From Bdellovibrio sp. NC01 (GTDB taxonomy: Bacteria > Bdellovibrionota > Bdellovibrionia > Bdellovibrionales > Bdellovibrionaceae), in contig NZ_CP030034.1 in NCBI RefSeq assembly GCF_006874625.1, positions 2,976,001 through 3,040,000 on the forward strand: 64,000 nt of DNA. Direction: 5' to 3'. Shown in pieces: positions 1 to 64,000 of this stretch (position 1 is the stretch's first letter; each line of letters begins with the position of its first letter). The position numbers and the translations under genes were made by a program. Under the pieces are notes generated by a model. That model had not been told where the DNA came from, did not search any database, and saw only the letters and a list, made by a program, of their open reading frames with translations.

Positions 1-1887
1 TAGCTCGTTCGCTTTTTTCGTATTATCAGCGATAGAGTCAATTGAAGCTGTGAATTCCTCGATGGAAGCATTCATTTCTTCAACTGTCGCACCCAAGCTT
101 TGGGCACCTGAAGCCACTGAATCCGATTGGATTGAAATTGATTTTGAAGAGTCGCCAAAACCATTCGCAGAGATCACAACTTTGCCGATAACTGCGCGCA
201 AGTCTTGAATCATTTTATCGATACCAGATGCCAACTGACCCAAAGCATCCACACCAGACACCGTAATTGGCGCTGTCAAATCACCTTGAGAAGCTTTGCT
301 CACTGTCACTAACAATTCATCGACTTTTCTTTGATCTTCTTCTGCTTTCAATTTCACAGCTTGTTCAAGTTTCACTTGTTCAGTGATATCACTTGCAAAC
401 TTCACCACTTTATAAGGACGACCATCCATATCCATAATTGGATTGTATGTCGCTTGAATCCAGATTTGTTTGCCACCAGCACCCACGCGCAAGTAACGAC
501 CTGAATCGAATTCGCCCTTGTTCAATTTTTTCCAGAAATTTTCGTAATCTGCAGAACGACTGTAATCACCTTCGCAGAACATACGGTGATGTTTGCCTTG
601 GATTTCAGCCATTGAATAACCCAAAGTTTTCAGGAAGTTTTCATTCGCAGAAATTATAGTACCATCCAAATTAAATTCGATAACGGCTTGCGCTTTAGAA
701 ATCGCTTCCATCTTACCTTCGAATTCGATGTTACGCATTTTCGCTGCCGTCACATCCGTTGCAAACTTCACTACTTTAAATGGTTTGCCGTTCGCATCGA
801 AGATGGGATTGTAAGAAGCATTGATCCAGATCTCTTTGCCGCCTTTACCGAAGCGTTTGAATTCAGCCGCAACAAACTCACCACGACCTAATTTCGCCCA
901 GAAGTCTTTATAATCTTGAGAGCGCACAAACGCAGGATCACAGAACATGCTGTGATGTTGGCCTTGGATTTCGTTTAACGCATAACCTACTGTGTTTGTG
1001 AAGTTATCGTTTGCCGTAATGATAGAACCATCAAGATTAAATTCAATGACAGCTTGTGCACGACTAATCGCTGCAAGTTTCGCTTCGATTTCTGCATTTT
1101 TAGTTTTTGCTGCTGTGATATCTGTTGCGAACTTCACAACGCTAACAACCTTACCATCCGCATCGAAGATGGGATTGTAAGAGGCATTGATCCAGATCTC
1201 TTTGCCACCTTTACCGAAACGTTTGAATTCGGCGGCAGCATACTCGCCACGACCTAGTTTTGCCCAGAACTCTTTATATTCAGCAGAGGCAGCAAAAGCA
1301 GGATCACAGAACATGCTATGATGTTTGCCTTGGATTTCACCCAATGAATAACCCACAGTGTTTGTGAAGTTTTCATTTGCGGTGACGATCGTGCCATCTT
1401 TTTGGAATTCGATAACAGCTTGGACTCTGCTGATTGCATTAATTTTGCTTTCGAATTCAGATTGTTGTGTTTTTTGTTTCGTGACGTCCGTCGCGAACTT
1501 CACCACTTTGAATGGCACGCCGTTTTCATTAAAGATGGGATTGTAAGAAGCATTGATCCAAACTTCTTTACCGTTTTTACCAAAACGTTTGAACTCGCCA
1601 GCAACATATTCACCTTTATTCAAGGCTTGCCAGAAAGCGCGATACTGAGGACTTGAGGCATAAGCAGGTTCACAGAACATAGAGTGATGGTTGCTGCGAA
1701 TCTCATCCAAGCTATAACCAACTGTCGCAAGGAAGTTGTCGTTCGCATTTAGAATTCTTCCGTCAAGATCGAATTCAATCACCGCTTGCGCGCGGTTCAA
1801 GGCTTTAATTTCTTCCTTCATCACATTGATGTCTTCGCTGTGTTCTGGCTGCGTTTCAAAATCGATTTTACGTGCAGTACTGCTCAT
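1..1887 (-). CDS. Soluble methyl-accepting chemotaxis protein with four tandem PAS domains (3' end outside window)
   Basis: Translating the minus strand from the ATG at 1887 gives an open frame that runs off the left edge, so the C-terminus is missing. The start has a GGAGG about 11 nt upstream. No signal peptide or membrane segment is visible, so the receptor is probably cytosolic, sensing an internal cue such as redox state or a ligand. Four PAS/PAC units follow each other at a 366-bp (122-residue) period; each has a version of FCEPAYASS, a GKNGKEVWI-like strand and a KFATDVT end. A HAMP-like stretch (about 380-220) and the start of the signalling domain (MNASIEEF near the left edge) follow. 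Such receptors control CheA through CheW. The PAS type resembles BdlA/Aer-like sensors by family knowledge; the cofactor is unknown. Confidence 0.9.
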   Translation of the reverse strand, partial: MSSTARKIDFETQPEHSEDINVMKEEIKALNRAQAVIEFDLDGRILNANDNFLATVGYSLDEIRSNHHSMFCEPAYASSPQYRAFWQALNKGEYVAGEFKRFGKNGKEVWINASYNPIFNENGVPFKVVKFATDVTKQKTQQSEFESKINAISRVQAVIEFQKDGTIVTANENFTNTVGYSLGEIQGKHHSMFCDPAFAASAEYKEFWAKLGRGEYAAAEFKRFGKGGKEIWINASYNPIFDADGKVVSVVKFATDITAAKTKNAEIEAKLAAISRAQAVIEFNLDGSIITANDNFTNTVGYALNEIQGQHHSMFCDPAFVRSQDYKDFWAKLGRGEFVAAEFKRFGKGGKEIWINASYNPIFDANGKPFKVVKFATDVTAAKMRNIEFEGKMEAISKAQAVIEFNLDGTIISANENFLKTLGYSMAEIQGKHHRMFCEGDYSRSADYENFWKKLNKGEFDSGRYLRVGAGGKQIWIQATYNPIMDMDGRPYKVVKFASDITEQVKLEQAVKLKAEEDQRKVDELLVTVSKASQGDLTAPITVSGVDALGQLASGIDKMIQDLRAVIGKVVISANGFGDSSKSISIQSDSVASGAQSLGATVEEMNASIEEFTASIDSIADNTKKANEL

Positions 1888-2342
1888 GATTTCATATCCT
1901 CCACGCTATACTTGTCGGATTTTGACAACGGACATATAGCACTTGTAATGGATCGTTACACAGTTTTAACTGTCTCCAGAGTCCATTTCTTTCGATGTAA
2001 TGAAAACGTATCAAATCGAAATTTGTTTTATGAGAAAAGTCGCACTTGTGCTCTAAAGAACCTGAATAAAATCAGATCTCTTCAAGAAATCTTAATAACT
2101 TTGAATATATAAATAAAAAAATCTTTAAAAGTAGACTCGCCGGAAAGTGACGGAACGATTGTAATCAAAATGCTGTTTCACTCTTAGCTTTGCGTTCTCA
2201 GATCAGAAACTCAGGCAAACCTCTTTGATTAAAAAAGAAAGGCAGCCTTTTTAGATGCTGCCTTCGTTAAGGTCCGATTTCAAAGTTCTTATTTTGAGAT
2301 TACACAACTTCGAGGTCGTCGATGTCGTCATATGATCTAGGA
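1888..2342. other. Intergenic region with divergent control DNA and one terminator
   Basis: This 455-bp stretch separates the chemoreceptor start from the 3' end of the hydrolase gene. It is AT-rich. Reading frames crossing it are short and lack coding character. The only clear element is the hairpin at 2235-2268. A weak dyad (TTGTC/GACAA) at about 1911-1928 lies in the chemoreceptor leader. I could not pick a promoter with confidence. Confidence 0.5.
2230..2268 (-). terminator. Rho-independent terminator after the hydrolase gene
   Basis: On the minus strand the stem AAGGCAGC/GCTGCCTT encloses a loop of about 10 nt and is followed by a T-rich tail (TTTCTTTTTT). It lies about 75 nt past the stop codon of the gene ending at 2343. 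Confidence 0.8.
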
Positions 2343-3119
2343 CTATTGAATTGAATCAGCCGCTTCGATAATCACGTTTGCAATATCAACTGGTTTTGAA
2401 AGCATAGGGACATGGCTTGTCGCTAGACTTGTGACTTTAGCGTTAATCTTTTTCGCCATATCACGCTCCATATCTGGCTGGATCATGCGATCGTTTTCAG
2501 CAACGATATACCACGATGGTTTGGTTTTCCATGGAGCAACTGTTGGAGTATCCGCAAAACAACCACCAAATGTTGGCCCTTGAGTTGCCGTCATAACTTT
2601 CGTCACGACTTCGGGAAGGTCTTGAGCAAAATCATCTTTCATCGCATCTTCTGGTAAAGTGAAATAACCCTTTGCATCCGCGACAAGCTTACTGAAGCCT
2701 GGAGTCACCGGATATTTAGCTGACATCGCTGCCGCAGACTCTCCCACGTCTGGGGCGAAGGCTGCCACATACACAAGGGCTTTTACTTTGTCGTGATCAC
2801 CAGAATTTGTAATGACCATTCCGCCCCAGGAATGTCCCACTAACACGACTGGACCTGTTTGATTATCCAAGGCACGCTTCACCGTATCCGTATCATTCGC
2901 TAATGAAGTCAGCGGATTTTGCACGGCCACGACTTTATACCCTTTTTGTTGCAGGAGTGGAATAACGGCACTCCAACTTGAACCATCAGCAAAGGCCCCA
3001 TGTACCAGCACGATCGTTTTTTGCACATCTTTCGTCGCTGAATTCGCAAATCCCACCGAGGACATCATAACGGTCATCATTAAAGACACGACCACACACA
3101 GAAGTCTTGAATGCTTCAT
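2343..3119 (-). CDS. Secreted alpha/beta hydrolase
   Basis: 258 residues with an N-terminal signal peptide (hydrophobic segment at about residues 8-25). The alpha/beta-hydrolase fold is shown by the oxyanion motif VLVHGAF, the nucleophile elbow GHSWGG and a late histidine in SHVPMLS. It resembles the salicylate esterase/EstC-like group of small esterases, but the substrate cannot be told. AGGGAG sits about 7 nt before the ATG. It is a single gene with its own terminator. A periplasmic or secreted esterase acting on small esters or lipids is the reasonable reading. Confidence 0.85.
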   Translation of the reverse strand: MKHSRLLCVVVSLMMTVMMSSVGFANSATKDVQKTIVLVHGAFADGSSWSAVIPLLQQKGYKVVAVQNPLTSLANDTDTVKRALDNQTGPVVLVGHSWGGMVITNSGDHDKVKALVYVAAFAPDVGESAAAMSAKYPVTPGFSKLVADAKGYFTLPEDAMKDDFAQDLPEVVTKVMTATQGPTFGGCFADTPTVAPWKTKPSWYIVAENDRMIQPDMERDMAKKINAKVTSLATSHVPMLSKPVDIANVIIEAADSIQ

Positions 3120-3246
3120 AGTACACTCCCTTTTTTTGTTTGGTTTTATTGATACCAGTGAAGTGAAGCACCAACCGAAAATTCAGCCAAGGTTTTCGAA
3201 GTCTGGCTGTAAAATGAAATGTGCATGTGGAATTTCAAATATGCGA

Positions 3247-4971
3247 TTACTCAAAAATCTTTTCGCGGATCGCCCAGAAATGCTTTTGCTTGCGCGCGAT
3301 CACAAACATCGGAATGCGGAATTTATCTTTGTTATGTATCGCATCCGCCACAGAACGGATTGCCAACTTCTGTTCAGGCAAACGATTGTGCATGCGAGTG
3401 AAATTAAAATAAAATGCGCGGCTATCTTCAGGCGTGCTGAGATAAAAATATTCTTTTAAGACCTGGGCATCGGCATCGTAATAACGGACTTCCAGACGCA
3501 GATGACCCTTTTTGTCGTAGGTCTGCTCTAAAGACATCGTTTCAACACGCATGACGTGTGCATCTTTTAACATCATAGCGTCTTTTAACTTTTTATCGTT
3601 ATCGACTAAAATGCGATCGCAGCTATGACAGACTCGTGCTGCGATATCGTTTTCTTCGCCACATTGATCGCATTTCTTAAACCGAAATCTAAAATCGCAT
3701 TCGGTCATCTTTTTGGTCGTGGGATCTTCGAACGCGGCTTTACATTTACGGCCATAATGCTCGACAAGCTCCCCGTCGGGATCTAACAAACCCCAAAAGT
3801 GATTCGTCACACCGCACTTTGGACATAGCACTTCGACAGGTACAGCTTTATCGCTAGGTTTATCGTCATCGATTTCCGGCGAATAGAGGTCGTGATCTTG
3901 TCCTGTATAATCCAGAACCAAGCAATCGGTTTTGCCGGGACTTAAACGCAAGCCACGACCGATAATTTGTTGATACAAACTCACCGACTCTGTCGGGCGA
4001 AGAATCGCAATAACATCCACGTGAGGCGCATCAAATCCCGTCGTCAAGACCGACACGTTCACCAGGTATTTTAATTTTTTCTGTTTAAAGGCCTCGATGA
4101 TCTCGTCACGTTCATCATCAGCGGTATCGCCCACAACCAAGGCAGCAACATACGGAGGCAAACACTGCATGATTTCGATGGCGTGATTAACAGAACTTGT
4201 GAAGATCATCACCCCTTCACGATCCCGAGCCATGTCGATAATATTTTTAATAATCAACGGCGTAATACGCTTTTGATCTTTCAGAAGCGCTTCCACCTGC
4301 GCCATCACGAAGCGGCCTTGCTGAAGCTTTAAGGTCGAAAAATCATAACACGCCACCGGTGAATCAATCTTAACCGGTGGAGTCAGGAACTTGTTCTTAA
4401 TCAGATAACGGATCGAAAGCTCAAAAATACATTTTTTAAAAAAACGATCTTCTGTGGTTTGCTGCAACTTCTTTTGCGCGTGATAATTATAAATCCAGCC
4501 CAAGCCCAGACGATAAGGTGTCGCCGTTAAACCAAGAATGCATAAACCGGGATTTAAATTCTGTAGTTTAGAAATGACTTGCAAATACTGCGTCTCTCCG
4601 TCCATCGAAACACGATGACATTCATCGATGACGATCAACGAAAAGTTGTGAAAGAATTCTTCAGGTGCCCGTGCGATAGATTGAATGCTTCCGAAAATAA
4701 CTTTCTGATGCATCTCTTTACGGTCCAGACCTGCCGAGTAAATTCCTGCTTCTAAGCCGAAAGAAATATATTTGGCGTGATTTTGTTCTACCAATTCACG
4801 GACGTGGGCCAGAACCAACACACGACCTTTCGCTAAACGCGCCAATTCCGCAATGACTAAGCTTTTGCCGGCACCCGTCGGCAAAACTAAGACAGCCGGT
4901 GACTTCTCAACACGAAAGTGTTGCAGCGTCGCTTGAACGGCTTCTTGTTGATAAGGGCGCAGCTGATACAA
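3247..4971 (-). CDS. radD: RadD/YejH-type superfamily 2 DNA helicase
   Basis: 574 residues, close to the roughly 586 of E. coli RadD, and similar along the whole length (start RPYQQEAVQATLQHFR). Visible motifs are Walker A PTGAGKS (residues 31-37), Walker B DECH (116-119), motif III TATPYRLG and a C-terminal helicase domain with QQIIGRGLRLS. The C-terminal third holds Cys pairs typical of the family zinc module (CPKC and CDQC...CHSC). RadD is a RecQ-like ATPase that takes part in double-strand-break repair and RecA-dependent recombination. The gene stands alone between a hydrolase and a small zinc protein. Confidence 0.93.
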   Translation of the reverse strand: MYQLRPYQQEAVQATLQHFRVEKSPAVLVLPTGAGKSLVIAELARLAKGRVLVLAHVRELVEQNHAKYISFGLEAGIYSAGLDRKEMHQKVIFGSIQSIARAPEEFFHNFSLIVIDECHRVSMDGETQYLQVISKLQNLNPGLCILGLTATPYRLGLGWIYNYHAQKKLQQTTEDRFFKKCIFELSIRYLIKNKFLTPPVKIDSPVACYDFSTLKLQQGRFVMAQVEALLKDQKRITPLIIKNIIDMARDREGVMIFTSSVNHAIEIMQCLPPYVAALVVGDTADDERDEIIEAFKQKKLKYLVNVSVLTTGFDAPHVDVIAILRPTESVSLYQQIIGRGLRLSPGKTDCLVLDYTGQDHDLYSPEIDDDKPSDKAVPVEVLCPKCGVTNHFWGLLDPDGELVEHYGRKCKAAFEDPTTKKMTECDFRFRFKKCDQCGEENDIAARVCHSCDRILVDNDKKLKDAMMLKDAHVMRVETMSLEQTYDKKGHLRLEVRYYDADAQVLKEYFYLSTPEDSRAFYFNFTRMHNRLPEQKLAIRSVADAIHNKDKFRIPMFVIARKQKHFWAIREKIFE

Positions 4972-5030
4972 AAGAGACTTCCTTGAAAGTCCCCACTATA
5001 GCTCTGTGACTGTGATTTCGCAGCAAATTT

Positions 5031-5279
5031 TTATGGTGATGGGGTGTTTAAATCACTCACATAAAGCTCGTGTCCTGCCATACGCAGACAGTGTGCGCCA
5101 CAATAAATCATTCCGCCCTCTTCCACGCCGGGGCCTAGAATTCGCACAGAGCAACTCGCGCAAACCGGAGCTAACATGTGAATGGCACATTCAAAGCAGT
5201 CAAACTCATGGGTAGAAGTGTGCATCGTCACTTTGAATGTGTTTTTATAATGATTTCCACAAGTCTCACATTGTCCCAT
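5031..5279 (-). CDS. Small Cys-rich zinc-binding protein (prokaryotic metallothionein-like)
   Basis: 82 residues from the ATG at 5279, chosen because AGGAGG lies 5 nt upstream; a GTG two codons earlier sits too close to it. Four Cys pairs (CETC, CFEC, CASC, YCGAHC) suggest one or two zinc sites. The pattern FECAIHMLAPVCASC followed by VEEGGMIYCGAHC matches a widespread short family often annotated as metallothionein or zinc-ribbon protein. Its function is not established. It lies upstream of radD on the same strand with a 59-bp gap and could be co-transcribed with it. Confidence 0.8.
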   Translation of the reverse strand: MGQCETCGNHYKNTFKVTMHTSTHEFDCFECAIHMLAPVCASCSVRILGPGVEEGGMIYCGAHCLRMAGHELYVSDLNTPSP

Positions 5280-5444
5280 AGACACCTCCTACCGTTCATT
5301 TCCTTCAAGGATACGAACAGCTTCTTGTGATGACCATTTACGAATCAGAAACGTTATCTGACATACGGCGAAGGTCGCATTGAAATTTCCTGTGGTGTTC
5401 TTATCATTTGATTATCGCACCCGTTTCATCACCAAGAAGGTTCT

Positions 5445-7409
5445 ATGAAAATCTTTAGCGATCGCATTGATGCTGGAAAAAAACTTGCTGAACGCCTTTT
5501 TTCATTCAAAGCGCAGCATCCCGTTGTTCTTGCGATACCTCGAGGTGGCGTTCCGGTGGCCTTCGAGGTCGCGCAAAAACTCCATGCGCCCCTCGACTTG
5601 ATTATGGTGAAAAAAATCGGAGCACCTCGCAATCCTGAATATGCTGTTGGGGCTGTGTCTGAAGATCAAAAACCGATATTAAATGAAGGTCTTCTAACGC
5701 TGCATGGACTTAATAAAATGGCCATCGAGGAAATTGCTAATGAAAAAATTCAGGAAATCCGCAAACAAATGCAAAACTTGCGCGGCTCTGCAACACCCTT
5801 GCATATTGCTGGCAAGACAGTTCTGTTAATTGATGACGGCATCGCGACAGGTACAACCTTAATTACCGCAATCAAATTCATTCGCGCTAAAAATCCTGCC
5901 AAAGTGATTGTTGCTGCACCCGTCGGAGCACGTGATTCAGTTTATCAATTACAAGCTATTGCCGATGACGTGATCTGCCTTGAAACACCAGAAAATTTTG
6001 CCGCCGTCGGCGAATGGTATCAAAACTTCGATCAAGTCAGCGATGACGAAGTGAAAACTTTGATGCAACAAAGAAAAATACATTCTGCGCATCATTCTTC
6101 TGCATCCAAAAATTCGGGACCTGACGATATCGTGCAAGAAATCGCAGACTGTAGCATGCCCGTTCGAGGCCCTCAAAGCTGGGAAGCGCTGATCGACCAC
6201 CTGGGTAAAACGCGAGTTGTGATGCTGGGCGAATCCAGTCATGGCACTGAAGAGTTCTACAGTATCCGTCGTTATATCTCTGAGCGTTTGATGAAAGAGT
6301 ATGGCTTTAAGTTTATCGCGGTTGAAGGCGACTGGCCTGCGTGCCAACAACTGAATCAATATGCACTGGGAAACTCAAAGGAACGAAGCGCCATTGATAT
6401 CATGCATAAGTTTGAGCGTTGGCCGACGTGGATGTGGGCCAATCACGAAACGGCACGTTTGATCGAATCAATGAAGAAATTAAAAACCGAATTTTATGGT
6501 TTGGATGTTTACTCTTTATTTGAATCAATAGATTCCGTAAATGCGTGGGCTAAGCAAAACCGACCCGAACTTGCAGGCATTTTACAAGAACGCTATGCCT
6601 GCTTTGATCCTTTTAGCCGTGATGAAAAAGCGTATGCACGCTATCTGCTTCAGTTTCCTGAAGGTTGTCGTCAGGAAGTCCTTAGCAATCTTCGCAATTT
6701 GCTGACAGTGAGAATCAATGACTTTAGCAAAGCGGATGACCAGCTATTCGATGCCCAACAAAACGCGCGTATTATCAGTAATGCCGAAAGCTACTATCGC
6801 GCAATGATCTTTGGTGGACCCGAGTCCTGGAACGTCCGCGATAATCACATGATGGATACTTTAGATATTTTATTACGTCGCGCTGGTGAACAAAGTAAAT
6901 GTATCGTATGGGCACACAACACCCATATAGGTGATTACCGTGCAACCGATATGAAGGACGCTGGCTATGTTAATCTTGGCGGGCTTGCGCGAGAACGCTT
7001 TGGTGAAACAAACGTGAAACTTGTGGGCTTTGGTACTTATGAAGGCGATGTGCTTGCGGGGCCTGCGTGGGACGGGCCTGAAACCGTGACAACATTATAC
7101 CCTGCTAAGAAAAAATCCTTCGAAGATTATTGCCACCAAGCGGCCGAGGCTTTTGCCGCCAAAAGATTTTACTCTATCTTTGATGAAACAGCTCGCAGCG
7201 GTGTGCTTGGAACAAAGACTTATCCGCATCGTGCGGTGGGCGTTGTTTATCAACCAAGCTTTGAACAACACGGACACAACTATGTGCCGACAATTCCTGC
7301 ACAACGTTATGATTGCTTTGTCTTTGTCGATCAAACTTCGGCTTTAAAATCCATTAAGGCACAACCGAACTATCAAGATCTTCCAGAAACCTGGCCTGGA
7401 GGTTTTTAG
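5445..7409 (+). CDS. Phosphoribosyltransferase / erythromycin-esterase family fusion protein
   Basis: 654 residues in two parts. Residues 1-220 are a type I phosphoribosyltransferase with the PRPP loop IDDGIATGTT (129-138) and a PRGGVPVAFEVA start. Residues about 235-654 are an erythromycin-esterase (EreA/EreB) homologue with GESSHGTEEFY (262-272) and the acidic motif VEGDWPA. Ere enzymes open macrolide lactones, but many chromosomal members have other, unknown substrates. AAGAAGG precedes the ATG. No signal peptide, so cytosolic. Fusions of these two domains occur in environmental bacteria as far as I recall; the joint reaction is unknown. Confidence 0.88.
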   Translation: MKIFSDRIDAGKKLAERLFSFKAQHPVVLAIPRGGVPVAFEVAQKLHAPLDLIMVKKIGAPRNPEYAVGAVSEDQKPILNEGLLTLHGLNKMAIEEIANEKIQEIRKQMQNLRGSATPLHIAGKTVLLIDDGIATGTTLITAIKFIRAKNPAKVIVAAPVGARDSVYQLQAIADDVICLETPENFAAVGEWYQNFDQVSDDEVKTLMQQRKIHSAHHSSASKNSGPDDIVQEIADCSMPVRGPQSWEALIDHLGKTRVVMLGESSHGTEEFYSIRRYISERLMKEYGFKFIAVEGDWPACQQLNQYALGNSKERSAIDIMHKFERWPTWMWANHETARLIESMKKLKTEFYGLDVYSLFESIDSVNAWAKQNRPELAGILQERYACFDPFSRDEKAYARYLLQFPEGCRQEVLSNLRNLLTVRINDFSKADDQLFDAQQNARIISNAESYYRAMIFGGPESWNVRDNHMMDTLDILLRRAGEQSKCIVWAHNTHIGDYRATDMKDAGYVNLGGLARERFGETNVKLVGFGTYEGDVLAGPAWDGPETVTTLYPAKKKSFEDYCHQAAEAFAAKRFYSIFDETARSGVLGTKTYPHRAVGVVYQPSFEQHGHNYVPTIPAQRYDCFVFVDQTSALKSIKAQPNYQDLPETWPGGF

Positions 7410-7438
7410 TGACCGCAGTGTTTTGTTTTGTCTAAACT

Positions 7439-7464
7439 AGAGCTCATTGATATGAAGGAGCTCT
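7439..7464 (+). promoter_or_regulatory. Leader hairpin covering the ribosome-binding site of the beta-lactamase-like gene
   Basis: A perfect 7-bp inverted repeat, AGAGCTC (7439-7445) and GAGCTCT (7458-7464), with a 12-nt loop. The 3' arm contains the GAG of the AAGGAG ribosome-binding site (7455-7460) of the gene starting at 7467. It could limit translation initiation. Confidence 0.45.
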
Positions 7465-7466
7465 GG

Positions 7467-8660
7467 ATGAAAAGGATTTTATTACTCGCTTTGCCGGCTT
7501 TTGCACTGATCGCTTGTGCAAGCAAAACACCAAAGCAAGATGATGTGTTCGCGACCTATGTAAACTCTTATATTCATGCGCATAATATTCCTGGGGCCTC
7601 GTTCGCGGCTTCTCGTCACGGCAAAATTGAATATTCTAAAGGCTTTGGATTCGCAGACGTTGAAAATAAAGTTCCAGCAACAGAACAGACAGTGTTTCGT
7701 ATCGCAAGTGTCAGCAAGCCCATCACTGCGGTTGCAATGTTTAAAGTTCTTGAAGAAAAAAACATGAATATCGAAGACGCTTTGAACAAACCTGTTTTTG
7801 GTCCGAAAGGCTATTTGCCGGAATATAAAAACATCAAAGACAAACGCGCTTTAAAAGTAACGTTGCGCGATCTTCTGCAACACACAAGCGGCTTGCATCC
7901 TGAAGACGATCCTCAATATGAAACTTATAAAATTGCAAAAAAACTGCATGTGAAGTCCCCTGCTAGCGCAAAAGACATCATTCGTTACGTTCTCAAATAT
8001 CAGAAGTTGGATCTTGAACCGGGTAAAGAGTATCACTACTCTAACTTCGGTTATAACGTTTTAGCTCGTGTGATTGAAAATGTCAGCGGCGAAAAATATG
8101 AAGCTTATGTGCAGAAGCATTTATTTGCACCTATCGGCATCACAGATATGGCGATCGCCGGAAACACTTTGAAAGATCGTCGTGCTGATGAAGCAAAATA
8201 CTACGATGATCCCCGCCACCCCGACATCACTTCTGCATTGGATGGTAAAACCGTCGGCCCTATGGCCTACAATGGTTTTTCATTTCACACCATGGATGGT
8301 CACGGTGGTTGGTTAGGAACAGCAAGTGATCTTGTCAAATTCTTGAATGCTGTGACACCAGGTTCTGGTGCGCCTCAGCTGTTGAAGCCTGAAACAATTC
8401 GCATCATGACGAAGCCCGTTTCCAACATTGGCAATCCAACAGCATCAATGGGTTTTGTTTCTGCTGAAGATGGCAAAGTGATTTCACATGCTGGTGCGTT
8501 AGAAACCGGAACGCTGACATACTATATTCGTAGAGCCGACGGATCTTCATGGGCCGTACTATTTAATCGTCTGCCAGTTGAAAAGATAGACCAGATCAAA
8601 GATGTCATGATGGAGTTCGCGGACAATATCAACCGCATTTACCCGGTCGAGACAAAGTAA
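7467..8660 (+). CDS. Serine beta-lactamase-like lipoprotein (class C / DD-peptidase fold)
   Basis: 397 residues from the ATG at 7467, which follows AAGGAG by 6 nt; an upstream TTG in frame has no such site. The N-terminus is a lipoprotein signal (LIAC lipobox, Cys17). The fold is shown by SVSK (SxxK, Ser81-Lys84), the YSN triad in YHYSNFGYN, and HAG near the C-terminus. Such proteins may be beta-lactamases, esterases or D-amino-peptidases; an envelope location suggests a role in peptidoglycan or ester turnover. The gene follows the fusion gene by 57 bp. Confidence 0.88.
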   Translation: MKRILLLALPAFALIACASKTPKQDDVFATYVNSYIHAHNIPGASFAASRHGKIEYSKGFGFADVENKVPATEQTVFRIASVSKPITAVAMFKVLEEKNMNIEDALNKPVFGPKGYLPEYKNIKDKRALKVTLRDLLQHTSGLHPEDDPQYETYKIAKKLHVKSPASAKDIIRYVLKYQKLDLEPGKEYHYSNFGYNVLARVIENVSGEKYEAYVQKHLFAPIGITDMAIAGNTLKDRRADEAKYYDDPRHPDITSALDGKTVGPMAYNGFSFHTMDGHGGWLGTASDLVKFLNAVTPGSGAPQLLKPETIRIMTKPVSNIGNPTASMGFVSAEDGKVISHAGALETGTLTYYIRRADGSSWAVLFNRLPVEKIDQIKDVMMEFADNINRIYPVETK

Positions 8661-8765
8661 TTGCACGAGTTGCCGGAATTGTTTCTAAAACAGAAAAACT
8701 GATTTCGTAAAGGGAGCATTGTGCTTCAAGCCTGTTGATTCTATGATCCATGTCAGGAGATACAC

Positions 8766-9797
8766 ATGGAATATAGAAAAATTAAATCAGCAGGCTTCGA
8801 AGTTCCCGTCTTAAGTTTTGGTACGGCAACATTCGGTGGCGGCAATGAGTTCTTCAAAGCGTGGGGTAGCACGGACGTTAAAGAAGCACGTCGCATGGTG
8901 GACCTGTGCCTGGATAACGGAATCAATCTTTTTGATACAGCAAACGTTTACTCGCAAGGTTTGTCGGAAACGATTCTTGGTGAAGCCATTGAAGGCAAAA
9001 GAGACAAACTTCTTCTTTCCACAAAATCAACTTTCCGCATGGGCGATGGTCCGAATCAAATTGGTTCTTCCCGCTTCAACATCATTCGCGAATGCGAAGC
9101 GAGTTTGAAACGACTTAAAACAGATTATATCGATCTTTATACAATGCACGGATTTGACTCTTCTACACCGGTTGAAGAAACTTTGCGCGCCTTGGATGAT
9201 TTAGTGACAGCGGGAAAAATTCGCTACATTGGTGCCTCGAATTTTTCTGGGTGGCACTTAATGAAATCGCTTTCCGTTTCTGAACGCTATGGCTGGAGTC
9301 GTTATATCGCTCATCAAGCGTATTACTCTTTAGCAGGTCGTGAGTACGAATGGGAATTGATGCCTTTAGCTGAAGATCAAGGTGTTGCGACATTTGTGTG
9401 GAGTCCGATGGCTGGTGGTGCACTTTCAGGAAAAGTACGTCGCAATTCGCCGCCGCCAACTGGCAGCCGTTCCGCGCAACTTGATTTCGTTGTGTCGTCA
9501 AAATCAGAAGAACTTTTCGATATCGTCGACGTACTTGAAGAGATCGCAAACGAAACTGGCAAAACAATTCCACAAGTGGCATTGAACTGGGTATTAAATC
9601 GTCCTACAGTGACAAGCCTGGTAATCGGCGCACGCACCGAAGAACAACTTCGTCAAAACCTTGGCGCCGTTGGTTGGAAATTAACTCCAGAACAAGAAGC
9701 TCGTCTTGATAAAGTCAGCGCAAGAAAACCGATTTATCCTTATTGGCATCAATATGGAAATCCAGAATTGATCAGAACAGTAGATAGAATGAAATAA
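8766..9797 (+). CDS. Aldo/keto reductase
   Basis: 343 residues. N-terminal VLSFGTATFGGG, the catalytic neighbourhood FDTANVYSQGLSE (Asp and Tyr of the tetrad), DYIDLYTMHGFD (His) and the NADPH-binding IGARTEEQL near the C-terminus place it in the AKR superfamily, near the YghZ/Kv-beta-like branch. It would reduce small aldehydes or ketones in the cytosol. CAGGAG precedes the ATG. A strong terminator follows directly. Confidence 0.9.
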   Translation: MEYRKIKSAGFEVPVLSFGTATFGGGNEFFKAWGSTDVKEARRMVDLCLDNGINLFDTANVYSQGLSETILGEAIEGKRDKLLLSTKSTFRMGDGPNQIGSSRFNIIRECEASLKRLKTDYIDLYTMHGFDSSTPVEETLRALDDLVTAGKIRYIGASNFSGWHLMKSLSVSERYGWSRYIAHQAYYSLAGREYEWELMPLAEDQGVATFVWSPMAGGALSGKVRRNSPPPTGSRSAQLDFVVSSKSEELFDIVDVLEEIANETGKTIPQVALNWVLNRPTVTSLVIGARTEEQLRQNLGAVGWKLTPEQEARLDKVSARKPIYPYWHQYGNPELIRTVDRMK

Positions 9798-9800
9798 TAA

Positions 9801-9835
9801 AAAAGCCCCGTTTGTAGCGGGGCTTTTTCTTTTTT
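9801..9835. terminator. Bidirectional terminator
   Basis: Stem AAAGCCCCG/CGGGGCTTT with a 7-nt loop, flanked by A and T runs on both sides. It serves the aldo/keto reductase on the plus strand and the GH13 gene on the minus strand. Confidence 0.9.
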
Positions 9836-11498
9836 AGAATTTGTAAACTCGTGCTTCGAACGGTTTTAATGTGAAACTTGTCACACCTTCATGCTTATCG
9901 ACCGGATAGTTGCTTAGCAATAATGACTGCGATGACAACGGCAACTGCGCGAAATCATATTTTGCCTCCTTACCCGTCAAATTAGCGATCACCAGTGCTT
10001 TCTTACCGTCAAGAGTTCGTGTGTAAGCATAGATCTGTTCATTTTCATTCATCACCGGAGCATACGAACCATACACCCAAATCGGATCTGCTTTTCTGAC
10101 ACGAATCAAATTACGGTAGTAATTCAAAACAGAGTCTTTTTGTTCATGCTGAACCTGAACGTTAATTTGCTTAAAGTTCGGATTCACTTTCAACCACGGA
10201 GTTCCCGTCGAAAAACCTGCATTCGCAGAAGCATTCCACTGCATCGGCGTTCGCGCATTATCACGAGAAGCCGGTGTCAATTCTTTGATGATTTCAGCGT
10301 CAGAAACACCTTGCTTGCGTTTGATCGTGAAAGTGTTCTTGGCAGAGACATCATTGAAGTCTTCTGCTTTTTCAAACGTCGTATTCGTCATGCCAATTTC
10401 TTGACCTTGATAAATAAACGGCGTTCCTTGCATCAAGAAATACATTGTTGCGATCGAAGTGGAACTTTCACGCCAGAATTTTTGCGTGTCTCCCCATTTC
10501 GATACGATTCTTGGAACATCATGGTTTTCTACGAACAACGCATTCCAACCACGGTTTTCCAAGCCTTTTTGCCAACGATTAAACACATCTTTGACCTTGT
10601 GTAAGTCGATGCGCTTTTCAGGATTCGTATCCCACAAACCGACATGTTCAAATTGAATGACCATGTTGAACTTTTTTTGAGATTCACCAACCCACTCTTC
10701 CGCACCTTCTGCGGAAACCCCGTTCGCTTCACCCACAGTCATAATGTTGTAGTGAACAAAAGTGTTTTGGCAAAGATCCTTGATGTAGTCTTGAACGCCT
10801 GTGACGTTCATATGTTTTGCGTACGACGGAACGTATTCTAGGCCTTGAGGATTTGGCATATCAGCCAAACCTGGTTCCTTACGAATGTGGCTGATCGCAT
10901 CGATACGGAAACCATCAATGCCTTTATCAAGCCACCAGCGAATCATTTTATAGACCGCTTCACGCATGTCTTTATTTTCCCAATTCAGATCGGGCTGTTT
11001 TGCAGAAAAGATGTGCATGAAATATTGTTGAGTCAGTTCATCAAACTTCCATGCAGAACCGCCAAAGATGCTTTCCCAGTTATTCGGCTCTTTGCCGTTT
11101 TTAGCATCACGCCAGATATACCAGTCGCGTTTCGCATTTTCTTTTGATGAACGTGATTCAATAAACCACGGATGTTCGTCGCTCGTGTGGTTGATCACAA
11201 GATCAATGATCAACTTCATCCCACGACGATGAGTTTCCTTCAGCAATTGATCGAAATCCGCCATCGTACCAAATTCATGATGAATGTCTTGGTAGTCGCT
11301 GATGTCATAACCGTTGTCATCTTGTGGAGATTTATAGATCGGGCAAATCCAGATAACATCAATACCCAAATCTTTAAGGTAATCGAGTTTTGAAATGACA
11401 CCTTGAATGTCACCCATCCCATCGCCGTTAGAGTCCATGAAACTACGCGGATACACCTGATAAACTGTGGCTTCTTTCCACCAATGCTTTGTATTCAT
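9834..11498 (-). CDS. GH13 alpha-glucosidase (oligo-1,6-glucosidase type)
   Basis: 554 residues, the normal length for the family. The GH13 regions are clear: DLVINHTS, GFRIDAISH (nucleophile Asp), VGEAN (acid/base Glu) and FVENHDVPR (transition-state Asp). The start WWKEATVYQVYPRSF and NPNNWESIFGG-like region are typical of oligo-1,6-glucosidase, MalL and trehalose-6-phosphate hydrolases. It would release glucose from alpha-glucosides in the cytosol, as no signal peptide is seen. No sugar transporter or regulator is nearby, so substrates may come from prey glycogen breakdown or internal stores. No strong ribosome-binding site is visible before the ATG. Confidence 0.9.
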   Translation of the reverse strand: MNTKHWWKEATVYQVYPRSFMDSNGDGMGDIQGVISKLDYLKDLGIDVIWICPIYKSPQDDNGYDISDYQDIHHEFGTMADFDQLLKETHRRGMKLIIDLVINHTSDEHPWFIESRSSKENAKRDWYIWRDAKNGKEPNNWESIFGGSAWKFDELTQQYFMHIFSAKQPDLNWENKDMREAVYKMIRWWLDKGIDGFRIDAISHIRKEPGLADMPNPQGLEYVPSYAKHMNVTGVQDYIKDLCQNTFVHYNIMTVGEANGVSAEGAEEWVGESQKKFNMVIQFEHVGLWDTNPEKRIDLHKVKDVFNRWQKGLENRGWNALFVENHDVPRIVSKWGDTQKFWRESSTSIATMYFLMQGTPFIYQGQEIGMTNTTFEKAEDFNDVSAKNTFTIKRKQGVSDAEIIKELTPASRDNARTPMQWNASANAGFSTGTPWLKVNPNFKQINVQVQHEQKDSVLNYYRNLIRVRKADPIWVYGSYAPVMNENEQIYAYTRTLDGKKALVIANLTGKEAKYDFAQLPLSSQSLLLSNYPVDKHEGVTSFTLKPFEARVYKF

Positions 11499-11551
11499 GG
11501 GTATTCAATCTAGCCTGTCTGTGAAGAAGGTCACGGGATAATACAGTGCTC

Positions 11552-13834
11552 CTACAGAGAATCCGAGAGCTGTGTGGGTCCCAAAGGTTTTTTCCATGGC
11601 TGTGGACTTGTAGAAACGAGCTCGAAGACCGCTTCAGTCAATTGTGCGGGTTCAACAGGTTTTGAAATATGACGATTAAATCCAGCTTCAAGGACTTTGC
11701 GTTTTTCATCTTCACGGGCGTGAGCTGTCAAGGCCACACATGGAACATCCCGCCCACCCGGCATTTCGCGAAGACGTTGAATAAGTTCGTAACCATCATG
11801 TTCAGGCATACTGATATCGCTGATAACAATTTCGGGTTCAACGTCTTTGAACTTTTGTAAAGCTTCCTGCATCGATGAAGCCAGAAATGGAGTCGCTCCT
11901 GAGCGGCGCATGATCAAACCTAACATCGTCAACGTATCGGCTTCATCATCCACTACTAAAATTTTAACACCATCAAGACGGGCCCCTTCAGTGTTGTTAT
12001 CATTGCGTGTCGGCTGATAGCGCACATAATGCGGATCTTTTTCTTTCCAAAAGGCCATCAACGGCAATGTCACTGTAAATGTTGAACCGCGATCAACGCC
12101 AGGGCTTGAAGCATCAATGGTTCCCCCATGGGCTTCCACAAGATGTCTGACAATCGCTAAGCCCAAACCCAAACCACCAAATCTTCGCGTCGTCGACGCG
12201 TCTTCTTGACGGAAGCGTTCGAAAATATACGGCAGAAAAGCGGGATCAATCCCACGACCTGAATCCGTGACTTCAATTTTCGCTCGAGAATTAATGCGTT
12301 TAAGTGCGACTGTTACTTTGCCATTTTTAGGCGTGAACTTCACAGCATTGGCTAACAAATTCCACAATACCTGCTGTAGGCGATTGGTGTCGCCACGAAC
12401 GGGTCCCATATCGGGCTCGATGTCGGCAATGATTTCGATATTTTTTGTAGAAGCCGCAATACGAATTGAATCAATCGCAAGTTGAATTCCCGAAGCTAAA
12501 TCAACAGGTCCTAACACTAACTGCATTTTGCCCGTGATGATTCGTGAAACATCTAACAAGTCGCTAATAATTTGTAGCTGCGCGCGTGCGTTTCGGTGAA
12601 TGGTTTGCAGCGAAACAATTTGTTCGTCGCGAGATAAACTTCCATCTAACAACATGTCGCTGTGACCTAAAATGACTCCCAGTGGGGTGCGCAGCTCATG
12701 AGATACCGTTGCTAAGAACTCATCTTTCAGGCGATTCGCACTCTGTGCTTGTTCATAGGCTTCTGCAAGATCTTTGGTGCGCTCTTTGACTTTGCCTTCC
12801 AGTTCTTGATAGATGCGATTGAGTTTTTCTTCAGCAAGTTTGCGATGCAAGAACAACCCAATATAGTTACCAAGATCTTTTACCAAATCTATAATTTGCA
12901 AGCCGTCAGGATCATTTCCCGTGCTGAAAAATTCCATCACGCCAAGAACACTGTCATCAGAAGTTTTAAGAGGAAAGGCCAACCCGCTTTTAAAGCCCGC
13001 CTCCTGAGCTTCTTTCTTACGTGTAAAATTACCATCGAGATCTAAATCTTTGATCCACGTGAATTGTCCACTTTGCCATACTTGCCCTGGTAAACCCTGC
13101 CCACGTTTAAAACGTGTTTGCTTTGACCGATTTTGGAATCTGATCATCTGCGGATCGTTCGCTGCCCAAGTTTCAATACAGTGCAGTTCACTATCGTAAG
13201 AATCTTTAAGCCAGAAATTGCCGGCACCCCAATCCATTGCTTCGCAAATATGACGAAGTAATTCAGGAACAGCATCATGCAAGGTTTCTACGCGCGACAA
13301 AATCTCTGCCACTTTTAATCTGGTCATTTGAATTCGTTCAAGACGACGTTCTTCAGTCACATCGTGAATGAATGAACCGAACATTTTCATATCTTGGTGT
13401 TGAATGGGATACACAGTCAGCTCTATGGGAATTTCGCGACCGCTTTTATGCATGCCCGTTATTTCAATACGATGATTGAGTATCGGTCCTTCACCTGTGG
13501 CAAGATATTTCGCCAAGCCTTTGCGATGAGATTCACGATATTTTTCTGGAATAACAGTATCGGCAAGCTGTTTACCAATAACTTCGTCACGGCGCCAGCC
13601 AAAGATTTTTTCCGCCTGGCGATTCCAGTCAGAAATATTACCGCTTTGATCCATCCCGATGAATGCATCATTAGCCAATTCAATGAAAGAGCGATTGCGA
13701 TCTTCGCTGACCCGCAAGGCGTCGCCTTGGGTCTTAAGCTTTTTTTCCACTTGGGCGCGCTCTCTGAGAAAATAAATTCCCAGGCCTATACAAACCACAA
13801 CGAGTAAAGCTAAAACGGTTACAACAGCGTCCAT
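11552..13834 (-). CDS. Hybrid histidine kinase (TM-PAS-GAF-HisKA-HATPase-REC)
   Basis: 760 residues from the ATG at 13834; a GTG 18 nt upstream is possible but lies inside a hairpin. Order of parts: one N-terminal membrane segment (VVTVLALLVVVCIGLGIYFL), a PAS domain, a GAF domain, a coiled coil (EELEGKVKERTKDLAEA-like), HisKA with the phospho-acceptor in VSHELRTPLG, HATPase with GGLGLGLAIVRHLVEAHGG, and a C-terminal receiver (ILVVDDEAD, phospho-Asp in ISDISMP). It senses through PAS/GAF and passes phosphate internally to the receiver; an outside partner is not adjacent. It closely resembles the kinase at 44837-46486 in its ATPase domain. Confidence 0.92.
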   Translation of the reverse strand: MDAVVTVLALLVVVCIGLGIYFLRERAQVEKKLKTQGDALRVSEDRNRSFIELANDAFIGMDQSGNISDWNRQAEKIFGWRRDEVIGKQLADTVIPEKYRESHRKGLAKYLATGEGPILNHRIEITGMHKSGREIPIELTVYPIQHQDMKMFGSFIHDVTEERRLERIQMTRLKVAEILSRVETLHDAVPELLRHICEAMDWGAGNFWLKDSYDSELHCIETWAANDPQMIRFQNRSKQTRFKRGQGLPGQVWQSGQFTWIKDLDLDGNFTRKKEAQEAGFKSGLAFPLKTSDDSVLGVMEFFSTGNDPDGLQIIDLVKDLGNYIGLFLHRKLAEEKLNRIYQELEGKVKERTKDLAEAYEQAQSANRLKDEFLATVSHELRTPLGVILGHSDMLLDGSLSRDEQIVSLQTIHRNARAQLQIISDLLDVSRIITGKMQLVLGPVDLASGIQLAIDSIRIAASTKNIEIIADIEPDMGPVRGDTNRLQQVLWNLLANAVKFTPKNGKVTVALKRINSRAKIEVTDSGRGIDPAFLPYIFERFRQEDASTTRRFGGLGLGLAIVRHLVEAHGGTIDASSPGVDRGSTFTVTLPLMAFWKEKDPHYVRYQPTRNDNNTEGARLDGVKILVVDDEADTLTMLGLIMRRSGATPFLASSMQEALQKFKDVEPEIVISDISMPEHDGYELIQRLREMPGGRDVPCVALTAHAREDEKRKVLEAGFNRHISKPVEPAQLTEAVFELVSTSPQPWKKPLGPTQLSDSL

Positions 13835-13843
13835 AGGCGAGCC

Positions 13844-13867
13844 CCGAAGCACTTCGGCAGAAGTGCT
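13844..13867 (-). promoter_or_regulatory. Overlapping alternative hairpins in the kinase leader
   Basis: AGCACTTC (13848-13855) pairs with GAAGTGCT (13860-13867), while CCGAAG (13844-13849) can pair instead with CTTCGG (13852-13857). The two cannot form together. They lie 10-33 nt before the kinase start codon on the minus strand, so they may act as terminator remnant or translation control. Confidence 0.35.
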
Positions 13868-13885
13868 ATTTAAAAATATGAAATC

Positions 13886-14116
13886 CTACTGCCGAAAAAA
13901 GAAAAAATAGACAGCGCCGATGACTAGGCCAGCAACTAAAAGAAAGATCTCTGTGCCCATAAAAATTCTTAACGGGCTGTCTTTATAATCTTCTGACTTG
14001 TGATCGCGCTCAGTCATTCCTTCGACAACTTCTTGATGTTCGCGAGGTTGAGGCTTGCGCATATCTTGCTTATTAATGCGTTGGGGTTGACGTCTCTGAG
14101 GTTCTATTTCGACCAT
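13886..14116 (-). CDS. Small membrane-anchored hydrophilic protein
   Basis: 76 residues starting at the ATG at 14116, with AGGAGAG about 8 nt upstream. Residues 1-50 are charged and rich in Gln, Arg and Pro; residues about 53-74 form one membrane helix (FLLVAGLVIGAVYFFFF) followed by two residues, a tail-anchor layout. No family recognised. It lies 51 bp upstream of the hybrid kinase on the same strand and may share its transcript. Confidence 0.65.
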   Translation of the reverse strand: MVEIEPQRRQPQRINKQDMRKPQPREHQEVVEGMTERDHKSEDYKDSPLRIFMGTEIFLLVAGLVIGAVYFFFFRQ

Positions 14117-14191
14117 ATGCACCTCTCTCCTTACTAAAGATAGGGTGCTCGGTAGCAGAACTCAATGTGGTTTCTGCCACAAGCCGAAGAG

Positions 14192-15421
14192 CTAGCTTGT
14201 GACTTTATCAAGATCCAATTTACGAAGAGTTGGTGATAACACAGCGACGACACCAACTGTTGCAATACAAATCATCGCGCCGAAATACGCTGCAGGAACG
14301 ACTCCGAGCCATTTTGCAGCAAGGCCCGATTCGAATTCGCCCAATTCATTTGAAGAACCGATGAACATTGAATTCACCGCTGAAATTCTGCCACGCATAT
14401 GATCCGGCGAAGCCAACTGCACCGCCGTACTCCTGACGACCATACTGACACTATCGAATGCCCCACTAAGTGCTAAGACAATCAATGACAACGTAAAGTT
14501 CTTACTTGCAGCAAAGACCAGCATACAAACACCGAAGCCTGCAACCGAAGTAAATAACCACGGTCCGGCACGATGTCTTAGCGGAATGCGCGCCAAATAA
14601 ACACCCATCAACGCAGCACCCACTGCAGGCGCCGCTCGCAGAGCACCCAGTCCATGGGCGCCGACGTTTAGAATTTCTTTAGCAAAAATCGGCAACAAAG
14701 CTGTTACACCACCGAACAACACCGACACCATATCGAGCGTCAATGCTGGGAATAAAATAGGATGTTTGAAAACGTAACGTGCACCTTCCGCAAGTTCTTC
14801 TTTTACAGAACGCGCTTGACCCGTCATCATCGGCGGCTCCACCACAGTTTCCATGGCATAAGTTGCAAACAATCCAACTAATAACAACGCACAGATAATC
14901 ACGAATGAATACGTCACACCAACAAAACCAAATACCACACCACCAAGTGCCGGACCCGCAACGCGCGCAATTTGCATCGCCGTGCCCATGCTTGCTTGCG
15001 CTTGTGACAACTCTTCACGCTTAATAATTCTTGGCACAATCGCAAACATCGCTGGCTGCGAAAACGCCCGAGCGCCGCCGGTAAAGATCGACGCAATATA
15101 AAGAGCAGAAATTTGCCAACCTATACCAATATGATTTTGTAGAATAGCTGACGCCATCAAGATCACGGCAGAGATCAAACTGCCCTCGAGAACCCACCGA
15201 TACACACCAACCGGCCTGCTACGATCCACGATATATCCCGCATACAGCGCGAGCGACAATGCTGGCACCGCTTCCGCCAAACCGATAAGCCCCAGAGCTA
15301 AAGCATCGTTTGTCAGTTCGTAAATGCGCCAGCCAACAACAACGGCTTGCATTTGTACGGCGAGAGTAAAAAAGAATCGAGCGTAGATCAGTTTCTTAAA
15401 GTCACGAAGAGCGGTAGTCAT
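14192..15421 (-). CDS. MFS transporter, EntS-like (MFS_3)
   Basis: 409 residues with about 10-12 hydrophobic helices. The start DFKKLIYARFFFTLAVQMQAVVVGW and the loop AGYIVDRSRP match the MFS_3 group, which includes enterobactin exporter EntS and many uncharacterised efflux proteins. PDHMRGRISAVNSMFIG is the typical C-half motif. It probably exports a small molecule by proton exchange; the substrate is unknown. AAAGG sits before the ATG. A second EntS-like transporter lies at 39352-40560. Confidence 0.88.
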   Translation of the reverse strand: MTTALRDFKKLIYARFFFTLAVQMQAVVVGWRIYELTNDALALGLIGLAEAVPALSLALYAGYIVDRSRPVGVYRWVLEGSLISAVILMASAILQNHIGIGWQISALYIASIFTGGARAFSQPAMFAIVPRIIKREELSQAQASMGTAMQIARVAGPALGGVVFGFVGVTYSFVIICALLLVGLFATYAMETVVEPPMMTGQARSVKEELAEGARYVFKHPILFPALTLDMVSVLFGGVTALLPIFAKEILNVGAHGLGALRAAPAVGAALMGVYLARIPLRHRAGPWLFTSVAGFGVCMLVFAASKNFTLSLIVLALSGAFDSVSMVVRSTAVQLASPDHMRGRISAVNSMFIGSSNELGEFESGLAAKWLGVVPAAYFGAMICIATVGVVAVLSPTLRKLDLDKVTS

Positions 15422-15607
15422 AGATAGCCTTTGATGAACTTACTTTATCACTTTTGTGAAAAGAGCCCAAGTACTGACTCACAACTGAAAAAAAATTGCG
15501 ATGTTATGTCGACCGTATTAAACATGCTTTGCCTCTCGAGAATTCCCAGTTTGATACAATCTTTCCATAATGTTTAGCTCGACCTGTTTTTTCCGAAAAG
15601 ATCTAGG

Positions 15608-16396
15608 ATGAAGTTTCTTTTTTTCCTTAGCATTTTCACCACTTTGATTGCGGCACCGCTCGCTATGGCTGAGGACTCCTCATTGCATTCATTTGTTTCG
15701 CAATTAGATTCAAGTCTTCGTCACATCAATCGTTCGGAAGTAAATAAACCGTGTGCGGTGAAACCCCTTCTTCCAACGTCTGCGCAAACCACAACTTATC
15801 AAGGTCAAAAAGTCACAGTCTTAAGTGAACAGGATGCGCAAGAGTTGTTCAAAGAGATGCAAGCCCATACAGAAATTCCATTTGATTTTGCGATCGCGGG
15901 TTGTGAAGAGCGAGCTCACGAAATGTCGCGACTTATGATGCTTAAAGGAATCACTCCGTTAAAAGGTTTTGCATCCGTAAATGAAAACGATGCTCCCCGC
16001 TTGAAGGTTCCGCATCCGACGAAACCTGGCAAAACGATTGAGTGGAAATATCACGTGGCCCCGGTCGTGCTTGTCCAGAAAGATGGAAAACTTATACCTT
16101 ATTCCGTAGACCCGTCCATAGAGAAGGCCGCTGTACCAACAACAAGCTGGTTGAACGACATGACACGCCACGATCCGAAAATGAAAGTTAAAATGGAATA
16201 TACGGCCGCATCACGTTTTGACGTCGATGGTCGTATTCGTGTTGATCCCGCCAACAAAGAGTTCACAAAATCTAATCAAGAATCTTTACAGCAGTTCAAA
16301 AAACTCAGCAAAGATCCTGACGGTGAAGACGAGTATTTATTCCAGCTACAAAGAGATCAGGAACGCATGGATATGATTGACGGAGTTGGTCAGTAA
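15608..16396 (+). CDS. Secreted protein-glutaminase-like cysteine deamidase
   Basis: 262 residues with a signal peptide (cut after about AMA, residue 21). The core resembles protein-glutaminase of Chryseobacterium: Cys in AGCEERAHEMSR (Cys99), His in WKYHVAPVV (His149) and Asp in YSVDPSI (Asp168) give a Cys-His-Asp triad in the right order and spacing. These enzymes turn protein-bound glutamine into glutamate. Secretion suggests it acts on periplasmic or prey proteins. A charged tail (residues about 215-262) follows the core. AGG lies right before the ATG, so the ribosome-binding site is weak. Family placement is by motif only. Confidence 0.75.
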   Translation: MKFLFFLSIFTTLIAAPLAMAEDSSLHSFVSQLDSSLRHINRSEVNKPCAVKPLLPTSAQTTTYQGQKVTVLSEQDAQELFKEMQAHTEIPFDFAIAGCEERAHEMSRLMMLKGITPLKGFASVNENDAPRLKVPHPTKPGKTIEWKYHVAPVVLVQKDGKLIPYSVDPSIEKAAVPTTSWLNDMTRHDPKMKVKMEYTAASRFDVDGRIRVDPANKEFTKSNQESLQQFKKLSKDPDGEDEYLFQLQRDQERMDMIDGVGQ

Positions 16397-16476
16397 TTTT
16401 GCCCCTTGGTTTCTGACAAGCTCCACTCACATCTTCTACGAATCACGTTAGAATAAAATGTGTCGTGGAGGCCTTT

Positions 16477-17661
16477 GTGAAGTACCTGTGCTCTGTTTTC
16501 ATTTTACTCGTTTTAATTCCACTGACGGCGTGTGCGCAAAACGTGTCAGCAGAAAATGATATGCGCAGTCTGCGTGTTGATCCCGCATATTTTGCAGATC
16601 TTTATCCGCATCAATTGCCGTCTGTTATTGCAAAAACAGTCATTGCGAATGCCAAGAAGGCCGGCGTTAATACAATCTTTCTTTATGCCTATAGTGCCGA
16701 ACACGGTGCCTTCTATCAAACCGATTACCCGTTCACTGAAATTGAAGAGCACATGGGAGTTTTAAATGCTTTTGCCTATGTCGTTGATGAGGCAAAGGCA
16801 GCGAATATCAAAGTCATCGCGGTGACACCCGTCAATGACTTTCGAATTGCGTGGTTAGCCCATCCTGAATGGCGTTCTAAATTACAATCAGGTGCAGATT
16901 ACAAACCTTTCGCGCGCACTTTTCATCTTTCAGCATGGCATCCGGAGTTTCGGGAATGGTTCAAAGGTTACGTGCACGATCTGCTGACTCGTTTCCCAAG
17001 TTTGACAGGTATTGAAGCTGTCGAGCCCACGGTCGATTGCTTGTGGACCGGTGAGCCCGATTACAATCCAGCGGTGATTACAGAATTTAGACGCCGCTAT
17101 CCGCAGAGTCCTTTAGGAGGTAATGACTGGAATAAAGTTCGTGCCTTAGGCATCACTCAACTTGTCGCTATCGTTTCTAAAGCCGCACATCAACACAAAA
17201 TGATTTCCGGAGTCGTGCAGACCTGGCCTGCTTATTATGACGGAACTTTGATGAGTCCTGCGACGATTCGTGACTCTGTAGGTTTTGATTTCGATGGAGT
17301 CCTAAATCTTCAAGGCGATGAAAAATTAGATTTCGTTATTGGCGAGTTCTTATGGCAACAATGGGCTGGCGAATATGGCGGCAATATATTTACACCGGCA
17401 TGGACTCGATATGCCGCGAATGAATTTTTAAAATTTATCGACACAAGATCCGTCGGAGTTTTGCACGTGGAGATTTCACCGTGGACCGGTCAACACTCGA
17501 CCGTCACTCCCACAGTTCAAGAGTTCGCTGATACGTTAAAAGAAATTCGTGATATGGGGGCCGCGATCGACGTTTATGATCACAGTCAGATTGAGCGTCG
17601 CCAAGCATGGGACGCCCTTTTACAATGGGTGACTACTGATAACACCACGGGCGCGGAGTGA
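16477..17661 (+). CDS. Glycoside-hydrolase-like lipoprotein (GHL10-like TIM barrel)
   Basis: 394 residues from the GTG at 16477, chosen because GGAGG lies 5 nt upstream and it opens directly into the signal sequence; a GTG four codons earlier overlaps the site. Lipobox LTAC. The body has features of putative glycosyl-hydrolase TIM barrels: KKAGVNTIFLYAYS, AFAYVVDEAKAANIKVIAVTPV, and the acidic cluster GIEAVEPTVDCLWTGEPD. Related families (GHL10, DUF4434-like) act on polysaccharides, but the substrate is not predictable. Its 3' end overlaps the convergent lipoprotein gene by 29 bp. Confidence 0.7.
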   Translation: MKYLCSVFILLVLIPLTACAQNVSAENDMRSLRVDPAYFADLYPHQLPSVIAKTVIANAKKAGVNTIFLYAYSAEHGAFYQTDYPFTEIEEHMGVLNAFAYVVDEAKAANIKVIAVTPVNDFRIAWLAHPEWRSKLQSGADYKPFARTFHLSAWHPEFREWFKGYVHDLLTRFPSLTGIEAVEPTVDCLWTGEPDYNPAVITEFRRRYPQSPLGGNDWNKVRALGITQLVAIVSKAAHQHKMISGVVQTWPAYYDGTLMSPATIRDSVGFDFDGVLNLQGDEKLDFVIGEFLWQQWAGEYGGNIFTPAWTRYAANEFLKFIDTRSVGVLHVEISPWTGQHSTVTPTVQEFADTLKEIRDMGAAIDVYDHSQIERRQAWDALLQWVTTDNTTGAE

Positions 17662-18193
17662 TGACTTTTGTGATCTCATTTGAGCGCATGTACAAAAACT
17701 CGTTACCGACACCCAAACGAATGCGTTGTTTGTTTTGAGAAATTTTAGAGACCGCTTTAATCTGTCCATAGCCAAGACCGTCAGTCACAATCGTGCCGGA
17801 AATATTCTTAAGCTGCCAGCGCACAGGACGACCAGCAATCGGTTCGACATCGCCATCGTGAAGAACTGTTGAAATCGTTCCTTCGGTATCACGACACATC
17901 AAACGGAAATGCAAAACAACGAAATACTCTTTATGGCAATTTTGCGAGCGTGAAAAACCGAATCCTGCATCGCAAGTGTTGAAAGCTTTTTCAACAAAGC
18001 CCAACTGTTCAGTGTCGCGATCCAATTTTAAATAAGTCTGTAAAGCATTCAGGTCAATGCTTGTGCCCGACTCGTCGGTTGTTGCAACGGGAGTTGGTAA
18101 CGATTCTGAAGATGTTTGTTTCGGTGTCGTGGTACACGCCGTCAGCGTTAACAACAATAAACCAGCAAGTCCCTTATAAGCCGTTTTAAGCAT
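17633..18193 (-). CDS. Lipoprotein of unknown function
   Basis: 186 residues with lipobox LTAC (Cys20) and a Thr/Ser-rich linker (residues 21-45). The rest looks like a small beta-rich domain with four Cys (CDAGF, NCHKEY, LMCRD, RPWCYQ), possibly two disulfides. AGGGGA precedes the ATG. It converges on, and overlaps by 29 bp, the glycosidase-like gene. No family recognised. Confidence 0.75.
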   Translation of the reverse strand: MLKTAYKGLAGLLLLTLTACTTTPKQTSSESLPTPVATTDESGTSIDLNALQTYLKLDRDTEQLGFVEKAFNTCDAGFGFSRSQNCHKEYFVVLHFRLMCRDTEGTISTVLHDGDVEPIAGRPVRWQLKNISGTIVTDGLGYGQIKAVSKISQNKQRIRLGVGNEFLYMRSNEITKVITPRPWCYQ

Positions 18194-18243
18194 AGTTATC
18201 CCCTGTGATTTAACATTCTACCTAAGAAACCACAGAGCTCTAG

Positions 18244-19071
18244 CTATTTCTTCGCCAGGGATTCCAATTTATCCGCACGAGTAAGTAAATAGTCTTTCAT
18301 ACGCGACTTCTGGTCTGGACTAAGGGTTTTCCAGAAAGAATCCAAGAAATCTTGAACTTCATTTTCATAACTGGCGATGGCCTTTGCATATTCGGGTGTG
18401 CGCACCGAATCGTAGTTTGTCACAAACTTTTCAGCGAAAGCCTTCATCTTTTGTTCACTGCTTTTTGAATCAATGAACTTTGCTAAAATCGCTTCTTTGT
18501 TTTTGATTTTCTCTTTCCAAGGGAACGGATGTTCTTTCGCGAATTTCGCAATATCTTGATTTTGTGAAAGCGACAAATCACCTATCCAGAATTCAAGACC
18601 TTTTTTATATCGTCCTATGATTTCTTCGTTCAGACTATCCGGGTGATTCAAGGCTTCTTTAGTGTCTTTAATTTCCTGGCGTACTTGCTTTTCAAAATTT
18701 GCAATCTGTTCCGGCTTTAATGACGAGATCAAAGTATTCGTTGAGGTTGTAAAGTACGAACTGGCATCCTTATAGTGCGCTTGTAAATCACGATAAGCCG
18801 AGGACATGATTTTTGGATCGCTGCTTTCCGCTTTCTTTTCGATTTTTCTTAAAGTCTGTGCGATTTCCTTAAACCGCTCTTTGCGCAGGCGATTTAGATC
18901 GTTGTCGATATCCTTTTCCAAGCGTTGATGTTGCTTTTCGTCCAGATCAAAATATTGATCGATCTGCCCCATCGACGAGCCGCTTAAGACTAGAAAATCA
19001 TCAAGGAATGTCCCGCGTGAGCCGCAGGCTGACAGAAAAAGCAAAGAAAGGAGCAATAATATTTTCTTCAT
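18244..19071 (-). CDS. DUF6279-like helical lipoprotein, copy 1
   Basis: 275 residues, lipobox LSAC (Cys16), then an almost wholly alpha-helical, Lys/Glu-rich body. The pattern YFDLDEKQHQRLEKDIDNDLN and the closing SPDQKSRMKDYLLTRADKLESLAKK resemble DUF6279 lipoproteins. A paralogue with the same layout lies at 42259-43092. The function is unknown. The start codon sits 3 nt after a 10-bp hairpin (19075-19113) whose 3' arm holds the weak AGG ribosome-binding site. Confidence 0.78.
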   Translation of the reverse strand: MKKILLLLSLLFLSACGSRGTFLDDFLVLSGSSMGQIDQYFDLDEKQHQRLEKDIDNDLNRLRKERFKEIAQTLRKIEKKAESSDPKIMSSAYRDLQAHYKDASSYFTTSTNTLISSLKPEQIANFEKQVRQEIKDTKEALNHPDSLNEEIIGRYKKGLEFWIGDLSLSQNQDIAKFAKEHPFPWKEKIKNKEAILAKFIDSKSSEQKMKAFAEKFVTNYDSVRTPEYAKAIASYENEVQDFLDSFWKTLSPDQKSRMKDYLLTRADKLESLAKK

Positions 19072-19074
19072 ACG

Positions 19075-19113
19075 TTAAGCCTAGAGCGCTCGTGAACGCC
19101 ACACTAGGCTTAA
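19075..19113 (-). promoter_or_regulatory. Hairpin between phosphatase-like gene and DUF6279-like gene
   Basis: Perfect 10-bp arms TTAAGCCTAG and CTAGGCTTAA with a 19-nt loop. It ends 3 nt before the ATG at 19071 and follows the stop codon at 19130 by 16 nt. It may end transcripts of the upstream gene or hide the ribosome-binding site of the downstream one. A copy lies at 19933-19965. Confidence 0.55.
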
Positions 19114-19129
19114 GATAAAATACAAAACT

Positions 19130-19855
19130 TTATGGACAGATTAAAGCAGCCTCTTCAGCCGTAATTTTATATTTAGGTAAGGGTTCAAAATCGCGAAGTT
19201 TTGCACGGATACTTTTAAAACCTTTGGAGTTGCCATCTGTATTTCTAACCCAGTAAGCGTCAGCCTTTTCATCGGACCAACCGCAAAACTGTTTCAAGGC
19301 AATTCCCGAAATCAGACCTGCTGAATGCCAACCATTCCAACAGTGCACATAGATCGGTCCATTCAGTCGGCCTTTGATGCGCGCATAAACGAGTCTCAGA
19401 ATTTCGTCGTACTCGCCAGCCGCAGCATATTGCTTGTAAACTAAAGTTTGATCTTGTTGAGATGTGTTTTTACAAGTCACTACTTTGGGGGCTTTCGAAA
19501 AGTTTTCTGAATACAGATAAATCGCTGTAGAAAAATCTTCTCTGCACAGATTCTTCAAGCCAACTGTCGGCAACGGATTTATATTCGAGCGCGGATTTGG
19601 CAGGAAGACGTTATTAGCACCACCGCGATACAGAACGCCATGAAGAACCACACGCATATTGCGCGTGCCCCACAAATCGTCAAAGCCGAGTCCCCTGTTG
19701 TTGGTTAACTTAAGATACGGGCTTTCTTCATCGTAGCGATTTTCAAATTTTGTAACTTCTTGCCGCAAACGAAACTGCGACATCGCCTTGAATGGATAGA
19801 AAGTGATTGATGAGACTAAAACCAATAATAATAAAATATTTGTTGATGTGCTCAT
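19130..19855 (-). CDS. Tyrosine-phosphatase-like exported protein lacking the P-loop Arg, copy 1
   Basis: 241 residues with an N-terminal signal or anchor (residues 6-25). The body resembles dual-specificity phosphatases: YVHCWNGWHSAG (His171, Cys172) sits where the HCx5R P-loop would be, but the arginine position is Ser178. Nearby strands (AIYLYSEN) and the helix after the loop (GLISGIALKQFCGWSDEKADAYW) fit the fold. Loss of the Arg would weaken phosphate binding, so it may be a non-catalytic binder or use another residue. It is about two thirds identical by eye to the next gene upstream, a tandem duplicate. Confidence 0.75.
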   Translation of the reverse strand: MSTSTNILLLLVLVSSITFYPFKAMSQFRLRQEVTKFENRYDEESPYLKLTNNRGLGFDDLWGTRNMRVVLHGVLYRGGANNVFLPNPRSNINPLPTVGLKNLCREDFSTAIYLYSENFSKAPKVVTCKNTSQQDQTLVYKQYAAAGEYDEILRLVYARIKGRLNGPIYVHCWNGWHSAGLISGIALKQFCGWSDEKADAYWVRNTDGNSKGFKSIRAKLRDFEPLPKYKITAEEAALICP

Positions 19856-19932
19856 GGCATCATTGTGCCGACGCTATGAAGAAACGATCAAGAGGAATCG
19901 AAGGCGTCCAATACAAAGCAGATTTTTATCGA

Positions 19933-19965
19933 AAGCCTAGGCCTGCGCTGAGCGACACTAGGCTT
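19933..19965 (-). terminator. Hairpin after phosphatase-like copy 2
   Basis: Arms AAGCCTAG and CTAGGCTT, loop 17 nt, starting 13 nt past the stop codon at 19978. The arms match the hairpin at 19075-19113, as expected if the 3' flank was duplicated with the gene. No clear T run, so termination is uncertain. Confidence 0.5.
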
Positions 19966-19977
19966 AAGTGAAATTCC

Positions 19978-20826
19978 TTAATTAGGACAGATCAAAGCCG
20001 CTTCTTCCGCCGTGATTTTATATTTAGCAAGTGGCTTAAATGCTTTTAGTTTTGATCGGATACTATCAAACCCGGAAGAGTTGCCATCTGTGTTCTTCAC
20101 CCAATAAGCATCCGCCTTCGCATCAGACCAGCCACAGAATTGTTTTAAAGCCATGCCTGAAATCAATCCCGAAGAATGCCAACCATTCCAACAGTGCGCA
20201 TAAACAGGTCCGCTCAACTTCCCTTTGATACGATCGTAAACCATCGCAAGGATTTTTTCATTCTCACCGGCTGCCGCATATTGTTTGTAAACCAACGTTT
20301 GATCTTGATGAGACGTGTTCTTACAAGAAACTGATTTAGGAGCCGTTGAGAAGTTTTCGGAGTACAAATAGATCGCCGCCGAGAAGTCCTCTTTACAAAG
20401 ATTTGTCAGACCGATTGTAGGAAGTGGATTTGTGTTCGATCTTGGTGTTGCGAGATATTTATTATTAGCACCACCACGATACATCACACCGTGAAGAACC
20501 ACGCGCATATTGCGTGTGCCCCACAGCTCTTCGACACCTTTACCTTTGTTGTCAGTCAACTTCGTATAAGGATCGTTTAAGTCATAGCGTGTTTTGAATT
20601 TTGAAACTTCCTGATCTAAGCGAAAGCCAGTTGTTGTTGGCGGTGCTGTCGCGGCGCCATCTGTTTCCGCAGTGGCGTCCGTAGCGGGAGTCCTCGGAAC
20701 ACTTTGATCTGTGTTTGTAGTCGTTAACGAAGATGAACCGGCCGGAGCACAAGCAAGTAAAGAGTTGATTGAAAGAGACGCCAGGATCGCAATAAATATT
20801 TTTGATGTTTTCATTCTTTTAATCAT
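19978..20826 (-). CDS. Tyrosine-phosphatase-like lipoprotein lacking the P-loop Arg, copy 2
   Basis: 282 residues. The N-terminus is a lipoprotein signal (LLAC, Cys26), followed by a Thr/Ala/Asp-rich linker (residues 30-66) absent from copy 1. The domain repeats copy 1 closely: LWGTRNMRVVLHGV, RGGANN, HCWNGWHSSG with Cys212 and Ser218 in place of Arg. The start could be the ATG at 20826 or the in-frame ATG at 20814; neither has a strong site. The lipid anchor places it on the outer side of a membrane. A role in binding phosphorylated ligands is inference. Confidence 0.75.
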   Translation of the reverse strand: MIKRMKTSKIFIAILASLSINSLLACAPAGSSSLTTTNTDQSVPRTPATDATAETDGAATAPPTTTGFRLDQEVSKFKTRYDLNDPYTKLTDNKGKGVEELWGTRNMRVVLHGVMYRGGANNKYLATPRSNTNPLPTIGLTNLCKEDFSAAIYLYSENFSTAPKSVSCKNTSHQDQTLVYKQYAAAGENEKILAMVYDRIKGKLSGPVYAHCWNGWHSSGLISGMALKQFCGWSDAKADAYWVKNTDGNSSGFDSIRSKLKAFKPLAKYKITAEEAALICPN

Positions 20827-20974
20827 GCGGGTCGCATGTTGAATTACACAAGCTTGCTAGACCGTAATTACAAGAATGCGAGTTGATTCAATGTATGAGC
20901 TGGACTTTTTGTAAGCTGCCTCTGCTGAAGACGTGCGATATCAAACGTTCATACACATTCAACGAGGTAAAAAA

Positions 20975-22333
20975 ATGCGTCTTTCTTTAATTGCTGTGTC
21001 AGCCACAGTACTTCTGTCACAAAGTGCGCTTGCACTTTCATTAACCGATTTAAAAGGCGAAGGACGCGCGGTCTTCATGTCTCCTTATGGACAAAATGAA
21101 TTATGCGTTATCGCAAAAAAATGGCCAACGGGAGTTTATAAAAAGGGCGACGTGGAAGATGAAAACGAGCTGTGCTCTTTTGATTTTTATACGAACGTAG
21201 GCATCTGCCCGAAATACAATTCAACGAACCCAGGTGTTCTGCTTTTAAAACCGAACGACAAATATTCAAAGCAAGCCATCGATGCCTCTGACTGCAACAT
21301 CGACAGAATGGACGTGAAAACGGAAGCGAAATATAAACAGAGTATCAGCTGCTCGTACACACCGTCGATTCTTGCCTACTATCACATGTCGCGAATCTTT
21401 GGTGGTGCGGGTCGCGTGCCTGTCACTGTTTTACGTACGATGGACAAACGCATTCATCAGCAACTCACTGACAAAGCGGTTAGACACTTTGGTTGGTCTT
21501 TAGAGGTGATCGCAAGAACCTGGAAGGATTGGGCTCAAGCACATCGTGATCCTCGCTCGAATCCAGAATTGTTCGATTCTACTTATACACAAGTATATGG
21601 TGCTTTAAGCGACAATCCAAAAAAAGAAGAACGCTACACGGACGTCAGCGGTAAAGGCTCTTACGAAACCCGCTATTCGCGCTTTATCGCGCAAAAACCT
21701 TTCCAACGTGTTGCAAGTTCAAAATCCGTTTACGAACTCTTAGGTTCCAACGATTTCCAAAAGGTTGCGCAAACTGTTTTGCAAATGAAAGATGTCAGCG
21801 ACATGGTTTTGATGGATACTTTATTGAATCAACAAGATCGCATCGGCAACATTCACTATAAGTTCGTGTGGTACTACTACGACCCGATGAATCCGACAAA
21901 ACTAGAGCGTCAGAAATCTGATACGGAAATTAAAAACGATAAGGTTGTGACTCCGCCAGCAGAAATTGCAGCGATGGCTGGCAAACGGGCTGTTTTAACG
22001 AAAGAAATGCTTCTTAAAGACAATGACTGTGGTGTTGCTAAAGACAATATGATGCGCAAGTACTCTGTTTTGGAAAAAGTCCGTCACATGAGTTACACCA
22101 CCTACTATCGCTTCATGGCATTTGAGAAAACACTGACAAGCCCGGGCGCCAAAGATTATTTCATGAGCGAGATGTTATTTACGGCAAAAAACTTCGCGAC
22201 TCTTCAGGATAATGTGGCGAAGGCAAAATCTATTCTTAAAACAAACTGCCAGAACCGTAAATTGCGTTTCGATGTCGACTTAGAATCCTATCTGCCGGGA
22301 GCACCGCAGATGTCTCAGGCTTGCGATATTTAG
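20975..22333 (+). CDS. Exported Cys-containing protein of unknown function
   Basis: 452 residues from the ATG at 20975, with GAGG upstream and a direct run into a signal peptide (cut after about SALA). Upstream in-frame codons have no ribosome-binding site. About ten Cys residues are spread through the protein (ELCVIAK, ELCSFDF, GICPKY, SDCNID, SCSYTP, DCGVA, NCQN, ACDI), which suggests disulfides. The middle is helical and charged with a MVLMDTLLNQQDRIGNIHYKF-like segment; the DxxxNQQDR motif faintly recalls phosphotransferase-like folds, without proof. The stop overlaps the convergent VTC gene by 4 bp. Confidence 0.7.
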   Translation: MRLSLIAVSATVLLSQSALALSLTDLKGEGRAVFMSPYGQNELCVIAKKWPTGVYKKGDVEDENELCSFDFYTNVGICPKYNSTNPGVLLLKPNDKYSKQAIDASDCNIDRMDVKTEAKYKQSISCSYTPSILAYYHMSRIFGGAGRVPVTVLRTMDKRIHQQLTDKAVRHFGWSLEVIARTWKDWAQAHRDPRSNPELFDSTYTQVYGALSDNPKKEERYTDVSGKGSYETRYSRFIAQKPFQRVASSKSVYELLGSNDFQKVAQTVLQMKDVSDMVLMDTLLNQQDRIGNIHYKFVWYYYDPMNPTKLERQKSDTEIKNDKVVTPPAEIAAMAGKRAVLTKEMLLKDNDCGVAKDNMMRKYSVLEKVRHMSYTTYYRFMAFEKTLTSPGAKDYFMSEMLFTAKNFATLQDNVAKAKSILKTNCQNRKLRFDVDLESYLPGAPQMSQACDI

Positions 22334-23112
22334 CGATAAAGATGGCCCGGCGCAAAGACGTCGGGCTTTGTATAAAGAGTGGTCATAGAGTTGCCATACT
22401 TAGAAAACGACGCGTGATTCAAATCAAAGCGACGAATCAAATCGACCATCCATACGGGAATCTTCTTTTCACACTTTAATTCCAGCACGACGTTCTGACC
22501 TGGTTCTTCAAACCATTCAGGAATGTCGTAATGACACATGTAACGCTCATCCGGCGTGATGGTCCAGTCATTGGTTTCTTGATAACGTAAATCGCGATCG
22601 AACGTCACCCGCGCGTAATCATCCACCACTGACAAATAAGCTTTACGACGATACTGAGTCAGGATCGTCGGTTGCACGTTATAGGTATGACTCATGAACA
22701 CGAAATCTTCCATATTTTTGATAGACTCTGCCGGAGCATCTTCAGGAATGATGGAATGCTGAAGAATCTGCGCCCAGTCGTTCATCACTTTCGCGCGCTT
22801 CTTTTTAACGAAATCACGAATCTTATATTTGATTTCATAATAGTACGGAGGCACCGGACTGACACCATACGAGCGCACACGCATATTAAAACTAAAGGCG
22901 TTGGCACTTTCCTTTGCTCTAAATAGATAATGTGTCGGACTGTCCAAATAAAGACTGTTGATTGTATAATAGTTATCGCCAGAAATTTGCGAGTAATAAT
23001 CCATCTCGCAATAAGCTTCGACAAACTTCGAAATCGGCTCCACCATCGAAAGCGGAATCAGATATTTCAATTCATAGCGCTCTAACGCTAAAGGAGACAC
23101 CGGTCCACTCAT
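22330..23112 (-). CDS. VTC-domain protein, polyphosphate polymerase-like
   Basis: 260 residues that form one VTC domain, a CYTH-like tunnel fold known from yeast Vtc4, which makes polyphosphate from ATP. Visible family features: ERYELKYLIP at the N-terminus, YLDSP, FNMRVRSYG, YYEIKYK, a basic VKKKRAKV stretch, VTFDRDLRY, the metal-binding ELK strand and FSKYGNSM near the C-terminus. No membrane segment, so cytosolic unless tied to the DUF4956 partner. Last gene of a coupled operon; its start overlaps the previous stop by 4 nt (ATGA). Activity on ATP is inferred from the family. Confidence 0.85.
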   Translation of the reverse strand: MSGPVSPLALERYELKYLIPLSMVEPISKFVEAYCEMDYYSQISGDNYYTINSLYLDSPTHYLFRAKESANAFSFNMRVRSYGVSPVPPYYYEIKYKIRDFVKKKRAKVMNDWAQILQHSIIPEDAPAESIKNMEDFVFMSHTYNVQPTILTQYRRKAYLSVVDDYARVTFDRDLRYQETNDWTITPDERYMCHYDIPEWFEEPGQNVVLELKCEKKIPVWMVDLIRRFDLNHASFSKYGNSMTTLYTKPDVFAPGHLYR

Positions 23113-24281
23113 AGGGCCTCCTTTAACAAACTGCTCAGATGATTTTTTTCTGGCTGACGATTCAACATTTCGCTTTCAAGCAGGTAGTCTAAGAACAGAT
23201 TCGTGATCTGCTGTTGCTGTGTCAAAAGATCCAGACGTTCCTGCATCTCTTCCATCTTCACTTCGATATTTACCAACGGATCAGAGCCAGGTCTGGAAAC
23301 TTTGCTGACCGATGCTTGAGTTAGCTTATAAAGATCGATCTGATTCAAAATTTGCAGACGTAACGTTTTAACCGGGTCATTGATGTTTTCAATATCACGC
23401 TGTTTTAAAGCTTTCTTTAAAACGATTTGATTTTGCTTCTGACGATTCAATTCATCATGGCCAAGACCCGGCAATTGAAAAGTCAACTCTACCTCAAGGC
23501 TGCGCTCATCACCTTTTTTCTGAGTCTGCCCGATTTCAAACGCTTTCACCCACTGCGATTCACGACCTTTTAAAATCGTCAATTCATCGCTGAGTTCCTG
23601 CAATTCTTCAGCAGCAATTTTCTTAGACAGAGATACATCTTCTGCAGGCGCCTTCTGTAGATAACTATCAATATCTTCCACCGACCAGGACTTTAGATCG
23701 CTTGGTTCTTCGCCTTTCCACTCGGGCAACCATTGCTGAATTTTACGTTTACAGAAAGCAAGCTCTTCCTGCGCGGTGTTCACCGCTTTCTTCAACTTCA
23801 ATTGATCCACTTGCGCTTTCAGATACGACTTACTGGTTGCGCGGCCGGCCTTCAAAGCAAGACTCTGCGCTTTCACGTTGCGATCGGCAACTGTCACCGC
23901 TTGATCCAGAAGTTTTAATTTGCTTTGAGAAAGATCATACGTTGTCAGAACGGCATAACGATCGCGCAAGGCCCACGCCAAAGAGCTTTCTTTTAGCAGT
24001 TTTTGTTCTGAATCTTTAGAACGCACGTTCTTCCATTCTGGCCAGGACTTGAATTGGAATTTCAATCCGTATTCAATCTCTTCCTTACCGTTTCTTTCTC
24101 CTGCAACAAAGGCCTCGACAGTTCGCAGAGGATTCTTTGAGTTCGTCTGCTGCAAATCGTCTTGGACCAAATATGTTTTATCCGACCACGCAGTCTTTAA
24201 AACTTGATCCGAACTTAAAGCCCATAAGCCCTGCCCGTATGCCATCACTAAAATCAAAGACAGACATGGGCGCAAAGGCAT
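23109..24281 (-). CDS. TolC-like outer-membrane factor or coiled-coil envelope protein
   Basis: 390 residues with a signal peptide (cut near LWA, residue 21). Long heptad-like helices fill residues about 95-220 and 245-390, and a pattern such as NVKAQSLALKAGRATSKSYLKAQVDQLKLKKAVNTAQEEL is the usual TolC helix hairpin. It is shorter than typical TolC proteins (about 430-490), and the beta-barrel strands are not obvious, so it may be a divergent outer-membrane factor. It overlaps its neighbours by 1 and 4 nt inside the DUF4956-adaptor-TolC-VTC operon, which supports a role in a trans-envelope complex. Confidence 0.65.
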   Translation of the reverse strand: MPLRPCLSLILVMAYGQGLWALSSDQVLKTAWSDKTYLVQDDLQQTNSKNPLRTVEAFVAGERNGKEEIEYGLKFQFKSWPEWKNVRSKDSEQKLLKESSLAWALRDRYAVLTTYDLSQSKLKLLDQAVTVADRNVKAQSLALKAGRATSKSYLKAQVDQLKLKKAVNTAQEELAFCKRKIQQWLPEWKGEEPSDLKSWSVEDIDSYLQKAPAEDVSLSKKIAAEELQELSDELTILKGRESQWVKAFEIGQTQKKGDERSLEVELTFQLPGLGHDELNRQKQNQIVLKKALKQRDIENINDPVKTLRLQILNQIDLYKLTQASVSKVSRPGSDPLVNIEVKMEEMQERLDLLTQQQQITNLFLDYLLESEMLNRQPEKNHLSSLLKEAL

Positions 24282-26050
24282 TAAAGAGTCCCCGCCGAAA
24301 GCACAATGTATTGGCCTTTTGATTTACTATCGAAAACGCCAAACAGGTCATGAGTCTGCGGATGGAATCCCAAACTTTCCAAATGCTTCACTTTAAATTC
24401 TTGAATCAGCTCAACACGCTTGTCTTTAAGACCGATCCTCCAGATAGCGCTGCACTTATCGCCTTTACAAGACGAGGCAAGATAGAAGTTATCTTGATCC
24501 AAGATCATGTCAGTCACTTTAATTTCGGCATCACTGTCAGGAACTTTTAAATCTGCACGTACGAAGACACTCAAATCCTTTGGATCAAGGCTTTTTTGTG
24601 CAAAAAGTTTGGCGATTGAATTTACTTTTAAAATGATCGCTTGATTGCGCACTAAATGAGGACGCTTCAGTGCTAAATACAAAATATCGCCCTGAATTGC
24701 GTGCCCCTCAATTTCCAAGTCATCAACTTCATTTCCTAAAGCGTGAGCGGCAATGTCGCGCAAGGTTGCGTCTGGTGAAGTACGCATCGCATTTAACAAC
24801 GCCAAACGCATATCCAGTTTTTCATCTAGTTGGAAGCGAATGCCATCACGATCGACTTTCGCAAAAATCTGGCGGCCCGGTTTTAAATGACCCTTTTTTG
24901 TCGCTGACAAAGAGCTTAAAAGATAAAGGCTTTGATCATTTAAGGAAACAGACTCGATGTCTTCCATTTCTGGTAGGCCTTCGATCTCAAGCATATTTTC
25001 CTGCACTTCGCCTTTATCGTTCATCAATAACAATAACGGTTTGTTGTCGGGATAATCGTCGGAAATCAAAGCGAACTGACGAAGTTCAGGCAAAAACACC
25101 ATGCCAGAAATTTCTGGATGGAACTGATCCGTGATCGAAGTTGGATAACGTAAGTTTGCGGTGACCACACGAGCCGATGCCGGCAGCAATGATTCTGCAT
25201 TCGCTTCCGCCGTGCTGAAAACCTTAATGCCCCAGGGTTTATGGAAAGAAACCTTTTCACCTAACAGGAAATCATTTGTCGGAGGAATCTTAACAACGAC
25301 TTCACGGCCCCACGCTTGAAGGTTTTGGATGCGCAGCAGTCTTTGCGGAATCTGCACGATACGTGTGCCGATACTGACAACCGTGCCTTGGACTGATTTG
25401 CCCGTCGCCGAAGCCACTTCAACTTTCTGACCAATCTGAATTGTCGATTGCAGATTTTCATTCACATAACCGTTCACGAAGCTTGGTTGCAATGGCAGCA
25501 GCGTCACTAAGGCCGCAAAGGATGGAGCTCTTTCTCCGTCTTTGACGTTCACTGCACCGACGGTGCCATCGACTTCTGCGAAAACATAAAGATTGCGCAA
25601 CTTTCTTTCAACCAGTTCCATCTCTTTACGCGTGTCATTCAATTCGGTCTTTAATGGATCAGCGCCTTCGGGCAAATGCACCGAATCTTTGGTCACTGTT
25701 GAAATCTCTTCGCGCAGTTTGATTTCAGCCGATAATTTATCGAAACGCGCTTTCAACGTGCGCAGTTGCAGCTCAAGATCCGTTTGATTCAATTCCAATA
25801 ACAAATCACCACGTTTTACGTTTTGCCCAGGCATCACGTGAACATGCTTGATTTCAACGGGTCCATCGAAACTTACTTGGAATTCGCGTGATTCTGCGAC
25901 CCCCAGCATGGTCATCGACTGTGAGCTTAAAACGAAGCCTAAAATAAGAATGATACCGACAGCCGCAGACCAACTAAAAAATAGGAAACGATTGTCTGTA
26001 CCAATCACTTCGTTCATCAAATACTGAATGAGGGACTTTTTCTTTTCCAT
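24281..26050 (-). CDS. HlyD-type periplasmic adaptor fused to a beta-propeller (SdiA-regulated/DUF3616/phytase-like) domain
   Basis: 589 residues. Residues about 20-45 form an inner-membrane anchor. Residues about 50-270 are a membrane-fusion protein: lipoyl-like half VKIHVHVMPGQNVKRGD-type motif (here EIKHVHVMPGQNVKRGDLL), a coiled coil (LELQLRTLKARFDKLSAEI), the second lipoyl half (FAEVDGTVGAVNVKDGE) and a barrel. Residues about 295-589 have repeated four-strand units (ISGMVFLPELRQFALISDD, DDLEIEGHAIQGDILYLAL, HLESLGFHPQTHDLFGVF) like SdiA-regulated, DUF3616 or esterase-like phytase propellers. The stop of the upstream gene touches this ATG with no gap; its own stop overlaps the next start by 1 nt. 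Confidence 0.72.
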   Translation of the reverse strand: MEKKKSLIQYLMNEVIGTDNRFLFFSWSAAVGIILILGFVLSSQSMTMLGVAESREFQVSFDGPVEIKHVHVMPGQNVKRGDLLLELNQTDLELQLRTLKARFDKLSAEIKLREEISTVTKDSVHLPEGADPLKTELNDTRKEMELVERKLRNLYVFAEVDGTVGAVNVKDGERAPSFAALVTLLPLQPSFVNGYVNENLQSTIQIGQKVEVASATGKSVQGTVVSIGTRIVQIPQRLLRIQNLQAWGREVVVKIPPTNDFLLGEKVSFHKPWGIKVFSTAEANAESLLPASARVVTANLRYPTSITDQFHPEISGMVFLPELRQFALISDDYPDNKPLLLLMNDKGEVQENMLEIEGLPEMEDIESVSLNDQSLYLLSSLSATKKGHLKPGRQIFAKVDRDGIRFQLDEKLDMRLALLNAMRTSPDATLRDIAAHALGNEVDDLEIEGHAIQGDILYLALKRPHLVRNQAIILKVNSIAKLFAQKSLDPKDLSVFVRADLKVPDSDAEIKVTDMILDQDNFYLASSCKGDKCSAIWRIGLKDKRVELIQEFKVKHLESLGFHPQTHDLFGVFDSKSKGQYIVLSAGTL

Positions 26051-26734
26051 CTAAACCTCGATCACCGATTCTTGATTCATAAAGTTAAGACCACGCACTG
26101 ACGGCAGCTTTCCAAGCTGCTCCACAAGATCGGCTGATGACGATGTTGATTTCAAACGTACCTGATATGAAAAATCCAAACGCTCACCTTGTGCCAGCTC
26201 GCGAATCGTCGCGAGCGCAAAATGACGACATTGGTTTTGCAACACATCTTCAACTTCCCGCTGCTCTTGCGGAGAGCGTGGCAAATTGAATCTTAGTAGT
26301 CCATCGAACTGTGGGCCAGCGGCAAAAGGTGATCTTTGTAGAACTAAAAGTGCCAGGATAAAACAACCTGTGCCAAGAATCGCAATTCCGTAAGCATGGA
26401 CCCCGCATGACAAACCAATTGTCAGTGCCGCAAAAATAAAGAACATGTCGCGTGGATCTTTAACGTTCGTGCGGAAACGCAAAAGCGAAAGCGCACCAAT
26501 CATTCCAATCCCACGAGCAACGTTGTCACCAATCGCTTGCATCGCAATCGCGATCACAATGGGAAGCAAAACAAGTCCATGCAGGAAGTTCAAAGAGTAT
26601 GACAATCCCTTGAAAGTCTTTACGTACAACAGAGACAAGGCGACGCCCAGAATAAAACTTAAAAGAAACGCGTAGATCGCCGAGATCCAAGTCGGGTTTG
26701 CAAATGAAGAATTAAGTACTGTGAAATCGAGCAT
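26051..26734 (-). CDS. DUF4956 integral membrane protein
   Basis: 227 residues from the ATG at 26734; a TTG 36 nt upstream is also open but less likely. Four or so membrane helices fill residues 15-135, with the DUF4956 signature IGMIGALSLLRFRTNVKDPRD after the third. A soluble C-terminal part of about 90 residues follows (LPRSPQEQREVEDVLQNQC onward). DUF4956 proteins are commonly found beside VTC-domain genes in bacteria, as here. First gene of the four-gene operon; it may be the inner-membrane channel or anchor for the polymerase. That role is inference. Confidence 0.85.
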   Translation of the reverse strand: MLDFTVLNSSFANPTWISAIYAFLLSFILGVALSLLYVKTFKGLSYSLNFLHGLVLLPIVIAIAMQAIGDNVARGIGMIGALSLLRFRTNVKDPRDMFFIFAALTIGLSCGVHAYGIAILGTGCFILALLVLQRSPFAAGPQFDGLLRFNLPRSPQEQREVEDVLQNQCRHFALATIRELAQGERLDFSYQVRLKSTSSSADLVEQLGKLPSVRGLNFMNQESVIEV

Positions 26735-26975
26735 GGACTTGGTTAAAGCCCATCCAGTGACGAACAACAAGTTTCTAATTTGGAATGTTCTTCTTTTATT
26801 TGCAGGACTTTGTCATATCAACTTTGGTTTATCTACGAGCCCTTCGTTGTGAATAATACGAGCTCACTCACATATACCTCTGCGTTTGGTCTTAATTTTA
26901 TCGTTACAGTAATCAAATTTTCCAAAATGCAATTTTCATCCGCTAGGGTTTGTTAACGCACAATTCGGAGGGAAA

Positions 26976-28421
26976 ATGACGATTGATGTAAAACGACATA
27001 AACTCTTCGCACGTTTCAGAAATACGATCCTAGCCACTTCTCTAGTTTTCTTAGCAGCCTGTGGCGCAGGCAATGGAAGCTCGATCAACGCTAACGGTGA
27101 CGAGGTTCTTCCAGACGATGTAACCCAAGAACAAGTAGTTAACACAACAGCTGGTGATAACGATCAAGCAGCAGCAGATGATGTGACTCTTCAAGCGACG
27201 GCAACAACAGACCGCGCAGCAATTCTTGCAAAATATAACTATCTTGATCCAAAACACTTGGTACCAACGAACGCTCTTGCAGACGCGGTTGTTTACTGGG
27301 TCCAAAATAAACAGAAGTTCGCGAACGTAAATTATATTTCCGTGATCAACTTCGCACAAAGTTCTAAAGAAGCACGCTTCTATATCATTGATATGAATAG
27401 CGGTGGTGTATGGCCGATCCACGTTGCCCATGGTAAAGGTTCTGATCCTGATCACGATGGTTACGCAACAAAGTTCTCTAACGTCTCTGGTTCCAATGCA
27501 ACTTCACTTGGTTTCTACAAAGTTGCAGAGACTTACACGGGTTCACACGGTTTGTCTGCTAAGCTTGATGGTCTTTCATCTACGAACTCAAATGCGCGCG
27601 CTCGTGCTGTCGTAATTCACCAGGCAGATTACGTCCAAGAGAAAAGTGTCATCCAAGGTCGTAGCTGGGGTTGTCCTGCAATCGCTCCAGAAAATCGCAG
27701 CAAAGTTCTTGCGGCTCTTAAAGGCGGAAGCTTACTATACGCTGTCGTAGACAAAGGCACTCGTGACCGTAACTGGGGGGCTACCCCGATAGAGCCCACT
27801 CCGGCTCCAACTCCAACGACGCCAACAACTCCTAACCCTGGCACTTACACAATGGTTCCATTGGCATGGGAAACTTCAAGCCATCCAGAGCGCGAGCAAT
27901 GGTCTGATTACTTGATGACTCTGTTGTTGACTGACTGGAAATCGTTGTTAGCTGGTGCGAGCGATATCAAATCATTCTGTTCGAACTACTATAACTTGGA
28001 TAACAATCAACGTGCGAACGTATGGGCACAGTTGATCGTCGCGATGACAAAATATGAAAGTGCTTACAGCCCGACGTCTCGTATGCAAGAGACGACAATG
28101 GGAACGGACCCTGTGACAGGAAGACCCGTTTACTCTGAAGGCTTGTTGCAACTTTCTTATCAAGACACTCGTGCTTACAAGTTCTGTAAAATCGATTGGA
28201 GCAAAGATAAAAACTTAAGCTCGACGAACCCTAAGAAAACGATTCTTGACCCTTACATCAACTTGCATTGCGGTGTTGGTATCCTAGCAAATCAAATTGC
28301 TAAAAAAGGCACAATCGCTATCGGTTCCGGCGCTTACTGGGCAGTTATTAAAACAAACAGCCAATACAACAAACTAAGCTCAATCAAATCAATGGTTCAA
28401 GGCTTGTCACTTTGTAAGTAA
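26976..28421 (+). CDS. L,D-transpeptidase (YkuD_2 type) fused to a lysozyme-like domain, lipoprotein
   Basis: 481 residues. Lipobox LAAC (Cys29). Residues about 80-262 match the murein L,D-transpeptidase catalytic family: IHQADYV (His215) and GRSWGCPAI (Cys233). A Pro/Thr linker (271-290) joins a C-terminal domain of about 190 residues with MTKYESAYSP (Glu361) and YSEGLLQLSYQD, the layout of soluble lytic transglycosylases. It could both cut glycan strands and make or break 3-3 crosslinks. Bdellovibrio uses L,D-transpeptidases to reshape prey wall, so a predation role is plausible. GGAGGG precedes the ATG. Confidence 0.82.
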   Translation: MTIDVKRHKLFARFRNTILATSLVFLAACGAGNGSSINANGDEVLPDDVTQEQVVNTTAGDNDQAAADDVTLQATATTDRAAILAKYNYLDPKHLVPTNALADAVVYWVQNKQKFANVNYISVINFAQSSKEARFYIIDMNSGGVWPIHVAHGKGSDPDHDGYATKFSNVSGSNATSLGFYKVAETYTGSHGLSAKLDGLSSTNSNARARAVVIHQADYVQEKSVIQGRSWGCPAIAPENRSKVLAALKGGSLLYAVVDKGTRDRNWGATPIEPTPAPTPTTPTTPNPGTYTMVPLAWETSSHPEREQWSDYLMTLLLTDWKSLLAGASDIKSFCSNYYNLDNNQRANVWAQLIVAMTKYESAYSPTSRMQETTMGTDPVTGRPVYSEGLLQLSYQDTRAYKFCKIDWSKDKNLSSTNPKKTILDPYINLHCGVGILANQIAKKGTIAIGSGAYWAVIKTNSQYNKLSSIKSMVQGLSLCK

Positions 28422-28439
28422 GAATTTTTATAAAAGTAA

Positions 28440-28488
28440 TGAATTTCGCGAGGGCGCTCTCTGAGTATTAAGCTTAGGGAGCGCTCTT
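28440..28488. terminator. GC-rich hairpin between convergent genes
   Basis: GCGCTC (about 28454) pairs with GAGCGC (about 28478) around a loop that has further partial pairing (CTGAG/CTTAG). No T run follows on either strand, so its work as a terminator is uncertain. Confidence 0.4.
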
Positions 28489-28492
28489 CACA

Positions 28493-29191
28493 TTAGTATG
28501 ATTTGCGCGAGCGAATCCAGAGGCGTAATGGAGTGAGTTCACGTTCTGTGAGTCCCACGAATTGAGTGTGGATTTTGTAACCGCCGCTTTCACTGCCCGT
28601 CAGTTCTTCACACGAGTCCACGCGCATTGGCATTTTATCGATTCCAATTTCTGCGAAGACCGGACTATTGATACGCACAATTTTACCCACTGGCATTTGT
28701 GTATTTGAATGAAGAGTCAAACCCAGTTCCGACACAGAAACGACTTCGGTTTTTGTTTCCCATTCTGCTTTAAAGCTTACTGGCGCTTCGATGAAGTTCT
28801 TTTTTTCTTCTTGTTCGTCATCTTGCTTCGCGATCAGATTCTTAATCTTTGCTAACAGCAATTCCGGATCGATCGGTTTAATCACGTAATCGTTAACACC
28901 GGATTCAATACCTTTTTCGACGTCACTTTTTTCGCGCTTACCCGTTAACAGAATGACTGGAATTTTTGCGATCTGTGGTTGTTTGCGAATCGTGCGCGTC
29001 AAGGCATAGCCATCGCCTCCACCTGGCATAATCGCGTCGGTAATAACCAGATCAAAGGGTTCAGAGGCTAAGTGATGAAGAGCATCGATGGCGTTTGTTG
29101 CAGACACCACGACATATCCTTCCGGAGTCAAAAGAGCTTCCAGGGTCATCAGCACACTTTTTTGGTCATCCACTATAAGTATCTTTGCCAT
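28493..29191 (-). CDS. Response regulator with degenerate PilZ-like C-terminal domain
   Basis: 232 residues. Residues 1-120 are a receiver with DD near the start (IVDDQKS), phospho-Asp in LVITDAIMPGG and Lys in YVIKPID. Residues about 130-232 resemble PilZ: a beta start (APVSFKAEW), SVSELGL in place of the usual (D/N)xSxxG, and a QFVGLTERE end. The RxxxR cyclic-di-GMP motif is not seen, so binding is doubtful. It lies 7 bp downstream of the hybrid kinase and is its likely partner, receiving phosphate from the HPt domain. Confidence 0.85.
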   Translation of the reverse strand: MAKILIVDDQKSVLMTLEALLTPEGYVVVSATNAIDALHHLASEPFDLVITDAIMPGGGDGYALTRTIRKQPQIAKIPVILLTGKREKSDVEKGIESGVNDYVIKPIDPELLLAKIKNLIAKQDDEQEEKKNFIEAPVSFKAEWETKTEVVSVSELGLTLHSNTQMPVGKIVRINSPVFAEIGIDKMPMRVDSCEELTGSESGGYKIHTQFVGLTERELTPLRLWIRSRKSY

Positions 29192-29198
29192 GCTTCAC

Positions 29199-31724
29199 CT
29201 ATGCTGCCTTCGTCATGATGCTTTTCAGCTCATTCAGGCTTTTCGTGTAATGCATATCAATTTCAGCGACAAGTTCTTTCGCGCTCTGTGAGTTTTTACA
29301 GTCTTCCAGTTGCTGACAGATTTCTGCCAACTGATGTGCACCCAATGTTGCACTTGTCGACTTCAATGCATGTGCACTTTCAGAAAGACGTTGCAAATCT
29401 TCACTCGAAAGTGCCTCTTTCATTTCACCAATCAGATTCGGCGCCGTACTTTCAAAATCCACAATCAATGCTGAGGCCAAACTTTGATCTTTCACCATAT
29501 AAGTTTGCAATTTGCGTAAAACTTTAAGATCAATCACATCCGCTTGCTCTTGCGGCTTTAACCATTTTTGCAGAGTTTGAATAAGACGTGGTAACTCTAA
29601 TGGTTTCGCAAGATAGTCATTCATGCCCGCTTCTTTATAAAGATGCTCTTCACTGCTAGCGGCGTTCGCCGTTAATGCAATGATAGGAGTTGCGGTTTTG
29701 TTCGAGTCACTTTCAAAGCGACGAATTTCTTTTGTCGAATCAAAACCGTTCATCACCGGCATCTGGCAGTCCATGAAAATCAAATCGTATTGACCCTGCT
29801 TTGCTTTATCCAAAGCGATGGCACCATTGCCCGCGATTTCAACCTCAAGGCCAAGCTTGTTGAGATAGCTTGTAACAACCCGTTGATTGACCGGTTGGTC
29901 TTCTGCAACCAAGATGCGGCCTTTGAATAATTTCGCGAAATTCACGTCTGAATTTTTCGGCATCTCTTGAACTTCGCTTTGTGGAAGTTCTAGGGTAAAC
30001 CAGAATGTGGCCCCGGCACCATAAGTGCTTTCGACCCCGATCTTGCCACCCATTAAATCAACAAGCTGTTTTGAAATCGACAATCCCAATCCAGTGCCGC
30101 CTACTTTCATGCCGGTCTTAGTTTGGAAGTACTTTTGGAACAGCGACTGACGATCTTCTTCACGAAGACCCGGACCGGTATCTTTCACTTCAAATTTCAA
30201 TGTCGATTTGCCGTTTTGTTGATTGAACTGCGTAATGGAAAGTTCCACTGAACCCACTTCGGTAAATTTCACCGCGTTACCGATCAGATTCACAAGGATT
30301 TGTCGTAGGCGACCTTGATCACCCACAAAATTCCATGCGGAACGCTGGTTCATTGTGAGTTCTAACTCAATGTTCTTTTCATTGACCGCAGGCTTAAAAA
30401 TTTCAAGAATATCGTGAACCAGGAACTTCATATCGAAGGGCTGGGGATCTAAAGAAATCTTACCGGCTTCAATTTTTGAATAATCCAAGATGTCGTTGAT
30501 CAACATCAGTAGTGATTCAGCGGAACGCTTCACCGTGCCCACGTACTCGCGTTGTTCCGCATTTAATGAAGTATCAGCTAAAAGAGTACTCATCCCGATG
30601 ACACCATTCATTGGGGTTCTGATTTCGTGGCTCATTGCTGCTAAGAAGTCTGATTTTTTGTGGGACGCTTCAACAGCCGCTTCACGTGCCTTTTGATATT
30701 CTTTTTCGATCTGTTTACGGCGCGTGATATCGCGAAAGACAACCAGGGCCCCACGAATACTGCCATCGATATCGTTAATGCAACGACTGCTTAAGCTAAT
30801 AAACATTCCGTCAGGATGTTCCGCATTCTTTACGAAGATTTCTAAATCATCAACCGTTTCACCGTACAGGGCTTTATAGAATGGCAATTCTTCTTTGGTA
30901 AAGATGTTGCCTGTTGTCGCGTCATAAAAGCCAAGCTCATTCACGCTCCAGTCATTGAACACGTCTTTAATACGCGTGCCCACGATTCTTTGCGCGGCGG
31001 CGTTGTATTTTGTAAAGTGTCCGTCTTGATCGATCACGATCAAGGCTTCACTCATACTTGCTAACAAGGTGTCTAAAAATAACGAGCGATTTTTAAGTGA
31101 TAACGTATCTGTGACTTGCAAGGCCTGTTCATCACGCTGCCACAGACGGCTTAAACACATGAAGCCAAAGATGAACATCGCCGTAATAGCACCCACGTCC
31201 ATTTTCGAAAAATGGAATTCCCCAACGCTGACGAAAGCCGTTTGTTGAATTTTCTTTGGTTGCAATAATTTTTCAGCCAACTGTTCGATCGCGGCATCGT
31301 TGCTATTTGCGGGCTTGCGGTACGAACGAGGATTTGAAAGCTCTTTGTTTAACTCTTCAAATTGATTCCATACCAGCAAATTAAATTTATGAACTGACAA
31401 CGCTTGATCGGGATTTTCTTTTACCGAAGCAGAAAGCTCGGTCATTTTATTGTTCACCAACGTCACTTGTTGATTATAAATCGCTAGAGCGTCAGAAGAA
31501 CGTGTGCGCAGATAATCTTGTTGATTGATTTTTGCGCGATCAACGATTTTCACTAATTCCGTGATGAGTTTTTCTGAAGATTCATCCAGTGCTGGTGTCG
31601 TTGAATTCAAAGTGAAGAACTTCGCATCCTGAAAAAGACATGCGACTAACGCCACCATGGCGACTAGCGCAATCTCGATACCCCATTTCGCTACCAGCGA
31701 TTTCAAGTAAGATGCTGAATTCAT
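29199..31724 (-). CDS. Hybrid histidine kinase with periplasmic sensor, PAS, REC and HPt domains
   Basis: 841 residues. Two membrane helices (residues about 13-30 and 178-196) frame a helical periplasmic sensor. Then a PAS domain with DITRRKQIEKEYQKA, HisKA with AMSHEIRTPMNG, HATPase with GGTGLGLSISKQLVDLMGG, a receiver (ILVAEDQPVNQR, IFMDCQMPVM) and a C-terminal HPt with AHALKSTSATLGA. This is a complete BarA-like phosphorelay. The response regulator gene starts 7 bp after its stop, so they form an operon. The signal is unknown. Confidence 0.92.
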   Translation of the reverse strand: MNSASYLKSLVAKWGIEIALVAMVALVACLFQDAKFFTLNSTTPALDESSEKLITELVKIVDRAKINQQDYLRTRSSDALAIYNQQVTLVNNKMTELSASVKENPDQALSVHKFNLLVWNQFEELNKELSNPRSYRKPANSNDAAIEQLAEKLLQPKKIQQTAFVSVGEFHFSKMDVGAITAMFIFGFMCLSRLWQRDEQALQVTDTLSLKNRSLFLDTLLASMSEALIVIDQDGHFTKYNAAAQRIVGTRIKDVFNDWSVNELGFYDATTGNIFTKEELPFYKALYGETVDDLEIFVKNAEHPDGMFISLSSRCINDIDGSIRGALVVFRDITRRKQIEKEYQKAREAAVEASHKKSDFLAAMSHEIRTPMNGVIGMSTLLADTSLNAEQREYVGTVKRSAESLLMLINDILDYSKIEAGKISLDPQPFDMKFLVHDILEIFKPAVNEKNIELELTMNQRSAWNFVGDQGRLRQILVNLIGNAVKFTEVGSVELSITQFNQQNGKSTLKFEVKDTGPGLREEDRQSLFQKYFQTKTGMKVGGTGLGLSISKQLVDLMGGKIGVESTYGAGATFWFTLELPQSEVQEMPKNSDVNFAKLFKGRILVAEDQPVNQRVVTSYLNKLGLEVEIAGNGAIALDKAKQGQYDLIFMDCQMPVMNGFDSTKEIRRFESDSNKTATPIIALTANAASSEEHLYKEAGMNDYLAKPLELPRLIQTLQKWLKPQEQADVIDLKVLRKLQTYMVKDQSLASALIVDFESTAPNLIGEMKEALSSEDLQRLSESAHALKSTSATLGAHQLAEICQQLEDCKNSQSAKELVAEIDMHYTKSLNELKSIMTKAA

Positions 31725-31882
31725 AGGGAACTTATCGGCATTTTAGCCCCTGTCATGCAGGAAAAAACGGCGTGTTTTCACTCTAAATCCTGCGAAAAGT
31801 GTTTAAAACAATGACGAAAAAAGAAGGATTGCCAACTCCCGGTCCTTTCTATTAATTTCGCTTTACTGAGGGCTAGTTCGCT

Positions 31883-32635
31883 ATGGCTAAAGAGTGGGTT
31901 TTGATCAGAGGAATTATGAGTGAGGCTTATCACTGGTGGGATTTTCTTCCCCAGATGCAAGCCCATTTTCCCGAAGACACTTTCCACACAGCCGACATTA
32001 TGGGAAATGGAAAACTCTGCGCGCATACGACATCACTGAGTATTCCTAAAAATATCGCGGTTCTTCGCGAACAAGTTCCGGCAACCTCAACGAAGAAAAT
32101 TCTTTTCGGTTTTTCTTTGGGTGGCATGCTTGCTTTGGAATGGGCCCATCGTCACCCTGAAGAAGTCGAAGCGGTTGTGCTTTTGAACGTGAGCTTAAAC
32201 AACTCCCCATTCTATAAACGTCTTCGCCCGAGTTCTTTCGCACAAATTTTTAAATCAGCGTTCATCAAAGATTTAACTGCACGCGAATCGATGATTGTGC
32301 GTATGACGACCTCAAACATGGCTGATGAGCGTGTTTTGGAAATCGCCCAAAACTTTGGCCCACGCGGTGTCGAATACCCGGTAAAACCGATGAATTTCTT
32401 ATGGCAAATCGGGATTGCCTCGCAGATTCCACAGCGTCAGGCACCGCCAGCTCCGGTGTTGGTATTAAATTCTGCTCTTGATAAAGTGGTCCATCCTGAT
32501 TGTTCAAAAAAAATCGCTGAAGGTTGGAACTTGCCTTTGATCGTTCACCCTCACGCTGGTCATGATTTAACTTTGGAAGATCCGCAATGGGTTTTGGAAA
32601 AAGTCAGCCACTTCGTAAATGCAAGGAATGTATAG
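31883..32635 (+). CDS. Alpha/beta hydrolase
   Basis: 250 residues, no signal peptide. Nucleophile elbow GFSLGGMLALEW, acid in NSALDKVVHP and His in HPHAGHDLTLEDP complete a Ser-Asp-His triad. The N-terminus VLIRGIMSEAYHWWDF shows an unusual oxyanion motif with RG in place of HG. Cytosolic carboxylesterase or thioesterase-like; substrate unknown. The PAP2-like gene starts 1 nt after its stop codon, so the two are coupled and may both act in lipid turnover. Confidence 0.83.
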   Translation: MAKEWVLIRGIMSEAYHWWDFLPQMQAHFPEDTFHTADIMGNGKLCAHTTSLSIPKNIAVLREQVPATSTKKILFGFSLGGMLALEWAHRHPEEVEAVVLLNVSLNNSPFYKRLRPSSFAQIFKSAFIKDLTARESMIVRMTTSNMADERVLEIAQNFGPRGVEYPVKPMNFLWQIGIASQIPQRQAPPAPVLVLNSALDKVVHPDCSKKIAEGWNLPLIVHPHAGHDLTLEDPQWVLEKVSHFVNARNV

Positions 32636-32636
32636 T

Positions 32637-33272
32637 ATGACAATCGCAATTAAATTAGGTCTGACAGTCGTAGCCGTTGCAATGTGGCTGATCTCGCAAA
32701 AACTTCTGGGCGCCCGCCAAATGAAGTTTAAAGATAAAATTGGCGACTTAGTTCACATCCTCACTGATAAATGGAGCCAACATCTGAACGCCAGTCCCCG
32801 TCTTGCGAATGGCTTATTAATTTCAAGTTCTTTGGTGATTGATGCCGTTGGTATTTTCTTGATCGTACAAACATTAATCGGTGATTCACTCCGTCCCCTG
32901 CTTGCGTTGCTTGTACTTTTCACTCTTCGTCAAATCAATCAGGCCGTCACCGTTCTGCCAACTCCTGAAGGCATGATCTGGAGAGATCCCGGCGTTCCAA
33001 GTCTGTTTGTTACATACGGCGTATCGAATGACCTGTTCTTTTCGGGTCACACTGCTTTAGCAGTCCTGGGCGCTTTAGAAATTGCACAATTAGGCGGACC
33101 ACTGTTCACGACATTGGCCATTCTGATTGTGGTCTTTGAAGTTGTAACGGTTTTGTTACTAAGAGCCCATTGGACTATGGACATCTTCGCAGGCGCGATC
33201 ACAGCACTGTGGACACACGATATCGTGTCACGCTTCGTGCCTGTGATCGACAAGTGGATTGCTTCGTTCTAG
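32637..33272 (+). CDS. PAP2/sphingomyelin-synthase-like membrane phosphatase
   Basis: 211 residues from the ATG at 32637, with AAGGA 9 nt upstream lying inside the previous gene; an earlier in-frame ATG would overlap that gene. Five or six membrane helices. Catalytic motifs of the PAP2_C group are visible: DLFFSGHTA and RAHWTMDIFAG give the two His and the Asp. Members move or remove phosphocholine, phosphoethanolamine or phosphate head groups on lipids. Its stop codon directly abuts the stop of the convergent gene. Confidence 0.82.
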   Translation: MTIAIKLGLTVVAVAMWLISQKLLGARQMKFKDKIGDLVHILTDKWSQHLNASPRLANGLLISSSLVIDAVGIFLIVQTLIGDSLRPLLALLVLFTLRQINQAVTVLPTPEGMIWRDPGVPSLFVTYGVSNDLFFSGHTALAVLGALEIAQLGGPLFTTLAILIVVFEVVTVLLLRAHWTMDIFAGAITALWTHDIVSRFVPVIDKWIASF

Positions 33273-34043
33273 TTATTTCAGCGGCAACAAACAGCGCCCA
33301 TAAGCTTGGATCACGATCGGCGCTTCACCCTTCGCTAAACTGATCTTATCAAGATTGCGAATTTTAGCTGCTAACCAGCGGCTTTCCACTCGGGTTTCGA
33401 AATATTCGAAGCCCACGATTTCTTTTTTATCGACCGTGCGGTAAACCAACACATTCGTCATAAAGATCTTTTCGCGCTTGGATGTTTTATCCAAAGCCGC
33501 TGTACCGCCCTTTTGATATTTCGCCATTTGCTCGTCCATGTATTGGCCGGCAAACTTATCGCTTTGTTCGATTTGGCTTTCGATGATTTCTGTGACAGAA
33601 ACTTTGCGACCATCACTTAAAGTCACAGTTCTAATTCCTGGCGCAAGGTTCGCACTGACATTGTAATTGGCGACGACTTTGCCGAAGCCATAGTGAATGC
33701 GTTTTGCAATCTCTGCCGCATTCATCGAGTCGTCTTTGCTATTATCGTAGCCGACGCATGTATTGAAAAAAGCATTTTTGGAAGACGTCTTAAGCTTGGT
33801 TTCAAAAGACATCACGGGTGGCATCACGGGGCCATAAGTGTCTGCCAAGATCTGTATAGTTTTCGAGTTATCGTAGACCACACCTTCAGGCAGAGCGTAT
33901 TTTTTAGAAGTGCCATCATAAGGATAGGCCGCTTTCAATAGAGCATAGGATTCATCGAAGAATTGTCGCTCGCTTTCGTTCAAAGAAACGGCATGAGAAA
34001 AAGCACCATATAATAGACAAAGTCCAAGAACCAAGAATTTCAC
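33273..34043 (-). CDS. Exported protein of unknown function
   Basis: 256 residues from a GTG with AAGGAG 6 nt upstream. Signal peptide cut near SHA (residue 18). The body mixes helices and strands and contains two Cys far apart (TCVGY, GRCLLPLK) that could pair. A segment KRIHYGFGKVVANYNV and TVTLSDGRKVSVTEII suggest a periplasmic binding or structural role. No family recognised. Confidence 0.7.
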   Translation of the reverse strand: MKFLVLGLCLLYGAFSHAVSLNESERQFFDESYALLKAAYPYDGTSKKYALPEGVVYDNSKTIQILADTYGPVMPPVMSFETKLKTSSKNAFFNTCVGYDNSKDDSMNAAEIAKRIHYGFGKVVANYNVSANLAPGIRTVTLSDGRKVSVTEIIESQIEQSDKFAGQYMDEQMAKYQKGGTAALDKTSKREKIFMTNVLVYRTVDKKEIVGFEYFETRVESRWLAAKIRNLDKISLAKGEAPIVIQAYGRCLLPLK

Positions 34044-34217
34044 GGAAGACTCCTTATAATAGGCTTACCTCTTTTCGGCTTTCTCACATCTAGACTGAAC
34101 GCCGTGAATGTTTAGTAATGTAGCCGGCGGTCTCATTCTGAGATTGCTCTAAAATACCGAGTGCTAATTAGTCAGTGCGAGCGAAAGAATGTCACCGGTC
34201 CCATCGTGAAACAATCT

Positions 34218-34285
34218 CAGTGCCAAGGGCCGTTCTGAAAACGATTAAAACGAAGTCCTAACGGTTCTTCGTGGCACTGCCCTTG
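34218..34285 (+). promoter_or_regulatory. Structured leader with mutually exclusive helices before the 1334-residue gene
   Basis: CAGTGCC (34218-34224) is complementary to GGCACTG (34273-34279), and the adjoining CAAGGGC (34224-34230) to GCCCTTG (34279-34285). The order A-B-A'-B' allows either a pseudoknot or two exclusive helices. Inner pairs CCGTT/AACGG (34230-34234 with 34260-34264) and CGAAG/CTTCG (34251-34255 with 34267-34271) add to it. It lies about 40 nt before the start codon. Confidence 0.4.
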
Positions 34286-34325
34286 CCTTTATTCAAGTTG
34301 ATACATTTTTTTATTTGGAGGATCC

Positions 34326-37300
34326 ATGAAACGTCCGTCTGCTTATATCAGATTGTTTTCTGCGGGAGTTCTAGCAAGTGCTCTATTAGTAAGTGCAGTG
34401 CCACAACAAGCACGCGCCCTAAACTTGCCTTGGAAGAACGCACAAGCAGCAACTCAATCTCAACAAGTACAAACAATCGTGCTTGCAGTCGATGGTTTCA
34501 GCTACTTCGCATTCCAAGAAGCTCAACGCCAAGGTATGTTTAAGGAATTCACGAGCGCTGGCGCCCACGTAGCTCCATTCCCATCAATGACGGACTTATC
34601 ATGGTCAACGATCACTCATACAGCAGAGCTTTTCGGAGCTGCCGGCCGTATCAAATCGGTTGAAGCAACATACTTTGATGAATCAAGCCAATCTGTACAA
34701 GGTGACCCACGCGATTATTATCGCCGCTTGGCTTTCCCGAAATATTACATGGGTGCGTTTGACGCTTTCTTCAATCCTTACGTTGAAGCCTTGATGTACT
34801 TCCCAACTGAAGAAGTTCCAAAATTAGAAGTGAAATCAGTTGTTGATGACTTAATCGCTGCAAAACCTAAAAAATTCCTGACTGGTTACGTGGGTGCGGT
34901 GGACTCGACAGCACATACACAAATCAACCGTCTTTACCCAGTTATCAAAACTCTTGATGCTGAAGTAAAACGCTTGATCAAATCATACAAAGAAAAAGGC
35001 CAAGACGTAGAGATCGTATTGGTATCTGACCACGGTAACATCGGTCGCTTCCAAGAAGGCAAAAAAGAACAAGAACTTGCAGGCGTTGACGTACAAAAAA
35101 TCGTACAACGCGCAGGTTTGAACCCAGTTCAACAACTTAAAGATAACAAAGACGTCGCAATGCCACTACTTGCATTGGGTTCTTGGGCGCCAGTTTATTT
35201 GAAAGACAGAAAGAACATGCCGAACTTGATCAACGAGTTTGCAAAAGAAACTTGGTTCGATATGGCTGTTTATGTAAACCGCAACAACTCATCAGAAACT
35301 TTGATGACTGTTATTACATCTGACGGTGAAGCAAAAGTTCAATTCGATAAAAAGACAAACTTGTACTACTACTTCCCGACTAAAGGAAATCCACTTCGCA
35401 TTGGAACAGCTCAACAGTCCACACAAGCTAAACCAGTGGCGATGAATGCAACACAAGCATTCGAAGCTTCGCAAAACACTCCGTATCCAGATGCGATCTA
35501 CCGTATCGTAGAATCTGCTTCTGAAAGAAACTTCGACTTCCCAGACTTCATCTTAACTATCAAAGACGGTCACTACATTGAAAACTCTTTGGGTGCTTTC
35601 GCAAAAATGTACCGCACACACGGTTCATTGACGGCATCTTCATCATACGGCTTGTTGGCTTCAACAAAACGTAAAGTTCCAGGTCAAATCCGTTCAAAAG
35701 ATATCATGTCATTTATCGGTGTAGATCCTAAAGATCTGTTCGCGGATTCTTTGAGCAAACATAAAGACACAGGTCGCGCAGCCCTTGATAAAGTTCTTGC
35801 GAACCAACGACAAGGTATCGAAACTGATGCAAAAGACCTTAGCCAAAAACGCATCTTCCGTCATATCTCGAAGTTCGTAGCTGATACTCGTCCTTACTTC
35901 CTCGTATCAGAAATGAAGAGCTTCATGGAAGCTTTTAAATTCGATCCATTCAAAGATCCATCAGGTCAAAGACTTTCACCAATGAGCTTTGACGTATCAA
36001 AATTCGATGTGACGACAATGATCTCTCCAGAAGACATTGGTTCAGTGACAGACGCAGTTTTGACTTCAGGTTCTGTAGAGAACCTAATGAAAGATCCACG
36101 CATCAACAAAGTAAAAGAAAAAGTGGGCATGCTTCAAGACACGAAGACAGCCGCTTTGGATATGCAACACGTTGACCTTAAAACAGGTGGCGGCATGCTT
36201 GACCAAGTGAAAGAGTACCTTCTTCCTGCAAAACGCGCAGTGATGAAAATGTACCAAATGCCATACCTTCTTGAAAATTCAATCGTAGTTCAGGAAAAAC
36301 CATTCTTGCCTGAAACTCGCGATCTGAACTTCGCAAGACAATGGGTCACACAAAAAGAAGTTTCGGCTCAGTCATTCAAAGCATTGACGCAAGCTCCGAA
36401 AGGTCAATTGTCACAAGTACAAAACCTTTTGAAAGAAGCAATCAAAGAAGCTGATTTGGAAGGTCGTATCTATCCGACTCCATTGACGAAAATCTATAAC
36501 CAAAAATTGGAAGACGTAACGATCGTTTACGTACCAGGTATTTACAACAGCATCTTCGATAAAGAGATCTTCAGCCTTGGTCTTGCTGCTTTGTCAGACG
36601 AAATGGGTCTTCGCGTAATCCAACCGCCAGTAGAAGCAACTTGTTCTTCTGACATCAACGGTGACGTGATCTTGGATTATATCCGTAAAGACTTCAAAGA
36701 CAGACAAGCTCGTGGTCACGCAGCTCCACGCTATGTGTTCTTGAGCTACTCTAAAGGTGCAGTTGATACACTTTACGCATTCACGAAGAGCCCAAGCTTT
36801 GTATCAACATACGTAAAAGGTATGATTGCAGTAGCCGCTCCACTTCACGGTTCAAGCATCTTGAATACGACAGATCTTCCGTTCCAATTGGTATCAGCAT
36901 TGTCTGAAAACCAAGGTCCAGAGATTTGCCAAACTGAAAAGACAGCAGCGAAATCTATCACGCCAACTGCGATGGATGCTTTCTGGAGAAAAAATGAAAG
37001 AGGTTTAACGGGTTTGACTCGTTACTTCTCTGTGACTTTCGAAAGCTCTCCTGAAGATTCACACATCTTCATGAAGGCGACAAAATTGATCGGTCAATTC
37101 GATGAAGACAACGACGGTGTTGTGACAGTATCTTCTTCGAAATTCCCGGCAGGCTTGAAAGCTGTTGATATGGGTACGATCCACGCCGATCACTTGGCAG
37201 GTATCTTGTCTTCACGCTTCAACCAAAAAGCATTCATGAAAGGTCTTGTAAGCTCTTTGTCAGAGTTGAACATCAACGACGACAAAAACAACTTTAACTG

Positions 37301-38330
37301 GAATACGCAAGTGATCTTGGGTGCAGCGAATGCTCACTACATTAAGAACAAAACGTATTACCGTATGAAAAAGCCAGGCATCATTGAACAAATCGGTATG
37401 GAACAAGATCACTTGGTAGAAATGATCCCTTACGGCAACTCTTTTGAATTGAATCGTCAGGTTCTTCCGAAAGTGAACGATCCAGCGGACAGTTATGAAG
37501 TAAAAACGAAATTGCCACAATCAGGCCTTCGTTATGATCCATACAATGTTCTTGATGTATCGAAATTGGGTGACGTAATGGCTGGTACAAAAGTGACTCC
37601 GGCGTCTCGTCAAAATATGCCAGAAGGTATCCGCATCGATTACAACCACGCGAACATGGTGCACTTCCGTATGGATCACCAGTTCAACTATGAATCTCGT
37701 TCACCAGGTGGACTTGATGACAACAAAGACTTCGGTTACATCACGTCAGAATTCAATGGCGAGAAAAACTGGGCTTTGATGAGAAGTAACAACAACTCGA
37801 TCCGTATGACGACAATGGCTTACAGATTCTCTCCACTTGATTTCCCGAAAATGGATTTGAAGTTGGCAGTCACTAAAGACGTTGTGGGTGCAGATCCAGT
37901 TAAAGGTAAAACGGGTAAAGACGACTCTGCTTTCCAAGTGTGGTTCACGATCCGTGACGGTCGTGCGAATGGCGACAGAGCGACTTTGGATGCAAAAGCT
38001 GATAAAGTGTTCTTGTTCGGTTACTACTACGGTGGTGCAGTTCCTGGTGAAAACCGCAAAGCAGGCGACATCTTTGAAAACTGGTACTCGAACAAAAACG
38101 TTGTGGTTGCGACTCTTCCGTACGCAAAACAACTTTTGTTGAACAACCCAGATGCTTTGGGCAAAGCACAAGTTTACTCGCGCAACTTGGCGGAAGACTT
38201 GAAACGTGCATTCCCAGAGAAAAACATCGCAGACCTGGACATCGTTGCGATCACGATCCAACACGACTCGAACGATACAGCTTCTTCATCTGAAGCGTAC
38301 TTCAAAGGCTTGGATTTCACTGCCCAATAA
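34326..38330 (+). CDS. Giant exported hydrolase: alkaline-phosphatase-superfamily, alpha/beta-hydrolase and DUF3047-like regions
   Basis: 1334 residues, signal peptide cut near ARA (residue 31). Residues about 48-450 match the alkaline-phosphatase superfamily of nucleotide pyrophosphatase/phosphodiesterase type: AVDGFSYF (Asp56), FPSMTDLSW (Thr89 as likely nucleophile), GAVDSTAH (Asp193, His197), VSDHGN (Asp235, His236) and MYRTHGS (His). Residues about 725-960 form an alpha/beta hydrolase: IVYVPGIYN, FLSYSKGAVD with the nucleophile Ser, AAPLHGS, and DHLAG late. Residues about 1125-1334 recall DUF3047 (VFLFGYYYGG, ITIQHDSNDTASSSEAYF). GGAGG precedes the ATG. Codon choice is very uniform, as in highly expressed genes. 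It probably degrades phosphodiesters and esters outside the cytosol. Confidence 0.78.
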   Translation: MKRPSAYIRLFSAGVLASALLVSAVPQQARALNLPWKNAQAATQSQQVQTIVLAVDGFSYFAFQEAQRQGMFKEFTSAGAHVAPFPSMTDLSWSTITHTAELFGAAGRIKSVEATYFDESSQSVQGDPRDYYRRLAFPKYYMGAFDAFFNPYVEALMYFPTEEVPKLEVKSVVDDLIAAKPKKFLTGYVGAVDSTAHTQINRLYPVIKTLDAEVKRLIKSYKEKGQDVEIVLVSDHGNIGRFQEGKKEQELAGVDVQKIVQRAGLNPVQQLKDNKDVAMPLLALGSWAPVYLKDRKNMPNLINEFAKETWFDMAVYVNRNNSSETLMTVITSDGEAKVQFDKKTNLYYYFPTKGNPLRIGTAQQSTQAKPVAMNATQAFEASQNTPYPDAIYRIVESASERNFDFPDFILTIKDGHYIENSLGAFAKMYRTHGSLTASSSYGLLASTKRKVPGQIRSKDIMSFIGVDPKDLFADSLSKHKDTGRAALDKVLANQRQGIETDAKDLSQKRIFRHISKFVADTRPYFLVSEMKSFMEAFKFDPFKDPSGQRLSPMSFDVSKFDVTTMISPEDIGSVTDAVLTSGSVENLMKDPRINKVKEKVGMLQDTKTAALDMQHVDLKTGGGMLDQVKEYLLPAKRAVMKMYQMPYLLENSIVVQEKPFLPETRDLNFARQWVTQKEVSAQSFKALTQAPKGQLSQVQNLLKEAIKEADLEGRIYPTPLTKIYNQKLEDVTIVYVPGIYNSIFDKEIFSLGLAALSDEMGLRVIQPPVEATCSSDINGDVILDYIRKDFKDRQARGHAAPRYVFLSYSKGAVDTLYAFTKSPSFVSTYVKGMIAVAAPLHGSSILNTTDLPFQLVSALSENQGPEICQTEKTAAKSITPTAMDAFWRKNERGLTGLTRYFSVTFESSPEDSHIFMKATKLIGQFDEDNDGVVTVSSSKFPAGLKAVDMGTIHADHLAGILSSRFNQKAFMKGLVSSLSELNINDDKNNFNWNTQVILGAANAHYIKNKTYYRMKKPGIIEQIGMEQDHLVEMIPYGNSFELNRQVLPKVNDPADSYEVKTKLPQSGLRYDPYNVLDVSKLGDVMAGTKVTPASRQNMPEGIRIDYNHANMVHFRMDHQFNYESRSPGGLDDNKDFGYITSEFNGEKNWALMRSNNNSIRMTTMAYRFSPLDFPKMDLKLAVTKDVVGADPVKGKTGKDDSAFQVWFTIRDGRANGDRATLDAKADKVFLFGYYYGGAVPGENRKAGDIFENWYSNKNVVVATLPYAKQLLLNNPDALGKAQVYSRNLAEDLKRAFPEKNIADLDIVAITIQHDSNDTASSSEAYFKGLDFTAQ

Positions 38331-38343
38331 TACCAGGCAGGCG

Positions 38344-38364
38344 TACCCCAGCGAAGCTGGAGTG
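38344..38364. repeat. Short palindromic repeat unit with GAA loop
   Basis: TAC then CCCAGC, loop GAA, GCTGGAGT. It has the same layout as the hairpin at 57061-57081 (TACTCCGAC, GAA, GTCGGAGT). It lies just after the giant gene and before the shared terminator. Confidence 0.4.
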
Positions 38365-38374
38365 AAAGCAAGGC

Positions 38375-38409
38375 AAAAAAAAGTCCGGTGAGAACCGGAC
38401 TTTTTTTAT
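38375..38409. terminator. Bidirectional terminator
   Basis: Stem AAGTCCGGT/ACCGGACTT with a GAGA loop, an A run before and a T run after. It serves the giant plus-strand gene and the minus-strand TIGR02147 gene. Confidence 0.92.
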
Positions 38410-39242
38410 TCTTTATTCGAATTTTCAGGGAACGTAGAGTGTCCCGCACCTTTCAGTGGGAACATCTGGAAAGAAAGTTGAAAGACTTCGCTTTCCTCGC
38501 CTGCTTCAGCCGTGAACGACGTGATAAACTTAATCACAGCTTCACGGAAATAGTTCTTCGCTTCTGCCATACGTGACGGGTTGAAAGACATGAACTGTGC
38601 CCAATACTCTTTTTCAGAGTGTTGGTACAAAGGACCACGCTCCACAGATAAATCAATCGCATCCATCACGACTTGTTCAGTACCAATTCTTTTACGACCA
38701 CTTGGATCTTCTTTTGGTGCTTTATAAGTCTGCGCAAGCTTACGATACTTCCCGTCCTCAAGACCTAACAAACCAAGCTCTGTCAAAGTTTCTAAAGCTC
38801 GTTGTGTGGTCGCCAAAGGCAGACCAAAGTATTTCGCTACACTTTCAGGAGTTCCGTCATAGTGGGCCGTTTCAAAGAAAGTAAGAATCGCCATGTGATA
38901 CCAAGTCGAGATTTGGTGGAAAGTATCTTCCTCCATTTGCAACTCGGAGTTCGTCACGTGTTTGCGTGCTTGCTTTGCTTTATCAACTTCTGATTTGAAT
39001 TCTTGCTGGAGGTGCAGGGCGCGTTCCCGAGAACAATCAAGATGGGCGAGAATTTTATCAGCCACAAAAACAGTTAAGGCTCTTTTACCGGACAATATTT
39101 CAGACAGATTCGATGCTTCGATTTCGAGTGAACGTGCAAAAGCTCTCAAAGAATAACGAGGATTTTTTTCCTGTCTTGCTTGGAAAGTTTTTTTCATTTC
39201 CTCGACGATAATCGCCTCTGTCTTGGTGATCGCTCGTCTCAT
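38406..39242 (-). CDS. TIGR02147 family protein, putative transcription regulator
   Basis: 278 residues from the ATG at 39242 (MRRAIT); a frame 16 codons longer exists, and an internal Met (MKKTFQ) has GAGG too close to it. Residues about 25-80 resemble a helix-turn-helix (YSLRAFARSLEIEASNLSEILSGKRALT). The rest matches the TIGR02147 pattern: WYHMAILTFFETAHYDGTPESVAKYFGLPLATTQRALETLTELGLL, a second winged-helix-like part, then REAVIKFITSFT. The family is common in Bdellovibrio and Fibrobacteres and is a lineage marker here. It is divergent from an MFS exporter gene and may control it. Confidence 0.88.
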   Translation of the reverse strand: MRRAITKTEAIIVEEMKKTFQARQEKNPRYSLRAFARSLEIEASNLSEILSGKRALTVFVADKILAHLDCSRERALHLQQEFKSEVDKAKQARKHVTNSELQMEEDTFHQISTWYHMAILTFFETAHYDGTPESVAKYFGLPLATTQRALETLTELGLLGLEDGKYRKLAQTYKAPKEDPSGRKRIGTEQVVMDAIDLSVERGPLYQHSEKEYWAQFMSFNPSRMAEAKNYFREAVIKFITSFTAEAGEESEVFQLSFQMFPLKGAGHSTFPENSNKE

Positions 39243-39351
39243 AGTGCTCGAAGTATTCCAGATACACTTATGTGAGTAAAGCAAAATCAATTAACTTTCG
39301 CGTTAGCCGCATCCATTGCCAATCTCGCGACGATTACGATACAATAGTGCG

Positions 39352-40560
39352 ATGTTCATCAATATCTCTCCGTTAAAAAAATATCGCGATTATCGTCTTC
39401 TGTTTTTTGGTCAAATGATTTCATTCTTAGGCAGCATGGTCAGTTACGTCGCCATTCCTTATCAAGTGTATGAACTCACTAAGGATAACTGGCTTGTTGG
39501 CATGTTAGGAATAGTGCAATTACTTCCAGTTTTGATCTTCGGAATCCTGGGTGGGACCTTTGCAGATCGTTTGGATCGCCGTAAGCTTCTGGTGTTCTCA
39601 GAAATACTTTTGAGTATTCTCATCTTTGGTTTGTTCTTGAACGCCTGTCAGGAAAAGCCTTCCGTGCCGGTGATATTTGTTCTAATTGCGTTGTTCCAAG
39701 CCGTGCTGGGCTTCCATCGTCCCGCAATGGATGCTTTGACTCAGAAAATCGTGGAACCACAAGATTATGCAGCGGTTGGTGCGCTGGGAAGCTTCCGTTA
39801 CTCTGCGGGCGCGATTGTGGGACCTGCACTGGGTGGCTTGTTGATTTCCACTTTCGGAGTCAAAGGGGCCTTTTGTTTTGATTTTGTTAGTTTTGTGGCG
39901 GCATTCATCGCGTTGATCATGATGAACAGAATTCCACAGCCAGAAAAGAGCGAGCGCAGCGCCGTCGAAGATGCAAAAGCAGGTTTGCGTTATGCCCTTT
40001 CAAAACCGGAACTTGTTGGCACATATTTAATCGACATCGTTGCCATGGTCTTTGCCTTCCCGGTCGCACTGTTCCCCGCCATGTCTGAATCTTGGGGAGG
40101 AGCAAAAGCCGCAGGATTTTTATTCTCGGCCATGGCGGTCGGTTCATTGGTCATGACACTCTTTAGTGGCTGGACAGGAAAAGTTTCGCATCATGGAAGA
40201 GCGGTCGTCATCGCTGCAGGCTTCTGGGCAGTGTTCATCATTGGCGTTGGTTACGCACCGAATTTATGGATTGCTGTCGTGTTCTTGGGCCTGGCGGGAG
40301 CCGCCGATATGATGAGTGGACTTTTCCGCGGCATTATCTGGAATGAAACAGTTCCGAACGAAATGCGCGGTCGATTGTCAGGAATCGAAATGATTTCTTA
40401 TATGTCTGGACCTCTGCTGGGGAATGCTCGCGCGGGATGGATGGCTGCAAAATACTCAGTTCCTTTAAGCATTAGCTGGGGTGGAGTTATCTGCGTAATA
40501 GCTGTCATTGGTACTGCTTTATGCCTTCCGAAATTCTGGAAATACCGTAGCTCTTTGTAG
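39352..40560 (+). CDS. MFS transporter, EntS-like
   Basis: 402 residues from the ATG at 39352; the longer frame begins with TTG and has no ribosome-binding site. About 11-12 membrane helices. SPLKKYRDYRLLFFGQMISFLGSMVSYVAIPYQVYELT and GGTFADRLDRRKLL match the enterobactin-exporter group, and VPNEMRGRLSGIEMISYMSGP is the C-half motif. It likely exports a siderophore-like or toxic small molecule. It is divergent from the TIGR02147 regulator with a 109-bp gap, so both promoters lie there. Confidence 0.9.
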   Translation: MFINISPLKKYRDYRLLFFGQMISFLGSMVSYVAIPYQVYELTKDNWLVGMLGIVQLLPVLIFGILGGTFADRLDRRKLLVFSEILLSILIFGLFLNACQEKPSVPVIFVLIALFQAVLGFHRPAMDALTQKIVEPQDYAAVGALGSFRYSAGAIVGPALGGLLISTFGVKGAFCFDFVSFVAAFIALIMMNRIPQPEKSERSAVEDAKAGLRYALSKPELVGTYLIDIVAMVFAFPVALFPAMSESWGGAKAAGFLFSAMAVGSLVMTLFSGWTGKVSHHGRAVVIAAGFWAVFIIGVGYAPNLWIAVVFLGLAGAADMMSGLFRGIIWNETVPNEMRGRLSGIEMISYMSGPLLGNARAGWMAAKYSVPLSISWGGVICVIAVIGTALCLPKFWKYRSSL

Positions 40561-40630
40561 GAATACAAGGGGCTTCATTCTTTAAAACCTCTTCGCCCAA
40601 GCTATAATAATAGTAACGAGGAGGTGCCTC

Positions 40631-41062
40631 ATGGCAGAAAATGAACGCATCAATTCAATCGTGCCGCCGTTCACACAACCGACTAAAGGCGACGCCATCG
40701 AAAATAAACTGGATGAGAGCAACATCCTTGTCGACAAAGATCAAACCGAGCCTGCGAATGTGAAATCCACAGTCGAACGCTTCAATCTGACTGACACAGC
40801 CTTTGAACCCCTTGAAGATCTGCCTGGCGATTTCATGCGCGGCGAAGTTGACGTTAAAGATCAGATGGACCTTGCAGCAAGCGCGATGGATTCATCACTG
40901 CGTGGACTACAAAATCAAAGCGACGAAGACTCGCCACGTGGCGAACTGGGGGCGTCTTTCCGCGATACTCCCGGTGGCATTGAAGAAGTCGCGCAGAAAA
41001 CAGACGAGTATCTGGCAACGCATGGTCTTAGAAAAAAACGTCGCCAGTTGAAAGGCTTTTAG
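40631..41062 (+). CDS. Acidic hydrophilic protein of unknown function
   Basis: 143 residues with GAGGAGGTG before the ATG, one of the best ribosome-binding sites in the window. No signal peptide or membrane part; rich in Asp, Glu and Lys and likely disordered, with a basic end (KKRRQLKGF). No family recognised. A cytosolic regulator or adaptor is possible, without evidence. Confidence 0.65.
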   Translation: MAENERINSIVPPFTQPTKGDAIENKLDESNILVDKDQTEPANVKSTVERFNLTDTAFEPLEDLPGDFMRGEVDVKDQMDLAASAMDSSLRGLQNQSDEDSPRGELGASFRDTPGGIEEVAQKTDEYLATHGLRKKRRQLKGF

Positions 41063-41115
41063 TTGTAGCTCGACAAGTTGGCAGCAACATTTCATTGCAC
41101 CTGCAGAGTTTTATT

Positions 41116-41157
41116 CTTTCGTGAACAGTTTCGGAATAGTTTCAGATTTCACGAAAG
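41116..41157 (+). promoter_or_regulatory. Leader hairpin covering the ribosome-binding site
   Basis: Perfect 10-bp arms CTTTCGTGAA (41116-41125) and TTCACGAAAG (41148-41157), loop 22 nt. The 3' arm includes the first bases of AAAGGAA, the ribosome-binding site for the gene starting at 41164. Confidence 0.5.
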
Positions 41158-41163
41158 GAACTT

Positions 41164-42090
41164 ATGAAATATCTTTTACTATTCCCTGCTCTTTTTCTTT
41201 GTGGACTTGCGCACGCGGAAAATATTTCTGATCTTCGCAAAGCCGCTTATGAAAATCTATCAAGCTGTGGTCAAGCTGTAACGTCTGATGATTCATTCTT
41301 AGCAGCCAGTCTTTCTGACATCGGTCCTCACCAAGGTCGTTGGGCCTTAGTAAATTTGCAGACTAAAGAACAAAGCCTGTTTCCAGCGAATGACACCATT
41401 GTCGATATTAAACTTCAAGACGGAAAAGCCTTCATCTTAACAGAAACAACTTTTGAAGCTTGGGATCTGAAAAACAAAACACAGCTTTACTCTTACGCAA
41501 GTCACCCCGAGGTCGGCACTGGATCTAAATGGTCAAAGAAAGCGACCGGCTTTGTTTTCCGTGCGGGTAAAGCCCTGATCGCTCACGGTGTGCTTGGATT
41601 TTCATTATTGAATCCTGAAACGGGCGTGGTTGAAAAGACGATCGCACTACCAACTGTCTCTTCAGCGCAAGACATTACCTTAATTGAAGAGAAAAAAGCG
41701 TTGGTCGCGGTTGATAACGCTGACGAGGCCGAGTTCCGCGGTCTTTACGTTTTAGATTTAAGTTCTTTGGATATCGTAAAACAAATCAAAATCGATAACG
41801 CTTACCCTTTAAGTATTCGCTCTTTGCCAGGAAACCGCTTGATGATTGGCTATTTGAATGCGATCTGGAAATTCGACCTGGCAGCGGCTTTGAAAGGACA
41901 AGAAGCAAATCCAAATCGTCGTAGCTGGAAATTCCCAGGCCTGTTTGACGTCGATATGCGCGGCAAAGTTTTTTATGATAACGATAACTTGTATTCCTGC
42001 TTTGGCGTCTTTCAAGATGGCTCTGGCGCGATAACGAGCAGAAAAAATACTCCCCTCGCATTTAAGCTTTCTGATCTTAAACTGAACTAA
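41164..42090 (+). CDS. Exported beta-propeller-like protein
   Basis: 308 residues, signal peptide cut near AHA (residue 18). Repeats of about 40-45 residues with W/DLK/DLS ends (ALVNLQTKEQSLFP, EAWDLKNKTQLYSY, YVLDLSSLDIVKQI, IWKFDLAAALKGQ) suggest a PQQ- or WD40-like propeller. Two Cys (SCGQ, YSCFGV) may bridge the ends. Probably a periplasmic scaffold or binding protein; no partner can be named. AAAGGAA precedes the ATG. Confidence 0.7.
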   Translation: MKYLLLFPALFLCGLAHAENISDLRKAAYENLSSCGQAVTSDDSFLAASLSDIGPHQGRWALVNLQTKEQSLFPANDTIVDIKLQDGKAFILTETTFEAWDLKNKTQLYSYASHPEVGTGSKWSKKATGFVFRAGKALIAHGVLGFSLLNPETGVVEKTIALPTVSSAQDITLIEEKKALVAVDNADEAEFRGLYVLDLSSLDIVKQIKIDNAYPLSIRSLPGNRLMIGYLNAIWKFDLAAALKGQEANPNRRSWKFPGLFDVDMRGKVFYDNDNLYSCFGVFQDGSGAITSRKNTPLAFKLSDLKLN

Positions 42091-42114
42091 AACCTATCTT
42101 TTGCCATCTTACAT

Positions 42115-42168
42115 CAACGACAAAGGGCCTGTTTATTACCTGGGGCTCTCTGTCGTTGGTCTTTGTTT
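42115..42168 (+). terminator. Long hairpin after the propeller-like gene
   Basis: Outer arms CAACGACA (42115-42122) and TGTCGTTG (42151-42158) with a further 7 imperfect pairs inside and a 12-nt loop. The following bases (GTCTTTGTTTGA) are only partly T-rich. It is placed 25 nt after the stop at 42090. Confidence 0.45.
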
Positions 42169-42258
42169 GATATCCTTAGATCTTAGGAGTCAAAAAAATC
42201 CGAGTCCCACGACATAAATTACGACAGCTGATGATGAACTCGCTCAACAAAAATCATA

Positions 42259-43092
42259 ATGAACAAATACATTGTTTCTTTGTGTTTCGCGTTTCTTGCT
42301 CTGACAGGTTGCAGCCGTTTGGATATCGCCTTTAAATGGGCTGACACTTACATCGCCTCTAAAGTCGATGACTATTTCGATATTTCATCACAACAAAGTA
42401 AAGACCTTAAAAAAGACATTCAAAAAGATCTTGCCGCGATTCGTGCGGAAGTTTTACCGACATGGATTGATCGCCTTAAAGAGATTCAAAAAGAAGTCGA
42501 CGCTGGTCCTTTAAATGAACAGCGTGTGGGATTTTATTTTTCGTTGTTTATGAAGGACATCGAAACTATCAATGCCCGTTTTTCAAATACCGCTGTCGAT
42601 TTCATCGCGACAACTAATTCTTCGCAATTAAGCTTCTTTGATAAAGCATTTAAAAGCAAAAATTCGGAAGACATGGACAAGGCTCGCAACCTTAGCAAGC
42701 TGCAAAAAGAGTATCGCAATAAATATAACGACTACTTCGAGATGTTTTTGGGCTATTTGACTAAAGAACAAAAAGCGATGATCGAAGACAGTGTGAACAC
42801 GTCACCGTTTCCGCTTGAACTTAAAATTCGCAATAAAGAGTTTGTGTACAATAAGTTCTTAAAAGAAAAAGGCTCCGCAGAGACGATGAAGGCCTTCGTG
42901 AAGGACTATTACACTCACCCTGCCCAATACGATATGCCCGAATTCCAAACGGCGTTCTTAAGCTATCAAAAGAATTTGCAGACATTGGTTGTAAAAGTTC
43001 TGGCTAGCATGAACGAAGAACAAAAAAAGAATCTTCGTTCCAGCTTAAATGAAAAAACAGCACAGCTAGAGATGCTTGCAAAACGCGGTTAA
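42259..43092 (+). CDS. DUF6279-like helical lipoprotein, copy 2
   Basis: 277 residues, lipobox LTGC (Cys18), then long charged helices. The pattern VDDYFDISSQQSKDLKKDIQKDL and the ending MNEEQKKNLRSSLNEKTAQLEMLAKRG match copy 1 at 18244-19071 in position and sequence style, so they are paralogues. No clear ribosome-binding site before the ATG. It is probably an envelope protein of unknown role. Its stop overlaps the convergent cytochrome gene stop by 4 bp. Confidence 0.77.
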   Translation: MNKYIVSLCFAFLALTGCSRLDIAFKWADTYIASKVDDYFDISSQQSKDLKKDIQKDLAAIRAEVLPTWIDRLKEIQKEVDAGPLNEQRVGFYFSLFMKDIETINARFSNTAVDFIATTNSSQLSFFDKAFKSKNSEDMDKARNLSKLQKEYRNKYNDYFEMFLGYLTKEQKAMIEDSVNTSPFPLELKIRNKEFVYNKFLKEKGSAETMKAFVKDYYTHPAQYDMPEFQTAFLSYQKNLQTLVVKVLASMNEEQKKNLRSSLNEKTAQLEMLAKRG

Positions 43093-44771
43093 AGCGTTTG
43101 CAAGTATTGAATAAGATTTTTCTTATCTTCAACGGTAAAGATCTCTTTGCCGTTTTCTAAGAAGATTCCTTCGTCGTGGCCCGCATTACTCATACCACGT
43201 TTACGAGTGTCGTAATAGAAATCAGCTTCGCGCCATGACTGTGGCGTCTTCTGTCCCAACGGATAACCATTACATTCGAAATCAAAATCAGCGTTTGGAT
43301 CTTTTGCTTCACCAGCATAGTAAGCAGTTGGACGTTGTTTACTGTTCGTCAGAACTGCGCACAGGCTTGGGACCGAGTTGTTATGCATGTACGGCCAACG
43401 TGCCCAAATACCCACAAGTGGTGGCGGCACATAACCTTCTTGCGCTTGAATGACGATGCCATTTTTTTGTGAAATCGAAAGACGATTTAATTGCTCTAAC
43501 GACTTCATCCCTAAACGACGGTACGGATCTGTGCCGACATCTTCAACGGGTGTATTACGACGAGGAATGACTTTCGTTGTACGAAGTTGCATTTCTTTCG
43601 GCCAAGTCTCTGAGCCAGGCAAGCTCCAGGCTTTTTCATAAAGGCCATGACAGCGGGCACAGCTTTGCTTGAATGCTTGCTCGCCCAGTTTTGCGCGCCC
43701 GATATCGATTTTTTCCGCTGGAAAGAAATCCGTAATATGTGGCGCTTCCGAAGAAAACACGGCGGCTGTCAACTCATCAACCACTTGTTGATTTTGTGCG
43801 AGCCAATTTTCCAAAACTTTAAGATCTGCACCGCGACCGATTTCATTCCAAATGATATTTGTGAAAATAGGATTTCCCGAAATCACACTGCCGTCGGATA
43901 GCCAGCGATTTTTGTATTTCACATTCCACCACACTGCAGGTTTTGAATCCGCAGGATAATCGTCCAAGATAGGATCTTTACGTGGATTTTTTTGCGCTAA
44001 AGGAGACGGCGTTGCATAAGCGTCAGTGCTTCTGCGATTTAAGGACAACGACACTTGCGCCAGTGAAGTATCAAGACCCAACACGATAGGATCTTTGACT
44101 TCAACGCGATCTAAGTTGCGAACCGCTTCATCCATCAAGGCTGCTTCTGCCGCAGTTGCATTCGTCCAATGCTGAAAGAACCACGAGTTGTAATAGCCCG
44201 TGATCTTTTTCGCTTTCACAAAAAATTCATTCGCACGAGGAAAACGATTCGTTAAGCCTAAAACTCTTTTACCAAATAATTCAGAGGCATGACAAGCGGC
44301 ACATGAAAACGTGAAGCCTGTGGCACCGGCCCTATCAATCTCACCGTAACCCATGCGTGTTTGGGGACGACGATTGTCGGGATAAGGAACGGCGTAAACA
44401 CCTTGGTCTGTTTCTTTAGGATAAGTGTGCAAACCTAAGCGCGCCAAAAAGCCATCGAAACTTGTAAAGCCTGTGACGTTTCGGATGACCTTGTTTAAAA
44501 GCTCTTTCAAAGGATTCCACGAACGATCTTCAATGAAGTTACGCACCGGTTGTACTGGCGGCAGAACTCCGGTCACAGTCACTGGATAGATTTGCGCATG
44601 AATTTTTCCAGCATCGCGATAAGCTTCAAACTCGCCTTGCGGAAGATTTAGAATGTTTGCGCGACCATCTTCAGGCACGCGCGCTGATGTCGTCCAATCC
44701 GCTTGGGCAAAGGCTTTTGAGGACAATGAGAAAATAAAAACTGTAAGCAAAATGGCAAATCTGCAAGACAT
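43089..44771 (-). CDS. Di-haem c-type cytochrome (RoxA / cytochrome c peroxidase-like)
   Basis: 560 residues with a signal peptide (cut near AFA, residue 22). Two haem c sites: SCAACH at about residue 155 and SCARCH at about residue 372. The late motif YMHNNSVPSLCAVL is shared with di-haem peroxidases and RoxA-like proteins, and the overall length lies between them. RoxA cleaves rubber; most relatives have unknown substrates. A periplasmic oxidase or oxygenase using haem is likely. No electron-transfer partner gene lies beside it. Confidence 0.8.
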   Translation of the reverse strand: MSCRFAILLTVFIFSLSSKAFAQADWTTSARVPEDGRANILNLPQGEFEAYRDAGKIHAQIYPVTVTGVLPPVQPVRNFIEDRSWNPLKELLNKVIRNVTGFTSFDGFLARLGLHTYPKETDQGVYAVPYPDNRRPQTRMGYGEIDRAGATGFTFSCAACHASELFGKRVLGLTNRFPRANEFFVKAKKITGYYNSWFFQHWTNATAAEAALMDEAVRNLDRVEVKDPIVLGLDTSLAQVSLSLNRRSTDAYATPSPLAQKNPRKDPILDDYPADSKPAVWWNVKYKNRWLSDGSVISGNPIFTNIIWNEIGRGADLKVLENWLAQNQQVVDELTAAVFSSEAPHITDFFPAEKIDIGRAKLGEQAFKQSCARCHGLYEKAWSLPGSETWPKEMQLRTTKVIPRRNTPVEDVGTDPYRRLGMKSLEQLNRLSISQKNGIVIQAQEGYVPPPLVGIWARWPYMHNNSVPSLCAVLTNSKQRPTAYYAGEAKDPNADFDFECNGYPLGQKTPQSWREADFYYDTRKRGMSNAGHDEGIFLENGKEIFTVEDKKNLIQYLQTL

Positions 44772-44836
44772 GCCTGAAAGCTAGCCACAATCTTACGGAG
44801 TAGCAATTTTAATAGAGCAAAGACCGTTTGCGTCAA

Positions 44837-46486
44837 CTAACTCAAACCCACCAGGTGCGCGACTTTCGAGACAAGTTTCGGGCTTGAGAACGGCTTGCCG
44901 AAGAATTCATTAAAGCCGTTGCCCAGTGCCTTTTGCTCACTCTCTTTATCCGTAAAGGCTGTCACTGCGATCATGGGGGTTTGCGTGCCCAACGACGTTC
45001 TGCCGGCACGAACCTTACGGGCAAGTGAAAAGCCATCTTCTTCAGGCATACTTAAATCTGAAACCACAAGGTCGAACGGAAAGAGTTGCGCCAAACGAAG
45101 AGCTTCATTCACCGAATCCGCTTTTTCCACTTTCGCACCATTTTTTTTCAAAATAGTTTCAACGAGTGCGCGCGAATCATCATCGTCATCAACGACAAGA
45201 ATTTTTGCGCCTGTCAGAGGATGAACTCTTTCCGTTGAGTTTTTCGCGTACATAGAAAGTGCTTCCGCTGTTTTTTCTTTATTAAGATCAATCAGAGGAA
45301 TCGAGAATTCCAAAGTGGCTCCTTTATCCACGCCAGGACTTGACGCTTTAATTTTTCCACCGTGTGCTTCAACGAGATATTTTGTGATAGAAAGTCCCAA
45401 GCCTAAACCTCCGTGGTGACGAGTCACTGATTCATCCGCTTGCTTAAAACGATCAAAAATAACATCCATGAACTCTGGAGAAATCCCTTCTCCATGATCT
45501 TCAACTTTCACAAGAACGCCCGGCCCTGATTTTTGAATTTTTACAAAGATCTGACCGTCATCTTTAGAAAACTTAATCGCATTGGTTAATAGATTCGCAA
45601 ATACTTGGCGTAAGCGATTTGCGTCGCCCAACACCAAAGCTGATGGCATCTGCGATAGGAACTCGATCTCGACGCGTTTTTTCTGGGCATCAAAGTGCAC
45701 GCTTTGAATCGCCTCTTTCGCGACGGCGACTAGATCCGTCGGTTTTAAATCCAAAGCAAGACGTCCCACCATCATCCGCGAGGTATCCAAAAGATCGTCG
45801 ACGATATGCGCTTGGTTGCGCGCATTGCGTGCGATGGTCTCTAGTCCCCGTTGAGTTTCACGATCATCGCTTTGTTCTTCGGTTAACATTTCTGACCAAC
45901 CTAAAATCGAATTCAATGGAGTGCGCAATTCGTGTGACACCGTCATCAGAAAATTGTCTTTCGCTTTATTGGCCTGATCCAGCTGATCAATTTGTGCTTT
46001 CAGATTTTTGACGAGCTCGACATTTTCCATCGCCACTGAAACAGTATCAGCCAAGGCCTGCAACATCTCGCGCTCTTCGGAAGTGGGCGTGTATTCTTTT
46101 GCCCAGTAAACGCCGATCGCGCCGATAGGATTTTCTTTACGAATAGGAAACATCGCTAGGCTTTTTACGAATGTGGGTTTGTACGCTTCAAGAGGAATGC
46201 GCGAGTCTTTGTAAATATCCGGAATGACAACCGACTGCTTGTGAGTCATCGACCAGCCACTCACACATGAATCCATTGGAAACTTTTGTCCCTTCCATAA
46301 GGGACTTATCGCATCTTCATCCGCGTAAAAGCAGAATCCGTTATCACGAAGCACGAAGGTCGCACCATCTGCGTGTACCAAGTCGCGAGCAGAGCTGCGC
46401 ACCAAGGTCATTATTTCTTCGATGCTTTTCACAGCAGAGAGATCTTGAATAACGCTAACGAGTCTTTTCATTTCAGCGCGTGCCAT
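44837..46486 (-). CDS. Hybrid histidine kinase (GAF-HisKA-HATPase-REC)
   Basis: 549 residues without membrane segments. GAF domain about residues 10-155 (SSARDLVHADGATFVL, FPIRKENPIGAIGVYW), HisKA with TVSHELRTPLNSILG, HATPase with GGLGLGLSITKYLVEAHGG, and a C-terminal receiver (ILVVDDDDDSR, VVSDLSMPEEDG). A cytosolic sensor kinase whose phosphate goes to its own receiver and then to an unknown partner. GAGGA precedes the ATG. Close in layout to the kinase at 11552-13834, but without PAS and membrane anchor. Confidence 0.92.
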   Translation of the reverse strand: MARAEMKRLVSVIQDLSAVKSIEEIMTLVRSSARDLVHADGATFVLRDNGFCFYADEDAISPLWKGQKFPMDSCVSGWSMTHKQSVVIPDIYKDSRIPLEAYKPTFVKSLAMFPIRKENPIGAIGVYWAKEYTPTSEEREMLQALADTVSVAMENVELVKNLKAQIDQLDQANKAKDNFLMTVSHELRTPLNSILGWSEMLTEEQSDDRETQRGLETIARNARNQAHIVDDLLDTSRMMVGRLALDLKPTDLVAVAKEAIQSVHFDAQKKRVEIEFLSQMPSALVLGDANRLRQVFANLLTNAIKFSKDDGQIFVKIQKSGPGVLVKVEDHGEGISPEFMDVIFDRFKQADESVTRHHGGLGLGLSITKYLVEAHGGKIKASSPGVDKGATLEFSIPLIDLNKEKTAEALSMYAKNSTERVHPLTGAKILVVDDDDDSRALVETILKKNGAKVEKADSVNEALRLAQLFPFDLVVSDLSMPEEDGFSLARKVRAGRTSLGTQTPMIAVTAFTDKESEQKALGNGFNEFFGKPFSSPKLVSKVAHLVGLS

Positions 46487-46994
46487 AGAATCCTCGGGAA
46501 CATTGAAAAAAGTCTTAAACTAAAATCGACGATTACTACTTTCACCTCTTTATTATAGTCCCCATTTGTACCGATCTTCTATGATCTCCCTTAGATTTCA
46601 CCGAAATTTTACAACGTACTCTTGGTGCGAATTTTCACCACTTTGCCTGGAAATTGAATTATCTCGCAAGGCGGCTCTGCTTCTGCATTTCATATTCACA
46701 AAAATAATCAAATGTTTAGCAAGAGAGGTCGTTTCTTACTCGGCTTCACAAGCTTGCCTCCATATTTTCTCGAGAGGAAATTTTAAGATTTCGTTCGTAT
46801 GCGTTTTAACAAATCGCGATCGTGAATCTGCTCGTAAGAAAATTCGTTTCACATGAAATGAATTTTCTCATGAAAGCAAAATTGCTTGTAAGCCTTGAGT
46901 CCCGCACTGGACAAGCATTTTAACAAAGGCCTTTTCTGGTCTTTTTTTTCGGCCGCGATGGGTGTCTTATGAAGATGTAGCTGAGGAGGATCTT
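46487..46994. other. Long AT-rich intergenic region before csbD
   Basis: 508 bp between divergent starts of the kinase and the CsbD-like gene. A 96-codon plus-strand frame at 46566-46856 lacks coding character and is not called. The right third holds two palindromes (46837-46868 and 46874-46887). The DNA is richer in A+T than its surroundings. No RNA gene recognised. Confidence 0.5.
46837..46887 (+). promoter_or_regulatory. Tandem palindromes upstream of the CsbD-like gene
   Basis: The first palindrome spans 46837-46868: outer arms AGAAAATTC/GAATTTTCT and inner arms TTTCA/TGAAA share one centre, giving 14-bp arms with one mismatch. The second spans 46874-46887: AAGCAA/TTGCTT with a 2-nt centre. 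They look like operators for dimeric regulators. The csbD start lies 108 nt further on. Confidence 0.5.
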
Positions 46995-47288
46995 ATGAAC
47001 AAACAAACTGTCAGCGGTGACTGGAAGATTCTCAAAGGCAAAATCAAAACGGCTTGGGGAAAATTAACCGATGACGATATTGATTCTGCAGAAGGTAACT
47101 TGAACGAGCTCGAAGGCAAAATTCAAAAAGCCTACGGCTTAACAAAGGAAGAGGCGACAAAAAAATTTAATGAATTTAGAAATAGTTTGAGTGACAGAAG
47201 TAATCCAGGAGAGGAAGAAATTAATAGAACTAGTTATTCTAGTGATGTTAACCAACCATCTCCGCGAGAACGAGACACTCATCATTGA
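46995..47288 (+). CDS. CsbD-family stress protein
   Basis: 97 residues from the ATG at 46995, which has GAGGAGGA upstream; an earlier in-frame ATG has none. Residues 8-60 match CsbD/YjbJ (GDWKILKGKIKTAWGKLTDDDIDSAEG and LEGKIQKAYGLTKEEA). CsbD proteins are small, hydrophilic and induced by general stress; their molecular role is unclear. A charged, Ser/Arg-rich tail of about 35 residues is added to the usual length, in AT-rich codons. A terminator ends the transcript at 47428-47468. Confidence 0.88.
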   Translation: MNKQTVSGDWKILKGKIKTAWGKLTDDDIDSAEGNLNELEGKIQKAYGLTKEEATKKFNEFRNSLSDRSNPGEEEINRTSYSSDVNQPSPRERDTHH

Positions 47289-47427
47289 GGTATAACGGAT
47301 GAAATAGAAAACAAAGGCTCAATTTTACGATGATAGAAATATTAGAGTGAAGTAACGAACCATTTGTACTTTTTCAAAAGTAATATCTCTACGAGAACTG
47401 CCCACTTACGAGTGAAGCAGCGATCAA

Positions 47428-47468
47428 ATTAGGAGAGCCCATTTATGGACTCTCCTAATCTTTTTTTT
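47428..47468 (+). terminator. Rho-independent terminator of csbD
   Basis: 10-bp perfect stem ATTAGGAGAG/CTCTCCTAAT with a 12-nt loop, followed by eight T. It overlaps the stop codon of the convergent lipoprotein gene by 2 nt. Confidence 0.9.
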
Positions 47469-48288
47469 AGAATGTGAATTGTAGTGGCGCAAGATGTCTG
47501 ACTGATTCCGGTGCGGAAACTTCAACCACCTTTACAATCCCCGTTGCTGATGGTTGTTTGTCAATGCATTTGCCTCGGGTTCCAAGAGTACCGAAATCTC
47601 TTGAGCTTTGATAAATTTCAGTACCAACTGGATATCCAACAACTTGATAATAGCGCATCAGCCCAGGGTCCTCCGTTTGCGATGCGAACACACGTCCAAC
47701 AAAATACGGATCTGCTTCGTCGCCCCTTCCTGTAAATGCGTCGCCAGTGCAATTAGGCCCCGTATAAACCACGGTTGAACTCGAGCCCGTAGGTTTGCCA
47801 GTTTTTACGTTATAAAAAACATATTGTCCGTTGGGCAATGCAATCAAAGCGGCGCTGTCAGAGCTGAATCTTTGATATTGCACGAGAACACCAATGAGTC
47901 TTGCTCCATCACGCAAAGATAACCGTTGTCCTTCTCCATCCACCCCATCGCGGCCATTAATACCATTTATTCCACTTGCTCCAGTAAGACCTACGACACC
48001 TTGTGAACCCGTATCACCCTTATCTCCTTTGGGTCCGCGTAAATCCACTAAGCTCCACTCGCCTTCTTTACAAACGAAGAATTGATTTTGGCTTGCATCG
48101 TAAGCAACAGATCCTTCTTTACCGTTAGAGCAGCTCTCGCTCGATACATTTGCAGCTTCCACCGTTGTTAGCTGAGATGAAGTCGCCTGCTTGCTTGCAG
48201 CTTCTGTTGAACTTTCCTTTGCAGAATCTAAGCACCCCATCAAGCTTGCACAGATCGAACTTACTAAGAGTGTATTTTTGCTGTTCAC
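47467..48288 (-). CDS. Lipoprotein with a short collagen-like segment
   Basis: 273 residues from the GTG at 48288, chosen because GGGAGG lies 5 nt upstream; the GTG two codons earlier overlaps it. Lipobox LMGC (Cys19). A Ser/Thr/Ala linker and a small Cys-containing part (ESCSNGK...FVCKEGEWSLVDL) lead to about 12 Gly-X-Y triplets (GPKGDKGDTG through NGRDGVDGEG). A C-terminal beta-rich domain of about 140 residues follows. Collagen-like rods often trimerise on the cell surface. The function is unknown; adhesion is inference. Confidence 0.78.
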   Translation of the reverse strand: MNSKNTLLVSSICASLMGCLDSAKESSTEAASKQATSSQLTTVEAANVSSESCSNGKEGSVAYDASQNQFFVCKEGEWSLVDLRGPKGDKGDTGSQGVVGLTGASGINGINGRDGVDGEGQRLSLRDGARLIGVLVQYQRFSSDSAALIALPNGQYVFYNVKTGKPTGSSSTVVYTGPNCTGDAFTGRGDEADPYFVGRVFASQTEDPGLMRYYQVVGYPVGTEIYQSSRDFGTLGTRGKCIDKQPSATGIVKVVEVSAPESVRHLAPLQFTF

Positions 48289-48595
48289 AACCACCTCCCG
48301 TTCTAAATTAGAACGCGTTTATCATTCTAACATTTTGAGCGAATGGGAAAACTCTGAACGACACTCTGTCGTAAACTGTGGAAATAACGAAGCTATTCGG
48401 TCTCAATTCCACGCGTTTTATATTCGAGTAGCGTAGAAACAACACTTTGCTATAAAGGACCCAACAAAAATCAGATCCCAAATATTCAAAATTAGACACT
48501 CCCACCCAGGGCCCACGCTCGCCAATGACGCGCCGATTTAGTTGACCGGGAATAGATTGGTTCCTAAGATCAGCGCTTTAACAGGAGAAAAGGCA
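48289..48595. other. Intergenic region between divergent lipoprotein and dioxygenase-like genes
   Basis: 307 bp holding both promoters. Short frames across it have no coding character. I see no clear dyad or RNA gene. AGGAGA at about 48583 is the ribosome-binding site of the gene at 48596. Confidence 0.45.
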
Positions 48596-49366
48596 ATGAC
48601 TAAAAAGCCATTCATGAACTTCACGATCGATCATACGACGATGTTGTTTCACCCTAATCTTTACCGTCTTTCTTACGTAGTTTTCCGTATTATCTTCGGC
48701 ACAACTCCAGACGATTTGTTGTACGAAAAAAAGCGTAAAGGTCAAAACGGCGAAAAAGACGTTTCGATGACATATGCGACTCGCGTGGGCACATGGGAAC
48801 CAAAAGAGCGCGATCCACTTCCAACGATTTTCGCAATCGTTCAACCTTCTGAACCTGCAAATCAACCTTCACACGTTCGTGAAATGTTGGATGGTCACAG
48901 CAATGTGGCGCACGTTCAGCATTTGGCTTTGCGTACTCCAGACTTGCTTGGTTTCTACGAACACTGCCTAGAGCGCGGTGTGCAATTCGTGACTCCGATC
49001 TTGAAAGACGATCACGAAAATTTGATTCAAGTTTTCTCTGGTGAGTGGTTCTTGCCGGGCGGAAAATCTTCTGGCTTCTTCTTCGAGTTCTTGCAACGCG
49101 ATCCAAGCGATAAAGAACTAGAAATTATCCAAAAGGCTAACAAACAAACTTGGTTCCGTGATGAAACATTCTTGGGTCTTTACGCTGAAAAAGAGCGTGA
49201 ATATCAATCAGGCAAAGTTCGTTCATTCTTGTCTGAAGAGTTGTTCAACGCGATCATCGCAAAATTGGGCGACAAACAAGTTTACGAAATCACTGAAGAC
49301 GATTTGGCAGCGATCGAAAAACTAATGATCGAAACAACTGCAAAAGCGAAAGCAGCAAAAGCTTAG
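48596..49366 (+). CDS. One-module 4-hydroxyphenylpyruvate-dioxygenase-like protein (VOC superfamily)
   Basis: 256 residues from the ATG at 48596 with AGGAGA upstream. The first 170 residues match the catalytic C-terminal half of HPPD: TIDHTTM (His13), HVQHLALRT (His109), LIQVFSGEW and FFFEFLQRD (Glu164), which together supply the 2-His-1-Glu iron site. Normal HPPD has about 350 residues in two modules; the first module is absent. A helical tail of about 85 residues follows, ending in Lys/Ala. Ring hydroxylation of a keto acid is possible, but the substrate is uncertain. No tyrosine-degradation gene lies nearby. Confidence 0.8.
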   Translation: MTKKPFMNFTIDHTTMLFHPNLYRLSYVVFRIIFGTTPDDLLYEKKRKGQNGEKDVSMTYATRVGTWEPKERDPLPTIFAIVQPSEPANQPSHVREMLDGHSNVAHVQHLALRTPDLLGFYEHCLERGVQFVTPILKDDHENLIQVFSGEWFLPGGKSSGFFFEFLQRDPSDKELEIIQKANKQTWFRDETFLGLYAEKEREYQSGKVRSFLSEELFNAIIAKLGDKQVYEITEDDLAAIEKLMIETTAKAKAAKA

Positions 49367-49373
49367 TAAATAA

Positions 49374-49405
49374 AAAAGGGAGGCTCCAACCTCCCTTTTC
49401 TTTTT
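49374..49405. terminator. Bidirectional terminator
   Basis: Stem AAAAGGGAGG/CCTCCCTTTT with a 6-nt loop, between the convergent dioxygenase-like and mtgA genes. Confidence 0.92.
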
Positions 49406-49411
49406 GAAGAG

Positions 49412-50176
49412 TTAGTTTTTACTCTCCCCTTCATCATCGTTATCAAATTTCAAATCTATAAAATCTAAGAGCGATTGTTTTTCATCCACCTGTGCGGTCG
49501 GTAACGGCGGACTGACACGGTATAAAATGCGATGCTGTCTTTTCACGACGTAATTGGAAGGACGATCAATTCTGAAGCGACGTGGATTCGGTAAGACCGC
49601 CGCGACTAAGGACGCTTGTGATGCGGAAATATTTTTCGCACTCTTTTTAAAGTATCTTTGCGAAGCGGCTTCCACCCCGTAAACGCCAGGGCCCATTTCG
49701 ATCACGTTCAGATAAACTTCCATGATGCGCTCTTTAGGCCAAACTGCTTCAATCAAGACTGTGAAGTAAGCTTCAAGTCCTTTGCGAACCCAGTCCCGTG
49801 ACGGCCACAAGAAGACATTCTTCGCCGTTTGCTGAGATATGGTGCTGGCACCTTTCACTTTTTTGTGGGTCTTGTTGTACTTCATCGCTTTTTCGATGGC
49901 ATCGAAGTCAAAACCGTTGTGTTCAAAAAAGCGGGCGTCTTCCGCTTTCAAGACAGCCTTTTGCATGGACGGAGAAATTTCAGATAAAGGCACCCACTCT
50001 TTTTCAATGCCGACAAGACTGCCGCTAAAGACAGATTGTGCTGAACGAATAAGCATCAGTGGAGTAACGAAGACTGGGACAAATCGGTAAAACAGAACAG
50101 ATCCGACACTGCCGATCACGAAGACCAAAGAGGCAGTTAAAAAGAAGCGAACTAAACGGATCCAAAGAGGTTTCAT
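49412..50176 (-). CDS. mtgA: Monofunctional peptidoglycan transglycosylase
   Basis: 254 residues, N-terminal membrane anchor (residues about 8-30), then a GT51 domain: KAEDARFFEHNGFD (catalytic Glu), GASTISQQTAKNVFLWPSRDWVRKGLEAYFT and KERIMEVYLNVIEMGPGVYG. No transpeptidase part, and the length is that of MtgA. It polymerises lipid II into glycan strands at the inner membrane. A charged tail of about 25 residues is added. A terminator-bounded single gene. Confidence 0.93.
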   Translation of the reverse strand: MKPLWIRLVRFFLTASLVFVIGSVGSVLFYRFVPVFVTPLMLIRSAQSVFSGSLVGIEKEWVPLSEISPSMQKAVLKAEDARFFEHNGFDFDAIEKAMKYNKTHKKVKGASTISQQTAKNVFLWPSRDWVRKGLEAYFTVLIEAVWPKERIMEVYLNVIEMGPGVYGVEAASQRYFKKSAKNISASQASLVAAVLPNPRRFRIDRPSNYVVKRQHRILYRVSPPLPTAQVDEKQSLLDFIDLKFDNDDEGESKN

Positions 50177-50191
50177 GGCCTGTTTTTAAAT

Positions 50192-50228
50192 AAAAAAAGC
50201 CCCAAAGTAAAAGTAACTTTGGGGCTTC
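50192..50228 (-). terminator. Terminator after the Lys/Ala-rich small protein gene
   Basis: 10-bp perfect stem GCCCCAAAGT/ACTTTGGGGC with a 7-nt loop; on the minus strand it is followed by seven T. It lies between the small gene and mtgA. Confidence 0.92.
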
Positions 50229-50242
50229 GAATAAAATTCAGA

Positions 50243-50464
50243 TTATTGACCAGCGCCAGTTGCAGGTGCTGCTGCAGGAGCTGCTTCCATAGCTGGAGCT
50301 GAATCAGCAGGAGCTGCCGCAGCTTTCTTCTTAGAAGATTTTTTGTGAGAAGCAGAGTGAGCTGCTTTTTTGCCGTGGTGCTTTTTCTTCGCTTCAGCAG
50401 CGAAAGGCATAGCAAGAGTTGCAACAAGAGCTACAAGAGCCATTTTAGATAGTGCGTTTTTCAT
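50243..50464 (-). CDS. Small exported Lys/Ala/His-rich protein
   Basis: 73 residues. Signal peptide (cut near AEA, residue 25), then a basic part with repeated KKHHGKK and SHKKSSKKK, then an Ala/Pro end (residues about 49-73). A perfect ribosome-binding site (GGAGG) and its own terminator mark it as a real and probably well expressed gene. No family recognised. It could bind polyanions such as DNA, lipopolysaccharide or polyphosphate outside the cytosol; that is inference from charge. Confidence 0.75.
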   Translation of the reverse strand: MKNALSKMALVALVATLAMPFAAEAKKKHHGKKAAHSASHKKSSKKKAAAAPADSAPAMEAAPAAAPATGAGQ

Positions 50465-50629
50465 GAATCCTCCGTTGATTATGATCTTAAAAATCGCGGT
50501 TAAATATTGTTAAAGATAGGCTATGGTAGCATAAGCTTGTCACCTAGCAAGGTCCTAAAATAAATTAAACAACGCGGCCCATCTTTAGCCTGCATCTTAA
50601 CTGAACTATAAAGAACACAAGAGGTCCTC

Positions 50630-51694
50630 ATGAATTCACTCCTGTTTTCACCACTTAAACTTCGCAGTCTTACTCTTAAAAATCGCATCGCGGTTTCTCC
50701 GATGTGTCAGTACTCCGCGAAGGATGGCGTGCCTAATTCTTGGCATATGGTGCACTTGGGTTCCCGTGCCGTCGGCGGAGCTGGATTGATTATTGTTGAG
50801 GCAACTGGCGTTTCACCCGAAGCACGCATCAGTCCAGGGGACTTGGGTCTTTGGAACGATCAACAGACCGAAAGCTTTAAGCCCATCGTTTCATTTATCA
50901 AGGAAAACGGAGCTGTCGCAGGGATTCAGCTTGCACATGCCGGAAGAAAAGCATCAACCGACGTTCCATGGAGAGGTGGCAAGGGTCTGACGCCTCAACA
51001 AGAAGGTTGGCAAACTCTCGCACCGAGTGCGATTTCTTATTCCGACAAATACACGATGCCTAAAGAGATGAGCACGGATGAGATCGAACAAATGATCCAG
51101 GATTTCTGTTCTGCGACTCAACGAGCGATTAATGCCGGATTCCAAGTCATCGAATTGCACTTTGCGCACGGTTATTTAATGCACCAATTCCTTTCGCCCC
51201 TATCAAATCATCGCCATGATCAATATGGCGGCACTTTAGAAAATCGCATGCGTATGCCTTTAAAAGTGGTCGAGGAAGTGCGCAAAGTTATGCCGTCTGA
51301 TATGCCCTTGCTTGTGCGCATCTCTGCAACAGACTGGGCCGAGGGTGGCTGGGATTTAGATCAAAGCCTGATTTTCTGCCAAGAGTTGAAAACCCGCGGC
51401 GTAGATCTTATTGATTGTTCTTCGGGCGGTTTGACGGGCGCACAAAAAATAGCTGTGGGTCCTCACTACCAAGTGCCATTCGCAGAAGCCGTTAAAAAAG
51501 AAGCTGACATTTTGACCGGAGCTGTGGGACTTATCACTGATCCCGAGGCCGCTGAACAGATTCTCACTTCGGGAAAAGCGGATCTTGTATTACTTGCGCG
51601 CGAATTATTACGAGATCCCTACTGGCCATTGCATGCCGCGAAAAAACTCGGCGTAGAAATAACTTGGCCACCTCAATATGAAAGAGCAAAATAG
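50630..51694 (+). CDS. NADH:flavin oxidoreductase, Old Yellow Enzyme family (YqjM-like)
   Basis: 354 residues. NRIAVSPMCQYSA has the Cys of the YqjM class. HFAHGYLMHQFLSPLSNHRHDQYGG has the substrate-binding His pair, and the FMN phosphate region GAVGLIT and DLVLLARELLRDPYWPLHAA close the barrel. It reduces activated C=C bonds with NADPH in the cytosol, often for detoxification. AGAGG precedes the ATG. The next gene begins 4 nt after its stop, so they are likely co-transcribed. Confidence 0.93.
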   Translation: MNSLLFSPLKLRSLTLKNRIAVSPMCQYSAKDGVPNSWHMVHLGSRAVGGAGLIIVEATGVSPEARISPGDLGLWNDQQTESFKPIVSFIKENGAVAGIQLAHAGRKASTDVPWRGGKGLTPQQEGWQTLAPSAISYSDKYTMPKEMSTDEIEQMIQDFCSATQRAINAGFQVIELHFAHGYLMHQFLSPLSNHRHDQYGGTLENRMRMPLKVVEEVRKVMPSDMPLLVRISATDWAEGGWDLDQSLIFCQELKTRGVDLIDCSSGGLTGAQKIAVGPHYQVPFAEAVKKEADILTGAVGLITDPEAAEQILTSGKADLVLLARELLRDPYWPLHAAKKLGVEITWPPQYERAK

Positions 51695-51698
51695 AGTT

Positions 51699-52181
51699 AT
51701 GACAAATACGCCTCACCATTCAAATGCAATGCAAGTTCGCCAGGCCCTGTGGGCTTTGCAAAAAGAAATTTTGAATTCTTTGAAAGAGCAATTCGATAGC
51801 GAAGTGGGCTACGTGGCTGCTCCGACAGAGTGGTTTCAAGTTTTGATGACGGCTGAACGTTATGTGTGGTTGAAAGAGCTGACGTCGTTGATGGCCGATA
51901 TCGACATCATGACCGAGCTTGAAGAGATCACTGAAACCCACTCAAGCACAGCGCGCGCAGAAATCGAGCGCCTCTTGCTTGAACACGTTGAGCACTCTGA
52001 CTTTGCAAAACAATATAAAGCACTTTTGACATCTGGCGTGGATCTTATGCCAGCACACTCGCGCTTAAAAGCCGCTGTTCAACATTTACCTAAGGTCGAG
52101 ATGACGAAAGACCAATCGCTTGCCGAAAGAAAAACTTGGCACGAACAGCACCGTCATCAAGCACGTAAAAAAAGAAATTAA
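51699..52181 (+). CDS. Conserved hypothetical helical protein
   Basis: 160 residues from the ATG at 51699; an in-frame ATG at 51678 inside the previous gene is the alternative. Helical, cytosolic, with QALWALQKEILNSLKEQFDSEVGYVAAPTEWFQVLMTAERYVWLKELTSLMADID resembling an unnamed family found in many proteobacteria and cyanobacteria (the P-x-E-x-x-x-LL, F-A-WL-xx-LS pattern). The function is unknown. The tail is rich in His, Lys and Arg. Confidence 0.75.
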   Translation: MTNTPHHSNAMQVRQALWALQKEILNSLKEQFDSEVGYVAAPTEWFQVLMTAERYVWLKELTSLMADIDIMTELEEITETHSSTARAEIERLLLEHVEHSDFAKQYKALLTSGVDLMPAHSRLKAAVQHLPKVEMTKDQSLAERKTWHEQHRHQARKKRN

Positions 52182-52200
52182 GATCCGCTAAAAGACATGT

Positions 52201-52247
52201 CCTCACCTGATCGCACTTTAAAGTAATTTAGAGATATCAGGGAGGAC
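52201..52247 (+). promoter_or_regulatory. Leader hairpin covering the ribosome-binding site
   Basis: TCCTC plus CCTGAT (52201-52212, one bulged A) pair with ATCAGG plus GAGGA (52237-52247), 11 pairs in all. The 3' arm is the GGGAGGA ribosome-binding site of the gene at 52251. A perfect ACTTTAAAGT lies in the loop. Confidence 0.5.
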
Positions 52248-52250
52248 ATT

Positions 52251-52790
52251 ATGTTTTTCCGAAAACTCTTCTTCTGTGTCTTCTTAGTCTGTGGTTCTTT
52301 CGCAGCCGCTGCCGTCAGTTTCCACCTTACTTCCGCCGTTGAAAATTTTAGCTTCTTAAACTCGCTTAATTCAGGGCGCAGTCTTTACGAAAAATATGGT
52401 GGCTATCAAACCATAAAAAAAATTGTCGATGATACCGGAGCTGCTTTGCTTTTGGATCCCGTCACAGCGCCGTTCTTATTATCGGGAAGTACTTCCGAAG
52501 CCGACTCTTTTGATCGGGTCTTAAGCTGCTTGGACCAACAATTCAGTTCACTTATGGGTGGCCCCTATAACTATCCCGATGTCTCTTACTTCCGTGGTGC
52601 ACCGAACGAAGGATACTCTTGCTACGAAATCAAATCCTTGCAAAGCAATTTTAATCTCTCCCCTGAGGTCTATGATCGCTTTATGGTGATTTTGATTGAT
52701 GTGCTTCGTTCGAACGGAGTCAGCAATAACGACGTGAAATTAATTACTGAACAAATGAACTTACAACACGACGATTTAGTGGGGCTGTAA
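52251..52790 (+). CDS. Exported protein of unknown function
   Basis: 179 residues with a signal peptide (cut near AAA, residue 20). Two Cys (SCLDQ, YSCYEI) could pair. Helical with a segment FMVILIDVLRSNGVSNNDVKLITEQM near the end. The helical ending and YEKYGGYQTIKKIVDD start recall truncated-haemoglobin-like helices, but the proximal His is not in an expected place, so no call is made. The next gene starts 2 nt later; the two form an operon with a shared terminator. Confidence 0.7.
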   Translation: MFFRKLFFCVFLVCGSFAAAAVSFHLTSAVENFSFLNSLNSGRSLYEKYGGYQTIKKIVDDTGAALLLDPVTAPFLLSGSTSEADSFDRVLSCLDQQFSSLMGGPYNYPDVSYFRGAPNEGYSCYEIKSLQSNFNLSPEVYDRFMVILIDVLRSNGVSNNDVKLITEQMNLQHDDLVGL

Positions 52791-52792
52791 TC

Positions 52793-53509
52793 ATGACAGT
52801 AAAAATGAAAGAAGAAATCTCGCGTGGAGTTTTGTTAGCACTCGTACTGCTTGTCGTTACGGCAGGGCTTGTCGGATTTTTACATACTCCGGCGGCGCAA
52901 AGAATTCCATTTATTCAAGAAGCGACGAACTCAATATTAGGTTACAGTTGCTCTTCAGAAAAAATGTCATTTGCAGAATTAAGCTCATTACGCACACGTG
53001 CGATTTCACACTTACAAGGATTCCAATACGCGCCCTCACGCCCCGCCTTAGGTTTAATACTTGATCAAACGACGATTCGCGAAGCTTCGAATTGGCTGCA
53101 AGAAAAAGGCTTATCATGCCGCCACGGCGTGAATGCGTACGCCTTTATAAAATGCATTCGCGTTCCTGCAAACTCACTTGGAGAACGCTCGTTTAATCTG
53201 ATCGATGAGATGGCTTTGAGTTTTAATAACAAAGGCAAACTCGTCTCAATCAATCTGTTACGCAGAAAACTTTCTGCCACTGATGGCGCAAAAATCTTAG
53301 GCGACATTTCACACAGCTTGAAAAGTCGACTTGGGAATCCGACAAAGATTTTTGGCGATATCGATGTCAAAACTTTTACTGAGGCAATGAATTCAGTGTC
53401 GATTGAGTATAGCTTCAAAGACTATCTTGCCAAGGTGACGGCATCTTACCTACCCTGGTCTGGGGTTGTTTTGTACGAGCAGTATTTAAGTTATTCCGAT
53501 AGCGAATAA
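52793..53509 (+). CDS. Membrane-anchored protein of unknown function
   Basis: 238 residues with one N-terminal membrane helix (residues about 11-28) and a periplasmic part that mixes strands and helices. Three Cys (GYSCSSE, LSCRHG, FIKCIRV); the last two may pair. Repeated LRTRAISHL, LRRKLSAT basic motifs. No family recognised. It follows the previous exported gene by 2 nt and they probably work together. Confidence 0.7.
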   Translation: MTVKMKEEISRGVLLALVLLVVTAGLVGFLHTPAAQRIPFIQEATNSILGYSCSSEKMSFAELSSLRTRAISHLQGFQYAPSRPALGLILDQTTIREASNWLQEKGLSCRHGVNAYAFIKCIRVPANSLGERSFNLIDEMALSFNNKGKLVSINLLRRKLSATDGAKILGDISHSLKSRLGNPTKIFGDIDVKTFTEAMNSVSIEYSFKDYLAKVTASYLPWSGVVLYEQYLSYSDSE

Positions 53510-53513
53510 CTAT

Positions 53514-53540
53514 GGGGGCTAGGATGGCCCCTTTTTTAAT
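53514..53540 (+). terminator. Terminator of the two-gene exported-protein operon
   Basis: GGGGC/GCCCC stem with a 7-nt loop followed by TTTTTTAATTTT, just before the stop codon of the convergent rtcB. Confidence 0.85.
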
Positions 53541-53541
53541 T

Positions 53542-54726
53542 TTAGCCTTTTACACATAGAACTTGTTTTAAGATTGCAACCACTTCGACCAGATCGTTTT
53601 GGTTGTTCATCACTTGATCAATGTCTTTGTAGGCCGCTGGAATTTCATCGACAACGTGTTGGTCCTTGCGACATTCAACACCTTCGGTTTGTTTCTTAAG
53701 ATCGGCAACTGTAAATCGTCGTTTGGCTTCCGAACGCGACATTCTTCTTCCCGCGCCGTGCGCACAGCTATTAAACGACTCGGGATTGCCTTTGCCGCGC
53801 ACGATGTAGCTTCTTGCACCCATCGAGCCGGGAATGATACCTAGATCGCCCTGCTGGGCACGTACCGCGCCTTTACGAGTCACTAAAACATTTTCGCCAT
53901 AGTGAACTTCTTTAGTCGCATAGTTGTGGTGACAATTCACCTTCAAGGAATACGGAATTTCCGCACCGTGCATTCCGATATGATAAGAGATGGCGTTTAA
54001 CACACGACGAAACATCTCTTCACGATTTTCAAGAGCATAACTTTGTGCCCACTCAAGATCGCGCATGTAAGCATCATAGTCTTTTGTGCCTTCGACATAA
54101 TAAGCAAGATCAGGATCAGGAAGCTTCACTGCAAGATTCTTAATTTCCGATTTCGCGTTACGAATGTGGGCTTCCGCCAAAGATTTACCAACATTGCGCG
54201 AGCCTGAATGCAACATCACCCACACACTGCCTTGCTCATCCACGCAAACTTCGATGAAGTGATTTCCTCCTCCCAGTGTGCCTAACTGCAATGACGCTTT
54301 TTCTTTTAAGCGCATGTTCAGCACAGACTCGGGAATATTCTTCCACCCTTTCCAACTTTCAACAGATTTTGTAAGGGATCTATTCGATTCGTGACCCACT
54401 GGAATTGCATTTTCGATTGTTGCTCGCAAACGATCCAGGTCATGTAAAATGCGATCAGGCTCTACGTTCAAACGTGCCGCAATCATACCACAACCAATGT
54501 CCACGCCCACCGCAGCAGGAATGACAGCGCCTTTCGTTGCAACGACGCTTCCCACTGTCGCACCAATTCCCAAGTGAACATCAGGCATAGCTGCAACGTG
54601 TTTGAAGACGAATGGCAACGATGCCGTGTTCTGAAGTTGCTTTAATGCTTGAGACTCAATCTCTTCACTTGGCGTCCACAATTTCACTGGAACATGAGAT
54701 GTAGTAAGGTTCGTATAGACTGGCAT
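53542..54726 (-). CDS. rtcB: RNA-splicing ligase RtcB
   Basis: 394 residues from the ATG at 54726, with AGAGGA upstream; the longer frame reaches past the divergent gene start and is unlikely. Signature motifs: VGVDIGCGM, GTLGGGNHFIEV (Mn ligands), HSGSRNVG, NCHHNYA, GSMGARSYIVRG and SCAHGAGRRMSRSEAKR with the guanylylated His. RtcB joins RNA ends with 2',3'-cyclic phosphate or 3'-phosphate to 5'-OH using GTP and Mn, and repairs damaged tRNA or rRNA. No rtcA or rtcR lies beside it. It is divergent from a solute-binding protein gene across 50 bp containing a palindrome. Confidence 0.95.
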   Translation of the reverse strand: MPVYTNLTTSHVPVKLWTPSEEIESQALKQLQNTASLPFVFKHVAAMPDVHLGIGATVGSVVATKGAVIPAAVGVDIGCGMIAARLNVEPDRILHDLDRLRATIENAIPVGHESNRSLTKSVESWKGWKNIPESVLNMRLKEKASLQLGTLGGGNHFIEVCVDEQGSVWVMLHSGSRNVGKSLAEAHIRNAKSEIKNLAVKLPDPDLAYYVEGTKDYDAYMRDLEWAQSYALENREEMFRRVLNAISYHIGMHGAEIPYSLKVNCHHNYATKEVHYGENVLVTRKGAVRAQQGDLGIIPGSMGARSYIVRGKGNPESFNSCAHGAGRRMSRSEAKRRFTVADLKKQTEGVECRKDQHVVDEIPAAYKDIDQVMNNQNDLVEVVAILKQVLCVKG

Positions 54727-54758
54727 ATGGTCCTCTTGTAATCCGCTCTCACTCTGGA

Positions 54759-54778
54759 ATGTGTTAATCTTAACACAT
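54759..54778. promoter_or_regulatory. Operator-like palindrome between rtcB and the solute-binding protein gene
   Basis: 9-bp perfect arms ATGTGTTAA (54759-54767) and TTAACACAT (54770-54778) with a 2-nt centre. It includes the first two bases of the ATG at 54777, which has no ribosome-binding site of its own. A regulator bound here could block both genes. Confidence 0.5.
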
Positions 54779-55610
54779 GAACTCACGCGGGCGAATTCAC
54801 TTTTTTCTAGCACTAGCCTCTGCATCGATTATCGGAGTTTCAGCGCAGGCAAAACTGCGCATCCTAACAGAAAACTGGCCACCGATTTCTTATGAAGAAA
54901 AAGGGGCAGCGAAAGGAATGGCCGTTGAACTGGTGCAAGCTATACAAAAAGACCTTGGAAACAAATCTTCCATCGAAGTCGTTCCATGGGCTCGCGGCTA
55001 CAAGCTTTTGCAAACGTCTCCTAATACAATGCTTTTCACATTGATTCGCAATCCCGAGCGCGAAAAAATGTTTACGATGTTAGGTCCTGTCGCGCGCGGA
55101 AACACAACTGTCTTTTCGCTGACGAAACCTCAACGTCACTTCAAGGATATTGAGGTGATGAAAGCCAAGGCAACCGTTGCGGTCACTCGCGGTACCGCTT
55201 TTGAAAGTGCAGCTCGCAAAGAGGAGTACAAAAATATTCTTGACGTTCGCGACACCGAAATGGCTTTACGTTTGTTACTCGCTGGCCGGGTCGACTTGAT
55301 TTGCGACGACAGCTTGGCTATTCGCGATGCACTGACACGTTTAAAAATAGATCATCACGAAATCAATTCGGTGAAGGAACTCGCCGAGTACAATCTTTAT
55401 TTAGGTTTTTCTCCAGGCACTGATGCCACAGAAATCACTGCTTGGAAAAAATCTTTAGAGACTTTGAAAAAGAACGGACAGTTCGCAAGCATTTATAAAA
55501 AATGGCTTGGTGAAATGAAGCCACCTTCACGTGTTGAAGTAATATATCCATTGGATAAACTGCAGCGAGCGGCAAAGGAAAGTTCATCCCTTCACTCTGC
55601 TCGCAATTGA
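54777..55610 (+). CDS. ABC-type amino-acid-like periplasmic solute-binding protein
   Basis: 277 residues with a signal peptide (cut near AQA, residue 25). LRILTENWPPISYEEKGAAKGMAVELVQAIQ and EVVPWARGYKLLQTSPN are typical of SBP_bac_3 family 3 proteins; later motifs are VAVTRGTAFES and GRVDLICDDSLAI. No permease or ATPase gene is adjacent, so it may be a lone binding or sensory protein; such orphans often bind polar amino acids. No ribosome-binding site precedes the ATG, and translation may be leaderless. The last 19 bp overlap the convergent gene. Confidence 0.85.
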   Translation: MNSRGRIHFFLALASASIIGVSAQAKLRILTENWPPISYEEKGAAKGMAVELVQAIQKDLGNKSSIEVVPWARGYKLLQTSPNTMLFTLIRNPEREKMFTMLGPVARGNTTVFSLTKPQRHFKDIEVMKAKATVAVTRGTAFESAARKEEYKNILDVRDTEMALRLLLAGRVDLICDDSLAIRDALTRLKIDHHEINSVKELAEYNLYLGFSPGTDATEITAWKKSLETLKKNGQFASIYKKWLGEMKPPSRVEVIYPLDKLQRAAKESSSLHSARN

Positions 55611-56140
55611 TCAAAATAGTATCGAATACCGACGGCTGCAGAAAAAAGCTGTTCGTACTCTAGCGACGAACGCGTGTTGTACTGCGAGATAATGTCAGTA
55701 TCAATCAGCACCAACTCATAGAACACGCTCCACTGCTTGGACGACCATGCAATACCCATAGAGATTGCAGTTCGCAGCGAAGTCTCATCGTAATAGTTAC
55801 CTTCAGGATATTGCCCGGGGCTTTTATAGAAAAAATCGCCCGAGCGCGAATACATCGCTTGCACTCCCAAGTACGGAGCATCCAGGATGCCCCACTTACC
55901 AAGGCCCCACGTCAGGGGCATGAAGCGCATTTTCAAGTTGTATTGACTGACAACGGATCCATCATAGTCTTGCGAGCCACCGATCCCCAGATCCATTCCA
56001 AACCAGTGGGCTTCATTTTCAAAACCCACCGCGATCGAGCCATCACCTAAAAATCCCGCGTGCTGTGCTGATGCATCCCATGTCACGGCCCCTGCTTGGG
56101 TTGCAAACAGGATTAAGAAACTAACGACTAACTTGTTCAC
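55592..56140 (-). CDS. Exported beta-barrel-like outer membrane protein
   Basis: 182 residues from the GTG at 56140, which opens directly into a signal peptide (VSFLILFATQAGA); a longer frame starts 27 nt upstream within the metallophosphoesterase gene. Alternating polar and aromatic strands (WFGMDLGIGGS, YLGVQAMYSRSGDFFYK, WSVFYELVLIDTD) and a C-terminal FSAAVGIRYYFDQ indicate a small outer-membrane barrel. It overlaps the metallophosphoesterase stop by 20 nt, so translation is probably coupled. Confidence 0.7.
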   Translation of the reverse strand: MNKLVVSFLILFATQAGAVTWDASAQHAGFLGDGSIAVGFENEAHWFGMDLGIGGSQDYDGSVVSQYNLKMRFMPLTWGLGKWGILDAPYLGVQAMYSRSGDFFYKSPGQYPEGNYYDETSLRTAISMGIAWSSKQWSVFYELVLIDTDIISQYNTRSSLEYEQLFSAAVGIRYYFDQLRAE

Positions 56141-56933
56141 ACTTGCGCAATTGGCAGTACCAAACATTTGTGCCTCCCGCGTTGAATTCCATCACGTTGT
56201 ATTGGCCGTTTTCGACTCTTGGTACGGTCAACTGCTTGTAATTCGAATGCTCTGTGATGTTGAAGGTGTGAAGATGACCATTGATCACCCAGTTCACACC
56301 GTCATCAGCATAGAGTCTGTTGAAATCAGAAATTGATTTTTCATTAAAGTAATACGGATTCGTCGCATCGACGTGATGAACGACGATCAGATTCTCGTAC
56401 TTCGCCTGGCTGTTCTGCACTTGGTTTTCTAACCACTGTGCATTCCAACCTTCGTCAATAAAATCCAAACGATTGTTGTTGGCGAAAATAAATTTCGTCT
56501 TCGCAAATTCAATCGTGAAGTTTTCAGAGCCAAATGCTTGACGATACAGCGACGGACCTTTGCCCACAGAATCATGATTGCCGATCACAACCACAAACGG
56601 CTTTTTCATTTTTTCCATCGCTTCAATGAAGTAGTCGTATTCGTAATTGTAACCTTGGTTCGTGAAGTCACCAACATGAATGACGAAGTCGATATCGCTT
56701 CGAGCATTAAGCACATTAATCACGTCACGAAGATCGTTATAATTCGAATGTGTATCTGAAATCAGTGCGATCTTAAAATGATCCGTTAAACCTAGATTCT
56801 GAATTTTTGCGATGTTGGTTGCGTTCCAGTTGCGTTTTGATTCTGTGAGAATATCCGTGAAGGGTGAACCCTTGAACTCAGCACATCCTCCTGCAACTAA
56901 AACAACTGCCAATAAGAGGAGTAAATATTTATA
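56121..56933 (-). CDS. Calcineurin-like metallophosphoesterase, lipoprotein
   Basis: 270 residues from the ATG at 56933 (AAAGG upstream), opening into a lipoprotein signal with AGGC lipobox. Motifs of the two-metal site are complete: ISDTHSN, VGDFTNQG, IGNHDS, VVHHV and NGHLH. It hydrolyses phosphate mono- or diesters outside the cytosol; the substrate is unknown. The downstream barrel gene overlaps it, suggesting a joint envelope function. Confidence 0.88.
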   Translation of the reverse strand, partial: YKYLLLLLAVVLVAGGCAEFKGSPFTDILTESKRNWNATNIAKIQNLGLTDHFKIALISDTHSNYNDLRDVINVLNARSDIDFVIHVGDFTNQGYNYEYDYFIEAMEKMKKPFVVVIGNHDSVGKGPSLYRQAFGSENFTIEFAKTKFIFANNNRLDFIDEGWNAQWLENQVQNSQAKYENLIVVHHVDATNPYYFNEKSISDFNRLYADDGVNWVINGHLHTFNITEHSNYKQLTVPRVENGQYNVMEFNAGGTNVWYCQLRKCEQVSR

Positions 56934-57030
56934 CATAGTCTGACCTTTCACAGCGCAGACTACATCATTACTCCACAATTGCAGAGATCACTTGAAAAGA
57001 TTTCGGCGAACTTTAGACGCCAAAATTTAG

Positions 57031-57081
57031 TACTCCGATGAAGTACAGAATATACGCAACTACTCCGACGAAGTCGGAGTG
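57031..57081. repeat. Two copies of a short palindromic repeat after aspA
   Basis: 57061-57081 holds ACTCCGAC, loop GAA, GTCGGAGT. A partial copy, TACTCCGATGAAGTA, begins at 57031, exactly 30 nt earlier. The same layout recurs at 38344-38364. It may be a repetitive extragenic element; the complete copy could also end the aspA transcript. Confidence 0.5.
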
Positions 57082-57090
57082 TAGTGTAGA

Positions 57091-58512
57091 CTAGTTGTGA
57101 CGTTTGCCGAGATATTTCGGATTCAGAAGATTTTCATCTGAGAAAATCTCATCAAGCTGTGCTTGCGTGACGACTCCTCTTTCGAGCGCAACTTCTGCCA
57201 CACTCTTTCCAGTTTGCGCACAGATCTTGCCGATCAAATCTCCTTCAGCGTGACCGATGATAGGATCAAGATACGTCACGATCCCGATAGAATTCATCAC
57301 GTATTCACGACAGCGTTCTTTGTTCGCCGTAATACCATCGACACATTTTGATTTTAAGTTGTAGCAAGCGTTTGTCAGAAGCGAAATAGATTCGAAAATG
57401 CTGGATGCAATTACGGGCTCCATAACATTCAATTGCAACTGCCCTGCTTCAGCGGCCAAAGTAATCGCAAGATCATTGCCGATCACTTTGAAAGACACTT
57501 GATTCACAACTTCTGGAATCACCGGATTTACTTTTGCCGGCATAATAGACGAACCCGCTTGTAGCTCTGGCAAGTTGATTTCTTTTAAACCTGCGCGTGG
57601 ACCTGAACTTAACAAACGCAAGTCGTTGCAAATTTTTGAAAGCTTCACTGCCGTACGTTTCAATGCACCTGAGATGATGATGTAAGCACCGCAGTCACTT
57701 GTCGCTTCAATCAAATCTTCCGATTGTACGAAATCATAACCAGTCACTTCTGCCAGCTTCTTAACAGCTAATGGAGCGTAACCTTCAGGCGCATTCACAC
57801 CCGTGCCGATTGCTGTGGCACCAAGATTCACTTCAAGAATTAGTTTTTGCACGGTCTTCAAAAGACGGCTGTCTTCTTTCAACAATGTGGCAAAGGCGTT
57901 GAATTCTTGACCCAATGACATTGGAACCGCATCTTGCAACTGCGTGCGACCCATTTTCAAAACTTTTTTAAATTCGACACCTTTTGCTTCGAACGCTTCT
58001 GCTAAAACGCCAACGGCTTTGATCACTTCATTCAAGTGTTCATACAAAGCCACACGGAAGGCCGTCGGATAAGCATCGTTCGTCGATTGGCATTTGTTGA
58101 CGTGATCATTGGGATGAATCACATCGTAACGGCCTTTTTCCAAGCCATGAAGTTCCAACGCAATATTTGCGATCACTTCATTGGCATTCATGTTTACCGA
58201 AGTGCCAGCGCCACCTTGGAAAACATCCGAAGGAAATTGTGCGCCCCACGCTTTGGGATTTTTTAAAATTTCATCGCACGCTTTCACAATCAAGTGGCCA
58301 ACGTCTTTAGGGATTGTTCCAAGCTCCATATTCGCAAGCGCAGTTGCTTTTTTCGTCAGGGCCAAGCCACGAACAAACAAGGCATCTTCCCCGATCGTCT
58401 TTCCAGAGATCTCGAAATTTTGAATCGCACGAAGGGTGTGAATCCCATAATATGCTACGGCCGGAACTTTCAATTCGCCTAACAAGTCTTTTTCAATTCT
58501 AAATTGTTCCAT
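57091..58512 (-). CDS. aspA: Aspartate ammonia-lyase
   Basis: 473 residues, full length. Family signature [19 protein letters not shown], plus [17 protein letters not shown], and [15 protein letters not shown]-type motif ([14 protein letters not shown]). It converts aspartate to fumarate and ammonia, feeding prey-derived amino acids into the TCA cycle. The N-terminus [25 protein letters not shown] favours aspartase over fumarase. The MBL-fold gene downstream in the window (upstream in transcription) ends 1 nt before this start, so they form an operon. Confidence 0.93.
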
Positions 58513-58513
58513 A

Positions 58514-59485
58514 CTACATCTGCTCCAAATTCAAAATCTCGCCGCGCTTTAAAACACGAAAAGAACTGTCTAACACATTCGCTTTTTTCAGCTCTTCGTT
58601 TAACAGAGCTGGTGGCGCATCTATGGCTTCATCACTTAAACGAAAACTGCCCCAGTGAATCGCAATAGAAAGCTTCGCGTGCAAGTCTTTATGCATCTGC
58701 ACTGCTTCCGCCGGATCGACGTGATTCTGCTTCATGAACCAACGAGGCTCATACGAACCGATGGGTAACAAAGCGACATCAACAGCGCCAAATTTCCGAT
58801 AGATATCCTGAAAATCTTTTGAGTACCCGGTGTCACCTGCAAAAAAGAATTTAAACTTTTCTGTGGTGATGAACCAACTGCCCCACAATGTCTGGTTACT
58901 ATCGAACAATCCGCGATTGCTCCAATGTTGTGTCGGAGTGAAGGTCAGCGTCAACCCTTTGACAAAAAAATTGTCCCACCAGTCCAACTCTTTGACATTA
59001 CGAATGCCTTCGTCTTCTAAAAGTTTTTTGTTCCCCAGCCCCACAAGAAATAACGTTTTCCCTGGATCACGCTTTTCGAGTGACTTTAAAGTCGCAAGAT
59101 CCAGGTGATCATAGTGATTGTGCGAAATAATCACGACATCAATGGGTGGCAGATCTTGCAGTTGAAATGGCAACTCTCCTTGACGCTTAGGTCCGATAAA
59201 AGAAAAAGGCGAAACTCTTTCTGAAAACACTGGGTCCATCAAAACGCGCACACCATCAAGCTGCAATAATGCCGAGGAATGCCCAATCCACGTAAGCCTA
59301 TCGCCCGAAGCTTGTTGCAAGGCATTCACATCAGTCTTCACGATTTGCGGAACGTATGGGGCTTCTTCGGGTTTGTCTTTGGTTAAACGCTCCCATTGCC
59401 ATTTTAAGACGCTCGCCCTGGGTTCGCGGTTGTAATTGTTAAGGAAGCCCTGTTTGCCGTAGTGAGGCTTTAATGAATTGGCCAT
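58514..59485 (-). CDS. MBL-fold metallo-hydrolase (NAPE-PLD/UlaG-like)
   Basis: 323 residues. [23 protein letters not shown] and [12 protein letters not shown] carry the metal-binding HxHxDH, followed by [18 protein letters not shown] and a last His in IAIHWGSF. The layout is of the N-acyl-phosphatidylethanolamine phospholipase D and related hydrolases. The substrate may be a lipid or other phosphoester. First gene of an operon with aspA (1-nt gap). The start overlaps the divergent GT39 long frame. Confidence 0.87.
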
Positions 59486-59595
59486 GCTTTAGACTAACGT
59501 GTTTTACACGAGCCGTCATGCACCCAATTATTGCCAGTGGTCACAAGGCAGTTTACGACAGAGTTTTGACATTTTTAAGTAGGAGAAACTCACCC

Positions 59596-61179
59596 GTGTT
59601 GGCAGCTTATTGGAAGCAAAGAAGCTTATCGCAAAAAGTCACAATCGTATTCATCCTGACTTTAATCTTCCGTCTTTTCTTCAGCACAACTGTCGGCCTG
59701 ATCGATGACGAGACTTATCACTGGTCATGGGCAAAAAGCCTGCAACTTTCTTATTTCGATCACCCCGGTATGATCGCATGGCTTGAGGCCGTATCGACTG
59801 CAATCTTCGGCGATACTTATTTCGGAGTGCGCTTGCCAAGTTTCTTGTGCATGACCGGCACTTTGGTTCTTTTGTACAAACTTACAAAAGATTTGTTTGA
59901 TGAGTACGCCGCGATCGCTGTGGGCTTCGTGATCTTGTGGTCACCGTTCTGGGGCTTCGGCGGTTATGTTGCTTCACCAGAGCCACCATTCATGTTGTGC
60001 TTCGTTGCAGCTGCTTACGTATTCTGGCAAGGAGTGCGCGAAGATGCCCAACGCTGGAGCACAAAGAAAACTTGGCTGTGGCTAGGTGTGATCATGGGCT
60101 TGGGATTAAATTCAAAGTTCATTATCGCATTGATTGCTCCAGGTTTTGGTTTGTACTTACTGGCAACCCCTTCACGTCGTCGCGATTTGTTGACGATCTG
60201 GCCGTGGGTTGGTTTTTTAATCGCAACTGTTTTGTGTACGCCGATCTTTGCTTGGAATGTGATTCATGACTGGCCGGGTTTCCGTTATCAATTCCATGAT
60301 CGTCACGAAGGCGGCGGTGGCATCAACATCGGTCGCTGGTTTGGATTCTTTGGCGCGCAGTTGTTGTTCTTAACGCCGTTCTTGTATGTGCTGGTGGTTT
60401 TAACATTCATCAACTCGTTCCTAAAACGCACGGAAGCTCGCTGGAGATTCTTGTTCTGCATGACTCTTCCATCATTAGCTGTGTTTTATCCACAACCCTT
60501 GTTCGCGGATTTCAAACCGCACTGGAGTGGTGCCGCTTACACATTGTTGTTGATTGGTGCTGGCGCCATTTGGTCGCAAGGTATGACGTGGGGATCGCGC
60601 CAAGTCGTTAAACCTAGAAGCAAAGTTTTTACTCGCGGTATTCTTGCTTTCTTTATTCCACTGGCGATTCTTTCTTATGCTCCGTTTGTCTATCCATGGG
60701 TGCCAGCCGCATTCCATTTCTTTGCACCAAAAGCAGAATGGAAAACGACTTACGATTTCAGTAACGAATTCACAGGCTGGGAAGAGCTTGGCGATTTCGT
60801 CAATCGTCGTCAGCGCGAAATTCACGCGGAAACAGGTCACAAACCTTTCTTGTCTGCCCTTCGTTATGAAACGACGGCGCAAACAACTTGGGGCACAAAA
60901 CAAAAGATTTACATGTTGAATTCAACAGTCAGTAACTACACAGTTATGCAACCTGTTGAAGAAATGAAAAATCTTGAAGGCCAAGATGCGATCGTCGTGA
61001 CAACTGAAAAGTATGATCACGATCCGTTGAAGTACGCGAAGTTCGACTCTTGCAATAAAGAAGAACTTAAGACTTACCGTCATGGCGTTCATTCGCGCAC
61101 ATTCAACGTTTATTTGTGCAAAAACTTCCAGGGCATCATCTATAGCCCGGGCGAAGTTCCACCGTCAGCACGTCACTAA
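59596..61179 (+). CDS. Glycosyltransferase family 39 (ArnT/PMT-like) membrane protein
   Basis: 527 residues from the GTG at 59596, with AGGAG 10 nt upstream; a longer frame to 59473 overlaps the divergent gene and an ATG at 59518 has no ribosome-binding site. About 11 membrane helices. The first periplasmic loop has DDETYHWSWAKSLQLSYFDHPG, the usual acidic motif for dolichyl- or undecaprenyl-phosphate sugar donors. It would add sugars to lipid A, lipoproteins or other envelope targets. Its stop abuts the convergent gene stop. Confidence 0.87.
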   Translation: MLAAYWKQRSLSQKVTIVFILTLIFRLFFSTTVGLIDDETYHWSWAKSLQLSYFDHPGMIAWLEAVSTAIFGDTYFGVRLPSFLCMTGTLVLLYKLTKDLFDEYAAIAVGFVILWSPFWGFGGYVASPEPPFMLCFVAAAYVFWQGVREDAQRWSTKKTWLWLGVIMGLGLNSKFIIALIAPGFGLYLLATPSRRRDLLTIWPWVGFLIATVLCTPIFAWNVIHDWPGFRYQFHDRHEGGGGINIGRWFGFFGAQLLFLTPFLYVLVVLTFINSFLKRTEARWRFLFCMTLPSLAVFYPQPLFADFKPHWSGAAYTLLLIGAGAIWSQGMTWGSRQVVKPRSKVFTRGILAFFIPLAILSYAPFVYPWVPAAFHFFAPKAEWKTTYDFSNEFTGWEELGDFVNRRQREIHAETGHKPFLSALRYETTAQTTWGTKQKIYMLNSTVSNYTVMQPVEEMKNLEGQDAIVVTTEKYDHDPLKYAKFDSCNKEELKTYRHGVHSRTFNVYLCKNFQGIIYSPGEVPPSARH

Positions 61180-62577
61180 TCAGCGTTGCGAGGTCTTTTG
61201 GATATCAAGGCCTTCGATTTGTACAATCGAAGGCGCCGTCCAAGTTCCGTTCAACACTGACTCCTTCGGCGCATAAATTTTTAAATTCATCGAAAATAAT
61301 TTTTCTCGCGGGCCCGGAATCCAATTTGTTCTTGGGATGTTAATGCGTGGCTGATCGCCCACAACCAACGTTAGTGATCCATCCCTGCCATAAGTAAGGT
61401 TGCTTTTACTGTTCAACTGATAGCGTTTATAGGCGTTTGTGACGACTTTTGAATCCGGCACTCCTAAAATAGTTAAAGACCAGAAACCGCCACTTACATC
61501 TTTAGGCAATGCGCCTTTATCAAAATGCACTAAATAAGTATTCGTCCCGTTCATCACGCGATCATCGCGATCTTTTTCAGCTTTAAAGTACACGACTTCT
61601 TTCGCTTCATTCCACCAGATCGTACCGAAGGTTGTCGCGGTTCTGAACCAATAGTCTTCGCCAAATCCATCTTTGTACGGAGCCGTCGAACTCCAGCCAT
61701 TGTTTTTAACCCCGATGTCGGCGACAAAACGACGAAATTGCGGCACTGATTTTTCTTCGATCAAGGTATCAATCTGTTTTTTGTTCACATCACTTTGTGA
61801 AGCGTACTGCGCGACCGCGCGCACTTTGGCTTGCAAGTCTTGCGCGGCCTTCATTGAATCAGGCGCACTTCTTAAAACCGTCTCAACAATCGGATATTCG
61901 AAAGCTTCCACCTGCAAAAGATTTTCATTCGCGAACATCGGAATCTTTTGCGCGGGTTCCACATCTGTTTCTGTATTACGAGTCAGCTTAAACAATTTCT
62001 GCAAACGCACCGCTTCGGCATCTTGTCCCTCGATACGCGCGACAAGTTTCGCTTTATTCGAAGGCAGGTTGATGCGCACCATATCTTTCGCAGTCGGTGG
62101 ACCCTCTTTCAGGCAAAATGCAAATTTGCCGTTGGGATGTTGTGGGAGCGTTCGTTCGTTAATGTTTGCAATGATCCCTGCCCACTCGTCCATCACTTGC
62201 GCGGTATAATAACGACCTTTGATTTTGGGAATGTTTAAGATCTGGCATGTCTTTTCATCAACGGCAATCCACGCTTCAACGTTCGTCGAATCCAAATTTG
62301 GATTCGGAGCGGAGGTTTGTCCCGTCGGAATATACTTAATTTTATTGTAGCCAAGATTTTTCTCTGCCACATCCAGGCGCTCTTGACGAATCACGAAGTA
62401 ACGAGACATCAAGTATACATAAGCATCGGTCACGTCTTTTTCAGACAACCCGGCTTTCGCAAGAGCGATGTTTGTTCCCGATTTTTCTGATTGAGCTTTA
62501 GCCTCTTTTTTTTGTTCGCTTTGACAGGCACTCAATAAACTCACAACCGACAGAGCCGCAACAACCACCTTCAGCAT
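61180..62577 (-). CDS. DUF1254/DUF1214 domain lipoprotein
   Basis: 465 residues from the ATG at 62577, with AGGGGGA upstream and a direct lipoprotein signal (LSAC, Cys17); the longer frame runs through a palindrome and is not coding. Residues about 30-200 fit DUF1254 (ILNIPKIKGRYYTAQVMDEWAGIIANI) and about 300-465 DUF1214 (FWSLTILGVPDSKVVTNAYKRY and NWIPGPREKLFSMNLKIYAP). The family is common in bacteria and its function is not settled. A surface or periplasmic protein. Confidence 0.88.
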   Translation of the reverse strand: MLKVVVAALSVVSLLSACQSEQKKEAKAQSEKSGTNIALAKAGLSEKDVTDAYVYLMSRYFVIRQERLDVAEKNLGYNKIKYIPTGQTSAPNPNLDSTNVEAWIAVDEKTCQILNIPKIKGRYYTAQVMDEWAGIIANINERTLPQHPNGKFAFCLKEGPPTAKDMVRINLPSNKAKLVARIEGQDAEAVRLQKLFKLTRNTETDVEPAQKIPMFANENLLQVEAFEYPIVETVLRSAPDSMKAAQDLQAKVRAVAQYASQSDVNKKQIDTLIEEKSVPQFRRFVADIGVKNNGWSSTAPYKDGFGEDYWFRTATTFGTIWWNEAKEVVYFKAEKDRDDRVMNGTNTYLVHFDKGALPKDVSGGFWSLTILGVPDSKVVTNAYKRYQLNSKSNLTYGRDGSLTLVVGDQPRINIPRTNWIPGPREKLFSMNLKIYAPKESVLNGTWTAPSIVQIEGLDIQKTSQR

Positions 62578-62668
62578 ACTTCCCCCTCTGTTTATCACAC
62601 TAAGGGCGGTTGTTAGCCTCAACGCCAGCGCGAAAAACACATATCCCCGCCTCGACCTTCGCAAAGGG

Positions 62669-62732
62669 ACGGACTTACTTTTGATTAAGAATTGCGTCAA
62701 TTGACGTCGTTTTGAACCAAAAGTAAGTCCGT
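62669..62732. promoter_or_regulatory. 64-bp concentric palindrome between divergent genes
   Basis: Outer 15-bp perfect arms ACGGACTTACTTTTG (62669-62683) and CAAAAGTAAGTCCGT (62718-62732). An inner 12-bp perfect palindrome CGTCAA/TTGACG (62695-62706) has the same centre at 62700.5. It lies 92 nt from the lipoprotein start and 40 nt from the YkgJ-type start. A large operator, cruciform or mobile palindromic unit is possible. Confidence 0.6.
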
Positions 62733-62771
62733 ACCTTGCGGGAATGCAGGTAGGAACTTAAAATTTTAGGA

Positions 62772-63443
62772 ATGACTGCTGACAGCTTTTTTCAAAGACA
62801 TTCAAAACTCACTCGTTCTTTGAAAAAGTTCGTTTTGGATTTTCAGCAACAACTCCCGGAAGACACGTTCGCTGCGTTTTTAGTAAATCTTGATGAAGAG
62901 CTGCAGAAATACTCTCAGCAATTGTTATTAGCTCCGGCGGGACCGGCCCGTGCACGTTTGCTGCAAAGCCTGGTCGATCAAGAAATTAATAGTGAAAAAG
63001 AAATTCAAGTCAGTTGCACCAAAGGGTGTTCCGCTTGTTGTCACATGGAAGTTGAAGTCACAAGTTATGAAGCTGATATTCTTCATAAGCTTGTCACCGA
63101 CGGGCATGCAATAGACCGCGAGCGCCTAAAACAACAAAGTCAGCGCAAACTGCAAGATCCCTTATGGTTTCAAGGTCCCAAGAAAAGTCCTGAAAGCCGT
63201 TGTGTGTTTTTGAATGATGAGGGTGCTTGTAGTATTTACGAAAATCGCCCCGTCATGTGCCGCAGACATTCGGTCACAACACCAGCTAAAAACTGCGAAG
63301 ACTTAAATGAAAAAATCACGGTTCGATACTTTCCACGCGTGGACTTACTAATCAGTGCTGCGAATGAAGATCTGAATGTGCAAGTGGGACCACTCGCCAA
63401 AATGCTTCAGATGAAGCTGCACGAAGAAATCGACTTCATCTAA
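62772..63443 (+). CDS. YkgJ-family cysteine-cluster protein
   Basis: 223 residues. Cys motifs SCTKGCSACCHMEVEV and RCVFLNDEGACSIYENRPVMCRRHSV are those of the putative zinc- or iron-chelating YkgJ domain (residues about 75-180). A helical N-terminal part with FQQQLPEDTFAAFLVNLDEELQ precedes it. Members are thought to bind an iron-sulfur cluster or zinc, and their role is unknown. Cytosolic. A terminator follows. Confidence 0.87.
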   Translation: MTADSFFQRHSKLTRSLKKFVLDFQQQLPEDTFAAFLVNLDEELQKYSQQLLLAPAGPARARLLQSLVDQEINSEKEIQVSCTKGCSACCHMEVEVTSYEADILHKLVTDGHAIDRERLKQQSQRKLQDPLWFQGPKKSPESRCVFLNDEGACSIYENRPVMCRRHSVTTPAKNCEDLNEKITVRYFPRVDLLISAANEDLNVQVGPLAKMLQMKLHEEIDFI

Positions 63444-63454
63444 TCCGAAAAAAC

Positions 63455-63484
63455 AAAAGGCACCTTTCGGTGCCTTTTTATTTT
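63455..63484. terminator. Bidirectional terminator
   Basis: AAAAGGCACC/GGTGCCTTTT stem with a TTTC loop, flanked by A and T runs, between the convergent YkgJ-type and topoisomerase-like genes. Confidence 0.9.
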
Positions 63485-63537
63485 AGCTGCTTCAGCTTCC
63501 GCGACTGCCGTCGCTCCAGCTCTGCCGGCTTCCGCCG

Positions 63538-64000
63538 TTATACGTACGAGCCGCGTTTGATTTTTTCCAAGATCAACTTTTCTGTCTTGATAGGGTCCTT
63601 TGGATCTACCGAGAAGAATGATTGCTGCTCACAACGAATCTTTTCTTTGATCAACCAGCGAAGGATGTCCGCCAAGTTTTTATTCTTCTTATCCAAGAAG
63701 AATGGATCGTTTTCCAAAGCGTCTTTTGCTTTTTTCAAAGCACGTGCTTCAGCCGGATCAGATTCTTTCACTTTGTAGTGAGGCAGATCGTATTTTTTCA
63801 CGTCTTCAGGCAATACACCCAAGAATTTTACATTCGGTGCAGAGAAGTCAGCGTTACGGATCAAAGATGCCGCAGAGCCTGCTTTCAATGTACGGAAGAT
63901 ATTTTGCATCGTGTACGCATCGAGATCTCCGAAGAAGTACATTGGAACATCTAGTTCTTCTTGGATCAGCTTCGCCCAACCACGAACACCATTCGATGGA
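63538..64000 (-). CDS. Topoisomerase VI subunit A (Spo11-like), C-terminal part
   Basis: The minus-strand frame is open to the right edge, so the start and the catalytic Tyr domain are outside. The 153 visible residues match the Toprim half of topoisomerase VI A subunits: VRGWAKLIQEELDVPMYFFGDLDAY carries the DxD metal pair, then IRNADFSAPNVKFLGVLPEDVKKYDLP, and KEKIRCEQQSFFS near the end (family KAEQEAL). Topo VI is a type IIB enzyme with an ATPase B subunit, expected to lie just beyond the window. It occurs in archaea and plants, and in some bacteria. Similarity is judged by eye. Confidence 0.75.
   Translation of the reverse strand, partial: PSNGVRGWAKLIQEELDVPMYFFGDLDAYTMQNIFRTLKAGSAASLIRNADFSAPNVKFLGVLPEDVKKYDLPHYKVKESDPAEARALKKAKDALENDPFFLDKKNKNLADILRWLIKEKIRCEQQSFFSVDPKDPIKTEKLILEKIKRGSYV

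Follow-up and report, generated by a model that had tools for sequence, protein, structure and literature searches.

How Bdellovibrio dismantles the membranes of its prey while the bdelloplast persists is poorly known. A single exported protein that combines an acyl-ester site with a phosphodiester site would be a concrete candidate for phospholipid breakdown, and the locus described here may encode such a protein. It lies within a 64,000-nucleotide stretch (the window) of the complete, 3.98 Mb genome of Bdellovibrio sp. NC01, and the question that it raises is what the encoded enzyme cuts, and where. The original prediction, which had been made from the sequence without database searches, held that a single secreted chain joins a phosphodiesterase-type domain to an alpha/beta hydrolase and a DUF3047-like end, and that it could act on prey.

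Results

A three-domain exported protein encoded by one open frame

The 1334-residue reading frame was borne out as one open frame on the plus strand (Table 1). The signal-peptide-like start, with possible cleavage after ARA, has similar counterparts in most orthologues. An NCBIfam search returned nothing above cut-off, and a Pfam search of linker residues 480-715 returned no family.

Table 1. Positions, in the window, of the three-domain hydrolase gene, its predicted domains, its upstream elements and two neighbouring genes.
Feature	Position	Strand	Basis
250-aa alpha/beta hydrolase	31883..32635	+	PF00561, E 7.8e-13; travels with the PAP2-like gene
PAP2/AtPDCT1_2-like membrane enzyme, 217 aa	32619..33272	+	PF24788, E 2.5e-14, over cut-off
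Second, weaker palindrome (minus strand TCTCAGAATGAGACC)	34129..34143		One mismatch; chance alone would give several such matches
Upstream inverted-repeat site TGTCACCGGTCCCATCGTGAAACA, candidate activator site	34190..34213	+	Conserved TGTCNC..TCYC..TGARAC
Sigma-54-type -24/-12 promoter TGGCACTGCCCTTGC	34272..34286	+	Near-consensus TGGCAC-N5-TTGC
Three-domain exported hydrolase, 1334 aa	34326..38330	+	Single open frame, ATG 34326 to stop 38330
Signal-peptide-like N-terminus, residues 1-31	34326..34418	+	Read from sequence: basic n-region, hydrophobic core, A-x-A
Type I phosphodiesterase/NPP-like domain, residues 46-470	34461..35735	+	PF01663 over cut-off; ENPP6-like model
Mostly helical linker, residues 471-715	35736..36470	+	Predicted model, partly low confidence
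Alpha/beta hydrolase domain, residues 716-1000 (S809, D930, H956)	36471..37325	+	MGS0156 profile match and model
C-terminal beta domain, residues 1045-1334	37458..38327	+	DUF3047-like over 1160-1327

The first domain has a predicted NPP fold and a complete two-metal site

The phosphodiesterase-type character proposed for the first domain was recovered in two ways. Pfam family Phosphodiest (PF01663) matched residues 174-237 with an E-value of 2.3e-7 and 31.2 bits (cut-off 23), and a profile aligned the domain locally with ENPP6 and ENPP1 around the SDHG motif. In addition, an AlphaFold2 model of residues 46-715 (alignment of 25 window and locus sequences, mean pLDDT 74.9, pTM 0.71) superimposed on ENPP6 (5egh) with Z 22.3 and an rmsd of 3.8 over 300 aligned residues, with ENPP7, autotaxin and phosphonoacetate hydrolase ranking just behind. 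ENPP6, ENPP7 and autotaxin act on choline lipids or lysolipids.

The two-metal site is present in the expected order as D56, T89, D193, H197, D235, H236 and H432 (in RTHG). The first six of these had been listed correctly in the original prediction, which missed the last ligand, His432. Conservation was scored on an alignment of 22 full-length proteins that includes three very distant ones (G215, G196 and G353), and in this set D56, D193, H197, D235, H236 and H432 are invariant (22/22), while position 89 is T or S.

Other assignments were discarded. A sulfatase of the formylglycine type was rejected on its nucleophile region, FPSMTDLSW, which lacks the Cys/Ser of C-x-P-x-R, and BREX PglZ reached 13.4 bits against a cut-off of 25 in Pfam and 10.5 against 140 in NCBIfam. 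A de novo helical-repeat protein, the first match of the profile search that also gave ENPP6 and ENPP1, was set aside as a repeat artefact.

The NPP fold is shared with enzymes of other specificity, since nucleotide pyrophosphatases and phosphonoacetate hydrolases match the model at similar Z. This bears on one competing explanation, namely that the protein combines two separate digestive activities, with the NPP domain cutting nucleotide or nucleic-acid phosphodiesters and the second domain cutting esters or polyesters in general. The NPP-fold nucleotide enzymes Xac NPP, ENPP1 and ENPP5 score nearly as high as the best matches, and MGS0156, the closest relative found for the second domain, degrades several polyesters (PMC11236915). 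Against it, no nucleotide-specific feature was identified, and the neighbouring genes (see below) suggest lipids or phosphate; we regard this explanation as unlikely.

The second domain resembles lipase-like esterases

A Pfam scan of the alpha/beta hydrolase region gave no family above threshold. A profile of the same region run against the PDB found MGS0156 (5d8m) with an E-value of 4e-7 and BlEst2 with 0.03, and a model of residues 690-1334 (AlphaFold2, alignment of 19 window and locus sequences, mean pLDDT 72.3, pTM 0.54) matched MGS0156 with Z 20.3 and an rmsd of 2.8 over 229 aligned residues; it also matched many family I.5 lipases. Confidence within this model falls below pLDDT 50 in parts, the loops near Asp930 and His956 included. 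The alpha/beta hydrolase proposed beforehand is thus upheld by profile and model alike.

Its predicted triad, Ser809-Asp930-His956, aligns with 5d8m and is invariant in 22/22 full-length proteins. The serine in SYSKGAVD that had been proposed as the nucleophile is indeed Ser809; the late histidine had been left unplaced and the acid, Asp930, had not been given. The triad of MGS0156 is Ser232-Asp350-His373 (PMC11236915), so that its spacings of 118 and 23 compare with 121 and 26 here, as counted on the profile alignment. MGS0156 has been shown to act as a lipase on olive oil (PMC5341072). A stand-alone relative of this domain, 405 aa long and with no obvious signal peptide, was noted in family f12 (L125, 5389-6606, minus strand).

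From the fold matches and the order of residues in the sequence we infer the geometry of both active sites. Given the folds and two complete sites, it is very likely that the protein has two enzymatic activities, and the proposal of an exported chain with two different, complete hydrolase sites is supported as a prediction from the signal-peptide-like start and the conserved residues.

The C-terminal domain is DUF3047-like

Residues 1160-1327 matched DUF3047 (PF11249) by hmmscan with an E-value of 6.7e-5 and 22.9 bits, below the cut-off of 27, while a whole-genome search gave 27 bits, marked as over cut-off. The family was matched by 18/19 orthologues at E-values up to 0.1 (best 6e-6), and the distant relative in G353 reached 29.1 bits, over cut-off. 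These results agree with the DUF3047-like end that had been anticipated.

The domain carries the acidic motifs GxDDN, KDDSAFQ and HDSND, the Asp positions of which are invariant (22/22). Such clusters, together with the GH11 and GH12 jelly rolls that appear among the Foldseek rows for the C-terminal half, could be taken to mean that the targets are phosphoester and ester groups attached to glycans or lipid A in the prey envelope, and that the C-terminal domain directs the enzyme to them by binding sugars or even takes part in catalysis. The jelly-roll rows are low, however, with TMt at most 0.45 for a query that was the C-terminal half, and a PDB sequence search with the C-terminal domain gave no convincing relative, so that we hold this explanation to be very improbable. 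It is also improbable, if slightly less so, that the DUF3047-like domain has a catalytic site of its own, formed by its invariant Asp/Asn/His motifs, which would put three hydrolases in one secreted chain; if true, several components of the prey envelope could be dismantled at once by a single protein.

Codon use points to strong expression in this species

The codon adaptation index (CAI) of the hydrolase gene was 0.667, close to the 0.685 of the genome's own ribosomal proteins, and it ranked second of 52 window ORFs (mean 0.457, s.d. 0.071). The comparison drew on the window ORFs and a single ribosomal operon; when a cleaner ribosomal set was used, the value became 0.647. The codon use of a highly expressed gene, as originally described, is hereby confirmed. 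On the same weights, which were not tuned to the orthologues' own genomes, the orthologues ranged from 0.29 to 0.60, and strong expression is therefore suggested for this species only. Two further window ORFs, at 48542-49366 (0.690) and 63538-63942 (0.665), also have codon use near that of the ribosomal proteins.

The hydrolase is widespread but patchy

Full-length relatives were found in 20+ genomes. They occur in the majority of Bdellovibrio species, in five further genera of the family and in three remote lineages of the phylum (G215, G196 and G353), and the proteins of these three are set far apart on long branches in the tree. Seven Bdellovibrio species gave no match to the three-domain hydrolase, so predation does not depend on it throughout the genus. 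Taken with the separate single-domain relatives, the distant full-length proteins and the seven absences indicate that the fusion either dates far back or has been transferred within the phylum, and that it is patchy and dispensable for some species. An apparent gene remnant with NPP and DUF3047-like pieces and several stops was seen at G127:C14:80434-81098.

Gene neighbourhoods suggest lipids or phosphate

The gene was found in two settings. In 12 genomes, the window included, it lies beside the 250-aa hydrolase and the PAP2-like gene, with varying gene order and orientation. In a scan of 37 genomes for both genes, the PAP2-like gene occurred in 11/20 genomes with the three-domain hydrolase and in 0/17 without it, always adjacent (Fisher p 2e-4, not corrected for the relatedness of the genomes). 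In the window, a 256-aa exported-looking protein with no Pfam family is encoded between the PAP2-like gene and the hydrolase (33273-34043, minus strand), and no match to it was seen at the equivalent place in the other genomes compared.

In HD100-type genomes, the three-domain gene instead has ppk-sixA on one side and ppx-(porin-like)-phoU-phoB-phoR on the other. This second setting is what favours an explanation by phosphate scavenging in the predator's own periplasm or at its surface, run with the Pho system, where the NPP domain would free phosphate from phosphodiesters and the esterase would clear acyl chains. Several observations count against it: in most other genomes, the window included, the gene is away from the pho genes; the best Pho-box scores upstream of it were unremarkable against the window background; it has a sigma-54-type promoter with its own conserved upstream site; and the HD100 orthologue was detected in prey remains (PMC11003981; see below). 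We consider phosphate scavenging unlikely, a little more so than two separate digestive activities.

A sigma-54-type promoter and a conserved upstream site

The promoter element is the single match in the window, with 0.44 expected by chance, and its TGGCA and TTGCCT columns are invariant in 14/14 aligned upstream regions. Together with the upstream site it accompanies the gene in both neighbourhood settings, and rpoN is present in the genome. The hydrolase gene is thus a predicted target of sigma-54 control.

A large shared regulon was considered and rejected, as a genome-wide search for the upstream site and promoter together gave a single occurrence, against 0 for the reversed-pattern control. 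The bare palindrome GTCTCNNNNTGAGACA outnumbers its reversed control roughly twofold across the genome (416 versus 221 at up to two mismatches), and the other copies examined were not consistently followed by a sigma-54 promoter. Several GTCTCNNNNTGAGACA copies lie upstream of exported-protein genes, for example in loci L065-L070.

The HD100 orthologue is listed on the prey side

Locus-tag anchors and synteny place the HD100 orthologue, with 72% identity to the window protein, at Bd1012. Before phoB, loci L030 and L031 have the order hydrolase gene, transposase-like ORF, ppx, porin-like gene and phoU, and since phoB is Bd1017 (PMC3818213), counting back five genes from it in L031 gives Bd1012. 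This placement is consistent with the anchors Bd1002 soxR (PMC3818213) and Bd1007, a YcgR-like protein (PMC11323537).

A published secretome study assigns Bd1012 to the 'wider AB-hydrolase family' and counts it as one of the predator proteins detected in empty bdelloplasts, which were produced by a mutant that kills prey without entering (PMC11003981). Its authors caution that few peptides were obtained and that breakage of some predator cells had caused contamination (PMC11003981). The delivery to prey that had been proposed thus gains support through its putative HD100 orthologue. The listing, as far as the available part goes, names the AB-hydrolase alone, with the NPP and DUF3047-like parts unmentioned (PMC11003981), and the present analysis would add a second predicted activity to this protein.

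Discussion

We favour an exported bifunctional lipid hydrolase that breaks down phospholipids in the prey envelope, and we give this a probability of about 0.48. A phospholipid is preferred because, of the possible substrates, it most readily links the ENPP6/7-like phosphodiesterase and the lipase-like esterase with the PDCT/PAP2-like neighbour; the full mechanism is kept at slightly below even odds because the NPP fold is common to nucleotide enzymes. The activity, the phospholipid substrate, the order of cuts and what the third domain does are inferred as follows. The predator would release the enzyme into the prey envelope, where the alpha/beta hydrolase domain would cut acyl esters by means of Ser809-Asp930-His956, and the NPP-type domain, with two metal ions and Thr89, would cleave the phosphodiester bond, either at the head group or, once the acyl chains are gone, in the glycerophosphodiester. 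Between them, the two domains would break prey phospholipid down into fatty acid, head group and phosphate. The DUF3047-like beta domain probably serves in binding to the surface of the substrate. The protein is in this respect also a starting point for giving DUF3047 a function.

The protein is a new combination of domains, the component enzyme kinds of which are already known. With ENPP6 and the NPP branch of the alkaline phosphatase superfamily it has in common PF01663, the fold and all seven metal-site positions in order; it differs in its fusion to lipase-like and DUF3047-like domains, and the identity is ~15%. With MGS0156, lipase family I.5 and BlEst2 it shares the fold, a Ser-Asp-His triad of similar spacing and local sequence similarity, but unlike in MGS0156 the hydrolase is here the middle domain of a longer chain with an NPP domain ahead of it. 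The DUF3047 domain here ends a large enzyme, and by hmmscan the window protein stays under the cut-off of that family. Single parts of the fusion resemble stand-alone proteins, namely NPP-like proteins of 414-473 aa from the same order, which keep the metal-site positions, and hydrolases of ~400 aa in many family f12 genomes.
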